Of a stretch of 64,000 nt of DNA, positions 1 to 64,000 are shown piece by piece. The stretch's first letter is position 1. Each line of letters opens with the position of its first letter. The stretch is from Romanomermis culicivorax. Its lineage: Eukaryota; Nematoda; Enoplea; Mermithida; Mermithidae. The stretch lies in NCBI GenBank assembly GCA_963922205.1, contig CAWUHX010000012.1, positions 372,001-436,000 of the forward strand, read 5' to 3'. The notes under the pieces are model-generated. The model saw nothing but the letters and a program-made list of their open reading frames with translations, ran no database searches and had not been told where the DNA came from. The position numbers and the translations under genes are program-made.

Positions 1-18
1 GGAAAGACCTGCACAACA
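1..18 (+). repeat. 3' end of an LTR-like element
   Basis: The first 18 bases are identical to the last 18 bases of the LTR-like element at 63018-63626 and end in the same CACAACA. The window therefore starts inside another copy, most of which lies to the left. No coding sequence is visible between here and the last PHKB exon at 432; this stretch appears to be PHKB intron. Confidence 0.5.
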
Positions 19-431
19 TGATTCTACTCCAAAGCATTTTCAGCTCAGTTCGAAGCAAATACTCTATCGCAGGAATCATGGCCGTTTGAAGACTATCAGA
101 CAATTCTGCTGAACAAGCGAGGAAAAAATATGAATATCTTGCCGTCCTTACAAGAGACGTTTTCTGATTGAAAAACGTGCTATCATTCACTAAATTTGAT
201 TTGAAAGTCTCCAGTCGGTTTTTATCTTCTCACCAGCCCGACGCCGGAACATAGGCCAGATTTGCAGGAGCTAGAGCTCAGAACGATCACTAATGTCAAG
301 ATAAGTAAAGTAGTAGACAACGTATTTCATCTTCATCAAAATTTTTTGTAGGACATCTCAAATTTTGCGGTAGAAAAATTCCCGTTCAACCATTACTTTT
401 GCAGAATTCTCTCGCGTAAAGCAATCTTTAC

Positions 432-3400
432 TTGAAAGACAGAGTGTCGATTGTTCACTCTCGGGCGTTGACTGGCCGGCAAATGGCGATAAATCGGGTC
501 GATTTCGCTCGGAATAATTAAATGTTCGGCTAGGTAAAAGTTTGAGATACGAATAGAAATAAGTTCAAGTAACATGAAGAAAATATACTTAATAGTCCCG
601 CAATGATGTATAATGATTGTCCCCATAAAAACAAGCCATCGTCCGAACTGAAATAAGGTGACATTGTCTGACTGCCCGGTGTACACCGTTCTTGGAAGAT
701 GACATCTTCAGGATAGTAATAGCATTCGGGGACGATAACCCTGCCTATAAAAGATGATACCGTTTACGAGACAAATTACTTAAGTAATTTTGACAACATA
801 AATGTGCACAGTAATGGGTTTTAGAGTAAATACTAAGGCAAAAGTTGCCCATATAATAATTTTTACCGAAAAACTGACATACAAGTATACATAATTTGGC
901 TATATAATATAATTGCAAATGCTCAAAGATTGGCGAATGGGCAAAAATTCATCTAGAGCAAACCATACCAGGCAAAAACTTGCGCACTAGCCTTAAAAGG
1001 GAAAAACTGATCTATAGTAAACTTAACATGGCAAAAATTAGTCTATAGTAAACCGCAATAAAATTATTTGGATGTATTAAGAACATCATAATGTGGGTGT
1101 AACATAGGCGTCGCCATGATTTTTTCCTGTGGGATGCACTGCAAAATTTTTACCCACTACATATAGTAGCAATATTGCAACAAACTGTCAAGTCAATTAG
1201 GCAGAAATTAAGCTGTTGTCAGACTGCAATTTACGATGTTTTATTTCACTTCAATGTGACGGGACACTTATGCAAAAATGTTCAATATATCAGAAGAGTC
1301 AATCTTACTGGCTTCATGAAATAACAGCTAATTCCGACACTCGTGCTGTGGTTTTTTCACGAAAGGCCCGAGGCCGAGCCAGCAATAGCACAGTGACTGT
1401 TCTCTCAGGCGTTTCAGTGGTGACTTGATTTGATAGCATAGCGAAATTTTTTCAAAACTTTCATTCAGCCTATGGGGTGCAATTGCACCCACTACGCCCC
1501 ATGTCGCTACGCCTATGGGGTGTAATAAAAAACACCATAACTTTGTGTGCATGTATGCTCAAGAACATTAATTATAAAATGATGTCAACATTATTATTTT
1601 GTAGTGAAAAAATTTAATGAAATCATTGTCTTCCGAAAGAGAAACGAATACTTAAAGTACGACGCATTCAATAGACGAATATTCTCACCGTTTTCATCGT
1701 GCAATAATACCGGATTCAGAAAATCCCAGTATTTCTTGATCTGCTCTTCATTATCCATAAAACATCCTTCGATGATAAGGTATAAATAGAAAAGAGGCCA
1801 TTGACTCTCGACACCGTCGAAAAGCTTCGTTTCGCCGGGCGTATAGAAACGGCGCGATTTGTCTTCGATAACTGACTTTTTTCCGTCGCGAAGGAATCTG
1901 TATAAAGACGAAAGAAAAGTTTTGTGAAACTCTCTTTTTGAAATGTAGACGAGAAATTTTTCGAAAACTTTTACATCGAAGAGTATATACCTTGAACAGA
2001 ATCCTGACGGAAATTTGTCGAGTATACATAACTTCAGAAAGAATTAGAAATAAGGTTTCCTATTAATACTGCTGACAATGGAATGGATAGATTGGTTGCC
2101 CAAGAAATCAGAAATCAAGAAGATTACGAGTCGAGCAAGGTTTTTGATTTTTGGAATTCCGTTGAGAAAGTATGTTAACCTTTTGAATCCATAACTTCCT
2201 CTCAGTCTTCTGATACATTTTTCCATTGTTCGATGATATATCTTGGGATCATGAGTCGAGAAGAATGGAAAGCCAATCGTTAATAGCAAGCTTGCATCCG
2301 TATTCTAAAAAACTTATTAAAATGAAGGCATTATGAATATCCTATGCATGATAAACCATCGTATAATTTACTTTTGAAGCTGATTCGCGAGGCAACAAGG
2401 TTTCAAAAGTAGTCCTGTTTCTATTGTGGGCGTCAATGTCTACATAAATTACGCTGGCTGAAGTTCCCTTACTTCCGTAGCAGTTGAAACCGTTAATGGC
2501 TTCTAGAACTGCCTTGACCATGCCCAAGGAGCTGAAAAAGATATCGAGGAGGATTAAACTTCAAAAGCTAGTATGGCTTACATACATACATAAAATTTCC
2601 ATTGTTCGAAACCAGAAAAGGTAAGCTTATGATAGAAAGAAAGTATTTCCGGGAAAGCAGTCATAGTAAAATCTTTCCACTCTTCATTGGCTGTTTATTG
2701 TAGAAATGTGACGCGAAAATCACACACAAAAGAATTACCTAGCATGTAATTCAGGGGTGCCGTCATTGTAACGCGTTCCTTGCTCCCAGATACCGAAATC
2801 AGGAGTACGATACGCGCGTTCAACATAAAAAACAATATTTTGAACAAAATTGACTTCGTCCGGTGTGAAAATGATCTAGGAAATATTCAAAATGTTAGAT
2901 ATAAAATATGAATATACGTAAAAAGTGAAAGAGATCAGTAGAGAAAAGACTTACTTCAAGGCCGCCACTGATCATTTCGACCAGACATAGAAGGTATAAA
3001 GCAACAACGTCAATCTTAAAAAACGATAATCGACAACACTGGTCAAAAAATACCAAAAATGAGTTGAAACAACTTGAATCTAATGCAAAAGTTAATCGTT
3101 TATATTCCAGTGGGCGCGATTATGCGGGAATGAAGGCAGTTGGCATACCTGCAAGTGACCGTATTCCGAGTGACTCAGCAAAGGTTCCCCAGTCGTCAAA
3201 TTGAAGGTTGAGTGAAGAGCGTTGACCGGCGACGCGTTCTTCTTGAACTTTTCTATCTAAAACATGAATTCTAAAAAAATTTCATATCACGGAATTGAAT
3301 GTCTAGAATGTATACGAATGACTGCTTAATTCTAATAGCATATTGCGGAAGAGCATTAGATTGCTTCGCGATACTTTGCTTTATAACGAAGACTAATAAA

Positions 3401-4850
3401 CGCAGAGTTGGCAGTTGTTTTTGGGCACGGAGAATGCTTACACTGTTGTATACTTAAAATTTCTACATGGATAGAAACATTACGTCTCACGCTCAATAGA
3501 TTATAATTAATCATCGTAAAACCTTATCAGCTTGTAGCATCCAGCACGACAGAATACCACGCATAGTTTTAACGGCACTCTGACCCAACTCGTATTGTCG
3601 TCCTCGATCATCATCCATGCGGCTAGATATACAGCAAATATGTAAAACACAATCAATTTCAATGCGTTATTAAAAAACGAAATGTTGTAGAAACTATCGA
3701 AAGAAAAATGTCCTCATTGATGATAGTTGTACTCTCCTCGGTCGTGGGAAATAATTGCGATTTAGACTTAACATTTTTAGATTATTCAATACTAAAAATA
3801 GTTCATCAAACAAAAAAAAAACGTAGAAAAACGAATAAACTTAAAAACACAAAATGAATAATTGAGTGGGTGAACAATCCGATTATAAATTATAAGCTCA
3901 AGTTTCAACCCTTACGTATAGGCCGCAGATAACGCAACGCAAGCCAAAGCGCAATAAAGGCTATCCTTTACGTATGCAAGATTTTTTTCGTTAGAATATC
4001 TCGGATATAAACCCGTTGTGTAGCTCTGATGTTGCAAAATCTGACTCTTTACTAAAATATATAAAGCAAATATGAATGGCTTGAAATTTCGGTTGATTCA
4101 ACTTTATTTGTAAGAATTTCAGGCTGGACGTTCATGGAAGAATATGAATAAAGCATACATGTATGGGGGAGAAGTGCTATGAGAACCCCCCCCCCCCCAG
4201 AAATCGTCGACCATATGGCTAGCCATTGGGCGACCGCCCCCCCAGGATTTTCCAATCCAATGGCTAGCCATATGGTAGCCGTAGGAACCCCCATACTTTT
4301 AGTCGAAAAAATACTGAAAAATGTCAATTTTTTGATTAAAAATGTCATTTTTTGAACGAAAAATGGTAGAAAATGTGAATTTTCTTGACGCTTCGCGCCA
4401 TGGATACATTTCTTCGATCTTTTTAGGGAAAAATTACTATTTTTTAACTATTTTTCGGATTTTTTTCATGAAAAAATCAAATTTTTTTTCCTTGAGAGAC
4501 CCCTCCCCCCAAAATTTTGGGAATTACTGACCCCCGGCCCTAAAAAAAATTGCGCAACTCCCCCCCCCCCCGAGACCTCGGGGCTCCGTTACATGTATGG
4601 AATAAAGTAAATAGAATCAAGCATTTTTGTGTGAAATACGTTTCTTATAGAATAAAAACAGAGGAAAGTACAACTTTTTTCTAAATGATTCTCACTTACC
4701 GATTCTATACCATTCATCTAAACGGGTCAAAGTTAGTGATTTATCCTGATTTTTGTATTTGGCGGGAACTCTAACCGTCGTCGTAATGCGCCGGGTTCTC
4801 AGCGAAGTGTCATCGCCGTATTCGCTGGTTGACGTTGATGTTTTTTCCAT
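432..4850 (-). CDS. PHKB: Phosphorylase b kinase regulatory subunit beta, N-terminal part (11 exons; continues past the left edge)
   Basis: PHKB is the regulatory beta subunit of phosphorylase kinase, which activates glycogen phosphorylase. Coding exons on the minus strand, in order: 4850-4700, 4051-3916, 3622-3523, 3256-3149, 3014-2955, 2875-2739, 2531-2372, 2304-2180, 1897-1689, 744-589, 529-432. All have GT/AG borders and phases agree at every junction, giving 480 residues; the family has about 1090, so the C-terminal half is outside. The fold is the alpha/alpha-toroid, glucoamylase-like domain. Diagnostic stretches are [98 protein letters not shown] and SEIDP. The DAHNRNR and NTDASLL stretches favour beta over alpha. 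The start is the first in-frame Met, 11 bp after a strong acceptor (4862-4865); the frame also stays open upstream (CRR), so an earlier coding exon cannot be excluded. No further exon is seen left of 432. Confidence 0.93.
1085..1535. mobile_element. MITE-like element with inverted ends, in a PHKB intron
   Basis: A CATAGGCGTCGC-type sequence near 1100 reappears inverted as GCTACGCCTATG near 1505, each beside a GGTGTAA motif. The ends are inexact and I see no clean target duplication. It lies inside the 745-1688 intron of PHKB. Short frames over it look non-coding. Confidence 0.3.
4154..4599 (+). mobile_element. Family A MITE (CATACATGTA ends), copy A1
   Basis: The element begins CATACATGTA and ends TTACATGTATG, and is flanked by perfect 8-bp direct repeats GAATAAAG (4146-4153 and 4600-4607). 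Inside are C-runs near both ends, a GGCTAGCC-bearing palindromic block, AT-rich spacers and a GCTTCGCGCC half of the shared hairpin. It sits in the PHKB intron between exons 4850-4700 and 4051-3916. An 8-bp duplication is typical of hAT transposition. It has no coding capacity. Confidence 0.85.
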
Positions 4851-4861
4851 GCGTCGGCAAG

Positions 4862-4910
4862 CTAAAAACAACATCGAAAATTACAACTGTAACATATGCA
4901 AATATTTTTA
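4862..4910 (-). promoter_or_regulatory. 3' splice acceptor just upstream of the PHKB start
   Basis: On the minus strand a T-rich tract ends in TTTTTAG at 4862, 11 bp before the PHKB ATG. The LAMTOR2 poly(A) signal lies only about 110 bp further upstream (4976-4981) and the LAMTOR2 stop about 180 bp upstream. There is little room for a conventional 5' exon, so this may be a trans-splice acceptor. Confidence 0.5.
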
Positions 4911-4975
4911 TGGATGTGAAAGTAATGAAATGAGAGATAACTTATCATATAAACTTAGCTGGATGAAAAGAAAAA

Positions 4976-4981
4976 TTTATT
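4976..4981 (-). terminator. Poly(A) signal AATAAA downstream of LAMTOR2
   Basis: AATAAA on the minus strand, about 60 bp after the LAMTOR2 stop codon at 5041-5043. It would place the LAMTOR2 3' end about 90 bp before the first PHKB exon. Confidence 0.55.
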
Positions 4982-5040
4982 TCTGAACTATAAAGCCTGA
5001 TATATGAATATACATGAACGAATGATTACATAAATGCAGA

Positions 5041-8000
5041 TTAGCAAGCCATAACCTGTGACAACGGCGTCTCCAAATATTGTGCCACTGTTTCCAGCTA
5101 AAAAATTCTTCAATTAGTTCAACCGTATTACAATTGGGAATTTTTTATTCCAACAAAGATTTCGTTGAAAATATATCCAAACGATTGAAATCTTGTCATA
5201 TTTGGTTTTTTTCCAGATCAGAAGTCTTATTTACGGATATAAGTCTATGCCGATAAAAGCCATGTTTTATGAACTCAAAATGTGTTATCTAATTTAGTCA
5301 AGAATGATCCAAGAATATTGACGTCGGGATTCTTTGAGGAAAACAGACTATGCTAGAAAAAAAGCATCACTGCTGAACAAAGAAGGAAAAGTCTTACCCA
5401 GAATAATGCAAAAATAGAGCAATCGGCTGTAAATCTGCAACCGTTTCCCAGAACTCAAAATAGAACCCTTCCTTTGAATTATGCAAAATGTTAACCTCAA
5501 ACAAAATCCTGGGATTCCGCCGAATTTTCAAGATGACCGAAAAACTGAATACTATATAATCTGGAAATAGGTAGTAATTGAATTAGATCCAAAAAAACCC
5601 TAATAAAGCTTCCAAAATTTAAGGTGCATCAGTATCCAGAAAGTTTAGAATCGCTTGAAAACATTATCAAACTTCCTTCCAAAATCGAAAATTCTATTTC
5701 ATGAGCGATTATATATACTTAGGCAATACTTTTTGCGAGCTACATAATTCAGATCCCCATTCTAAATAAAATTAATTTTGAATATATTATTCGAAACTGT
5801 AAAGTACAATAATAGAATGCTTAGAAATACATTTTTAGTTGATATTGCAGTAAAAATTATTATGAGAATCAAAAGCTTAAAATCATGCACGCATTCCACA
5901 ATCACAGGGTCAAAATAACAACCTACCTTGAGTTTGATCATTCCTGTTGGCGTAGTTTCTTTTGCGTGCATGCAGAGGTACAAATTTGCAACTTTTGTAA
6001 CAGCTAAAATCCCATTCTAAAAAATTGAGTAAAACGATTATAGAACAATAGAAAATCTTAAAAAGTTACACAAGAGATTATACTTCGCAATCTAAAATCA
6101 AAAATCGTAGTTTTTCTTCGCGGAACGATTCTTGACCATTTTTTTCGTAGCACTGGAATAGATTTGACGCCATGGCGGCCGTGATATTGGCTTTTATGTC
6201 GCTGTTTCCAGCATAGGCTAACAGGGTGCCTTCCTTAGTGATGAGCCTGCAAAAGATCGACTTTGTCAAGTTGACGTGAGCTTGTGAATTGTGGTGCTTA
6301 ATCCAGATACACACAAACTTTAATGAAAGACTATCCACATTAGGCTTTAAATTTAGATTCTACTTTTGTGTAGTTCAAAGCCAGACAAAATTCAAAGAAA
6401 AAAATGGTTGACAAATAATTGTGACACTACGAAACGTTCCACTAATAAATTCATACACGAAGCTCCGAGGTCAGTGGATTTTTCTATGAGTATGGTCATA
6501 ACAAAGGTTGCCCAAAATTTAGGGGGATCGTCTAGGTAGGGAAAGACCGAAATTTTCGACACAAAAATCAGAAAAAGGCTTTTAAAATAGTTCTTGGTCA
6601 CCGAGCACCCGATTCTAGGAGAAAATGGCATATTTAGTGAATATACGGGAACCAACACTTTAAAACTTCGACTTAGCATAATGATCTATGCAAACTTCAA
6701 TGTAAATAAGGCTCACTGTGGAGAACGATTGCAACATTACTCAGATCGCTAACGGCTGTGGCTACCGAGCATGCTTTTTTAGTTATTTTAAGCCGGGTTC
6801 ACACTTATGCTCGTTGCTCGGGGTAGTAGAAAATTCTTCTGCTCCTCCGAGCATACTCGGCGAGCAACACATCTTATAAGTACAGGCACGTCCCAGACTG
6901 GGCTAATATATCAAAAATTGAACAATGCGCGCACGACCAATTCAAAATTTTGCGCGTTCTGATCGGTCGGTAGCAGGGATGTATCGGGCCAGAGAATATC
7001 GGGTCGGGTCAGGCAGTAAAAATACCAAGTCGGGTCAGACACCTCTAGCAAATCAGGTCAAGGGTCAAAAGAAAATATCTTCAGTTCATAAAGTTTAACA
7101 CAAGCACGTGTACTGGCTATGTTACATGCTTGTTTATTATCAAGTGTAAATAAACATTGAAAATGAGAAATGACTCATCTTATTGCTTTCAAATAGTAAT
7201 TGCGTTTTGAGAAACGAGAAATGAAACGAGACAAGGGGAATGAGAAATAAACAAAATCTTCCTCTTATTCAAGGCAAGAAACGGAAACCAATCGGATCAT
7301 TGATTATTGGAAGTAGATCAAAAAATCTGAAATGATAGCCAACGATGGTATGCCCTTCTTATCTGCGGAAAAAATTTTTGTCTAGAATTTAATTTTCTTG
7401 CTTAATCCCAAAAACAGCTCCTTGAAAACTTTCTCCCAGGTACAAGACTTGTTTTTTTATTAAATGCTTGTAAATTGAAGAATGGCCAACCTTGGTCATT
7501 GTTCACACGAAGGTTTTACTATGCAACTTTTTGAATTTAGAAATTATGGAACACTCAATTTGAAACACTATTTTATCTCAAAAAGTTTTGGACACCATAT
7601 CATTGCTTTTAATATGATATTGTTGAATAATTCTTCGTGAATTATGGAAATTGAACGATTTTAGGCATACTTTTTCAGGAGGTGAAGGCTAAAAATTATT
7701 TATCAACCATTATGTCATAAGGAATTGAAGGAAAAAATCACATAGTCATTACATTCAACATTTTTCTTATCACAAATAACCAAAAGTGACCCAAGATTTA
7801 TACTTGCCCAGTAAATAACTACATGCAGGGCTGATTAATCCAAGAATTGCCATAGAAAACAGAATATTATCGATCATAGCTTGCCCGAAAAATCGGCCGA
7901 TATTTAAAAAAGTCAAATATCGGCCGGTGCCAATACACCGATCATTTCCTATCTTTTTTGTAAAACTATCAAGAAAATTTTATTTCTGAAATATATTTAA

Positions 8001-9998
8001 TAATGAATAAATTAATTTCATGTAGAGTAAAATCCTATCTGTTTTTTCTTCTAGCAATGAAAATGATCAACTGCATTTTTTGACCCGTGACCTTTACGGC
8101 ACAGAGGTATCCTGGATAGCGGGTAAGGTAGTCTTTTTTCCTCTTTCGGGTCGGATCAGAAAATATCGGGTAGCATACCTGTTCAAAAGATTCGATACAT
8201 GCCTAATCGCTAGATTTATTTGTGGTATTTAATTTTTTTGCTGTAAAGTTTTTGCCATGTCTATTCGAATGAAAAAGTTGAACTTATTGAACTTAATAGT
8301 GAAAAAAATTTCTATTTAACGTTTAATCCCCTGACTACAAAGAAATTAGGAAAAACGCCGTGTCTTAAAAGAAATTCAGGCAGAAATAGGTATTCAAGGT
8401 ATTGATTTTATGGTTCATACATGGAAAAAAATAAGTATTTTAGGGGATAAATTTGTTCGCGAAGTATGAACCAACAACGAGCATGCTTGGCGAACATGCT
8501 CGGGGTGAATTTTCTGGCCGAGCAGAAGTACGAGCCGGGCTTTAGAGGCATGGGGCCTAAAAATTTGGAAATGCTTCCTAAAATTTTGATTCATATATTT
8601 GTATTTTAGTGAATTATAGTTATTTCCATTCAATGTTGGATTTAGAGTCAGTGTTTTGCAGAGCCTAACATCATAAAACACCTAAAATTTCCCCACGCTT
8701 CGCACCGGATTTCAGTCTATAATTCTTCGGATTGGTCTATCCACTGTTTTTCTACAAATTAAACTTTTGGGGGGGGGGGGAATTTTCGAAAAAGGGAAAA
8801 AATGTTGAAGTTCGACAAGGAAAAGATGAATTTTGGTGCATTTAAGAGGTCAAACTTTCAATTTTTAGAACTTTTTAACATGGAGCCGATTTTAAATTCA
8901 TAATCACCATGGAGGTGATTTCCAGAAATTTCAAGTTAAATTTGAATTTTTTCGAACTCATGGAAGTAAGAGCATATTTTCTAATCTGCAAAATAACAAA
9001 GACGTGTTCTCGAAGACTATGTTTATTGAGTAAATTATCCTTAAATTGATATTCCAGCACTTTAGAACGTCAGAACTAAAAATTCGGGACGTAGTGAAGT
9101 AAAAATACGAAACAACAAAAAAATAAGAACAGACGCTACATTTTCGATACCCTATACTTTTGCGCCTGAAGGACATGAACTCAAATGCTATCTTGGAAGA
9201 AGATTTGTACAAAAATACACGAAATATTGTTTTTCCATACAAAAAAAATCCTCTTTGCACCAAGATATCTTGGCCGATCTTTGTACATGTAGAAAGAGGT
9301 CTGTACCCGCCCGGAATACGCTGGTTGGAAATAAAATTTTGAACAGTAATTATTTTGAAGACGTGTCAACTGATTGAATATTCGTATAATTTAATTATAT
9401 TCACTCCACAGTGTGTCACAAGCCTATTTTTCGATATTCTTCAACTAAAAATTTTTGGCTCTTAAATTTAAATTTGGCTCCTAAAAATTTAGGCATATGA
9501 GCTACTTGGCTCATGATTTTTAAAAGAAAAGGAAGCCTGCATTATGTAACATAGGTGACTAGAGAATTCCCACCGGAAAATGCCTTCTCGTCAGAATCGT
9601 TCTGGGGAAAAAGATCGTGCCTGGAAACCTATTGAATGAAAAAAATTCCGTATATATTCAAATGATCGACTAATTTCGCTTCGGTATTGTTCGAATTTAC
9701 CCATTTTCAGTAGAATAAGAATTTATACAAAAAATCATTTATCCATGATCCAATTCTGAGGATGTCGAAAATTCTCTGTAATCTTGTCCGAATTGCATTG
9801 CCAAAGACATTCATAAAAATTTTCTAATGCTGATACAACTTCTCTGTATAAAGCAAATTTAGCCGAAAATTTTTGACTATTAATGGATAGGGCAGAAATT
9901 AACGGTAAGTATTTAAAAAAATTTATTTACAAAGTCGACAAAATTCCGCCCGTATTTGCCTGGTTCAAAACATCGGCTAACGCTTTCGGCTTGAGCAT
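5041..9998 (-). CDS. LAMTOR2: Ragulator complex protein LAMTOR2 (p14), complete, 4 exons
   Basis: LAMTOR2 is a roadblock/LC7-fold subunit of Ragulator. It pairs with LAMTOR3 on the late endosome/lysosome and helps recruit Rag GTPases, mTORC1 and MAPK signalling. Exons on the minus strand: 9998-9931, 6246-6084, 6016-5927, 5097-5041. All splice sites are GT/AG and the 378 coding bases give exactly 125 residues plus stop, the same length as the human protein. Recognisable stretches are MLKPKALADVLNQANTGG, EGTLLAYAGNSD, ITAAMASNLFQCYEKNG, LRFLILDCENG, VTKVANLYLCMHAKET and VAQYLETPLSQV. The start follows an acceptor (TTGTACAG) by only 2 bp. Intron 1 (6247-9930, about 3.7 kb) is mostly transposon. 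The neighbours ATP5MK (upstream) and PHKB (downstream) are on the same strand with short gaps. Confidence 0.95.
5098..5926 (-). other. LAMTOR2 intron 3, nothing else seen
   Basis: Intron of about 830 bp between LAMTOR2 exons 3 and 4. It is AT-rich with no recognisable repeat end or coding segment; the open frames here are read-through of the flanking exon. Confidence 0.6.
6788..8545. mobile_element. Element with GCCGGGTTCACACTT-type inverted ends, in LAMTOR2 intron 1
   Basis: The left end reads AAGCCGGGTTCACACTTATG, followed by repeated GCTCG/CGAGC motifs. The right end, inverted, reads AAAGCCCGGCTCGTACTTCT with the same GCTCG motifs. This suggests inverted termini of one element, later split by the hAT-like insertion at 6974-8205. 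The ends are diverged and no target duplication was resolved. Confidence 0.4.
6974..8205. mobile_element. hAT-like non-autonomous element nested in LAMTOR2 intron 1
   Basis: It starts CAGGGATGTATCGGG; the inverted right end reads TAGGCATGTATCGAA (11 of the first 14 bases match). Flanks GTCGGTAG and ATCGCTAG match at 6 of 8 positions, consistent with an aged 8-bp target duplication. Subterminal repeats of CGGGTCGGGTCAGG type occur at both ends. No transposase frame is visible. Confidence 0.5.
8546..9930. other. Remainder of LAMTOR2 intron 1
   Basis: AT-rich intron sequence with a poly(G) run near 8769, a CGCACCGG motif near 8700 related to the hairpin of other repeats, and a segment around 9200-9310 (TTTGTACATGT..) resembling the end of the dispersed repeat near 49080. 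No gene is seen. Confidence 0.4.
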
Positions 9999-10178
9999 TT
10001 CTGTACAAGTATTGTTCTGAACAAATAAAAAAGTAAAAATGGCAAAAACTGAAGTAAAACCATTCAGAATAAATAAGACAAAAACATGCAAAAATACACA
10101 TTGCGCCATACGTAACATTTTATTCCACCAACTTATAATTAAAATACATTTATGTTAGGATTAATTATAAGCACGTCT

Positions 10179-10184
10179 TTTATT
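10179..10184 (-). terminator. Poly(A) signal AATAAA downstream of ATP5MK
   Basis: AATAAA on the minus strand about 85 bp after the ATP5MK stop (10268-10270) and about 180 bp before the acceptor in front of LAMTOR2. A second AATAAA lies inside the last ATP5MK codons (near 10276). Confidence 0.4.
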
Positions 10185-10267
10185 TCAAACAACTAACTTG
10201 TCTTCAATCGAAACAATAAATTCTAATGACAAACCAGAACAAACGCAATAAAACGAAATGATGATTT

Positions 10268-10699
10268 CTAATGCTTTTTATTGGAAGCAGGCTGTTCGAT
10301 CGCTTTGTTTTTACTACTTTTGAAAAATTTGAAATAAATAAAAATTCCACCACAGATAGAGAGAACCGATTTGACGACCTTAATAAAAAACTGATTTATA
10401 GTTGCGATGTACTCGTATATTTACAGCCAGAAAAAAATACGCAGGAAACTTTTCCAAAATTTCGTTAGACTCTGAATTCGTCAAAAAATACTTAAAAACC
10501 AGATCATTGAACATTTAGGATAACAAAAAAACTTTCAAGAAGCGAAATACTGGATACTCAGTTTTAATTCGTTTTCAATGACATTCCTTTTTATGTAGAC
10601 TCTAACTTATTCACTTACATTCGCTCTTCCGTCAGTCGTAACCGAATTAAAATATTTGTAGAATCCTTTCAATTCAGGATGATCAGAAGCACCGGCCAT
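10268..10699 (-). CDS. ATP5MK: ATP synthase membrane subunit k (DAPIT/USMG5), complete, 2 exons
   Basis: This is a small subunit of mitochondrial F1Fo ATP synthase, placed in the inner membrane and linked to dimer stability. Exon 1 is 10699-10619 (27 codons) and exon 2 is 10378-10268 (36 codons plus stop), phase 0, with donor GTAAGT and acceptor TTAAG. The protein has 63 residues against about 58 in human. The N-terminal half carries the family signature KGFYKYFNSVTTDGRAN (compare the family pattern G..KYFNS.T..GR.N). Exon 2 gives one hydrophobic segment, residues about 28-46 (VLSICGGIFIYFKFF), then a basic tail with repeated Lys. It lies 269 bp (stop to start) upstream of LAMTOR2 on the same strand. 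Identification rests on motif recognition, not on a search. Confidence 0.75.
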
Positions 10700-11153
10700 A
10701 TTTCGTGCAGTTGAAATGAATAGCAAATAACGAAAAGCAATGAGTCGCCTTACGATTTGAAAAAAGCAATGCTATATTAGCCAAAGAGAAAAATGAATTG
10801 AAAAACTGAAACAGAGTGAGCCAAATAAAAGACCCCAAATTTCAGATATACAAAATTTATGAAAGTCTATCAGTCTACATAACATTGAGAAAAAATGCTA
10901 GATGAAGACGTTGCGAACAATGTTTTTCTACCAAACCAAGCTTTTTGATAGAGAGAAATTTCAGAAAAGTGTAGAAAAATTCGCACTCCTGAGCGGAAAA
11001 GAAGCATTCGGGTGTGTCTTAGAATGTGAAAATCACAAAATTCGTCGGCGCTTCGGACCGGTTCAAAGTGAAGCTATCATTACATACATATGTACATAAC
11101 TGTAATGTGGTTCAACAGCGAGTTTTAACGGATCATCTTATAGTCCTCACGAG

Positions 11154-11380
11154 CATACATGCACATAGGGGGGTAGGGGGGGTAAACCCCCATACCTGAG
11201 ACCCTGGCCACCCCACCTGACCCAGAAAAAATCTTCAAACACCCACCTGAACTTTTTCCAAGACAGCTTTTTGATGATCTTTGTGCATTTTTATATGAAA
11301 AACAGGCTTACAGAACTTTTTTTGTTTTTTTTGCTCACCCACCCCCCTCCCTCCTGGAAAATTCTTGCCGTGCATGTCTG
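11154..11380 (+). mobile_element. Family C MITE (CATACATGCACA ends), copy C1
   Basis: It starts CATACATGCACATAGGG and ends GTGCATGTCTG. Perfect 8-bp target duplication CTCACGAG at 11146-11153 and 11381-11388. The internal structure parallels family A: a G-run on the left, a C-run on the right and T-rich spacers. No coding capacity. Confidence 0.85.
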
Positions 11381-11388
11381 CTCACGAG

Positions 11389-12223
11389 GGGACGTTTTGT
11401 CATTCGTATTATTGTGAAATCAATAGCCCACAATAATCTGAGTAATGTTGCACAAAACACATTTGCTCATAGACCTTCTTCACATAAAATTTTGCATAAA
11501 TATGCCAAATAATCGAAAGTTTAGCTATGTCCAGGATCCAGTATTTTTTCGTAGATGGCGGACGTTTTATGGCTTGTAGAGAAAGATTTTACTGAATTTT
11601 CTTTACGGCACAACTGAGAAAATACATTCTTCCGCCAAATGGCGAAAGCGTCTTCGGGAAAAAACAGTGTTGTAAACAGGTCAAAAGTTGGAGAATTTTC
11701 AGATTTTTAGGCTCATGAATGCCTGAAAATTAATCTCCATATGGAGAGTGACTCAGAAAACTTAGTAGTCGGCAGAAGTTGCTCATGCGCAACTTGAGTA
11801 AAAAGCCGCCCAGCCACCATTTTTTTCCTCGAAGATTTTTTCCACATGAGAGCCTTACTCAGAATTTTTCCCTCATTTTCCCAAAAAATTTCCACTTTTT
11901 TAAAAACGTTTATCGTGTGGCCACAAATGTTTTTTTGAGCATTTTGGGAGCATACCCGAACATTCTGATGTTTTCGGAGTCAGTAACCTGTAAAAATGAG
12001 GAAAAAAATAGAGAATATTTTAGTCAAGCTAGTCACATTGAGCTGATGAACGACGCACTGATCTCAATTTTGTGATTACTATGTTCAAACTGATCACTTG
12101 ATTATTCAAAATAATTCCATTTTTATCTGTGTATTTAAGAGTTAAGACCAGTTTTAATTTCTGATAATCTCATTTTTTTGTACAATTCTGGAACGTTTAG
12201 TATGTTCAGTTGGCTTTTAGAAG
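11389..12223. other. Intergenic sequence between C1 and A2
   Basis: No gene is recognised. Two short plus-strand frames begin ATGGCGGAC (11556) and ATGGCGAAA (11638); they encode 20 and 24 residues and match nothing I know. The first resembles a YY1-type start motif. Confidence 0.3.
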
Positions 12224-12504
12224 CATACATGTAATTGGGGGCGCAGTGTTATGGGAACCCCCTTAGAAATCGTCGACCATATGGCTAGCCATTGGGCGCT
12301 TCGCGCCATGAATACATTTTTATGGTCTTTTCAGAAAAATTAATATTTTTGGAACTATTTTTCCGACTTTTTTTGTGAAAAAATCGTTTTTTTTTCTTTC
12401 AGAGACCCCTCCCCCCCAAAATTTTGGGAATTTCAGACCAACCACATCCAAAAAGAGTCGTCCGACCCACGCCCCCCAGACCTCGGGTCCCCGTTACATA
12501 TATG
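12224..12504 (+). mobile_element. Family A MITE, internally deleted copy A2
   Basis: It starts CATACATGTAATTGGGG and ends CCGTTACATATATG. Flanks TTTAGAAG and TTTAAAAG agree at 7 of 8 bases. About 160 bp of the family A middle is missing, so the GGCTAGCC block runs directly into GGGCGCTTCGCGCCATG. Confidence 0.75.
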
Positions 12505-13934
12505 TTTAAAAGCATTCCTAACGTTTTTATAAAAGTATTCAAAACTTTGAATGTCTGTCATTTTCAACCTTTTGCATCTAAGTAAAAGCATAAAGCTCAG
12601 GGCTTCAATTTTTGCAGGAACATCATTAAGATTTACGCCTCCTAATTCTACCGGTATTTTAACGTTTTAATTGCAACAAAACTCCTTTGGCTAATTGTTG
12701 CCCAAACGAAACTTGCAGAAGACCGTTCAATGGTTTTTTACAGAACCGAGTGAGAGCTTGAAAACGGATGCATACCATAACTTGGAGATATCAATTATTT
12801 GCTCGAGCATAAAAGAAAACGTTGAAACTAATAGTTTTCGTTTTAATCTTCTCAAATTCATGAGAAATACCATTAAATTCTTCCAGACTGTGTCTAGTTT
12901 ATCAAAATATATTTCATAAATTTTAATCCTTTCTACAATAAAATCCTCATAAATATTAGAAACCTGATTATTTACAGCATTCCCAAAAAGTAAAATTTTT
13001 GTCTTGGCTTTTTTTAGAGTGTTTTTGAAACATTTTATATGTTTTTGAAAGATTCTTTGTACATAAACATTGAAAATCTACAAAGAAGTTTGTGTCATCG
13101 GCATCATACTTTCCCATAGGGTATTGGATTACTATACCCTGAGGCTTCAGTCAAAATTTACTATAGCCAATTTAGATAAACAGCAATTGTAGAACAATGG
13201 AAAGAAGAAGCTTACTAGCAGATTATAAAAAATCATACAATGTGAATAGAGAAAATAAAAATCCGCTATCCAGCCTTTTTCAGAAGAAATTTACTTCTAT
13301 CTATCCCACATTATTGAAAAAAGTGTTCTTCTGTGAAGCATCCCCTGCAAATGATTTCACTTTTGATATTGTCCGGAAAATACGCTTTACCAGCACTTTT
13401 TGAGAAACATGTTACTATATAGCTTTTTGGGGGAATTCAACAACCTATGTAGCATTTGTCTGTGATTGCAGACAATTCTGTTTTTTAGTGTGAGAGCTAT
13501 ACATTTGTCACCCTCCTTAAATTCTAATCCTGCGTTGTTTGATAAATAAAACGTTTACTATGTAGGTATTGTGGGTTTCACAATAATGTGTAAAAACAAT
13601 AACATTTACCTCAAATTACTTTAAAATATCGTGCTTTCTGATAAATATGTAAACTTGTCATTGTCAGCCTCCTCTAAATCTATTTCATTGTGCTGCTTTT
13701 TTCTATTTTTTGCTCTCTCTTTGTAAAATTTACTGTACATCATATCTCAGCATTTCCAATACCCTGAAGCACCTGATCGTGGGAATCTATGATCGGCATA
13801 ATAGCATAGTTTTACTGACTGGCTTAAAATTTTTATTCCCTCAACTAAATTATTCCGTCTAATAAAATTATAAAGTTACCTCAGATACCAAAACATAGAT
13901 TAAAGCGGAAAGCGGACAACCTCACCTAATTCCT

Positions 13935-14360
13935 CTACCATACCGGCAAGGGGTCCGACCAGTTGGGAGGGGGTAAACCGAAAATTTTAAGGTGGGAGTC
14001 CCGAAATTTCCAAAATTTTAGGGAGAGGGGTCGAAAAGACCCCAAAAAAAAGTGGAAAAAATTTCGAAAATTTTCCCAAAAAGCCATTTTTTCCTAATTT
14101 TTTCCAATTTTTCCTAGTTTGGGGGGTTGGGTATAGGGTTGACCAAGTTTGGGGTAAAAGTACCGACATTTGGGTATGGGGTTCGACAGGGCCGTGCGCA
14201 GGATTTTTTCATGGGTTGGGCGGACTAGATTTTTTCACTGAATAGCCCCAGAAAATGTTGATCTTACGCGGATATACTGTGTGCATACTGCCTCAATGTA
14301 TGCTCAACGCCCCCGCCCCCCCCCCCCTTGTGCACGGCCCTGGGGTTCGACCAAGCCTCT
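13935..14360 (-). mobile_element. Family B-like MITE fragment inside the LINE, itself split by a hAT MITE
   Basis: GGGTCCGACCAGTTGGGAGG at 13950 and TTGACCAAGTTTGGGGT near 14138 are family B motifs in minus orientation. The copy lies between LINE pieces that encode SSRG and GCPLS, so it inserted into the reverse transcriptase. It lacks clean ends and is interrupted by the element at 14187-14342. Confidence 0.5.
14187..14342. mobile_element. hAT-type MITE with CAGGGCCGTGC ends
   Basis: Terminal inverted repeats CAGGGCCGTGC and GCACGGCCCTG bound 156 bp, flanked by a perfect 8-bp duplication GGGTTCGA (14179-14186 and 14343-14350). It is inserted in a family B copy that is itself inserted in the LINE, so it is the youngest of three layers. 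Confidence 0.85.
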
Positions 14361-15138
14361 ACTACTTTTAAAAGGGAATGTCTCATAAGCATTAATCAAT
14401 AAAGACGAAGTTACATATCCACTTTTGTATATCATTATAATCCGGCTTATGAATTTTGAACTAAAATTAAAATAGGTGGTACCCTAAAGTTCTAAACACA
14501 AAATGCCATTCTATTATATCAAAGGCAGACATTTGATCCACTGAAAGTAAAATGCCAGTTAGGTCTTCATTATTTACATAATTAATTACAATGTAGATAA
14601 CAAACAAACCATCTCTAATGGCTCTTCCTTGTACTGCACATGTATGATTTTGAACAATTTTAGGCATAACTTTTTTAAGATGATTAACTAAAATTTTTGC
14701 CAACATTTAACATGGAAATTGGTCTCTAATTGCTTCTCTCAGTTTTGTCACTATCGTTTCCTTTATAAATTTAAGAAATGATACTATGATACATGGACTC
14801 ACAAAGTTTACCCTCTTGAAACATGGTCATGTAAACATTTTTTAAAGCAGGAACTAGGAGATACAAAAATTTCAAGTAAAATTCTATATGGAGACCATCG
14901 CTACCTGGAGACGTTCCCTTTTTAAAGGATTTTATAGCAAGTTTCACTTCAGTTTCAGAAATATATTTTTTAAAAACTTCATTATCACTTCTTTCTTTTG
15001 AAGGCTTGACATCAAAAAAAGAACTTTTATCATTTTTATCCTCAATAGTTGATATAAAAAGTGTACAATACTGATTATTGAATTCGGTCTAGACTTCTAT
15101 AACTTATCTTCCAAAAGAGTTAAGGGTCATTTATACTA

Positions 15139-15341
15139 GCCTTTTTCGGCGGAACGGAACGGAATGCAGTGATACAGCGTTACCGAACAAATAGAAATTT
15201 TTGTTGCGTTCGGCTGGTTGGAGGTTATCGTCGATCTTTTTCTAGAAAATTGCAGTTATCATTTCCGATCGAAAGTGGATTTTCAGACTGAACGTTCCAA
15301 GCTGTTGGCGATCGGTTTCGTTCCATTCCGTCGAAAAAGGC
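15139..15341. mobile_element. 203-bp MITE with GCCTTTTTCGGCGGAACG ends, in the LINE
   Basis: GCCTTTTTCGGCGGAACGGA at the left is mirrored by an inverted copy at the right ending TCGAAAAAGGC (a few mismatches over about 25 bp). It lies between LINE endonuclease and reverse-transcriptase pieces. The target duplication is not clear. Confidence 0.6.
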
Positions 15342-16225
15342 AAATATCCTTTGCCATCTTGCTTTTTAATGCTGAATATTGTTCTATTTCCAGCGAATCT
15401 CTTTTGTAACATTTTTGCTGTTGCAAGAGAAACTCTAACCGAGAGAATATCTTGGTAATGAATTTTCCTTAATTTGGCATTAATGCCAATTTAGTTGAAA
15501 TTTCAAGTTCATTTTTACACTCTTTCAAACAGTTCAAATATTCGAGGTTTCCTGGACTTCCCCTAATTTTGTCTTGAAGCATATTTATCCTGCACTAAAA
15601 TTTTATTATCTTTCGACACAAACTTTTTTGTTATGAGTCTTTTAATGCGGGAAAATTCCCACTTGGAATCAACTTTAAAATTTTCCCATTTATCCAGTGA
15701 ACTTTCGACAGACTCACTATTTACTCTATTCAAAAGCTTTAAAAAAAGTACTTTCGATCAACTCATTCAACTTTTGATCCATTGTTTCTAAAAGACCTAC
15801 ATCCATTTTCCAAAAGGATGGACCAATTTTGACATCAAGAAATTGTGTGTAAAATTTGAAAACAAAAAATTTATGATCACTAATTGCAAAATCAATTACA
15901 CTGTGTTACTTGTAAGAATCAGCAAGTAATCGACTTGAATAAATTGAAAAAAACTAGGAAAAAACTACACAAGAGATAGTTTTCTGAGCATGTGAAATAT
16001 GGTTGAACAACTTTAACTTTGGCTTATGAAATCTAAAAACATTCAGAAGATTCAGTTTATTTTAAATTTTAATTTTTTATTTTAAAACTCAAAAATATCA
16101 GCACCGGTTTCTTTTTGTCTAAAATTTCTTGAAGAATTTCGATCCAGATCTCAATTTTAAACAAACTTAAAATCACCTTGTACTAAAACTTCATCATGAT
16201 GTCAAAAATTAGTCGACTACCATTT

Positions 16226-16420
16226 AATCTTTAGTAGTTTTCATCATCGTAAACGTATTATTTCATGTTTAATTGGCAATCTTCAATATTATATCTCTTT
16301 ATTTAATGAAGATCCGCATTTTTTTGTTCATACATTTTTTGAGAAAGATCAACACGTCAACTTCCTAAACTTTTTGAAGTGTTTATTCATTTCTTAACGT
16401 AAATTGAATTCAAAAGTTCC
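16226..16420 (+). repeat. Dispersed repeat D, partial copy D1
   Basis: About 190 bp (AAACGTATTATTTCATGTTT, then AATCTTCAATATTATAT.., TTTTTGAGAAAGATCAAC) match the copies at 48.1-49.1 and 52.6-53.4 kb by eye. No coding potential. Family B copies follow immediately. Confidence 0.55.
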
Positions 16421-16427
16421 ATAGAAG

Positions 16428-16592
16428 CATACCCGTAATTGGGGGGCTTGGGGGGAGACCCCCCAACTTGGCCAACCCTGTACCAACCCCCAGACGTCGA
16501 AAAATTAGAAAAAATTGGCAAAAGGGTGCCTTTGGGAAAATTTTCGACTTTTTTCGACCCCCCCCCCCCCCCACAACTGGTCGGACCTCTAA
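16428..16592 (+). mobile_element. Family B MITE, 3'-truncated copy B1
   Basis: It starts CATACCCGTAATTGGGG and runs to GGTCGGACCTCTAA, where the usual TACAGGTATG end is missing. Layout as in B2. Confidence 0.6.
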
Positions 16593-16698
16593 AATTTAAG
16601 ACAGCAGACCCACTGGAGAAAGAGGCAGCTGACGGCTTTTTGGATCCAAAAATGGACTGAAAATGGACCGCCACATATGCTGGTTGAATGGCTGTGAG

Positions 16699-16881
16699 CA
16701 TACCTGTACTTGAGGGGGTTGGGGGGGACCCTCCTAACTTGGCCAATCATATACCCACCCACCCCAGTTTGGAAAAAATTTGCAAAAAAGAGTATGTTTT
16801 TGGCCTTTTTTGGGAAAAATTTCGACTTTGTTCGACCCCCCCCCCCCCCACCCCCAACTGGTCGGACCTCTTACAGGTATG
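16699..16881 (+). mobile_element. Family B MITE (CATACCTGTA ends), copy B2
   Basis: Starts CATACCTGTACTTGAGGG, ends CTCTTACAGGTATG, 183 bp, with a perfect 8-bp duplication GCTGTGAG (16691-16698 and 16882-16889). G-run on the left, C-run then CAACTGGTCGGACC on the right. The open frames over it are low-complexity proline/glycine translations, not genes. Confidence 0.85.
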
Positions 16882-17512
16882 GCTGTGAGCAGGATGAATG
16901 TTGAAGAAAGAAAGATCAAACTTTTTTCAGCCTGCAATTTACAAGCAACTCAATGAATAAATCATCTCGGCAAGTGATGATGAAGAAAAAAATACGTTTC
17001 GTTACAAAATGCTGACGAGCGAACAAATATCTGCTATGCAATATTGGTTGACGGAAGGCAAAACGTGACCTTCGTTCCAAAAAATTGCCTTGAAAGTACG
17101 TTTTTCAAGACTAATAATTGCAAGCAAGTGAAATTTTTTTGTCATGTTAAAATCAGGTGTTTTCCATTTTGGTGTCCACCGCGTCACCAGAGCATAATTT
17201 TTCAACATTTGGCTTTGTTCACACCAAGTTGCATAATCGATTGTCATCTGCGTCGGTCGAAAGGCTAGTCTCCATAAAATTCAATGCTGAAATTTTTTTG
17301 ACGGTGCATGAGTATATGATTTTATTTGTTACGATAAGGAATCTGTGTACTTTTGCTTAAAAGCAGGAAAAATGATCTGAAAATGTTTTGCCTCATGAAG
17401 AATAAAACTATAGAGATGTTGCCCATGCTTTTCTTCTATACTTAATTCAGATCCACAATTGTGAAATAAAAAAACCTGATTAAACCCCGAAAAACCCGTT
17501 TAAAAACCCGCC

Positions 17513-18056
17513 ACTTCTGCAGTTTAGGTGGTACAGAAAATAATTTTTTTTTCAAACTTTTTTTTTATATTTCTTCGTGTCATAAGGGTAATTCGATGCT
17601 GCTGATGGGCTTAGGTATCAAAGCAACGGTGTTTGTACATTTTTAGTTTTGGGGAGGGCGGGTCGAAAAACCACCAAAAAAGTCGAAAATTTTCCTAAAA
17701 AAGTCCAAAAAAACCCACTTTTTACCTAATTTTTTCCAATTTTTTCGATTCTGGGGAGGGGTTGGGTATAGGGTTGACCAAGTTGAGGGTGGGCGTCCCG
17801 ATATTTGGGTTGGGTATGTGCCTATCCCCAACCTACCCCTCCGATTACAGGTATGTTGTCAGATGGGCTGAGTTAAACTTTAAATTAGCATAGTTTTAGA
17901 AAAAAAGACAGACTATCTCGAATAGTTTCACGATTTGGGCGAAAAAATAACATATTCGTGATCAGCAGCATTGAATTACTCTAATGACACGAAAAAATAT
18001 AAAAAAAATTTTAGAAAAAAAATTTATTTTCTGTACCACCTAAACTGCAGAAGTGC
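17513..18056. mobile_element. MITE with roughly 110-bp inverted ends and a nested family B copy
   Basis: CACTTCTGCAGTTTAGGTGG at 17510 and its inverse at 18035-18055 open long inverted arms that continue through GGTACAGAAAATAA, a T/A-rich tract, TTTCGTGTCAT and ATGCTGCTGATC. A family B copy (17644-17855, minus) lies between the arms. The arms are similar but not identical. Confidence 0.65.
17644..17855 (-). mobile_element. Family B MITE, copy B3 (one end lost)
   Basis: The right end reads CCGATTACAGGTATG; the left begins inside the family B sequence (TTTTGGGGAGGGCGGGTCG) without the CATACCTGTA terminus. Nested in the long-TIR element. Confidence 0.6.
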
Positions 18057-18122
18057 CAAAAACACTTAAAAACCCAAATTCGAAATTTTGAAAATGGGTT
18101 TTTTCCCAACTCTGGCAAAGGT

Positions 18123-18964
18123 CAGGATCCAATGTGCAACTTGGGGAAAAATTTTGGTTGCACAGATAAATTTTTAGTTGTTCAGTCTAAAATCAATAAA
18201 TTAGCTTAATTTTATCGGACAAATCACCAAAAGCTAGATTTCCTCTATTTCATTCGTTTTAGGCTTCTAAGACTAAATTTTTCGAGTTTTGAAGAGAACT
18301 AAAACGCTGGAAAATGAAGCTTTTCACCTTTTTTCCTAGACAGAAGGTTTAATTCTTCAGTGAATTCAATGAATTTTCAGTCGGGCAGGGCAGACTACAA
18401 TTCAAAGACAAGGAAAGAGCGAAAAGAATTATGATTCTTCAACCCGCAAGAATTCCCACTAAGACTCAAAATGTTTTAATAACACAAATGTCACAATCTT
18501 TTTAAAGACCGCTAAAAGACTTAAGGGAAAATAAACGAAAAAAATCTTGCTTTCATACCTCTAAGACCTCCGACCAGTTGGGGGGAGGGGTAAATCCGAA
18601 ATTTGAGGGGAGGGGGTCGAAAAAAGTCGAAATTTTTTCCAAAAAAGGCCAAAAAACATACACGTTTATGCAAATTTTTTTAATTTTTTCCGAACTGGGG
18701 GTGGGTTGGGTATATGGTTGGCCAAGTTGGGGGGGGGGTCCCCCCCAAGTACAGGTATGCTTGCTTTCCGTCAAATTCTCAGAAAAACGACACAGGATCA
18801 AACATTTATCCATAATATCTTAGCTATAAGCATAGGCTAGAATGAAATTTTCTAACCGCGCATTGGAATAATATAGAAAAATTAATAAAATTCGGTGCGA
18901 AGCGCCGGAAAATTTCAACAATTTTCAATTCTATAAGGCGTAATGCAATCAGGGCTTTTTTTTG
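18123..18964. repeat. Dispersed repeat E, copy E1 (tandem with E2)
   Basis: The unit opens with AATGTGCAACTTGGG and TTGGTTGCACAGAT, then AATCAATAAATT.., and ends with ATCAAACATTTATCCATAA.., CTAACCGCGCATTGG and GCGAAGCGCCGG. It is interrupted by family B copy B4. The next copy follows directly, so the two are arranged head to tail. No coding capacity. Confidence 0.65.
18554..18759 (-). mobile_element. Family B MITE, copy B4, nested in repeat E1
   Basis: CATACCTCTAAGACC at the left and GTACAGGTATG at the right, with a perfect 8-bp duplication CTTGCTTT (18546-18553 and 18760-18767). It splits repeat E1, so it is younger. Confidence 0.85.
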
Positions 18965-19740
18965 CACAGGCCAGGTTGCAATGTGCAACTTGGGAAAAAA
19001 ATTTGGTTGCACAGATAGATTTTTGGTTGCTCACTCTAAAATCGATAAATTTGCTTAAATTTATCGGAAAAACCATCGCAAACTAATTTTCTTGTAATTT
19101 CATTTGATCCGCGTCAGTTTTAAGCATTTACAACCCAATTTTTTGAATTTTGGAGAGAAAATAAAAGGATTAATATAACTAGACTATAGTAATGTGTTCG
19201 GGTGTAGCGCCGAAAATTTTTTCAGGATTTCAATATTCTAGAATGCTGGAAAATGAATCTTTTCACAATTCCACCTTTTATTTCCCAGCAGACAGACGGT
19301 CAGTGAATTAGATGAATTTTCAGTCGGACCAACTAAAATTCAAAAACTAGCAACTAGCGGCAAAGAATTTGGATCAAAAATTTCTAGCATTGTCTCAAAC
19401 TCAAAATGTTTTAATCACATGAAGGTCAAAGTTTTCATGAAGATCGCAAAAAAATTTGAGAAAATGACCGAGAAAAATGTAAAGTTCTCATCAGATTCGT
19501 CAAAAAACAATACAGAATCAAACATTTATCCATAACATGTTGATAACTAGAAGCTATAAGCACTAACTAGAATGACCTTTGCTAACCGCGCACTAGATCT
19601 AGAATATTATAAAAAAATATAAATGAATTGAAACCCGGCGGCGCTAAGCGCCGGAAAATTTTCACTTTTTTCCATTTTAGAACGCATAAAAATGCATCTG
19701 CGGACAGAAAACCCTGTAACCTAATCAAAAGAGCAGTTAG
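18965..19740. repeat. Dispersed repeat E, copy E2
   Basis: Same order of motifs as E1 (AATGTGCAACTTGGG, TTGGTTGCACAGAT, ATCAAACATTTATCCATAAC, CTAACCGCGCACTAG, GCGCTAAGCGCCGG). A third, short start of the unit follows at 19740-19830. Confidence 0.65.
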
Positions 19741-19830
19741 GCCTCAAGTTGCACTGTGCAACTTGGCAGAAAAAATTTGGTTGCACAGCTCGAAATTTGG
19801 TTGCTGTGTGCAAAAAAACCCTGAATGCAA

Positions 19831-20461
19831 TGCACCTCCGGCCGGACAGGAAACCATTAAAAAATTTTTCCTCAAAGTGGTGCCTAAGCACAAAAAATTT
19901 AAAATATTTTCAAAAATCAAAAAAAATTCCTCAAAAATGTTCGATTGAGGAAAAAAACTGAGGTGCCCCGAAATCAGGTTTTGCTAGGGGGAAAATTCCG
20001 TAGAAAATCGTGTCCCACACAACAGTAATCATCCAGCGATAAGATAGAACTTTAGCAGGTTGTTCTAGATCATCTTTTCTTGCAGCATATCAAAACCACA
20101 CGTGGGATCCGAGTCTCTACTTTTCAATTTTCCACAGTCGCAGATATCCATGCCGATTGGCACAAGAGGCCAAAAAGGCCGCATTAATTTACATAAAGAG
20201 CGTCCCCTCGCTACACATCAGTGCGATGAGGAAAATTTATCAAGAAAACGGTTTAGGATAAAAAATAGAATGCTGGGAGAATTCAAATATCTCAATTGAA
20301 TTGGTCCGAAAGATATGTTTCTCTTTAATTTTTGGCGACTAATTCTTCCTAAACTGTAAGAATATAAGCTCACACTGTAACTTTACTAATTTCAGTGCAC
20401 GTGACGTGCTACCAATTATATTCAATGTCAGTTTTTCCTAGCGCAGTCTGTTTGGTCACGG
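19831..20461. other. Unassigned stretch left of the small minus-strand gene
   Basis: A-rich sequence with a GGCCAAAAAGGCC palindrome at 20168. An open frame at 20102-20299 matches nothing I know. No clear gene or repeat border. Confidence 0.3.
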
Positions 20462-20782
20462 CTACCGTGGCCTCGACCGTGTCGTGAAGGTATAAATGCG
20501 GCTTTTTTCTTGAAATGCTTCTAAACAATAAATGAGGATAAGTAGAATTTCAGATTTTCACGATTTGCTGATAAACAATATATCACATAGGACTGGAAAT
20601 TTATTGGTGAACATACTGAACTAACCTTTGTTTCTATATTTCCATTCGTCCGTCATATAGTGATTGTTTGACGTCCTTTTATAATATTCTACTATTCTTC
20701 GTTCTGAATTTAGCTACAGTAATCCGACGTCTTCACCTGCGTTCTCATGCCTTGACCAATTCCATGGCCTGTTATCCATCAT
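20462..20782 (-). CDS. Putative small spliced gene, 60 residues, 3 exons
   Basis: I do not recognise the product. Exons on the minus strand: 20782-20737, 20703-20626, 20520-20462. Phases agree and the join gives 60 residues starting MMDNRPWNWSRHENA, with middle YYKRTSNN and MTDEWKYRNKEAFQEK and end TFTTRSRPR. Each exon is far too short for an ordinary ORF scan; exons 2 and 3 have clear acceptors (AATTCAG, TTGTTTAG) and donors (GTGAAG, GTTAGT). Weak points: intron 1 would be only 33 bp, and exon 3 is also open in the other two frames. The charged, aromatic-rich composition recalls small ciliary microtubule-inner proteins, but that is only an impression. Confidence 0.35.
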
Positions 20783-20889
20783 ACAAACTTCACGTCAGAA
20801 ACAACGATGCGAAGATTGAATTGAGAAACGCTTTCTACTGAAGAAAATTGAGGAAAATTTGGATAATATAACGGTCTCATAACTCAACA

Positions 20890-21998
20890 CGGGCCTAGGG
20901 CTTGAATCGGGCTTGGAGTTTCTGGTTTTTAGAGGTTTTTTAGAAGCCCGTAAATTTTTTTAGAAGCCCGAATCCGGCCCGGCTCCAAATCGGGCTCTAA
21001 CCTCGAGGCCTGGCCCGGGCCGATTAAAAAAACAAGGCCCGAAGCCCCACCCGAAAGTCCGATTTTAAGACACACTTTACGAGAAAATTCAGCTTCTTAT
21101 ATAGAGAGTTGTGATAAGTAAAAAATTACCCCTACCTGAAAATAACATATTTGGTGTAACTTGATGCGCTAGGAACGAAAACGATATTCATCTTGTCTGA
21201 AAATCAAAACTCGCATAGCTACAGTAATACAAAAATTGACAATTTTCGATTTTTTTCAATTTTTGATATACAGTTCATTTCAACTTTTGCAAGTTTAGGT
21301 ACGTCAGACATCGTGTTCTGAAAACTTATCCAATATTAGGCCAAACGATGGGCCACAATTTACTGTAGGATTCATTGGTGTAAAGTATGTATTAAGAACA
21401 ATTCTCGAAACATCAAATTTTGAGAGCAAAAATTGTCATTTTTTTCACAAAAATCATATCCTGAAATTTATGTACTGCTAGAGGGTCGCGGGACTTGGAG
21501 TATGGATACCATCCTATAATTACATTTTTTGATAATCGCGACCTCTATCGTGAGAGAATCAAAACTTGATACATTTTAAAAGGATTCATGGTTACTAGCA
21601 GTAGCGCATCAAGTTGGTGTTATACCAATCTCAGAAATCATGTCTTAAAATTTTGCGTAAATAAAATTTCTTTTGGTAGAGCAAAAAACGGAAGCAGAGA
21701 AGAAAAAGTGCGAATAAAGAGCATAGTTGGTCGGGCCGAGCTTTGGCTACTTTGTCCATGGTTTTTGTTTTAAAAAAATTGAAGAATCGAAAATCTTTTG
21801 GTTTTCTTCAGGTACACTGAAAAAAATTAAGTGTCACGAACAAAACTTATTTAATGCAGTAATCACAACGAGCATAATCAAAAACTATAACTTGCTCACC
21901 AAAATTTTTAGGATTTTTGAAAAATAGGTAGGCCCGGCCTGAGAATTTTTTCGGACAGCCCGAAGGCCCGGCAATCGGGCTTACAGTCAGGCCCTACA
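20890..21998. mobile_element. Element with GGGCCT..ATCGGGC ends
   Basis: The left end GGGCCTAGGGCTTGAATCGG and the inverted right end TAGGGCCTGACTGTAAGCCC share GGGCCT and GCCCGA/TCGGGC blocks, with several CGGGCC repeats beside each. This looks like a hAT-type non-autonomous element of about 1.1 kb. The target duplication is not resolved. Open frames at 21588-21927 inside it are unremarkable. Confidence 0.45.
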
Positions 21999-22213
21999 TG
22001 GGCAGTCCGTGCTTTCAGACTCATCTGTATAATTTGGAAAATCCATACGTCATCGTGATTATATGAAATTCACAACAGCCTTTTCGTTGAAAAAATTTCC
22101 CACAAGAAAAGAATTTCTCTATGTAACCCGAAATCAATTCGAGAGTTACGCAATTATTTGGTCGTAAAATTGTGCCTTTTTGTATTTGACTTTATTTTCA
22201 GTTCGTAATCCTA

Positions 22214-22456
22214 ATGAGTGAACAAGGGATTCATGTCACAGACAACTTTTCTTTGTTGCGGTTAAGTTACAGAATTCGCTCACGTTCGAGCCAAACAAAA
22301 GTGAATATAATCATCGCGCCCAGTGAAGATTTCGCGGTTTCAGCTCCTAAAATGCCTGAAAATTCATCACTCGACCACTCAATAAGTTTGTGGCAGCTCG
22401 AAACATGTGTCAAAAACCATGTTTTGGCACAAAATGCCTTCCAACGATTACCGTAA
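22214..22456 (+). CDS. Unidentified open frame, 80 residues, behind a splice acceptor
   Basis: An 80-residue frame starts MSEQGIHVTDNFSLL and ends NAFQRLP. The ATG lies 13 bp after TTATTTTCAG (22191-22200), the same acceptor-to-ATG spacing seen in front of LAMTOR2, PHKB and FOXO. Base composition is less AT-rich than the flanks. The opposite strand is also open over most of it, and I recognise no family, so it may be spurious. Confidence 0.25.
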   Translation: MSEQGIHVTDNFSLLRLSYRIRSRSSQTKVNIIIAPSEDFAVSAPKMPENSSLDHSISLWQLETCVKNHVLAQNAFQRLP

Positions 22457-22782
22457 TGACTTGACATCATTTTTCCACGAGAGACTTCCAATGGTTGACA
22501 AAACAGCCGGAAAAATTTGAAATTAAGGCGGCCTAATTAAGGCTAATAATTAATTAAGGCTAATAATTAAGTCGTTACTAGACAGAAGTATTTTACTATA
22601 AAAATCTACATTATAATACTATAAATTGCCAACAAAAACGCAGGAAACAGTGCAATAAAACTCATTGGCCATTTCGTATTTTCAAGGACTGGCAGAACTT
22701 TCGGAGGGAAAATCAAAAATTAGAAGAAAGTTAAGCTTCAAACATAAAATTATACTGCACATATTCTCCCTTTACCGTTCAG

Positions 22783-22909
22783 GGCGCCCGTATTTCCACA
22801 ACCGCGGTCTATGACCTGGCGCTTCACGCAAATGTTCATAAATATAAAATCGAAATATATTCAAACGAGGCACAATCTACACACGTTTAGAAAAAAATCA
22901 GATTTGTAA
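22783..22909 (+). CDS. Possible terminal exon on the plus strand
   Basis: A pyrimidine-rich acceptor (TTCTCCCTTTACCGTTCAG) at 22764-22782 is followed by a GC-richer segment open in two frames. One reads GARISTTAVYDLAL.. to a stop at 22888; the other reads APVFPQPRSMTWRF.. to a stop at 22907. No family is recognised. It could be the 3' exon of a gene starting near 22.2 kb. Confidence 0.2.
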
Positions 22910-25832
22910 AAAAATTAAAAAATAAGTTAAATTCATTTTGTACACTAAATAAATTACTCACGTAGGTATGACACGAAATTCTGTAATTAATAATGAGCAT
23001 ATAAAATTTAAATCACTTCGACTTTTTGTACATTTTTCAGTTTTTAAAAAGCAATCATCACATTTCACCAGCTCAACAGGACAGGATTTCCGAACAATTT
23101 TGTATGTTTTTTGCTAAAAATAATGAAAGATTCGATTGTCCGAAGAAACCCTGTTCGAAAAATGATAAAATCTAGAAATTTACCCATAATTTGCAATTCA
23201 CGAAAAGTTTTTACGACAAAATAAGAATACAATCCGAAAAAATACAAAAGAGCGTCAAAAGTGAAAAACAATAGAACAAAACAAAAAAATGTCGTTTTCC
23301 ACCCAAAAAGAGATCTAAAATCTTTTACCGGGTAGTGTTCCCACTCGGAAAAATTCTAAATTTTACAAAATCGCACGTTAATTGACAACGATTGACGACG
23401 AAACGTTTATATCACTAAACTTTATGCTGGATATACAAGCCTAAATGGATAAAAGAAAACTCACAATATCTCGTATGTAGAACGTGCTCTGCTTCTCCTA
23501 TAGCAAATACGAAGCGACGCCTAAAGAAGTTACACATTAAACATCAGTTTTATTCAACGAGCTCGAAAACCATTTCTCTCCTCAAAAATTTGGAAAATCA
23601 GAAATCATTGGCAAATATTTCAAACTCCATCTAAAAATAGGATAGAAATGATCTTGCTCGGATAAAATACTGTTTCAACCTAATGAAAAGAATTACCGTT
23701 ATAAAAATTTGAAAATTTTGAGCATTAATTCATTTCAGGCTACACAGAACTTATCGACATTCTAGAAAACAAGAAATACTATGCACTAATTCTATCATTC
23801 TTAGTGAACAGTTTTTTGATCAACAAAAGATTACTAAAACGCAGAATATGTATATTTTTAGTATTATGAAAATTTTTAATTTTCTCGATATTTCTAATAT
23901 TGTACGTATCACTACAATCATATCAGTTTCATTATATGCGTAATCGTAAGACGTCGATACACATCAACTATAATAATGTCATGAAATTCTTTGTGTTCTG
24001 CTGTAGTTTTTCACTCTGTTCATTATGTGGAGCATACACTAACAAGATCGAACATTCAGGTAGGAGCAAATCATCGTGATATTTTTGGGCCCCGACGTTC
24101 CATGTAGGATTGTTTTCTCATCCTTATATGCTTCGTTTATCAAAGTCTATTAATCCCGCTCTAAAGCTTTTTTATCATAAAACCCGCCACGTACCATTAA
24201 TTAAGTATAGAATTATCTCTTCATACATGCAGCAACTACTATGTTTCATATTTTGTGTACGATTCTGGCCTACGATCTTTCCTTAGAATGCATCTGCTAC
24301 ATTTACTTTCTTTTTTCACTTTGATTGGAATCTTTTCTGCTGTGCATTTTACTGCGCCGCTCTATATCTTTTCAACACACCCCCATTGATCTTCAGTGAT
24401 AGCCCCGAAATGACTATATTATTTCCCCTTATTTTCGTTTCTGTTATGGTCGCCAAAGCTGAGAAACGTCAGGGCCAAAAAACTGGAGGCAGACGAACAG
24501 GGCCGTTCTAAGGGGGGGGGGGGCAACTGGGCGGCCGCCCAGGGCCGCAAAAAATTTTCTAGTGTATGTGTAGTAAAAGGAGCACTGCTATTCTAATTAT
24601 GTAACTTTTTGTGTTCACCTGTTTTGTAAGTTTGCATGAAGTTGTGGTTTATAATGTGATGTTTTTATATGTTCGGGGTAGTTGGTCGTGGTTTTGATCA
24701 GAGTTCATGTGTGCTGGACGTTTGTCCACTGGTTTTAGTCGTTTTTCCCACTTCGTAATAAATCGTTTTCGTAACTAATTTGCATAAATGACCAAGGCGT
24801 TGGTCTTGCTGTAAGGGTATTTCGACTAGTGATTGCTTCTATCCTAGCATAGCACCTTTCTCTGTGCTTTATTCTGGGTCATTACACAACGTGTTGTCCT
24901 ATTGCTGACCAGTAGTCGCCTGTCTGTAGTCTGAAGCTGTGCGCACAGCAGAGTTCCTTGAGCTCACTTTATTCTGGTAATTTTTCTCGCCTTACTTTAC
25001 GTTTTCACAGTCTTTATTCCACTTCTTCTACATATGCTTGCAAAATACCTTTTTAGCGGAATTTAACAACATTTCCTATTTATGTATGCAAACATTACAA
25101 AATTCCCGAAAATATACTTTTGGCGCCAGTTTGTTAGATTCTATCGCTCTTATGGTCGAAGAACAGCTAAACATAATAGCCTTATGAGAGATGCTTTACA
25201 TAACATTAATTCCTTCGCACATGATGAAATTGAAACAAATATCAGAAAATTCTATTTTCTTTGGTAAGAATTTTCCCTGTTAGTTACAGTGCACTCAAAA
25301 AATATGTTTAAGAATAAGAATCATAATATTGTTATTATATCAGCATTACAAAAGGGAAAAAAGGAGATTAGAAAAATGAATGAAAAAAGCCGATAGTGGG
25401 CATAAAGCTTTAAATACCCGATTATTACTGACGAAAACTATATATGAGATGTACCAATTGTAGACTTTTCTGCGTATAAAGAGAATTTTTCGGCATCAAT
25501 TTGAGTTCCAAGTTGTTTCTTGATCTGCTGATCGACTGCATGATGATGATATAGCTTCAGAATAGCGATTCTCTCAGGAAAACAATAATCCGGGAAGTTT
25601 ATGCTCTGAGAAATATTTTTGTACTTCGTCAACCGTTAGTTAATGACAGATTCAGTTGAAATTTTGATGACCACGTAGTCACTAGATTCAGATTATGTCA
25701 AGTTTTAGATACATAAAATATATGTAGAGTAGAAATAAAATAGGTACTAAAATCTTACTTGATGTACATATGAGCACACCGCTCAAAACGCCAATATCAC
25801 TATAATTAGTATTAATGAGTCTAACTTGTATG
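22910..25832. other. Intergenic, mostly featureless
   Basis: AT-rich. Near 24500 a CAGGGCCGTTCTAAGG start with a run of 12 G and a GGGCGGCCGCCC palindrome resembles one end of a hAT-type MITE whose other end I could not locate. An open frame at 25082-25267 matches nothing known. Confidence 0.35.
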
Positions 25833-25840
25833 CAAACAAG

Positions 25841-26272
25841 GGGTCTTTTTAACAATTTTACCCCACCGTTTTTTTGTTTTCACGCTTTTCCTGTTCTTTG
25901 TGTAAATTGTTAAAAAGGTCCGATTTCTGTGACTAGTGAGTAGACATTAATTTTTCCTTTAAAATTTTCCTTAGGCTTAGGCTTAGGGTACAGCAGCTGC
26001 GCCCCAAGGGCGCAGCTCTGTTGAGGCTCTTCCAAATGAAGTTGTTTAGTTAAAATAGCAGTCAGTAAACATGCTTGGTCAAATGATTATTTTCAGTCTT
26101 GTTTAGTTGTGCCTGCTTGGTCGAGTGGATATGACACTTGCCTTTGAAACACTCGATTCTGACTTCGATTCCGGTTGCTACGTAAATTTTCTTAAGTTTC
26201 TGTCCTTTCTTACGCAGGGAAAGCGTGAAAAACAAAAAAAAAACGGTGGGGGTAAAATTGTTAAAAAGGTCC
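25841..26272. mobile_element. 432-bp MITE with long inverted ends, carrying a tRNA-like segment
   Basis: Arms of about 55 bp read GGG-TC-TTTTTAACAATTTTACCCC-ACCG.. on the left and inverted on the right, with an 8-bp duplication CAAACAAG (25833-25840 and 26273-26280). Inside are a GGCTTA triplet repeat at about 25972, a GCGCCCCAAGGGCGC hairpin and a tRNA-like sequence (26111-26188). Confidence 0.75.
26111..26188 (+). ncRNA. tRNA-derived sequence (Ser-like anticodon loop) inside a MITE
   Basis: GGTCGAGTGGATATGACA resembles a D-arm/A-box, GCCTTTGAAACA an anticodon arm with loop TTTGAAA (anticodon TGA), and CTTCGATTCCGG a T-arm/B-box. The acceptor stem does not pair well, so it is probably a pseudo-tRNA or SINE-type promoter rather than a functional tRNA. 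Confidence 0.4.
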
Positions 26273-26355
26273 CAAACAAGAGCTATATAAGCTTCTTTGA
26301 GCAGAAACGTGTTTACAAAAAATCTTTCCTATTTAGAAAACTGCATGCTTTATAG

Positions 26356-26409
26356 TTTACACAATTATGGAATGTGCATCCGAGCACACACATTCCATAA
26401 TTGTGTAAA
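26356..26409. repeat. Perfect 21-bp inverted repeat with 12-base loop
   Basis: TTTACACAATTATGGAATGTG (26356-26376) is followed after 12 bases by its exact reverse complement (26389-26409). It could form a clean hairpin in RNA or be the relic of a small palindromic element. Confidence 0.8.
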
Positions 26410-27539
26410 GCACCTGCTTTTTCTACTCTGTACTTTCTTGTGCCAACAGGGGCAAAAATGGTTGATTTATAGTTGCACTTTTTGGTTTTCTAGTTTGCTG
26501 ACGACATTATCTAGCTGATAGAAAATATCAGCACATTGCTCTGTATGGTACACACATTTTTACCATCTTATGTAGCAATTACTGAATTTCGCTCCGAAAA
26601 AACTGGAAAATAGACCTGGAAAAGTAGGAGAATTTCATTTGGAAAAACCTCTTGTCTCGGGCTTTTTATCAAGGGGATACGTGCAAATGTTGCATTTAAT
26701 AAAAGTTATATGCAATGTCGTCTATTATACATGAGCATACACAGAGTTGTTGCCATTCAACCGATTCATGACTGAGTTCGACCAGGACCGCTAAAACTCC
26801 AAAAACAACCCTGCAGACGAAAAACTGTTACTCGGACCTCCTCAATTAGGAATGCGGTGTATTAATGTCCTCCAAAACACACGGAGTTCAATGCAACGAA
26901 ATATGCCAAGGATTGGGTAGATCTATTCAGGATGAGCCAAAAAAAGCGATCGATGCTGGCTTAGAATCAAAAATACTAAACGTCGATCTTTTTGCAAAAA
27001 AACAAGCAACAAAATTTACAAAAATTAACATGTTTTACAACAGAAATGAGTAAATTACGTCCAAGCATAAGAACCATATAACAGCTGAGAACTACAAGAG
27101 AGTCGTTTCAATGTGTCCTCCTCTCTTTTTCACCACTAATTTTAATTGTTTTTCAGACTGGTCAATGGCAGAATTGATTTTGCTTCTTTCGAATTTCAAA
27201 ACAAAAGCACTTGATTTTGGCAAAATTTTGCCCATATTGAAACAAGAAACTGATGACTTTAAATTATGTGTAGATTATAGATGCTTCTTAAAGTATTCTT
27301 GTGTGTGAACAACATTACAAATTTTTTTCATTCTTCACATTTTTTCACAATAGAATAAGTTTTACTTCGATTTTACAACTTTTACTTTTTGAAAAATGAC
27401 AGCTTTTACAAAATTTGTTTATGCAATGTCATAAGGACTAGAAGCATAAAACTTGGCCCTTACAACAGTGACAAATAGAGGATTCTAATGCAGTAATCCG
27501 CATTAAAAAAGATTCATCCGTTCGGAAGTTATGAAAGTC

Positions 27540-27660
27540 AGCGCCGGTTGTCTTTTTTTGGCTCAGCCGGCGTAACCAAATCCATATTGATGACCCAAAA
27601 CAGAAGCGTAAAAAGAAGATATTAGAAAGAATGATGAAAAATACCAAAAAACTGTACTAA
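27540..27660 (+). CDS. Possible short terminal exon
   Basis: After an AG at 27539-27542 the plus strand is open for about 40 codons (SAPVVFFWLSRRNQ.., IDDPKQKRKKKILERM..) to a stop near 27660. The pattern PVxxFWxS followed by a basic tail faintly resembles PET100-type mitochondrial assembly factors, but upstream exons are not seen. I regard it as weak. Confidence 0.15.
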
Positions 27661-28778
27661 CCAGGAAGCAACTTTTTCAACAGTTTTGGAGTAAAAACTA
27701 CTAGATATTTGGCTCTATCATCTCAATCTTTATATGTTTTATCATTAATTTTGAACGTTCATTTAAAACATGAATCTAGCACGAATAATTTTTGCTCATA
27801 TTTTTCCCGCAGTTACTCATGTGATGATCCTTGATGATTTTGCGACCATAGTAAGGTGTTCTGCAGGAAAAAAGGAAGGGGTAATACACCCTTTACCTCT
27901 TATGTGCATGTATGATTTGGAGAGTTGTTCTACAAACAGGCCGTCTAAAAAATCCACAGTACTAGCACAGTAACCGACGAAGATTCGAGGTTCCAATTTT
28001 TAAAATTACTCTAATTTCATATGCCAGAAACTTAACCTATTATCAAGAGGAATGGTTCAATGTAAAATCACGGAAATATAGGATTTGGCGGTTTTCCTAC
28101 TTTTTTGATACATCTAGCAAAAATTGACGAATTAGAAAGGAAATAATTTTTAATATTTCAGTTGTGAATAAAAAAACACTTAGTAAGATCACTACTTGCA
28201 TACAAAGAAAAATGGGTTTAAATAGATTCCTGACCTGTTTGCAGCTCTCCAACAAACAATTGGCATCTACGGAAAACTAGAAATTTTGTTGTTCTGTAAA
28301 AAACAATTTCGCAAAATTTATAAAAATAAACGGCTCACGAAGCAGAGGTTCAATGCTTTCAGTTCAATTGTCAATAGTGGTGACGCATTTTTACAGTAAG
28401 GCACGCATAGCAATAGCCAGACATCAGGGCCCGGCTTAGCTGTTCGTTTAATTTAGTTGCATCCAACTTATACTAGATAATGCGGTTTCTCAGACAATGC
28501 TTACAAACTAGAAATGTATAAAATTAATTGGAAACAGAGATCTTAATGTGTCTCCGTTAGATTTTTGACTAAACTAAAAGTGTTCAAGTCACTGAGAAAC
28601 GGGGCCCAGGTGATTAAATAATTTTTAAATAGTGGAAATTGACACGAAAAAACTGGTATACTGCAAGTAAGTATAGCTCGGGTATATAATTGCTATATGC
28701 CTACGAAATGTTGACGCAAGATCTTGGAGAACATGACCTGAACACTAGTTCGTGTAGCTACATACTAAGGTAGTGAAA
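27661..28778. other. Intergenic with a possible hAT-type MITE
   Basis: CAGGGCCCGGCTTAGC at 28427 and GAGAAACGGGGCCCAGG near 28600 are partly inverted and may bound a decayed 180-bp element. Otherwise nothing is seen. Confidence 0.3.
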
Positions 28779-29160
28779 CATGTACACGTAACGGGGCCCT
28801 CAGGTCTGGGGGGAAGGGTCTCTGAGGAAAAAAATTGATTTTTTCACCAAAAAGGTCTGAAAAACGGTTAAAAAATAGTAATTTTTGTCTAAAAAACTGT
28901 AAAAATGTATTCATGGCGCGGAGCACCGAGAAAATTGACATTTATGACAATTTTTTTAACCAAACTTTGACATTTTTCGTCAAGAAATTGACACAGTTTT
29001 CAGTATTTTTCCAACCAAAAGTATGGGGCGTCCTACGACTACCACAGGGCTAGCCATAGGATTGGAAAATCTGGGGGGGGGTGGTGCCCAATGGCTAGCC
29101 ATATGACCGACGATTTCTGGGGCGGGGTTCCTATAGCACTTCCTCCCAATTACATGTGCG
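28779..29160 (-). mobile_element. Family A MITE, copy A3
   Basis: Reverse-oriented family A sequence from CACGTAACGGGGCCCTCAGG to CCCAATTACATGTGCG, including GGCTAGCC blocks and the TTTGACATTTTTC spacers. The terminal motifs are mutated and no clear duplication remains. Confidence 0.7.
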
Positions 29161-29646
29161 GCTGAAAGCGTTTTGCAAAAGTCGTATATTGTGAACAATC
29201 ATTTATGTGCACTGCAGAAAGATTTTGATCGAAATCGAATGTTTCCCCGCATCGCAAATATAATTCTTCTCACTTTCTATTTGAAATCAGAACTTTCCAC
29301 GACATTATATTCTAATCCTATTTTTTTCTCAAAATGAAAGACCTGACAGTTGATTGCCTTAATATACTCCAATTCAAACTCAGCAATCTTTGTGTATGCG
29401 TATTTCAGACAGGATAATGGAAGAGGATTTCCAGATCGGCATAATACTTTCCCACTCTGGCAAAAATTCTTCGCTAATTATACGTGCAAGCAATTTTAAA
29501 TCGTTTAGAACCATTAAAAGCTTTAAATTTAATGCTCTTATCAGCAGTTGTTTAAATGTAGATTCTATAAATAGACAATTTTAAAGCAACTTTCTTAACA
29601 TGCGTTAAAGTTTGCGGTCTTCGTGCATACGACCCTTAGAATTTTG

Positions 29647-29652
29647 TTTATT
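29647..29652 (-). terminator. Poly(A) signal AATAAA downstream of FOXO
   Basis: AATAAA on the minus strand about 100 bp after the FOXO stop codon (29751-29753). Confidence 0.5.
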
Positions 29653-29750
29653 AACATTTCGTAAGCGAATCTTGAATCTCGTAAAGCGATTTTTATGTTT
29701 CTAAAATGTTTTTCATGCTTTACAAGTCTGCCTGTGCACTAAACTTACGT

Positions 29751-32700
29751 TCAATTCGAAAATTCGACCGCGTCGTCCACCGAATTGAGCCACGTCGACC
29801 ACAACGGCCCGACATTCGTCGCTGCCGCCGCGGCCGTTTGACAGCGCGTCGTGTTAGCATAAGAGCTATTGACGACGACAGGTGGCGCGTTAGCCGCCGC
29901 CGACGGCGTTCGGTTGCAATCGGTCAAAAACGCTCGCGTATTAATCATCGTCGCGACTGATGCAGACGACGCATTGTCCAAAGAATTTTCATTTACGCCG
30001 CACAACATTTTGTCGCCGGTGATTGTTGTCGTAGACGACGAATTCGTGAGCAATAAGCGACAAAGTTCGTCGCTATTCACTCGTTGATGAGCCGTCAGAT
30101 GGTCGTTGAAAAGAGAAGCGTTGGCGAAGTTGTCGAATGTCTTGTTATCCGACAGCTTGTCTAAAATGTGAAATTTTGAAACGATATTCATTTTAAATTT
30201 AGTAAGATCTTATAATATACGAGCACGAATGACATTGGACTCACATTCTTCGAAAACGTTCGGGCATACCTTCAAAAAACCTTCTCAAAAACTCTATATA
30301 GCAGCCCAGGAAATCAGTGAAATTTAACAAATATTAATACTAAAATACCAATGTAACTAATCACTATAATATTTCTGTATTTCAAATGAACGATATCTCG
30401 ACAGACCATCCAATCGGAGTTTCTACATCTAATATCACTGTATCTAATCTACTTGGAAGCTCAAACTCAGCGTTTGCATATTCAGAATTTTTCAATACCA
30501 TGGCATGATTCGTTGTCCAGTGATGAAAAACTTAGCCACACTTTACTCAGTTTTTCCTCAACCCGAGAACGTAATGTATATCATTTACAAAAGTAAACAA
30601 ACATTGCGCGCATGCTTATCAATCATATATTTTGCGGTCGACTATATAAACTAAACTGGAAAAATCAGTTTTTAGTCAATTAAAAAACTGGAATTTGAAA
30701 AGTACACAGCAGCAAAAAAAGAAAACACTGGAATGGAATAAACAGAGAAAAGTTGAAAAGTACCTGGAAAAAAATGCGTGGGTGTGTCGATCGGAATAAC
30801 GTTAGCCGCCGAGCTCAGGATCATCGAATTATTCATCATCGAATTCGAATTTGAATTGATCATCAACTGACGCCACAAATTTTTGTTTAATTCGTCGGCT
30901 TCCGTTTGACATTGCTTTTCGTCTTGAACGACAATTTTAAGGGGAACGGGCGCCGGTATGGAAACTTGCTGTTCGTTACCAGATAACATTGTGACCCTAA
31001 AAATATAACACGAAAAATATATGAGTGAAATGGCAAGATGATGGCATATACGCGGTAAGATGGCAACTAAAAATATTAAGTTACAGCAATCGGATATGCA
31101 CAAAAATCTAAAACGATCTGTTAGACTAAATTGGACTTTGTGTTTGTGATTTTTAATTCTTCGCTGTCTTCCTGCCAGAATGATATACAAATCCAATAAA
31201 ATTAGGAAAAGTCAATAAAAAATGAAATTGAATGAGTATGCCGAAGAAGATTTGAAAATTTCAAACAAATTCTACAACTCTCCAAAAGTGAGCACTTGAC
31301 GAATTGCGCGTGTTTCATAAAAAATTTGCAATTATGAGAGATTGAAAAACAAACTGTTCTGTTCATAAAATTTTATTTGTTCAAAAGCATTTCCGCGTCT
31401 ATTGATCAATGTAAATAAAATTTGCTAGAAATGGAATTTTTCAGAACTGTCATGATAAAATATATTGACAGATTCAAAAGAAAATTAAATTTCAAATCGA
31501 TTTATTTTTGAAAACACTATGAAACAGAGTCTCACCGCAGCGTTTGCTCGCCATCTTCTATCAATGTATTTGTCATATTATTGTCGCCGCTAGAAAATGA
31601 TTGGTCAAATTCTCGCTTGATTTTATGTGCTTCAGCAGCTTTCTTTGATTGTTGCTGAAGCGCTTTAGTATACGAAGAATCCGAGGCGCTGAAGTTGTTT
31701 AATGGAAAAGCATGGCCGTGAGGCCAACGACTGGCGCCGGTTGTCCCGTATTGCGCATATTCCGTTCCTAATCCGGCGGTTATTGCCTGAGCGAGGCCAG
31801 ACGTTAGGGATAAAGAGTAAGGATCTGCAATAATATTGAAATTTTAATACAATAAGAAGAGTCAGAATGATTGAAAAAATGAAGATGATCAGATCACACT
31901 GAAAAATAAGAATGAAACACAAAGGAGGCGAAAAAAGAAGCTAAATGAAAAGGAAGAATTTGAGAAACGACTGATGAATCGAAAATGGACATCTTTTACG
32001 GAAGCGTATGACAAAGAACAGCGGAGAAGTTGATCGGAAAAGTGGACGAACAAAGGGAAAAAAAGGGTAAAACTATGGAAAAGAAACAGATAACAGAGGA
32101 AATCTAAGAAGTAGAAAATAAAACAACTAGAACAAAAGCAGAACATAAATTTTACCGAAAACATGTACACCAAATAAGAATATCTAAAAATGATTAGACA
32201 AGCATATGATGCAAAGATTATAAATGCACAGCATGAAAATTCTGCTGGGAAAGCCAGGAAAGGGGGTGGGATAAAATTTTTTCTTATTGCAAAAAAGTCT
32301 TCTAACGTCCAAGCAGCATATCCTTCTATCTATATTAGTAAAATATATGAAATTATCCCATTAGTGAACACTTTTTAAAGTTTTAATGTTACTCTTTTGG
32401 AATCAAGTATGAATTGTTAACAAAAATCATTGAGCTGCAGCATCATTTTCATTATTATGACAACTTTCTCTTCTCTTTTTCTCATTTTCCTTCATCATCT
32501 TCTTGATCAATGCTGGGCTTTCGAATCTGCTAGGGGTTAGCAAGAATCTGATGAGGGTCAATCAAAATGTGCAGGGAGTTCAGACCTCCAAACCCTCTTG
32601 TGAATGTATGCGTCTTACCCGAGCTAAGTCATTGTCTGAATGAATAGTATACAAGCAAAGATATGAAAAAAGCAACTATTTTAGTTCTACCATCATTGTG

Positions 32701-35700
32701 ATAATGGTCGCCGTTGCTCAATTTAAACGACGACGAAAGTAGGTCGCGCAAAGAACATTGGACGTCGGTTGGACCGCCGTCCGGAATATTATTCGGATTA
32801 TCAATCATCAAATCGGCAGAAAAATTATTATTAATCGACGCTGATGAATAGTCACTGGTGTCGCAGCCGATCGGATCGTCGACAGAAAATTTACGATCGC
32901 CGTTCGACAAAACGGACGGTCTGAAAGAACTGGAAAAAGAATTGTCCCGCGACGCAGCAGCTGACGAAGACGACGTAGAAGAGTATAAGGAATCGCAAGA
33001 TGTGGCATTGACTGTTGTAATCGCTACTGTGTTCGTAGCTGGAGAGAAGACGGAGCATGATTTCACATGAAATTTCACGGACTGAATTTTATAGACGATT
33101 GGTACAAATTGAGAGTATCAATAAAAACATGCAAAATTATCCATCGGAGTGATTTTTATCATTGATCAATCCTTTCCTTCAATTCAGCCAAAATAAGTTT
33201 GTCATGAACCTGAAGTCCGCATATTTATTTTGAAGTTTTAAAACTTTTGAAGACAAATATGTCTCCGTGTTAACATCACAAAGCATACATGTAATTGGGG
33301 GGGAAGTGCTATGGGAACCGCCCCCCAGAAATCGTCGACCATATGGCTAGCCATTGGGCGACAGCCCCCCAGGATTTTCCAATCCAATCGCTAGCCATAT
33401 GGTAGCCGTTGGGACCCCCATACTTTTGGTCGGAAAAATACTGAAAAATGTCAATTTTTTGATTAAAAATGTCAATTTTTGAACGAAAAATGGTAAAAAA
33501 TGTGGATTTTCTTGGCGCTTCGCGCCATGGATTTATTTTTTCTGTTATTTTGGGGAAAAATTACTATTTTTTGAACTATTTTTGGGACTTTTTTCGTGAA
33601 AAAATCGAAGTTTTTTTCTTGAGAGACCCCACCCCCCAAACTTTTGGGAATTACTGACCCCCAGCCCCAAAAAAGTCGCCCAACCCCCTCCCCCAGACCT
33701 CGGGGCTCCGTTACATGTATGTCACAAAGCATAATTTCACTACAAAGCTCAATATGATGCTCAATATGGTACTCAATATATAACAACGAACGAAAAATAT
33801 GGACGTGCTTTGACTTTACAAGAAGTTTATATTGCAGCACATTACGGATGCATGTTCGAACAAGTTCAAGATCTAAAATTCCAGATATTGCACAACAAAG
33901 ATGGAAAAGTTGGACCAAGCATACATGCACATAGGGGGTAGAGGGTAAACCCTATTACCTGAGACCCTGAACACCCCCTAGCATGAAAAAAATCGTCAGG
34001 CACCCTCTGAACTTTTCCCAATACGTTTTTTTCGATTACTTCATATATATTTTGTATGAAAAAATATGCCTGTGGAGCTCTTTTTTGGTCACCCCGGCCG
34101 CCACCCCCTTCGATTAAAAGCCCCTGGAAAATTTTTGCCGTCCATGTCTGAAAACAAGATTACCAAACAGCCAATCGGATTTCATTCTTTTTCAGCGTTT
34201 CAAGCCTCTTCCGATATTTATATTTTCCATTAGTTTTCGTAAAAAATGTCTCAATTACAACCCATATATGCAAGCGGGCCTATTGTTTGATAAGAGAATG
34301 AACGTTTTATACTTTATATCAAGACGAATATTGTATCCCATGGAGTGATAGGTACAACGAATACTAAAGTGATAGGCTTTCGAAATTAAGGCTTATAGTT
34401 CAGTCCATCATATAAAATCATCAGATCGTGTGATTGGAAAATAACACACGAAATGATACAATTGTTCTTCTAAGAATGACCAATATTTGGCAAATATCGT
34501 CTATTTTTCACAGAAAACTTTTATGAAATAAAAATTGATTAAATGAATTTGCGATTCACTTCCATCTAAAAACATAGGTGGTAGGTAAAAGAAAATTTTT
34601 TCGGACTGGAAAGAAATGTTTCAGGACATCCGACCAAAAAAACTTCCTCAGAGTTTCCATTCATAATAAAATGTTCTCCTGAACCCTCACCATTCATAAG
34701 TGAATTTTGACCACTGATACCCATCATTCGTTTAGGAGAATTTGATGATGAAGGATCATTGTGTGACCAAGATCGTATCTGACCCACGGGCGTCGTTTGA
34801 ACGGCGCTTTTAACGTTCTTTGGATGTTTGGTCGCGCTGGTCCGGTATCGTTTGGCTTCTTCGGTCAAATCGACAGTCCACCAGGAGGGTTTGTCCATTC
34901 CGTTTCGTTTAACGCGTTTGAAACGACTGTGCAACGACAAATTATGACGAACTGAATTCTAAAAAATTAGAAATATCATTTTCGAGGAAAAAGCTAATGG
35001 TGAATAGGGTAAAATTTCGAAACGAAAAATAATCAACTTGGTAACATTCAGTATTTTTGTCTGTTTTCATGATAATGATGCCCGAACGATTATGTTCACA
35101 AAAAAATTGCGAAAAAATTACTTTCAAGAAAAAAGGTCTGTTAAGTCTCTTCTTCGCTGAGGGATCTTAAAAATATGGGGCTTTACATACAGGTATACGA
35201 AAATCAATGAATTTTATGTATAAGCTCATCAAAGACAAAATGTAAATAATAGAACCGAAAAGCACCCCCAATAATAGCAATTAGAATCATACTCTAATTG
35301 CACTGTTTACCTTCCACCCAGTAGAGCTATGCAAATTTCGCTGGTTCTTGAAAGCGTCAACATTCTTCACCATCCAATCATAAATTTCAGCCAACGTCAT
35401 GCGCTGCTCGGTCGATGTCAATATGGCCTGAAGCAAGAAGAAAGTGAACCTTAATGAGGAGTTTCGAACATAATGAGGATGCGTAGTTTCATTAAAAGAT
35501 TCTATAATTGACGAAATGTGCGGGGAAAATGTTGAGCTAAAAAGGCGCAAAATTGAGACCGAAAAACTTGGAATCGAGACAACCAGACGATAAAAAACAA
35601 AAATATATATATCCTCAAAAATATTCTGTTCGGCTTGTGAAGCATATCAATCGAAATCATCGGGATTTATGGAACGCAGCGAAAAATTGATAGCCGATGG

Positions 35701-38700
35701 CGCGGCCGTTTGGGCGCAGGCACGCGAGAACGTTTCGGTGCAGTTGTTTTGACGCATGGGCGCATGCGGTTTTGACGCATGGGTCTGGGTGCGATCAGTT
35801 CATAGCTCATGATTGTTTAAAACTATTTACAACAACGCAAGCTAAACGTGTACAACTATCTATTTAAAAAGCATTCAGTACAGAAAAGCAGACAGTTTGT
35901 TTCTTGAAAATCTTCTAATGTTGAAATCATACGCTATTTAATATTTTAATAATTTCTGCCGAACCATGAGCACATGGAACTGAAAGTTTGTGATCGTACT
36001 CAACTAACCTCTCTGTTTGAGTAAAAAATTCTACGGTAATTCCATGAAATCAGCTTACGACTTCTATGTTAAATATTGATCAGAATAGGTGAGATTGCAA
36101 TAAAAGAAGTTTTTCATAGTTTTTTCAAATGAATAGTTCACAGATCGATTACAAGACCGTTGTGTTTGGATTTTTTCAATGTTTTAAGGAAATCACCTAA
36201 ATGATCGACCAAATTATGTTCCATACATTTGATAGTACAATTGAGCAGATCGGGCACTACTCTGCGCCAAAGAGGCGAGAAGTTCAAGCTTTAAAATGAG
36301 TTAGCGCCAAAACGACTCTGCGTAGGATTGGCTCCATCTAAATGTGTTAGACCGGAGAGATTAAGGTAACTATTATATTCACAACCTTTAACAGGTTTCA
36401 GAAATTTATTGGAAAATTCTAAATTTTGACATATTTCTGAAACGAACAGACGTTTATTTCTTAATACCTTTCAGGAACCAACGAGACGAATTGATAGTGA
36501 GTATATTAAATACACCTTAATATCATACATGTAACGGAGCCCCGGGGTCTAGGGGGGGGAGGAGTTGGACGACTTTTTTTGGGCCGGGGGTCAGTAATTT
36601 CCAAAATTTTGGGGGGAGGGGTCTCTCAAGGAAAAAAATCGATTTTTTTCACGAAAAAAGTCCGATAAATAGTTAAAAAAATAGTAATTTTTTTCTAAAA
36701 AGACTGAAAAAATGTATTTATGACGCCAAGCGCCCAGAAAATTCACATTTTTTGTTCAAAAATTGACATTTTCCATCAAAAAATTAACATTTTTCAGTAT
36801 TTTCCGACCAAAAGTATGGGGTTCCTACGGCTACCATATGGCTAGCCATAGAATTGGAAAATCCTGGGGGGCTGTCGCCTAATGGCTAGCCATATGGTCG
36901 ACGATTTCTGGGGAGGGGGGGGGTTTCCATAGCACTACCCCCCCCAATTACATGTATGCTTAATATAATTTTCTATTATTAAGAAAGAACGATAGTATTA
37001 TAGACGAAAAATAATGTAAACTTTTTCAAAAAGACATCGAAAAATGCAACAAGAAATTTTTTGATGTTTTCGATAGAAAAGTGAAGATTTCAATAATCTT
37101 AGATTAGAAGGCCTAAAGGTATGTAAAAAATCCTTATTCAGAAAAAATAGTGGAAACCATACATGTAATTACGGGGGGGGGAAGTGCTATGGGAACCCCC
37201 ACCCCGGAAATCGTCGACCATATGGCTAGCCATTGGGCGACCGCCCCTCAGGATTTTCCAATCCTATGGCTAGCCATGTGGTAGCCGTAGGAACCCCATA
37301 CTTTTGGTCGGAGAAATACTGATGGAAAATGTCAATTTTTGGACAAAAAATGGTCAAAAATGTAAATTTTCTGGGCGCTTCGCGCCATGAATACATTTTT
37401 TGGTCTTTTTAGAAAAAAATTACTATTTTTTGAACTATTGAAAAAAATCGATTTTTTTTCATAAGAGACCCCTCCCCCCAAAATTTTGGGAATTACTGAC
37501 CCCCGGCCCAAAAAGGGCGCCCAACCCCCCCCCCCCCCCGACCGAGGGGCCCCGTTACATGTATGATAGAAACGAATGAAATCTACTTGTAATTAGGACA
37601 AGTGAACATAAAATAGGCGATTATCGATTTTTTGAATGCAACAGAGCAACACACCCAAGAAATAGGCCAAAAAGTGCTTCTAGAGTCGTCTGTGATGCCA
37701 AAAATATTGTACAAAAATCACACCAGTCCAAGATTTAATTGAAAAACTTAATACATGGTCGAATATTGACCTCATGCGAAACTAGTACGGAGATAAGGAA
37801 TAAGGTTGGAAAGTGGGAACATTTGTTCAAACACATGAAAAATAATATTTATTAGTTGCTAGTCGAAAACGATTAACAAAAAAAATTCAATTGAGAATGC
37901 AGAAAGCTGTTATAATCTGAGACATACAAATTGCAGTTTTTGAAATATTTTCACAATATGAAATACCTAAAATAAAAGTGACAACCAAAAATACCCTCTC
38001 CAAAAACCTCGGTTTCAGTTTTCTGATTTTTAGTTTCACGGTTTCGGCTTTGGAGAAAAATAGGTTTTCACGGTTTCGGTTAAGCTGAACATCTTTACCG
38101 CCTAGATGTGCTACACCTTACATTAAGCAAAACAGCTCTAAAAGACTTTTGCGTTTGACGACAAAATCATTTGTTCATAGAAGTTCAAACATGATCGGAA
38201 TCCATCAACTGATAGGTATAACAAACCCATAATTTTGTGATTTTTTATTTTTTGCCAGGCTTCAGAAAAGTCGACAAACTTGAGGGAAGATACGCTGAAT
38301 AGACCAGGCCCGAACGAAAAAGCGACATTATCGGTCTAAGAAGATTTGATTTTAGTCAGTCTTGGACAAATTTTGGGTACTTCCACAGCTCTCAACTAGG
38401 GAAATTGAAAATTGAAGAAAACTGAAAACTCTCCTGAAATAATACTTCTGCACAAAATTTTCTAATTTAACGACTGTAGCTTACAAATCAGACGTCCACC
38501 GTGTAGCCCGTCTAGTTTTCATCAGTAGTAGGTAAAGCATTTTTACGGTAAGCTTACACTGCAATATCCGAACACTACTAAAAAGTTGAAAAGCTTACGG
38601 TTATATGAAATTTTAAGGTGAGAAATTAGGTTAGATACATTGACCATCTGATGAACAAAGTTCGGACATAAGCTCGACTTGCTGAGCTTCTACAGGCCTA

Positions 38701-40358
38701 TTGGACAACTCGTTTTTTGAATCAACCTGTATTATTCCCTCATTACTTGCGTTATAAGCTCAACGTAGGAAGGATGCCCGGAACGATAGGTCACGGTAGG
38801 CTGATTCATAAAAGTGGCCCGTCCACTAGATGCGGTGTCTGTATTGAACGGCAGTCTTTGGTTGGACTGAGGCCATTGTGAACCAGCTAAAATAGAAAAA
38901 ATGACTTAGAAAACGGCAACAATGTAGTTATGGCTGGAAAATGGGAATCGGTAAGCCATTCGATTTACAATGCATGACGCATGAATTTATCTAAAGGGTC
39001 CACTTGTACAACAACCACACTGCAGTCTGTACTTGTGGGAGGATTAGAGCTTCCTCAGACTACTGACCTGATGCATAAGTGTGTGTACCTTCAAGAACGC
39101 TTCACGTCAAGATTTAAGTTCTTAAGCGATCATTTTTCTCAAGTCTGAAAATCCTGCAAAAAGAAAAGAACATCTAAAGGAAATAAAAAACTTTCATCAA
39201 CAGACAGCAAACAACATAAACGTCATTTCTAACATTTGGCGCCAAAAATATGATCAAGAAGAATATTTTTCTTTACTATTATGTTTATATCTTTCACGTT
39301 TGTTTGTAAATTTGAACGACGTGACAAATGAGAACCCACAGACTTGAGTTGTAGAGACAATTTGTTGCGTTCATTTTCACTATCAGACTTCCGATGACTA
39401 CAAAAAGAGAACTGATAATCAGACGAAAGTGTACAGACTTTGTGTCAAAATGCCACCCAGAAGCTCTATATTTTACGAATGTTCCAGTCCATTGTTGACA
39501 GCCTCTTACTGTTGACGCACCAAACTTTCACGCTCATACACACAGTAACCGATGAGTTGTGATACCTTACAATAAACCTAAACAAAGCTAATTTTTGTGT
39601 CGTCAACACCAAGTTTAGGTCATTTATAGTGCATAAGTAACCTAGCATTGTAAAATTGCAGCGTGACAAAAGACAATTCGACAGAAAATTAAAATCTTCG
39701 TTTTTTTGACTCCAGTCTTCGATTCAATCAATCGTAGTCAAGTTTTGTTCGTGAACAAGTTCGATGATTTTAAAACTTCCTTTTTGAGTAAAAAAATTCA
39801 GCCCCTGATGGTTGAAAAAATAATAATAGAGGTTACATTTTCTTGTAGTTTTCTTAGGTGTATTTTGAAAGTCAGACAAAAGCACACCGTTAAACAATAG
39901 GAAATAGACGGTCCCATTTCGAAAGACTAAAGCAAGGGAAATATGCAATTCGAAATTTCAAAAAATCAAACTTTCTACTTTAGGTAGAAATAATCGATTC
40001 ACCAAACATTCTCACCGCCGTTAAGCGCTGCGTTTGAACCTAGATCGTCAGCGCTGACCGTCAATGTGGACGAAGCGGCGCTAGCTAAACTTTCGTTACT
40101 TTCCGAAATTAAACTCAATCCCAACGTCGACGAACATTGCGAGGCACTGAGCGGCGAAAAATTCGGCGAATAGACGAAATGAGCGTAAGGATCATTGGAG
40201 TAACGATAAGAATCTGTAATAAAATTTCGATGTTGCTGTTGGCTCTGTGGATGATGATTGTGAATATTGGCTTGGAAATGGCCGACATGGCTACTAGGCC
40301 AGGTATTCGAACGCTCTCTGGCCAAGTTGTACGTTTCGTTCAAATCTTGTTTGTCCAT
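29751..40358 (-). CDS. FOXO: Forkhead transcription factor FOXO, complete, 8 exons, 715 residues
   Basis: FOXO is the insulin/PI3K-AKT-controlled forkhead activator of stress-resistance and metabolic genes. Exons on the minus strand: 40358-40016, 38886-38747, 35427-35311, 34958-34691, 33038-32691, 31824-31536, 30996-30764, 30160-29751. All are GT/AG with matching phases; 2148 bases give 715 residues. An N-terminal AKT motif RERSNTWP puts the phosphothreonine at residue 19. The forkhead domain spans about residues 150-235 (SYVELITQ, RMTLAEIYDWMVKNV, the FOXO-specific five-residue insertion NLHSSTGWK, then NSVRHNLSLHSRF and PSWW). A short leucine motif CSLRDLL is at about 384-390. The rest is Ser/Asn/Ala-rich and probably disordered. 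The second AKT site (RRRAAS in other animals) reads RYRTSA here, with alanine at the acceptor position. The ATG is 17 bp after an acceptor, so the 5' UTR is spliced. Introns hold family A and C MITEs. Confidence 0.95.
33284..33721 (+). mobile_element. Family A MITE, copy A4, in a FOXO intron
   Basis: CATACATGTAATTGGGGG start, CCGTTACATGTATG end, perfect 8-bp duplication TCACAAAG (33276-33283 and 33722-33729). It contains GGCGCTTCGCGCCATGG. Near-complete copy, in the FOXO intron between exons 34958-34691 and 33038-32691. Confidence 0.9.
33920..34150 (+). mobile_element. Family C MITE, copy C2, in the same FOXO intron
   Basis: Starts CATACATGCACATAGGGGG and ends CCGTCCATGTCTG. Flanks GGACCAAG and AAAACAAG match at only 5 of 8 positions, so this copy is older or its target site has decayed. 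Confidence 0.7.
36524..36958 (-). mobile_element. Family A MITE, copy A5, in a FOXO intron
   Basis: Reverse-oriented copy from CATACATGTAACGGAGCCCC to CCAATTACATGTATG, with a perfect 8-bp duplication CTTAATAT (36516-36523 and 36959-36966). It lies in the 3.3-kb intron between the two forkhead exons, about 200 bp from copy A6 in the opposite orientation. Confidence 0.9.
37158..37565 (+). mobile_element. Family A MITE, copy A6, in a FOXO intron
   Basis: Starts CATACATGTAATTACGGGG and ends CCGTTACATGTATG; flanks GTGGAAAC and ATAGAAAC agree at 6 of 8. With A5 it forms a large inverted pair (arms about 400 bp) that could fold back in the FOXO pre-mRNA. Confidence 0.85.
37566..38746. other. Rest of the 3.3-kb FOXO intron
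   Basis: AT-rich intron; a CGGTTTCGG/TTTTCACGGTTTCGG duplication lies near 38010-38080. No exon or element border is seen. Confidence 0.4.
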
Positions 40359-40375
40359 AATTTGGGAATAATCAG

Positions 40376-40390
40376 CTATAAACACGAAAA
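40376..40390 (-). promoter_or_regulatory. 3' splice acceptor before the FOXO start
   Basis: GTGTTTATAG on the minus strand directly before the exon that carries the FOXO ATG (17 bp downstream). It implies a spliced 5' UTR or a spliced leader. Confidence 0.5.
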
Positions 40391-40633
40391 TTATAAATTA
40401 AAACTGAAATTCTACTAATAAGTTGACGATATAATATTTCCCTGGAGGGGTTGGTTGCAATAAATAGGATAATCCCGAGCTCGATATAATCGCAAACTTT
40501 GCACACAAAACATATAGAAAAAGTTCGCGATTACCTCGATTATGGCTACCGGCCCCCGATGTTCACAATGACTGATTTACTAGGCCAACGAAATCGACGG
40601 CTTTCGAAAGATTTCATTAGTAAATAAAACCCA

Positions 40634-40927
40634 AAGGCCCTGCCATACTTGGTCGGATTCGACGAAGTCTTGCAGGGCATGTGACACTATCCGGCTTTAT
40701 TTTATGTGTTGATTAACGGGGCGGGGCTTTAACGCAGAAAACTAAGGGAATTTCCTTGAGTGTCGGACAGCGTCGGACAAAAAATTTCAACTCGATCGAA
40801 ATTGCAATCCGGCGTCGGCCGACACGTCGTATAGCAGAAGTATATGTCGACACGTCGTATAGCAAAAGTATAGCAGCTCTGTCCGACTGACGACCGACAC
40901 TATTCGACGAAGTATGGTAGGGCCTTA
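40634..40927. mobile_element. 294-bp element with AAGGCCCTGCCATACTT ends upstream of FOXO
   Basis: The left AAGGCCCTGCCATACTTGGT and the inverted right end AAGGCCCTACCATACTTCGT match closely for about 20 bp; CGACGAAG and GTCGG motifs repeat inside, and CGACACGTCGTATAGCA occurs twice. It looks like a MITE. No exact target duplication was found. Confidence 0.65.
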
Positions 40928-41941
40928 ACTGTCACAAACATGTGCGCATGCGAGATTTGCGAGATCCTAGCCGCAGCAAGTGATCTTATATTAACCTCCT
41001 GTCCTGACTTCCGGTGGCATTCTTCCTCTGATTAATCACGAAAAAGAATGCATGCTAAATTCAGTATAAATGATTGACATGAGGTGCGTTGTTTTGCGAA
41101 CTGCATAAATCGTCATAGCATATTGCACGAGAAAAAATAAATTTCAAATCGGACAGCATAGAGTGTGAAATGCGTTTGCCGTTCAGTTGAAGCTTCAGTT
41201 CCTACTAGGGCAGGTTTCAAAGTGTTAATTCTGAAACTGCACCCGTGAAACTGCACCACTGAACTAAATACGGAGGAGTCATAACGTTTCAAACTTTACC
41301 AAAATTCATAATTGCGTATATATTGCAGAATCTATTAGAGGTTGATAATTAGTAAAATGGGCATTATTGCAGACCCTGCTTCGGTGATCGTTGATATCTG
41401 ATATAGGCGAAGTCTCAATTATTTACCATATTTATGAAATTTTTAGCGTGAACAACACCTGTAGAAGGAATTCCTAATGTAGCGTTACTCAAATTGTAAT
41501 AGGATATCGAATGCAATGTAACATTTATTATTTCACAATTTACACTGGGGGATTTTCGCTGATCACAGAAAATTAAACATTGAGATGTAGTACCGACGTA
41601 ATTTTAAATGTAAATAATGTTACTATGGAAAACCATCCTTGGCATGATGACTTTAATCACGAGTCTAAATCTGTACCTGACCGATGATTGTTTACTATAC
41701 TCAACAGTCAACTGTGTCTACAAATGAACTTAGACATAATAACAAAATATTGAACACCGATCAATAGGAATAGGAGGGGTTGTTCTGCCTATTAGAGGTC
41801 TGAATGGGCATTTAGACTATCTCGGGAAAAATGCGGCACCAGGTTGTCAAGTCTTCTGAAAAATGGCGCGGGAAAAGTTGATCGAGTGCATAGTGCATTG
41901 TAATTCAAGGTGTAGTAGACAACAACATAGAGGGTTTTACC
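40928..41941. other. Region upstream of FOXO, no gene seen
   Basis: AT-rich sequence without recognisable coding segments or repeat ends. It may contain FOXO 5' UTR introns or regulatory DNA. Confidence 0.3.
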
Positions 41942-42581
41942 CATACATGTAACGGAGCCCTGAGGTCTGGAGGGGGTTGGGCCACTTTTTTTGGGCCGGG
42001 TGTCAGTAAATCCCAAAGTTTTGGGGGAAGGGTCTCTGAAAGAAAAAAATTCGATTTTTTCACGAAAAAAAGTCCGAAAAACAGTTCAAAAAATAGTAAT
42101 TTTGTCTAAAAAATGATAAAAAATGTATTGTTGACGCGAAGCGCCGAGAAAATTGACGTTTTTGACCATTTTTTGTTCAAAAATTGACATTTTTCCGACC
42201 AAAAGTATGGGGGTCCCTAGGGCCACCCTAAGGCTAGCCATAGGATTGGAAAATCCTGGGGGGAGGCGGTCGCCCAATGGCTAGCCATATGGTCGACGAT
42301 TTCTGGGGGGGGGGTTACCATACCTGTAAGACCTCCGACCAGTTGGGGGGGGGGGGGGGTAAATCCGAAATTTTGGGGGGGGGGGGTAGGAAAAAGTCGA
42401 AATTTTTCCCAAAAAACATACACTTTTTTGAAAATTTTTTTAATTTTTTCCAAACTGGGGGGGGGGGGTTGGGGGGGGGAAATGATTTTGGGTACAGGGT
42501 TGGCCAAGTTGGGGGGGGTCCCCCCCAACCCCCCAAGTACAGGTATGCATAGCACTTCCCCCCCCCCCAATTACATGTATG
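41942..42581 (-). mobile_element. Family A MITE, copy A7, split by a family B MITE
   Basis: Reverse-oriented copy from CATACATGTAACGGAGCCC to CCAATTACATGTATG with a perfect 8-bp duplication GTTTTACC (41934-41941 and 42582-42589). The nested family B copy accounts for its extra length. Confidence 0.9.
42319..42547 (-). mobile_element. Family B MITE, copy B5, nested in A7
   Basis: CATACCTGTAAGACC to AGTACAGGTATG, with very long G runs (up to 13 bases). It sits next to the CATAGCAC motif of family A; a duplicated target is not obvious. It shows that family B moved after family A at this site. Confidence 0.8.
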
Positions 42582-42589
42582 GTTTTACC

Positions 42590-42835
42590 CTTACCCGGGG
42601 TCTGAAAAAACGAACCAAGACCTCATACGGGCTCAGGAAAAAACCTTGTATGGATATCGAAAATGACCCCAAAAAGTCTATTTTTTGGGGAAAATTGTGA
42701 AAATTTTCCAAAAAAGCCATGAAAATCACTTTTTTGATAAATTTTTCAAGTTTTTGGGATATCAACATGAACATGGTTTGTCCGACCGGATTAGATGGCG
42801 GTCCGCACCACCTTCCCTTCACAGGTATGCCCTGG
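42590..42835. repeat. Fragment of a further CATAC-type element
   Basis: The right end TTCACAGGTATG at about 42823-42834 resembles a family B terminus, and the interior (ATGACCCCAAAAAGTC, CCAAAAAAGCCATGAAAA) has the same spacer style, but no matching left terminus is found. Confidence 0.4.
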
Positions 42836-43387
42836 CTGAGCGAAAGGACGTGATTAGTAACTACAGTGCGTTCTGACACACCCATATGACACTCCTATCG
42901 CAATTACGGACTTCGCTGATATGTGAACAGTAATCGTAGCCATTTTTCAATTTCTTTGAAGCAATGCATTACGAGCTACATTAAATCAATTGAAAACGGA
43001 AGCATATCCAGAATCTACGACTCGGTGAAAATTATGGAAAATACCAGAACACATTTGAATAAAAATGACGTTAAGAATATCCAAAAATCGGTATATAAGC
43101 CGACAGACATGGTACGAATCGAAGGCGCCGGGCTATCTGCCAACATACAGAATCTTCGAGAAAATGGCTAATTTGGTGGCGCTTACTAATTTTTTCGATG
43201 TGTATTATAAAATGAAAAACTTGCAATCAAAAATTAATGACGGCGCTGATAATAATTGCAGGGACTTGCGCTGAAGCCGGTCTGGTGGTTCTCAACAAAA
43301 CGATGTTTTCTTATGCCAAATTACGCCGTCAAAACAACCCTAAACGCGCACCGAATCATAAAAAACACTAGAAAAATCTACTAGGGC
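42836..43387. other. Unassigned stretch with three overlapping plus-strand frames
   Basis: Frames at 42923-43171 and 43065-43274 are open but match nothing known and overlap each other. On the minus strand this would lie downstream of the TATA box at 43388. Confidence 0.25.
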
Positions 43388-43394
43388 TTTTATA
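43388..43394 (-). promoter_or_regulatory. Candidate TATA box facing FOXO
   Basis: CGGGTATAAAAGCCC on the minus strand is a consensus TATA element in GC-rich flanks (TCCCTCCCGCG upstream). It points towards FOXO, whose coding start is 3.0 kb downstream behind a spliced acceptor. It may be the FOXO promoter, but no 5' exon is proven. Confidence 0.3.
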
Positions 43395-43799
43395 CCCGCG
43401 ACAGAAAAATCTAGAACGCGGGAGGGAGGGGAAAAGACAGACATGCGAAAATCGCCGCACTAAAAAAATCAAAGATGGAACAGATCCAAAGTTATGCGTA
43501 TATTGTGAAAAATGGCATCCAGTTCTCGGCTTGTTTTTCATTTGAAAAATATTTTCAATAGTGCACTGGAGGAGCTCCTGGAAAATCCGCAATGAAAAAC
43601 GTCAGTCCAGATAGAAGGGGTTCGTTCAAGGGTGGAGAAGACTGGAGACTGACTATCTATACGCTAGATAGGCAATGTTCGTGCGAGCCTTCGAGCCAGC
43701 GTGGGTTATTAGTTTTCTCCTGCAACAAAACAACGCGCGAAACACATTCTAAAATTGGTGGGAAACAGTTTTTTCTTGGAAAATCTATAAATTAAGCGT

Positions 43800-45920
43800 T
43801 TATTTTCTCCGTAGGTGATGCGAAAATATAGTTGGAATGAGACACGTCATTCCCAGACTGTTCAAAAGCAGATATACAATGAATCTGAACTATGAGCGAT
43901 CACATTAGTTTTTTACGGCGGTGCAGATTATCGATTTTTTCCACAAAAAAATGCGGTGAACATTTGAAAATAGATAAGCATGACAAGAAATCGCGAGAGA
44001 ATTCTGTTTATACATACAGAGAGATTAAAAGTAATTGACGGTCTAACGATAAAATTATAAAAATATGGTCATGCTCATGAGTTACAAAAGGGACACAATA
44101 CGGGCCGCATGCAATTAATTTTTCAGCACCTAAATAGCATACGTAATTTGAATACCCATACTTTGATCATGCACCGCAAATTTCTTGCTTAGTTTCTGGC
44201 AAAATGCTAAAACATCAAAAACACAATTCAGACATATTTGGCCCGACGATTGAGTTTGAGTGAACAAGAATTTGATTGAGATTATTGACAGCTATTATAT
44301 ACCTTTGCTGCAGCTCAACAATGACTGCAAACCTTTTGTTTAAAGAAATTATAGAAACTTTCCTCTTCTACCTGATTTCACAAACCTTGTGCTCTTGCAC
44401 ATTGTTTTAAACATTTATGAAATATATGAGCAAGAATTTTGAACATGGAAATTTACATTTTCTGTGTTGTTTTGACTTCTTATACAGACACTAAAGCAAT
44501 TTTAGTCTTTGTGTCTATTGCTCATTATACAATTCTACTTAAAAGAGTAACCACAATGTTGAAAGTAGGGGGCATAATAACTCAATTGAGATCATCTACA
44601 TTTTCCCCGGATGAAAAATGACTGCAGGGGCCGGTTTCATCAAAGCGACTTAAGCTCCAGTTGAACTCCATATGTTATACCATTGTCGTTAAGCTGCAAC
44701 TCAGCTGTAGCTTAACTCGTACACAAAACATGTCGAGAAAGTTTTACACATTAATCGAGGCAACCAGACAGTCGAAGTTCACACATTAATCGAGGGAACG
44801 AGACAGTCGAGGTAACAGGACAATAGGTACCGAGACACAAACGTATTTAGGGCACAAAGCGCCAAAAAATGGCTATTTTGGGCAACTTTTTGTTTCAAAA
44901 TGATCATTTTCCACCAAAAAATTTGGTGAATTTATTCGACGAATACAATAAAAAATATACAAGTACAGATAGAGAAGTATATTTTTTTGGATAAATTCAT
45001 ATTTAGTTTTTTACTTGTATTTTTTCCATAATTTTGATAAGGTATCTTCTGATTTGTCAATTTTGACAGCCTGCTTTTATTGTATCCTCAACTAATTAAA
45101 TCATGCTTGATGTTGGTACTTTCAAATGGAATAAGACTCTCATCTGATTCTAATTAAATTAGCTCATTCTTACATTATGCACTTAGTTAGTTAAACAACA
45201 AGTTCAGTGGTTAGTTTGACAGTAAAACTTTTAGAAATCACTAAAGTCACATTCTGTTTGGATAAAAGTTTACATGTTATCATTGTATCTAGAACTGCAC
45301 TTCAACTTCAATATAGATTCTAGATTGATTTTTTCAGAAAACGTACAATTATATGCTACTCACTATTACTGATTTCCCTAAATTTCATCATATGTCAAAA
45401 CAGCTGTTTTCAACTTACTTAAGTATGTAGTTTCCAAGAGGTTAGAGCCGAAGCTGATACAGGTTCGAGCGACAATCATTCACTAAGCAAAATTGACGAA
45501 GAGAATGAGGAAACTCACGAATTTGTTATTTGTGAACGTGACAATTTTTGCTTTTTCACCACAATTTTGTGATATCTTCAACTTCTCGAACTTTTTTAAA
45601 AATTTCGCCCTTTCAGTCATTAGCACGCGTGCTAACGTTCAAAAATTTCCATTAGCACGGCTCTGGTTTCATTAGCACCGTGCTAAAAAAACTATAGTTC
45701 ATCAACTTGGTCTGTTTTATGCCCCGGTTTTTGACCAATTATTATTCCTTTATGAGTAAACTTCATATTATCATCAGTTTTTTTTATTTATTACACTTTC
45801 TTTCCATGGAGATTTTAGTTGTGTGCATTCCAGAAATTTGTGCGGAATATCTTCGTCTTCAATACATTTGTAGCAACTATTCGGATTTTTGATTCTATAT
45901 TTCACTTTTTTGACTATCTC
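43800..45920. other. Intergenic between FOXO and SETDB1
   Basis: AT-rich. A GGGGCCGGTTTCATCAAAGC start at about 44630 resembles a MITE end. TTAGCACGCGTGCTAA at 45621 is a perfect 16-base palindrome followed by two more TTAGCACG copies. No gene is recognised. Confidence 0.35.
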
Positions 45921-45924
45921 AGTT

Positions 45925-46184
45925 CAGCATGCCAGCAATTGGGGAAGCCCCCCCCCCATCGGTCGGACCCAGTACAAAAACGTTGGTACTCTCAATCCAA
46001 CACCTAACTCGAAAAATCGAGAAAAAAAAATTTTGACCTCTTTTCGGGAAAATTTCCGACAATAAATTGACTTCTTTTCGACGTTTAAGGGTCATTTTTT
46101 CCTCTAAGGATATTGGAGAAGTTGGGTACTCCCACGAATTTTGGATTTATATCTTCCGCAACCGATATGAGGTCTTACAGGTAT
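45925..46184 (+). mobile_element. Diverged family B-like element
   Basis: The left side CAATTGGGGAAGCCCC with a C-run, TTTTCGGGAAAATTTCCGAC spacers and the right end GAGGTCTTACAGGTATG follow the family B plan. The left terminus is degraded. A partial family A tail (CTCAATTACATGTATG at about 46265) follows. Confidence 0.5.
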
Positions 46185-46281
46185 GCATGTCGGCCATATG
46201 ATTGGCAAATCTTGGGGGTATGCATATGGATGATTTCTGCGTGGTGCTTCCCTTTCCTTTCCTCTCAATTACATGTATGAC

Positions 46282-47580
46282 TCGAATTTTACCATATGAC
46301 TTGAATTTTACCATCGAGAACATAAAATTCGCGACGAATGAAAGTAGGATGCATTTATGGACAAGGTCTAAATTATTTTCTATTCGAATTGAATGATTGA
46401 ATGAGACTCCTCTTAATTGAGGTAAATTTTACATACCAACAGGAGTATGGTAAACGTCTCGTTTTGACGTTTGACCTAATCCTTACAAATTGACATATTC
46501 TTGCATCGACAAGAATGAATCAGCTTTCCGAAAATCGTCTCTTCCATAAGAAGACTGGCATCATTCATAACTTGGTTTTCGACAAAGCCAATCCATTTTT
46601 GGAAACTGGTTTGTTTGCGTTTCTAACTAGAAAATTATGTATGTATAACGTGGCATGCACGCAAACATCAACAAAAGCGAAAACCCGCTTCTCGTCGACA
46701 GTTTGGTCAGCCGAAAAAAATTCAGGGCGGCCAAGGTAAACATAGAGAGGAAACCTGGGTGTAAAAAATACAATGTACCTTCCGAATCATGGTCCCGATT
46801 GGTCGAAATGTAGAAATTGGATAATAAACAGAATAATCTAAAAAATCAGGTTAATAAACGTAAGCGTTTTGCTGAGTTTCTGCGCCAAGAAGCCAATGTT
46901 TACCAATTGTGTGCGTAAAATGGCTAGAATAGTCGGTCTTTTGATCAAACCTGAAAGCGAACTGGTTCTGAAAAAGGGAATATCTAATGTTGGATAATTG
47001 TGCAAGTTTAAAAAACACTTTGATGAACGTGAATGACACGTGACCACATTGTGTGTCAACAGTTCATAATAAAAAATAGCTTCCTGTTGCCTGAAATTAC
47101 AGTAAAATGTTACAATCAACATCAACCTAAGTCTCTAAAGTTATGTTTCCCAGAAATTGACGGCAAAAAAAACACAAAAGTCTTAAGTATTAAAGCTACA
47201 TAATCGATTTTTATCACAGATAAGAAAAATTCGTTATCAATGTTTTTTGAAAGTTCTACCACTAATTTTAAACTTAAATTGAGGGAACTTTCGGGCTTTG
47301 ATTTGAGCCAGGATCAACAATTTAAAATACTGCAAAATTCATTCGACCCTTTGCATCGAAAACCGAGGACACTACACACAAGGATTTAGATGAATTATTA
47401 ATGGCCATGCTGCAAGAGCCATTAATGAAAAAGTATCCACAAGAATGAAATGAGCCATAAACTTAACGGAGCACGGAAATAATGATTCACATCAAAGTTC
47501 TAAAATCTTTCTCAAGCCATTAGTGACTCATCTGGTCGGATTCTTCAATTAAGAACCAAATGTTCACTCGGTACCGAGCC
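46282..47580. other. Intergenic, nothing recognised
   Basis: AT-rich sequence. The open frames at 46515-46739 and 46838-47125 are not supported by any motif, and no repeat borders were found. Confidence 0.35.
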
Positions 47581-48104
47581 TGTCGCCAGGAATTTTTTCG
47601 GGGGAGGGGGCACACATTTTTTTGACTTAATTTACTGTAAAATTGACATTTCCGACTTGACTTTTCCTTGAAAACAAAAACCATAAGTTAACTTCTGCTT
47701 TTTTTAACACTTGAAACATTTCGGGGGTGCATGGCCCCCCATCCCCTTCTGCCCACAAGACTGCCCGGTATGCATTTCTACCAACGCGGCTTACATAACA
47801 TTGGGAGACTGCTGTTGCTTTTAGAAAGTATGTATTCACTGGTATTCTAGAACACCTTGATATTCTTGTTGACAAAACCTACGGACCCACTAATTTTCCT
47901 AGCGCGCGCCCGGCGATCACATTTTTGAATGGTCGACACGGTGTTTTTTTTGCACTGTGCAGAACTTTTTTTCAGGTTTTTTGCACCGTGCAAAAAAATA
48001 TCTGTCAAATGTGGGAAAAAATTTGGTGTTTTCACACAGAAAAGAAGCATTTTGGTGCATTTTAGTAGGTCCAAATCTCAAAATTTTCCGGCGCAGAGCG
48101 CCGG

Positions 48105-49100
48105 AAAATTTTGTTATTTCATGTCTAATTGGTGGTCTTCAATATTATATCATTATATTTAATGAAGATCCCAATTTTCCCTTCATACATTTTTTTGACA
48201 AAGATCAACACATCAATTTGATGCATTTTAGAACGTCATAATCTCAAAATTTTCTGGCGCTTCGCGCCGGTTATAACTTTAATAATCATAACTATGTATT
48301 ACACAGCTCAGACGCGGCTTTCAGAATGTCTACCTTCACCTATCATTTAGTGTATAATAGTTTTCATCATCCCAAACGTATTATCTCATGTTTTAAATGG
48401 TAATCTTCAATATTATCTTGATATTTAATGAAGGTTCACAGTTTTTCCTTGAAACGTTTTTTGAGAAAGATCAATATGTCAAGCGATTATTCCTTTCTTT
48501 GAAGCGATTATTCCTTTCTTAACGTGAAATCAATTCAGAAGCTTCATGGAAGTAGTTTTCGGAAATTTCTACTCTTCCACTAATATCTTTTCGGCCAAGT
48601 TCATGAGAGTCAACGAATAAATTGTTGGTTTTAAAATTTTGCAAATAATAAAAAATTACGACTTTTGAACACAAAATTTGAATCTAATTCCTAAATTAAA
48701 TGTTTAGAAAATTGATTTTGCCGCGTCGCTGAATGTCAATAGACAAAAAATTTTTCTGGCGCTTCGCGCCGGAAAGATTAACATCTTTTTTGGGCTTTCA
48801 CTTGTCATCATAGAGGACTTAACCATCTTTATCATCTAATGCAAATTCATTATGCTATTGGACAGTTTTCTAGAAAGTTTGTTCCGCAATGCTTGTAAAT
48901 TAGACTTGAAACTGGAAAATTTCAGTTTTTTGCTCAATTTTAATGTTTGCAGTTATCAATAAAATTTGAAAATTACACTGATTTGATTATTAGTCTTTGG
49001 CCATGACGTAGAATAACACAGGTTACTTATTTATATCTATTTTTGCTATATACAAATTGTACAAATGAAATATTGGCTGCTGTTTGTACATGTGCAAAAA
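48105..49100 (+). repeat. Dispersed repeat D, copy D2 (with a partial second start)
   Basis: Matches D3 (52590-53440) over about 800 bp: GCCTACC/GTCTACCTTCACC, ATCATTTAGTGTATAATAGT, AATCTTCAATATTATCTTGA, AAGCTTCATGGAAGTAGTTT, the CGCCGGAAAGATTAACATC block and TGAAATATTGGCTG. It contains two perfect GGCGCTTCGCGCC palindromes (48255, 48758). It lies downstream of SETDB1. Confidence 0.7.
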
Positions 49101-50121
49101 AAACCTCTGTTTATAGTACAAAAAAATTTTGGGCGTGCAAAACTTTTTTGGCGATTTTTTTGCACCGTACAAAACAGCTCGAGTAAAAAAACACTGGGTC
49201 GACATGAAAATTTTTTGCCTACTACCATGCGGGCTACACAAAAGTTGCGTTATAAGGTGGAGGTGCGATTTTTGAAAACAACAAATTTAAATTCGTGTGT
49301 GCGCTTCTGAAGCATACGGTATCCCATATACGTCAAACCAATCATTTTTCTAATTAGAAAAATAGTATCGATCATCAACAACACCGACTCTTGCAGCATT
49401 CGTAATCTCTAGAATATCTTTCAAGATTGCCAACTTTTGCGTGCTTGTCGATCAAATCGAGAAAGAGAAACATGTTTTCGATCTACGACGCGCAAACTAA
49501 GCTTCATTATAATGCTAAATGATAAAGTGAGAGAAAAAGTGATGATTGAACGAAAGAAACCGCTAATGAAAATAGCATGTTTTATCTAATAGACCTTATC
49601 AGTTGTTTACAAGCCCAACTTGGCACGAGTCGAGCGATCTGATGTTTTTTTTCAAACTGGCTTTTTGGAACAAAAAGAAATGCCCGGTTGATCGGTATTA
49701 GTACGACGTATCAATATGCTTAAGCAGAATAATGAAAAAAATTGAGAATTAGGTGTTTGAAAAAAACACACTCTGGTTGGCTATTGCGCATGTAAACATA
49801 TTTACGACTAAACTAGACGATGGTTTTTTTGAAGTCGTCATGGAGACGCTGGCTTAAAACGAAACGATAAACAAATTGGACGTAACCGGAGATAGGCGAA
49901 AATGCAATCTCAGAAAAAAAATGCGCGAAAAATGTCTCGTTTTACAGATTTTATCCAGTTTTTGGCCAATTTTAAGATAAAAATAAACTCGCAATGTTGA
50001 AAAATACTGAGGAATACCAATGAATCTGTACAAGAAAAATCATTCATTAATGCAAATTTTCATTATAACAAATCTGATAAATTTTCATATAAAAAATTTA
50101 AAAAGAAGCACTGCCGAAAAC

Positions 50122-53100
50122 TCATAAAAGTCTACCGCGACAATGTTCCGATCGACATTTACATTTGATAATTTTACCAGGTACCGAATCCGGTACGTAG
50201 CTGTAATCCCAACGCAATTCCGTACCGGCTTTTATAAGTTCCGAAGCGAAAAAAGCTACCCAAGGCAATGTTAACATGTGAGTATCGACAAAAACGTTTT
50301 GTACGAATACGTTTGGCGAACAACTATGATTCAAATAACGACCTACGTTACCCGAAACTTTAGCGTCCAGAATTAATATATCTTTATCTTGGATATAATC
50401 ACGGAGGCGAAATTTTTTTTCGTTGGGTTTGATACTTGATAAGGACGTTTGCATTCGAAGAGAATCTTGAAAACAAAATAGAATAAATATGCGAAACTTG
50501 GCTTGAACTTATTCAATAAAAAGAGCTACAAAAATATCGAACATAACAAGACATTGAAAATTCAATCCATTTTGAGGCTCTTGCGTAAACATTTTTAGCA
50601 AAATAGTATCGAAAGACTGTCACTGGTCGTTATAGCAGAATCAAACTTGATGACGAGCAATTATTGATTTTTATTCACCCGTTTCATCGATTACATCTTC
50701 GACGAGTTTTATTTTCTTCCTGGAATAGAAATAATGATTAGTTTAATCGAACGAACGAATGTTAAAGAATGTTCCAATTAAGCTCTGCAAAAAATATCAA
50801 CTCTTGATTTCTTCCAGTGATGATTATAGTAGCTTGCTTCGAATTATTCACTCGAGTACAGTCTTTTTAAACAATGAAAATTTCAATCTCATAAAAAATT
50901 GTTCCCACTAACGAACTATTTTTGGCGATTTTTGGAAGAGATTAGCCGAAGAGATTAACCAATGAAGCGTTAAATAACATTCGTCTTACATGTCCAAAGA
51001 ATCTCCACTATCGGTGCTGCTGTCTGAGTGGTAAGCTTCCGCTTCGTAGCCTTCTTTCAACTCGAAATTATGGACAAAATCTAAATCGGCTAGATACTCG
51101 TCGCCTTGTGTCTTGCCAACTTCATTAGCTTTGTCGTCACTGAGTACGTTACCAGCGTAAACACAAATAAATGCACCCTGCGGAAAGAAAACTGTTAATA
51201 AATATGTCCAGTACATACTTATATACCCAACAGCTGGGCATTGGAAAAAATTCTTGCTGATTGATGAATTCATTCTTTATAGTGATTGCTTGATTTTCGA
51301 ATTTTAGCTACCTGTTTTTATTTCAAAATTGATACAATCTTTGCTGTTTTGTTTCAAGTTATCAAAAATAATTCATTTCTCGCTGATGTTTTTAGTTTTT
51401 TAGCTAGTTGACGGCACACACAGCTGATTAAAAACATCAACACGTGAAGACATTGTCCAGTTCTGATATGCAGTATGCTGAAAATAAAAAAATCAAGTAC
51501 CGAGTACTAATGTTATTGGGGGAATTTTATACAAATGGCCCCAAAGTAATGGACCGTCATATATTTAGTCATTCCAATTCACTTTGTTGTATTTGAAAGA
51601 TACTACAATCGACTATCATTTCATTTACCTTCATCTGGTTAACCTCAAGTAGTGTGAAACGGGGTGCCTTCTACAGTAGAGAACCTTTCACACCTTATAA
51701 TGCAGGTAGTAGTCAAAAAGACGTCATTTACTTTGTAACATTATTCGCAGCTTGAACTTTTTTCAATTGAATCACTGAAAAAAAAAATTTCTGTCGCATC
51801 TCTTCCGAGACACCCTGTTGCACAACCATTATGAATAAATCAATGAAATTGTGCCAGTGATTCGACCAACGTCTTATCTTTTTATTGATTCAATCTCAAC
51901 ATTTTTCATGTTTTCTTCATCCCGTTGATAGCATATTTAATGGCATAAAACAGCCTCTATTTTCATCAATTTTCAAGACGTGCATACATCTACAGCTCCC
52001 AAAACGGTAAACAAACCTGATTTGAATTTTAATGCAGTGTCTTGGACATTAGCGGCTGCAGAAATAAAGAAAACATTTTGCGGCATTTTATAGCAGGGCG
52101 TCCAAAAAAGGCTTCAAATTACTCTTTTAGGTTATTTCGACTTCATTTTCGACACTTTAAAATGGGATGAAAAGTGTAAAGTAAGACATGAGAAAATTTC
52201 TTTCATACCTTCTGCATATAATAAACTTTGGAGATTTATATTTCGAAACACGCATAGAGAATGAAAAGTCCCAAAAAATGTAAAACTTCCAACTTTTTCA
52301 GTACTGTAGGAAACCCAATTTTGACTTTTGCGCCGAATAAATGCTGTCACAATACTCAGCATGTAAAACTACTCAGGATATTTCATTTTCAGATATTACT
52401 AAGATTCAGGTATTTCTAACTTATCATAGGTCAATGGAGCAGTAGGTAAAATCTCAGAAACAGTGTTTTTTCTGCCGGAGGCAAATGGAAATTTTTTGGG
52501 TCACTGAGGTAGTAGTCATTTGTACATGTACAAACGGCTCTTTCTCCGTTTAGGGAAGAAAATTTTGGGGATAAGGTACAGAAAATATGCATTTTGATGC
52601 ATTTTAGCGGTTCATAATCTCAAAATTTTCCCCTAGCTCAGACACAACTTTCAGAATGCCTACCCTCACCTATCATTTAATGTATAATAGTTTTCATCAT
52701 CTCAAACGTATTATTTCATGTTTTAAGTGGTAATCTTCAATATGTTATCTTGATACTTAATGAAGATTCGCTGTTTTTCATTGGAATATTTCTTGAGAAA
52801 GATCAATACGTCAAGTCTGTAAACTTTTTGAAGCGATTATTTCTTTCTTAACGTAAAATCAATTCGGAAGCTTCATGGAAGTAGTTTTCGGAAATTTCTA
52901 CTCTTCCACTCATATCTTCTCGGCCAAGTTCACGAGAGTTAACGAATAAATTACCGGTTAAAAAATTTTTCAAATAATAAAATTCTAAAAATTACGACTT
53001 TTGAACACTAAATTCGAATCTAACTCTTGAAATAAATGTTTGGAAAATTAATTTTCCGGCGTCGCCGAATGTTAAAAAGGTGCAAGCGCCGGAAAGATTA

Positions 53101-56100
53101 ACATCTTTTTTGGGCTTTCACTTGTCATCATGGAGGACTTAACTATCGGTGTATCATCTAATGCAACTTCATTATGCTACTGGATAGTTTTCTAGACAAA
53201 TTGTTCTACAATGCTTGTAAATTAGACTAAAAACTAAAAAATTTCCGTTTTTTCCTCAATTTTAATGAATTTTTTTTGTAGTTATAAATAAAATTTGAAA
53301 ACTACACTGATTTGGTTATTAGTCTTTGACCATGACATAGAGGAACACAGGTTACTTATTCAGTTATTTATACCTATTTTTGCTATGTACAAATTGTACA
53401 AATGAAATATTGGCTGTTGTTTCTACACGTGCAAATGGGTCATGTACAAAAAAACCCTGCTCTGAAATCGTGTTTAAATGATGTCCCACAGAATAACATG
53501 TGGAAAAATATAACGGACCCGGACCCGAAATTACCCGACTATTTTTCTGGACCCGGACTCAGACCTGATATTCTCAAAATTTTGGACTCGGACACGATAT
53601 TCTTGAAATTTTGAACCCGGACCTGGACTCGAAGAGGATATTCTGAAAATATTGGACCCGATGCATGTATAGAATAGAAATTTCCACAGGGGAATCAGAC
53701 ACAAAATTTTTCTACTCAGTGAAGACTGATTAGAATGCAATAAAATTTCGTTTCTGAGGTCTCTCGGTGGCTCTTTCAGTTCCAACAAAGGAAAATTTAA
53801 TTTTTCCCAAGGATTTTCAATATTTCAATACACTTCCTTGGCCCGAAAAAAAATCGTCAAACCAGGGTTTTTTTCATTTTTTCTCGACAGGCCAATTAGC
53901 TCATAGGGTCAAAATTTTACAGGCCAATCCGAATTTCAACAAGCCAAAACTAAAAAGTTTGTAATCAAATGTGGGAGCATAAAAACAATGTTTTTTTCAA
54001 CAAATTTATTTAAAAACATCCTTCAAAATTACAGTAGAAACCCACATAACGGATCAATCATTTTCAATACATTCTCAATCGAACACAAAAGAACAAGGCT
54101 CACATATTAGATCAGTCATTATTCAAATCAATCATCGGGTTATTTTTTCAAAAGCCAGGTTGCAATGTACGACTTGAGGAAAAAATTTGGCTGCACAGAT
54201 ACATTTTTAATTGCTCATTCTAAAATTGATACATTTGCTTAGTTTCATCAGAAATATGATTAAAAGCTACTTCCCTTGTATATTTCATTCACTTCGCGTC
54301 ATTTCCAGACTTTTAAAACTGAATTTCCTGAGTTTTCGAGGGAAAATAAAGCTAGCTAAAGTAACTTGTTCGGCGCCTAGCGCCAAAAAATGTTGATTCC
54401 GAGGCCTCTAAAACGTCCGAAATTAATTTTTTCAGCACATTCTTCAACAAATACCGATGATCGATCGTGATGTTTTCACCATTTGGTTGGCGGAAGCATT
54501 CAAACATTTTCCTAATATTTTCGATCCAGTGTTTTTTTTTGGTCAAAACTTTTTTCCACAAATGTGGAAAGACGTTCAAATTTTTTTCAACATACGGAAA
54601 AATTTTGCAACATTTTAATTTATCTATTATTACGTCGTATGTGTAATGTATATTGTGTATGTTTTACATAGAAATGAATAGAGTTGCTTCGGTATTAATT
54701 TGAGCGACGTCTTATAAGAATGATGTTTTTTAGATGTCAAATAAAATTACCAATTATATTAAATCTGTACAACCGCGGATTGAATTTGCACATACAGCAC
54801 CTGCCGAAACGGATGCAAATAACAATCAGTTAGTCGATTTGTCAAATGGCAACATGGCTGCAGTTGATGTCATTGCTCGTACGTTTCAGACTAGTTGGTC
54901 AAAAGATTTTCCATGGCTTGTTCGAGTCACTGAAAACACCGTAAAATGCACAGTTTGCGAACGAAACAAAATTGACAAAAAGAACGACTGGGAAAGAAAT
55001 TTCGACGTGGCTCAAACCGACCTTTTTGAAACATGCGGTCAGTGTTAAACAGAAGCAAAATTTACAAATTGCGCCCATGCAAATTCAGTTAATTGCCGCA
55101 GTCGAGAAAGCACAAATGAAAATCGAATCTCAAACGATTGCGCTGATGACAAATAAACTAGCGGGAATGCAAAATGAAATTAGTATAAATAAGATAGAAT
55201 TTTTGCATACACTGACGTCGCATCACCTTGAAAAGGTGAAAGACAAAGCCCGAAATTCGAGTAGTAGCAATTCCAAGTACAAATACAAAATTTCTACCAA
55301 ACATCAGTTGTTGTTTTCTACTTATCGAATGTTGGAGTTGATTGGTCGTGCCATTCTCGATTCTTGTATTTCAAAGGTATTATTTACTATTCTAATAAAG
55401 CTTAATATTAAAAAACTAAGACGCTTTCAGTTTAAAAGTGCCAAAGCTATATGCCTTCATGTCAATATATTTGTGGTGCCAAAATATTTGTGGTGTAATA
55501 TTTGTGGTGCCAAAATTTTGTTGCTGTATCTGACAACGGTTGCAGTTGAAGACAAGAATTCCGGTGAACATTACGGGGCGGCTATTGAATTAGATGATTG
55601 ATGTGACGCATCCAGTATTGCATCAAAAATCAATGAATGGATAGCCAGTGTTGGTGTTGACAAGACGAAAATAGCAATGTTCACTTCCGATGGTGCCGCA
55701 GTGATGTTGGGGAAAATATCCGGCGTTGCTCAGAGGTTGCGAGCGGAATATGGTTATACGCTGCTGATCGATTACCATTGCATCTGTCATCGCGAAAGTT
55801 TGGCAATAAAAGATGCTTATAAAGTAAAGTTTTACGATTTGAATAGCAAAACAATTTAAACTACATAGTAATTCATAGAATTTTCCTGTTCTGTGCAAAC
55901 TGGAGCGTTTGCTTCGTGATCTCATAACGTATTTTTCTTGTCACAACAATATGGTCAATTTGCAAAAAGCCGCAAAAATTTTGGAAGAAGTGGCATTTAT
56001 GCCCCAAAGAATTTATGAAATTCGGTAAAGTATTGCTAAATTTTTTGTATCAAAATTTGACTTGAAACTCAATTTCTATTTTAAGCTGGCTATTGCGTTT

Positions 56101-59100
56101 CAAGATAGTCGGCGACTTTGTCAAATCTACGCCAGTGATTCTAGTTTTCTTGCAACAACGTTCTAACGACAACGACGATGATGGACAAGCTGAGGTACAT
56201 ATATGTGCCATTAGAGCCTATGAGCTTTTCGGAATTTTTTAATGAAAATATTACATAAAAAAGGCGCTGTATCGGTGATTTGCTCATATGGATGGAGGTG
56301 AGGTATCGACTATCACTATACATATAGACTTACCTAATTTTTGGAATTTTATTTCACAGACACCAACGACGAAATTGACGATCAAGATGGAGGAGACTAT
56401 TTGCTAATCGGAGAATTGTGATTTTACCATTTCATATAAGTGTGATTAGATTTTTTCTCGGTGTTATTTGAAAACAATTTCTGGATAAAATAAATGTATG
56501 GCGAATAAAATTTTTTGAGAACTCGTCAAAGTTTTTGCAACATTTGTTGAAAGAGGTCAAAATTTTTTTCCACATTTCAGAAAAGTTTTCCACATTATAG
56601 TGCAAATGTAGCAAAAAAACACTGTTTCGATCTAATATATCTAGAGCCAGTAATTTTATTTTCATAATTATTCATCATGACTGTTTTCAAATGTATAAAG
56701 CATGAAAAAGTGCGATAGGTATTTTACTTCGGACTTGGATATCGGTAATTAATACCGGCGCATAGCACCGGAACAAATTTTTGGATTTTGATATTCTATA
56801 GCATTGGAAAAAATATTTTGAATATCTATTTCCTGCATGAAAGGTCTAATTTCTCAATGAATTCAACGTGTTTTCAGTCGGAAAAACGAAAATTCAAAAA
56901 TTAGGCAAGCAACAAAGAAATCGGATGGCTTCTTCAGACAGAAAAACTTCTGCCATTTTCATATGCTGATGATTGCCTTAATCATTTTCCCAATGCAAAA
57001 ACTTATGTTCACAAACTCGAAAATTCTAGAATACCCCAAAACGATTTTGTGAACATTTTCGTCAAATATGTGAAAAAAAAACAATACAAAGTCAAACATC
57101 CATCCATAACATGCTGATGTTTAAAAGCAATAAGCATAAGCTAGGCCGACATTTTCCGACCGCACAACAGAAATGATACCAAGAATCATCAATGATTTAA
57201 AATCCAGCGCGAAGGGCCAGCAAATTTTCGGTATTTCTTTTCATAGAAATGCATCTCTGGACAGGAAATTCACCTGATCAATAGAGTCGTTAGACTCTAA
57301 TTTTTACAAGCCGATTTGGCTTGTGCCCCTAAATTTTTAGGAGCCAATCGGAATTTGCCATGGCTCCTAATTGGCTTAAAAAACCCTGCGTCAAGCACCC
57401 CCCTGAACTTTTTCCAAGACAGCTTTCTTTATGATTTTTATGAATACTCTGTATGAAAAACATGCTTGTGGAACTTTTTTGTTTTTTTTGCTCGCCCGTA
57501 CCCATCCCCCATCGTCGATAAAAAGTCCGAGGACTCCCTCTCCTGAAAAATTCTTTCCGTGCATGTCTGGGGTAAATCACCTGAGACCCCGGAAATTTCT
57601 GCCTGGCCAAAAAATGCTCAAACAGCACCCCTAAGCCTTTTGGAACGACATTTTTACATTATTTTTATGCACATTATGTAAGATAAACATGCAAATGGAG
57701 CTTTTTTTTTTTGCTCACTCAGCCCCATCCTCTCGATAAAAAGTTCGAGGACCCCTGGACAAGTCTTGCCGTGCATGTCTGGTCAGGACCATACATGCAC
57801 ATAGGGTGGTAGGGGGTAAACAATCCTACATGAGATTCTGGACAGCCCATAGTCCGAAAAAGTCCAACACCTCCTCTGCATCTTTTTCGAAGACAGCTTT
57901 TTTGATGACCTTTGTACATATTTAGTGTGAAAGACCTGTTTTTTTGTTAACCCACCCATCCCCTTCGATGAAAACTTCGAAAACCCTTTCCTTGGAAAAT
58001 TCTTGCCGTGCATGTCTGGTCAGGACCTCCAGCAAGCCCCTCCCCCCTCACGAGAACATGTATGGACCGCACCCATAGGATAAGTCGCCTCCACCAGACC
58101 ACGATGCTTCGTCACATGTCTATTGTATTAAGTCACCTAGATTATTCACAAAAATTCACCTTAGGAATGTCGTATAATGTTCGAATGCCCCAACCGCATT
58201 CTAACGTTTTGAAAAGCTAAAAAATTCAGATAATTAGAAATTTAGAATAAACCCAACCGGAAATTTACCTGCAGGCAGCAGGTCAGAGGATTTTGCACGA
58301 CTCGGTTTACACACGATTTTTTACATTTACAAAGATCGTTACATTCGTAAATGCCCGACGAAACTTGACCTTGCGGTAAACGCCGAAAATCGTAGCAAAA
58401 CTTCTTCGCTGCTTCGACGAGGGTTTGTTTGCCTTTTCGACCCGCTTCAATAGTTAATAATTGACATGCACATTCGAGACGATTCGAACAATCATCTAAG
58501 ATGGAAGAAGAGAAAAGAAGCTACAACTGAAGAAAATAACAACCAAGAATATATACATAGATATTGAAATACGGTGCACGGGGAATGTGCATGTAACTTG
58601 ATTTCAGAATAAATGCATCAGTTTTTGCACCACTGCAATGCCATGTTTAAAGGATTCTAAAAGCTCAGGATGTATCAGCTCTCTTCTAATACTGAAGACT
58701 TTTCCAATGGCCGAAGCCTGGAAATCCTTCACTAGGAAGCTGAAAAAGTAAGATATTATTCAACAGAAGCTGGTTATCATCAAGCCACTGATTTGGAGAG
58801 AAAATTTGACGTACACAAAGTTCTGAAAAACAACAAAATGAGATGAGCAAAGTTTTGACACAAAATCATTTTAGAAAAATGATGTACGGGTATTTTCCTT
58901 TTCCGAGGTTCCTTTCGCAGAAAATCTTTTACTTTTCAGTTTTAATCAATAGAAATCAAAAATAACGATTTATCATTTCACCCAACAATTAATACACGGT
59001 GACCTTCAATTGGCGGATTGAAAACATGCATAATCACCTTCACAATCGCAGCCACACAAAAATTCCGACGCTAAATTCAAATTAACATTGTTGTCCGTCG

Positions 59101-60141
59101 TATATCTTATGCTCTGATAAGACAAAGTCGGCGGCGTTTCGTCGTTTACCGAATTAATACATTCTATTGGAGTATTTTCGTTGCCACCCGAGAAATCTTT
59201 CAAATGAAATTTCGACTCAATCTTCAGATTCATTCTTGAGAACGGTCTGTACAAAGGCGTGACAAAGTTAGAGATCAATTCTAACTAAAGCAAATGAAGA
59301 AAGTTTCCCTTCAATAATATGGGAGATATTATATTTACAGTTACCTTAATTTACTCTCCAGACAAAAATAATCGACCGACAACCTAGAATCCGTATCGTT
59401 CAGGTATTCGGCGATTTGTTTCATAGTTGTTAGCCTCTTACCGCACGGAGTTTCGTACAAAATGTACAGCCGCCGACAGGCTTTCAACGTTATTCGGTTC
59501 CACCCGACGTACAAGGGTATAACGAGTGGATTTTTGCCTGAAAACAAAAAATAGTCAAATTCGACGCTGGTAAAACGTTGACAGTAGCACTACGTTCAAC
59601 CAACAGTTGGCAAAGAAAGCGGTTGGTTTACTAAAATCCAAAATGTGCATAGTACACTGTAAAATACACCTGTACTTGAATGAAATATGCTAGATTCAGC
59701 GACCCTTTAGTAAAAAATATATATGACCTCAGTAAATGCGGTGTATTTCGTTCAATTTATGATAAAATTGATATCGCCTTTTGCATTCGATTCGCAAGGT
59801 CTAGCCCTTCAAAACAACTTGCAGATTGTTATTAGTATGCAGCAGTCACACCTTAGAATTAACATTTTCATCTGAACGTTGATTCTTACCTTTATACGTA
59901 GCGGGATCATCATTGCCGAATAGCAGCAAACAGTCGGACGAACATTTTTCGTGCATACTGAACAAAGGCTTGACCGACAGTTCAACATCCAAAGTTTCTT
60001 CGATTATGTCCTTGTCGTCCAATAAAGTGACCGGCTGTTTTCTCGGTAAATTTTCCGCTGAATGACTTTTCGTGAGTACCGCCTGATCTTGATGACTATT
60101 TATTTGCTTAGAGGTACTTTTGCGAGCCGTTTGAGTCTCTT
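50122..60141 (-). CDS. SETDB1: Histone H3K9 methyltransferase SETDB1/eggless, C-terminal part (7 exons; start lies beyond the right edge)
   Basis: SETDB1 is a nuclear H3K9 methyltransferase that silences transposons and genes. Exons found on the minus strand: 60141-59890, 59537-59355, 59280-59038, 58495-58269, 51177-50990, 50719-50679, 50465-50122; phases agree throughout (about 490 residues). Order: a linker with CSSDCLLLFG; the MBD (NPLVIPLYVGWNRIT.., YETPCGKRL); the pre-SET (FLCGCDCEDDCSNRLECAC, GIYECNDLCKCKKSC); the N-terminal half of SET (GAFICVYAGNVLSDDKA, GDEYLADLD, then an acidic SDSSTDSGDS); a 13-codon exon; the C-terminal half ([36 protein letters not shown], WDYSY); and the post-SET CKCRSEHC ending in RGRLL. 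The insert that splits SET is only about 60-80 residues against several hundred in vertebrates. The segment with the SAM-binding GWG motif, expected between 58269 and 51177, is not visible. Tudor domains would lie outside the window. Confidence 0.93.
51490..52450 (+). repeat. Dispersed repeat F, copy F1, in a SETDB1 intron
   Basis: Matches 62060-62680 and 63760-63960 by eye: GTGTGAAAC-GGTGCC, AGAGAACC/TTTC, GCATCTCTTC-GAGACACCCTGTTG, ATTTTGACTTTT.. and CTCAGC-TGTAAAACT. No coding capacity. Confidence 0.6.
52590..53440 (+). repeat. Dispersed repeat D, copy D3, in a SETDB1 intron
   Basis: About 850 bp matching D2 at 4.3-kb distance in the same orientation, ending in TACAAATGAAATATTGGCTG. The hairpin is degraded here (GGTGCAAGCGCCGG). 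Confidence 0.7.
53510..53665. repeat. CCCGGAC-rich short repeat cluster
   Basis: GGACCCGGACCCGAAATTAC and repeated GGACTCGGAC/GGACCTGG motifs over 150 bp, similar in style to subterminal repeats of hAT elements (compare 6980-7040 and 60795-60930). Confidence 0.4.
54527..56624 (+). mobile_element. hAT-superfamily element, 2.1 kb, with CAGTG ends and perfect 8-bp target duplication
   Basis: It starts CAGTGTTTTTTTTTGG and ends CAAAAAAACACTG; the subterminal FTGTGGAAA-type repeats are inverted. The target duplication TTTCGATC is perfect (54519-54526 and 56625-56632). A broken transposase gene occupies the plus strand. It is inserted in repeat E4 within the big SETDB1 intron. Confidence 0.85.
54734..55859 (+). 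pseudogene. hAT-type transposase (ZNF862-like), frameshifted and truncated
   Basis: The first frame (54734-55048) reads MSNKITNYI.., then SWSKDFPWL..KCTVCERNK, a TTF/BED-like zinc-finger start typical of ZNF862-like hAT transposases. It then breaks; the next frame (54972-55601) continues with AAVEKAQMKIE.. and STKHQLLFSTYRMLELIG. After a stop the frame resumes at 55600-55859 with KIAMFTSDGAAVMLGKISGV and YHCICHRESLAIKDA, the conserved catalytic-region motif and Cys/His pair. The C-terminal dimerisation domain is absent, so the copy cannot be functional. Confidence 0.75.
57385..57780 (+). mobile_element. Two 5'-truncated family C MITE fragments in tandem (C3, C4)
   Basis: Both fragments share CACCCCCCTGAACTTTTTCC / CACCCCTAAGCCTTTT.., then TTTTTTGCTC, and end CCGTGCATGTCTG (57570 and 57780). 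Neither has the CATACATGCACA start. C4 is followed directly by the complete copy C5. Confidence 0.6.
57790..58018 (+). mobile_element. Family C MITE, copy C5
   Basis: CATACATGCACATAGGG to GCCGTGCATGTCTG, 229 bp, perfect 8-bp duplication GTCAGGAC (57782-57789 and 58019-58026). It inserted immediately beside the end of C4, in the SETDB1 intron. Confidence 0.85.
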
Positions 60142-62050
60142 CTAAAATGGTGATATACAAGTAAATGTTTTAGACCTGTAGTAATTCTATAGATAAATTA
60201 TGGCGAAAAGAAACATTTAAAATTCCAAGGCTACATACAGACAGGTCGTTCATAATGCTAAAACAATACAATCGAAATCTGACCACCAAAAATGTGAGAA
60301 ATTTGGCATATACAAACTCAAACTGATAATGTCAGGAATTTTTCAGAAATTGATACGTACCCTAAAGACCAAGATTACAGTGAAAGACTGTCCTGAATCT
60401 TGAAAAAGCGAGCAATACAAATTAAAGCGAAGGAGCATGCAAAAACTAGACAAAAACGAGTACACTGATCATGGAGATGCCAATTGGAGTTTAAGCATTC
60501 CGTGAAACCGAGTCGAAGTATACTGTTAGGTTTAGGCTTGAACTGATTTTTCATTGTTTATTATTCCGATTACTCATTACCTTCACTGCCAATTAATGCC
60601 AATCAGTGCCCCAATTTATTAAACTTCCACTATCGACAATAGTTTCATAATCACATAATCAACAAGAAAACAAAGATTGAGTATAGTAGAGATTTATTGC
60701 TGGTGAAAGCACATTTATTTGTCGATTGAAATATAAAATTTTCGCTTAATTTTCTGATCTAAAAATTTTGATCGTTATCTTTTGACAGTAGGGATGCAGG
60801 GATACGGGTACCCGAACGATTTTCAGCTACCCAAACGCGAACCCGAATAAATTGCTCTTCAGATACCCGAACTCGAACCAGATCCGAGTAAATTGCTTTT
60901 CATATAACCAAACCCGAACCGAACTCGAATAAATTTTACTATTTTCCACGGGTTTATATGAGATTTTTGGAGCATCAATTTCCCTGAAAATCAATCTATC
61001 AACAGCAATATTTACTTATCAATATTTAATTGCACTTCAGTAAACAATAATTTTTCGGTAGCTTTAAACCATAAAAGAGACAAAATTTATTATTCTATCG
61101 TATGAGAAGAATTGACACAATAAACACAACTCATAGAAAGTATTTTTTCCACTCGAAGCCCAAACAATTGATAATCTTTCGGCAGATTCAAAATCAGCAT
61201 GCAATACTTCATTGAGACTTGGATGCCGAGGCATCAGTTGAAGATATCCTATTTGCTGTTTGCATGTTGTTATGGCTGCATCATCTAAAGTTAGTTGTTC
61301 AGGTTCGTACTTATGATTGTCCAATTCCATATATTCTTCAATGGATCAGCAACAGGACACGAAAATAGATGTAGTGGATGTTTCTCTATTTTATAGTCTA
61401 TACATTCTCACTGAATTATTGAAATTTATCAAGATTTTTGTGATACTTGGGGAACTGCACAGCTATGAAGAAGGCTTACTTATGGAAGTCCCTCAGAAGT
61501 TACTGCATTTTCCAGGTGGCCTTTGTCTACCTCTTGTGATGTATTTATTATATGTACAATAGAATTATCAAATAACCAACATACTATATTTTGCTGTACT
61601 ACATTTTACACTCTAAGAAAGTTTAAACTGTTGAAAATGAGACTCAAAAAAAAGAAAAATCGGGGCATTCCCGAGCACCTTCACTCATAATGGCGCGGAA
61701 TATTATCTTTTAATTCTTTAGTTCATACATTCTTAGAGTAGCTGAGAAAGTAACATCATCATCAATCATCATTGTACACCGTTTTGGGAGCACTGCATTG
61801 TCGTTCAATCATGTTTTTGAATCTGAATAAATGCCTAACCAATAAAGTTTCGGAAATACTGGATGCGTCTTTACCTAATACATAAGAAGAAAAAATGTGG
61901 CTTTAAGTCCTGATAAATTTTCCTTGACCTATGTTTGATGGTGGCTGAACGAAATACTTCGAATGAAACATCGAAAATTTTCATTAAAGCTCAGAAATCG
62001 AGTGATTGTTTGTAACCCATTTAGAGGAAAACGTCGAGAGGTATTCGGTT
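60142..62050. other. SETDB1 upstream/intron region with one unidentified frame
   Basis: No Tudor-encoding exon was recognised. A minus-strand frame 61330-61064 (MELDNHKYEPEQLTLDDAA.., RHPSLNEVLHADF..) has coding-like composition but no known family. A CAGGGATACGGGTACCCG cluster at 60795-60930 looks like a hAT end with repeated ACCCGAAC motifs. Confidence 0.3.
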
Positions 62051-62059
62051 GCCCATTGC

Positions 62060-63960
62060 ACATTGGAAAGGCACTTCAATCTACTATTATTTCATATATT
62101 TTCGTCTGGCTAACATTAGGTGGTGTGAAACACGGTGCCTCCAACTGTAGAGAACTTTCTCACGGCTTATAATATAGGCTGGAGAGTCAGACAGCCGACA
62201 TTTATTTTGTGACATTAAACTCGCAGCTTCGATTTTTTCCAATCAAATTCACGAAGAGGGGAATTTTCGTTGCATCTCTTCTGAGACACCCTGTTGTACA
62301 ATTATTACAAATAGATCGATGAAATTTAACCAGCAATTCGACTCACATCTTTCTTTTTATTCGTCTAATCTGAACGTTTTTAATTTTTCCTACATCTCGT
62401 TAATGCTTGTTTATTGATACTAGACTGCATTTTTGTATAAATTTTCAGAATATGCAGACACACCCAGCTTCCAAAATGGTAGAAAAATCTGATTGAAATT
62501 TCAACACAACTAATTGGACATTAGTGGCTACAGGAAAGAAGAGAACAATTCTGCGGCATATTATGGGAAGTTGCCCAACTAAGGCCCAAATGACTTTTTC
62601 GGCTTGTTTGGATCTCCTTTTTGATACTTTAAAATAACAAAAAGTGTGAACTAAAGGATTGAAAACTGTTCCTGAATATAAAGCATGGTCTCCTGCATGT
62701 AAAGAACATTTGGCAACAGAGCATGGTTTTTATGGACGGTGTTAATAGAGTTGGCCTGTACTAATAAAAATTTTAGTCGTGCTAACAAAAAGTAACGAGT
62801 AAAGTAAAGTTAGCGGCTGTGCTAATCGGACTCGTGGTAAAAGCCCTACTAGAGTCACATCTTTACTCAGCAGCAAGCTCAGAAAAATGTAACTCAGCAA
62901 CCCCAGTGCAAGCAAGGATTTATTAAAAATTATTCTAATTGTCATAGTCTGAAGAAGGTAGGAATTACACTACGGAAATGTCGCTCACCACTGTATTACT
63001 ATGTATTATTGTGTGTATGTTGGGCACCCCGTTGCTGGCAAGCTGCGATGGGAAATCGCCAAGCAAATTGTAGAATTGGACGACCAGCGGCGCAGACATT
63101 TGCATAGAAGTGGAGCGCCCCAGAAAGACGGAAATGATAGTGATTAATCATTTTCATATATTATTATATTTTCGGTAAAATTTGTGCTGGCGTTCAATAA
63201 ACCTTTACCCAGCAACATCGTACTGAATTTACATAAATTATATAGTGGTGTACCCACATTCGTTTTAATATTCGTCATATATTATTTTTATTGATAGATT
63301 ATTTATTATTTAGATCCGGTTAATCGTCTGGAGTGAAGGGCCAAAGGCCCAAGCGCCCCGCTTGCTGACAGCAAGCACAGGAAGACCTTACTAGGGATCC
63401 TGCAGGTAAGTCTATTCCAGAGGGGAAACTTTTCTCTCCTAGGAGACTTCGAGGGCTCTGTTGTGAGGCCCCTCATTTAAGGTAAGTTATTAGTTGTTGT
63501 TGACAGGTCTGGGGGAACCGGACTGTTGCGCAATCTCCGAGGCATAGCCAAGGAATTAGCTCTAACAGGTCAGTTCAGACCAGGACCAATCTTTTCTTAC
63601 ACCCTTAAGGAAAGACCTGCACAACAAGTATTACCGTGTTATTCGAATAGAAGTGTTTCACATTTTTATGCGATTTTAAGGCCAATAATATGTAGCCCAC
63701 AATAAATTCTTATAAAAACCAATCACAAACAATGTTTCGAAAATTTTTTTCTGCGCTGTGATATTTCGAAGCATGTATTCAGACAGAAAAATGTCAAAAA
63801 ATAAAAAATTGCAAGCTTTGGTGTACTGTAGCTATGTGAATTTTGACTTTTATGCGGAATGAATGTTGCCACGATACTCAGCGTGTAAAACTGCTTAAAA
63901 TATCCAATTTTCAGATATCTTTAATTTTCAGCTTATCAATGGAAGAGAAGCATCAGCTAT
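62060..63960 (+). repeat. Dispersed repeat F, copy F2, interrupted by an LTR-like insertion
   Basis: Left part 62060-62680 and right part 63760-63960 align in order with F1 at 51490-52450. About 1.1 kb of unrelated sequence, including the LTR-like element, separates the two parts. Confidence 0.55.
63018..63626 (+). mobile_element. Putative solo LTR (TGTTG..CAACA)
   Basis: Bounded by TGTTGGGCACC and ACCTGCACAACA, perfect 5-base inverted ends of LTR type, with an AATAAA near 63198 and GC-rich structured stretches (GGGCCAAAGGCCC; GCTTGCTGACAGCAAGC) near 63340-63376. A 34-codon open stretch (about 63050-63150) ends at a TAA. No 4-6 bp target duplication is clear, so the LTR call is tentative; no internal region (gag/pol) is in the window. 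Confidence 0.45.
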
Positions 63961-64000
63961 TGACTTTGATGAGCCATATATTTGAGACACTATGCCACTA

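Follow-up and report, generated by a model that had tools for sequence, protein, structure and literature searches.

The window that we analyzed, a 64,000-nt stretch of the genome of Romanomermis culicivorax, a mosquito-parasitic mermithid nematode of clade I, carries three genes, ATP5MK, LAMTOR2, and PHKB, which in our gene models are unrelated to one another and lie head to tail on the minus strand (Table 1). The two-exon model of ATP5MK matched the Pfam family PF14960 (E 6.2e-13), and the joined model of LAMTOR2 matched PF03259 (E 1.1e-13). None of three PHKB exons scanned against Pfam gave a match; an exon of this gene downstream of the first coding exon (1597-2043) matched phosphorylase kinase beta (PDB 8jfk, chain B) with an E value of 4.7e-19 and phosphorylase kinase alpha with a slightly worse one (1.6e-17). 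A preliminary description of this DNA had reported gaps of 269 and about 190 bp between these same-strand genes, and the gene models give exactly 269 bp (ATP5MK-LAMTOR2) and 190 bp (LAMTOR2-PHKB) between coding regions. The start codon of LAMTOR2, placed there at 10000, has to be moved to 9998. The distance of 10-20 kb given for other genes holds roughly elsewhere in the window, as judged from open reading frames, and two neighboring genes were confirmed by their forkhead and SET domains.

Table 1. Features of the ATP5MK-LAMTOR2-PHKB cluster (positions within the window)
Feature	Position	Strand	Remarks
ATP5MK exon 1	10619..10699	-	ATG at 10699; first gene of the cluster
ATP5MK exon 2, to stop	10268..10378	-	
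Intercistronic region 1	9999..10267	-	269 bp; AATAAA at 10184 and 10124; T-rich tract; acceptors at 10017 (strong) and 10001 (weak)
Strong acceptor CTTTTTTATTTGTTCAG	10017..10033	-	18 bp before LAMTOR2 ATG; proposed trans-splice site
LAMTOR2 exon 1	9931..9998	-	ATG at 9998
LAMTOR2 exon 2	6084..6246	-	
LAMTOR2 exon 3	5927..6016	-	
LAMTOR2 exon 4, to stop	5041..5097	-	
Intercistronic region 2	4851..5040	-	190 bp; AATAAA at 4981-4976; acceptor at 4862
Acceptor GATGTTGTTTTTAG	4862..4875	-	11 bp before PHKB ATG; proposed trans-splice site
PHKB first coding exon	4700..4850	-	ATG at 4850; followed by GTAAGT, donor read by eye

Both gaps combine close same-strand spacing with an acceptor near the downstream ATG and a poly(A) signal some 100 nt further upstream (10124 and 4981). 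Genes in nematode spliced-leader (SL) operons are spaced about 100-400 bp apart. The preliminary description placed strong acceptors 2 bp upstream of the LAMTOR2 start codon and 11 bp upstream of that of PHKB. The latter (GTTGTTTTTAG) stands at 11 bp as described, whereas the LAMTOR2 site at 2 bp (TTGTACAG) exists but is weak, the strong one lying further upstream. The AATAAA described after LAMTOR2 lies about 113 nt before the PHKB acceptor. Assuming cleavage 10-20 nt after the AATAAA at 10124 and 4981, the distance from cleavage to acceptor is roughly 90-100 nt.

We compared these acceptors with the other start codons of the window using an ad hoc rule, set after the sites had been seen, that asks for a T-rich acceptor within 21 nt of an ATG; 27 of 2332 ATGs pass, among them those of PHKB and LAMTOR2. 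ATP5MK fails, with no rule-passing acceptor within 150 nt before its ATG. The rule is stringent, since three of the four predicted cis acceptors of the cluster genes fail it. At looser acceptor thresholds 6 to 25 of the 2332 ATGs qualify, and the PHKB acceptor (8 pyrimidines, 7 of them T) falls below them. The motif UAYYUU, which we take to be Ur-like, was considered and rejected as support: with one copy in the 190-bp gap and three in the 269-bp gap, set against a frequency of about 0.29 per 100 nt, it is too common to count.

In the genome searched (359,112,060 bases, 595 contigs), we found as candidate SL RNA genes two intact ones of type SL-A and 14 of type SL-B, the latter with an exact leader, donor, and Sm-like site. 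A genome scan with the Rfam SL2 model (RF00199), in which 48 of 71930 candidates were scored, returned one match, SL-A1 on contig 148, at 27.8 bits. SL-A1 aligns over the whole model, comprising GGTTTATACCCAATTTACTAAG, a GT donor, a stem-loop, CAGTTTTTGAA, and a terminal hairpin. Because its score lies below the curated SL2 cut-off of 41, we describe SL-A as resembling the SL2 type by alignment and do not file it as a member of the Rfam family. SL-A2 (contig 53; leader GGTTAATACCCAATTTACTAAG) has the leader, donor, and Sm region in common with SL-A1, and its stem sequences differ but still pair. A third SL-A copy, 6.5 kb from SL-A2, carries a poly(A) run inside the leader. Neither SL-A2 nor SL-B matched Rfam at E values up to 5, Rfam gave no match in the window or in four loci around SL genes, and the SL1 model (RF00198) yielded 0 matches with only 50 of 149498 candidates scored.

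The SL-B leader (GGTTTTTACCCTAAAATATTAAG) was first noticed adjoining SL-A relics (see below). Its donor-to-Sm segment is present in 15 copies on contig 184 and three on contig 248, one of the latter with a single base change. In four of the 15 copies on contig 184 a poly(A) run breaks the leader, which leaves 11 with exact leaders, and three more exact leaders lie on contig 248. In six SL-B genes read with their leader, the upstream flanks are near-identical. A general donor-to-Sm pattern produced 35 matches, barely above the 29 of a reversed control, and was useful through identical copies alone. Predicted SL-A1, SL-A2, and SL-B all have what is expected of an SL RNA gene, namely a leader of about 22 nt, a GT donor, stem-loops, an Sm-like site about 20-60 nt from the donor, and a terminal hairpin. 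When folded with the Sm-like site kept open, the three share a donor hairpin, an inner stem-loop, a T5G Sm-like site, and a nine-pair terminal stem (eight of nine pairs in SL-A2). Relative to shuffled sequences, the fold of SL-B is the more stable (z -3.51); the values for SL-A1 (-1.26) and SL-A2 (-1.69) are modest.

Leader sequences also occur away from these genes. The SL-A leader pattern, with up to three mismatches allowed, had 19 matches in the genome against 2 when reversed, and the SL-B pattern 173 against 3. The window itself holds neither leader (SL-A with up to four mismatches, SL-B with up to three). The sample comprised all 19 SL-A matches and 81 of the 100 SL-B matches listed (173 in total), the latter contained in 80 regions; 19 listed SL-B places and 73 unlisted SL-B matches lie outside the count. 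The 99 loci gave 99 records, eight of SL genes and 91 of relics, which became 4 and 89 when identical ones were collapsed. One relic on the minus strand (L011) was set aside as a chance match, leaving 88, and an SL-A match with three mismatches (L021), which has no leader-like 3' end, was also set aside. Among the sampled matches listed, the 88 relic records fall into 30 downstream groups, with the leader at the start of the insert.

Among the relics are retrocopies of host genes bearing LSM, thioredoxin, TCTP, LIM, or RING domains; the specific gene names used for them here (LSM5-like, PDI-like, and so on) are presumptive. At the point where the protein-disulfide-isomerase-like (PDI-like) parent on contig 233 is split by an intron (between 281817 and 283115), the retrocopy on contig 218 reads straight through. 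The leader of the retrocopy joins GAAATAAAATTTTAAAACC-ATG; the corresponding parental sequence is TTATTTATTTAAG/GAAATATAATATTAAAACC-ATG, with an AG acceptor exactly at the junction (TTATTTATTTAAG/GAAATA), 19 bp before the ATG. Homology between the TCTP retrocopy and an intact TCTP copy on contig 143 likewise starts at the junction, where the contig 143 copy reads TTTTTTATCCTTAG/GGCACAC; because that copy also lacks introns in its coding part, it is uncertain as the parent. In the LSM5-like copy the 91-residue frame is complete; an AATAAA and an A-rich tail are present, and the insert is flanked by a 13-bp duplication that has one mismatch. A genome search for its parent returned no second DNA match, so this copy may be the working gene. 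No convincing target duplication was seen in the other four host-like copies examined. In the five host copies identified by domain, 4 to 62 bp separate the junction from the start codon downstream, the same arrangement as at LAMTOR2 and PHKB. The features of a retroposed trans-spliced mRNA (a 5'-terminal leader, loss of introns, poly(A), a target-site duplication, and a parental acceptor at the junction) are all present across the copies, with no single copy having every one. SL trans-splicing in R. culicivorax is well supported at the sequence level, given the SL genes, the leader relics, and a PDI-like junction that coincides with the acceptor of the parent. The check proposed in the preliminary description, a search for SL RNA genes and a shared leader, came out positive for the genome: it contains SL genes and leader-bearing relics, and in the PDI-like and TCTP pairs the leader is joined at an AG acceptor before the start codon.

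Taken with the layout of the cluster, these data make it probable that ATP5MK-LAMTOR2-PHKB is an operon of this mermithid. Gene order, spacing, acceptors, and poly(A) signals can be read in the sequence, as can SL RNA genes and fossil cDNAs with leaders on other host mRNAs and on retrotransposon RNAs; from the layout we infer co-transcription of the three genes, their promoter, leaders on the LAMTOR2 and PHKB mRNAs, and the choice of leader. A single promoter upstream of ATP5MK would give rise to a polycistronic pre-mRNA, each upstream message of which would be cleaved and polyadenylated past its AATAAA. Roughly 90-100 nt further on, an SL snRNP would trans-splice a leader of 22-23 nt onto the acceptor before the next ATG, at 10017 for LAMTOR2 and at 4862 for PHKB, to yield capped single-gene mRNAs. 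The SL mechanism postulated in the preliminary description is present in the genome, and the predicted anatomy of the cluster is that of its substrates. In genome searches LAMTOR2 and PHKB exon 1 were single-copy, with no retrocopies, and so there is no fossil cDNA showing a leader on either.

The same trans-splicing could serve three separately transcribed genes, each starting from a separate promoter within the short intergenic stretch, with the leader replacing its outron. Trans-splicing is supported in this genome, and in nematodes it acts on single-gene transcripts too; the proposed first exon of FOXO (ATG at 40358), a gene that stands alone, has an acceptor-like TTTATAG 17 bp upstream of its ATG. 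Separate promoters would nevertheless have to fit, together with a 3' end and an outron, into just 190 and 269 bp, and two consecutive tight gaps would have to arise where the gaps in the window are otherwise roughly 10-20 kb. We consider this arrangement unlikely. Ordinary cis-splicing fares worse: the acceptors would belong to introns whose 5' exons sit inside or before the neighboring gene, in overlapping transcripts. The gap acceptors do resemble the predicted cis acceptors of LAMTOR2 and ATP5MK, and a distant 5' exon is compatible with DNA sequence alone, but non-coding 5' exons nested in a neighbor would be required for both downstream genes while a simpler mechanism exists in the genome, which makes this very improbable. 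Finally, AG sites abound in AT-rich DNA and our acceptor rule was chosen post hoc, yet a chance compaction of unrelated genes next to chance acceptor-like sequence is scarcely credible for two successive gaps below 300 bp and a rule that only 27 of 2332 ATGs, including those of both downstream genes, pass.

The operon reading has precedents within nematodes. In the available part of PMC7986045, operons of Caenorhabditis elegans have a median spacing of 99 bp, and SL trans-splicing and operons are established in the clade I genera Trichinella and Trichuris. Since clade I operons are established, the R. culicivorax cluster is of an already known sort. Like the SL2-type operons of C. elegans, Trichinella spiralis, and Trichuris muris, it has unrelated genes head to tail, an expected 100 nt or so from poly(A) site to acceptor, and an acceptor near the downstream ATG. 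It also resembles SL2-type systems in that an SL2-like leader RNA is predicted in the genome, SL-A1 aligning end to end with the Rfam SL2 model. Unlike those operons, the present cluster is known from DNA sequence only. According to a proposal in the accessible portion of PMC2749850, basal nematodes with CTCF lacked operons; the cluster bears on this proposal, though other clade I operons were already known (PMC7986045, in the part available).

Our literature search, within one paper collection, returned no report of spliced leaders in Romanomermis or of mermithid trans-splicing, and neither "operon" nor "trans-splic" nor "leader" occurs in the text of the genome paper on R. culicivorax (PMC3890508). 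The present analysis predicts spliced leaders of a mermithid together with their SL RNA genes, with which existing RNA-seq becomes readable for trans-splicing and operons.

The leaders on transposable elements offer a second view of this process. Five element families have frames coding for APE endonuclease, reverse transcriptase, or PHD domains, which identifies these elements as non-LTR retrotransposons; out of ten frames scanned for domains, two gave no match and the matches of another two lay below the curated cut-off. Among the sampled relics, five groups hold both single-leader SL-A copies and single-leader SL-B copies, each with a same-junction pair as judged by eye. One family shows an SL-A2 leader (L012), an SL-A1-like leader with one difference (L013), and an SL-B leader (L054). 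As the leader varies among copies at the same junction, it is not part of the element and was added to its RNA. Eight of the 88 records have more than one leader unit; in three of these the units abut directly, and in the rest they are 4 to 58 nt apart. Where upstream flanks were long enough to compare, 77 of 86 were unrelated to any other; the remaining nine form four small groups, which may be segmental copies.

We tentatively propose a cycle in which trans-splicing feeds retroposition, an idea that we hold with slightly more reserve than conviction. LINE RNAs would receive host leaders and be reverse-transcribed with them, and the relic leader, which has an acceptor-like TTAAG or CTAAG end, would be swapped or overlaid in the next round. 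Host mRNAs would be copied likewise, and the intact leader-bearing LSM5-like copy may have replaced its parent. Such exchange and stacking would explain the occurrence of SL-A1-like, SL-A2, and SL-B leaders at one junction as well as the stacked leaders; the swapped and stacked leaders are consistent with the exchange cycle, which we infer. If it is true, the genome constitutes a readable archive of the 5' ends of trans-spliced mRNAs. Leader-tagged retrocopies provide a way to show trans-splicing and to map acceptors from DNA alone where LINEs are active.

Related phenomena are described in the available parts of several reports. Flatworms have 597 leader-bearing retrotransposon loci (PMC12582326), Hydra has trans-spliced transposable-element transcripts (PMC12220107), and the C. 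elegans LTR element Cer1 has SL1 on a spliced mRNA (PMC3315495). As in these cases, host leaders are found here on retrotransposon RNAs, and in flatworms they are fixed in the genome as well. Compared with the partial texts of these reports, R. culicivorax differs in having one element with different leaders at one junction, stacked leaders, and a host-gene retrocopy whose parent has an acceptor at the junction. Dinoflagellates carry SL-tagged retrogenes (PMC6050394, PMC12014239, in the portions available) and are similar in that retroposed cDNAs retain the leader as a genomic relic; unlike in those accounts, the host here is an animal, and the leaders and machinery are of nematode type. In the partial texts covered by our search, there was no report of genomic leader relics in nematodes.

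Elements of the non-LTR NeSL type insert in nematode SL genes (PMC4640811, in the part accessible). NeSL-type insertion was considered as a source of the relic junctions and rejected: most of the upstream flanks have no relative among the others, judged by eye they are not SL gene promoters, and the 3' end of the leader is complete. The leader-tagged elements are therefore a phenomenon separate from NeSL, because their upstream flanks are not SL genes. The likeness to NeSL lies instead in the SL genes themselves, some of which have a long A run breaking up the leader. In these interrupted genes, the A run is followed by the 3' part of the leader. The one frame examined upstream of an interrupted SL gene encodes an APE-type endonuclease and a reverse transcriptase, unlike the NeSL clade, which has a restriction-like endonuclease.

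On contig 184, genes for SL-B, one of the two spliced-leader types found in Romanomermis culicivorax, recur from 597 to 338800, all on one strand and at a spacing of about 15-61 kb, with several of the intervals near 15 kb. The 3-kb stretch around a single SL-B gene of this contig (L134) gave no Rfam match. Five SL RNA genes, four SL-B and one SL-A, are interrupted by a long poly(A) lying inside the leader itself, as if non-LTR elements had inserted at two leader sites. The sequence (L143) preceding one of the interrupted SL-B genes, L138, holds a 1180-codon frame with APE endonuclease and reverse transcriptase domains, a candidate part of the element inserted there. This frame encodes an APE endonuclease, whereas NeSL elements, which are known to insert in nematode SL genes, carry a restriction-like endonuclease instead.

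Two genomic loci, L011 and L014, represent one element to which the SL-A leader is attached at two points 6 nt apart, a shift compatible with alternative trans-splice acceptors. For an LSM5-like gene, the sole match in a DNA search of the genome was an intronless retrocopy bearing a leader and an intact frame; this copy is perhaps the functional gene. At L133 (contig 39, about 250138), an SL-B-like leader with one mismatch lies immediately 5′ of the ATG of an RRM-domain gene, which, read by eye, seems to retain introns farther downstream.

Within the window, an acceptor-like TTTATAG lies 17 bp 5′ of the possible start codon of the proposed FOXO first exon, and because of this placement the FOXO transcript may receive a leader too. 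One of two reverse-transcriptase-like ORF fragments in the window gave a weak RVT_1 match (E 0.00046), under the curated cut-off.

Locations of interrupted SL RNA genes, a leader-bearing retrocopy and features of the window
Feature	Locus	Location	Strand	Description
Interrupted SL-B genes	L137, L138, L139, L140	contig 184		long poly(A) within leader
Interrupted SL-A gene	L042	contig 53, about 284130		long poly(A) within leader
LSM5-like retrocopy	L073 / L128	contig 111: 394657-394919		leader, no introns, intact frame
Proposed FOXO first exon		window 40330-40420	minus	acceptor-like TTTATAG, possible ATG at 40358
Forkhead domain		window 34569-34958		
Reverse-transcriptase-like ORF fragments		window 14470-15088	minus
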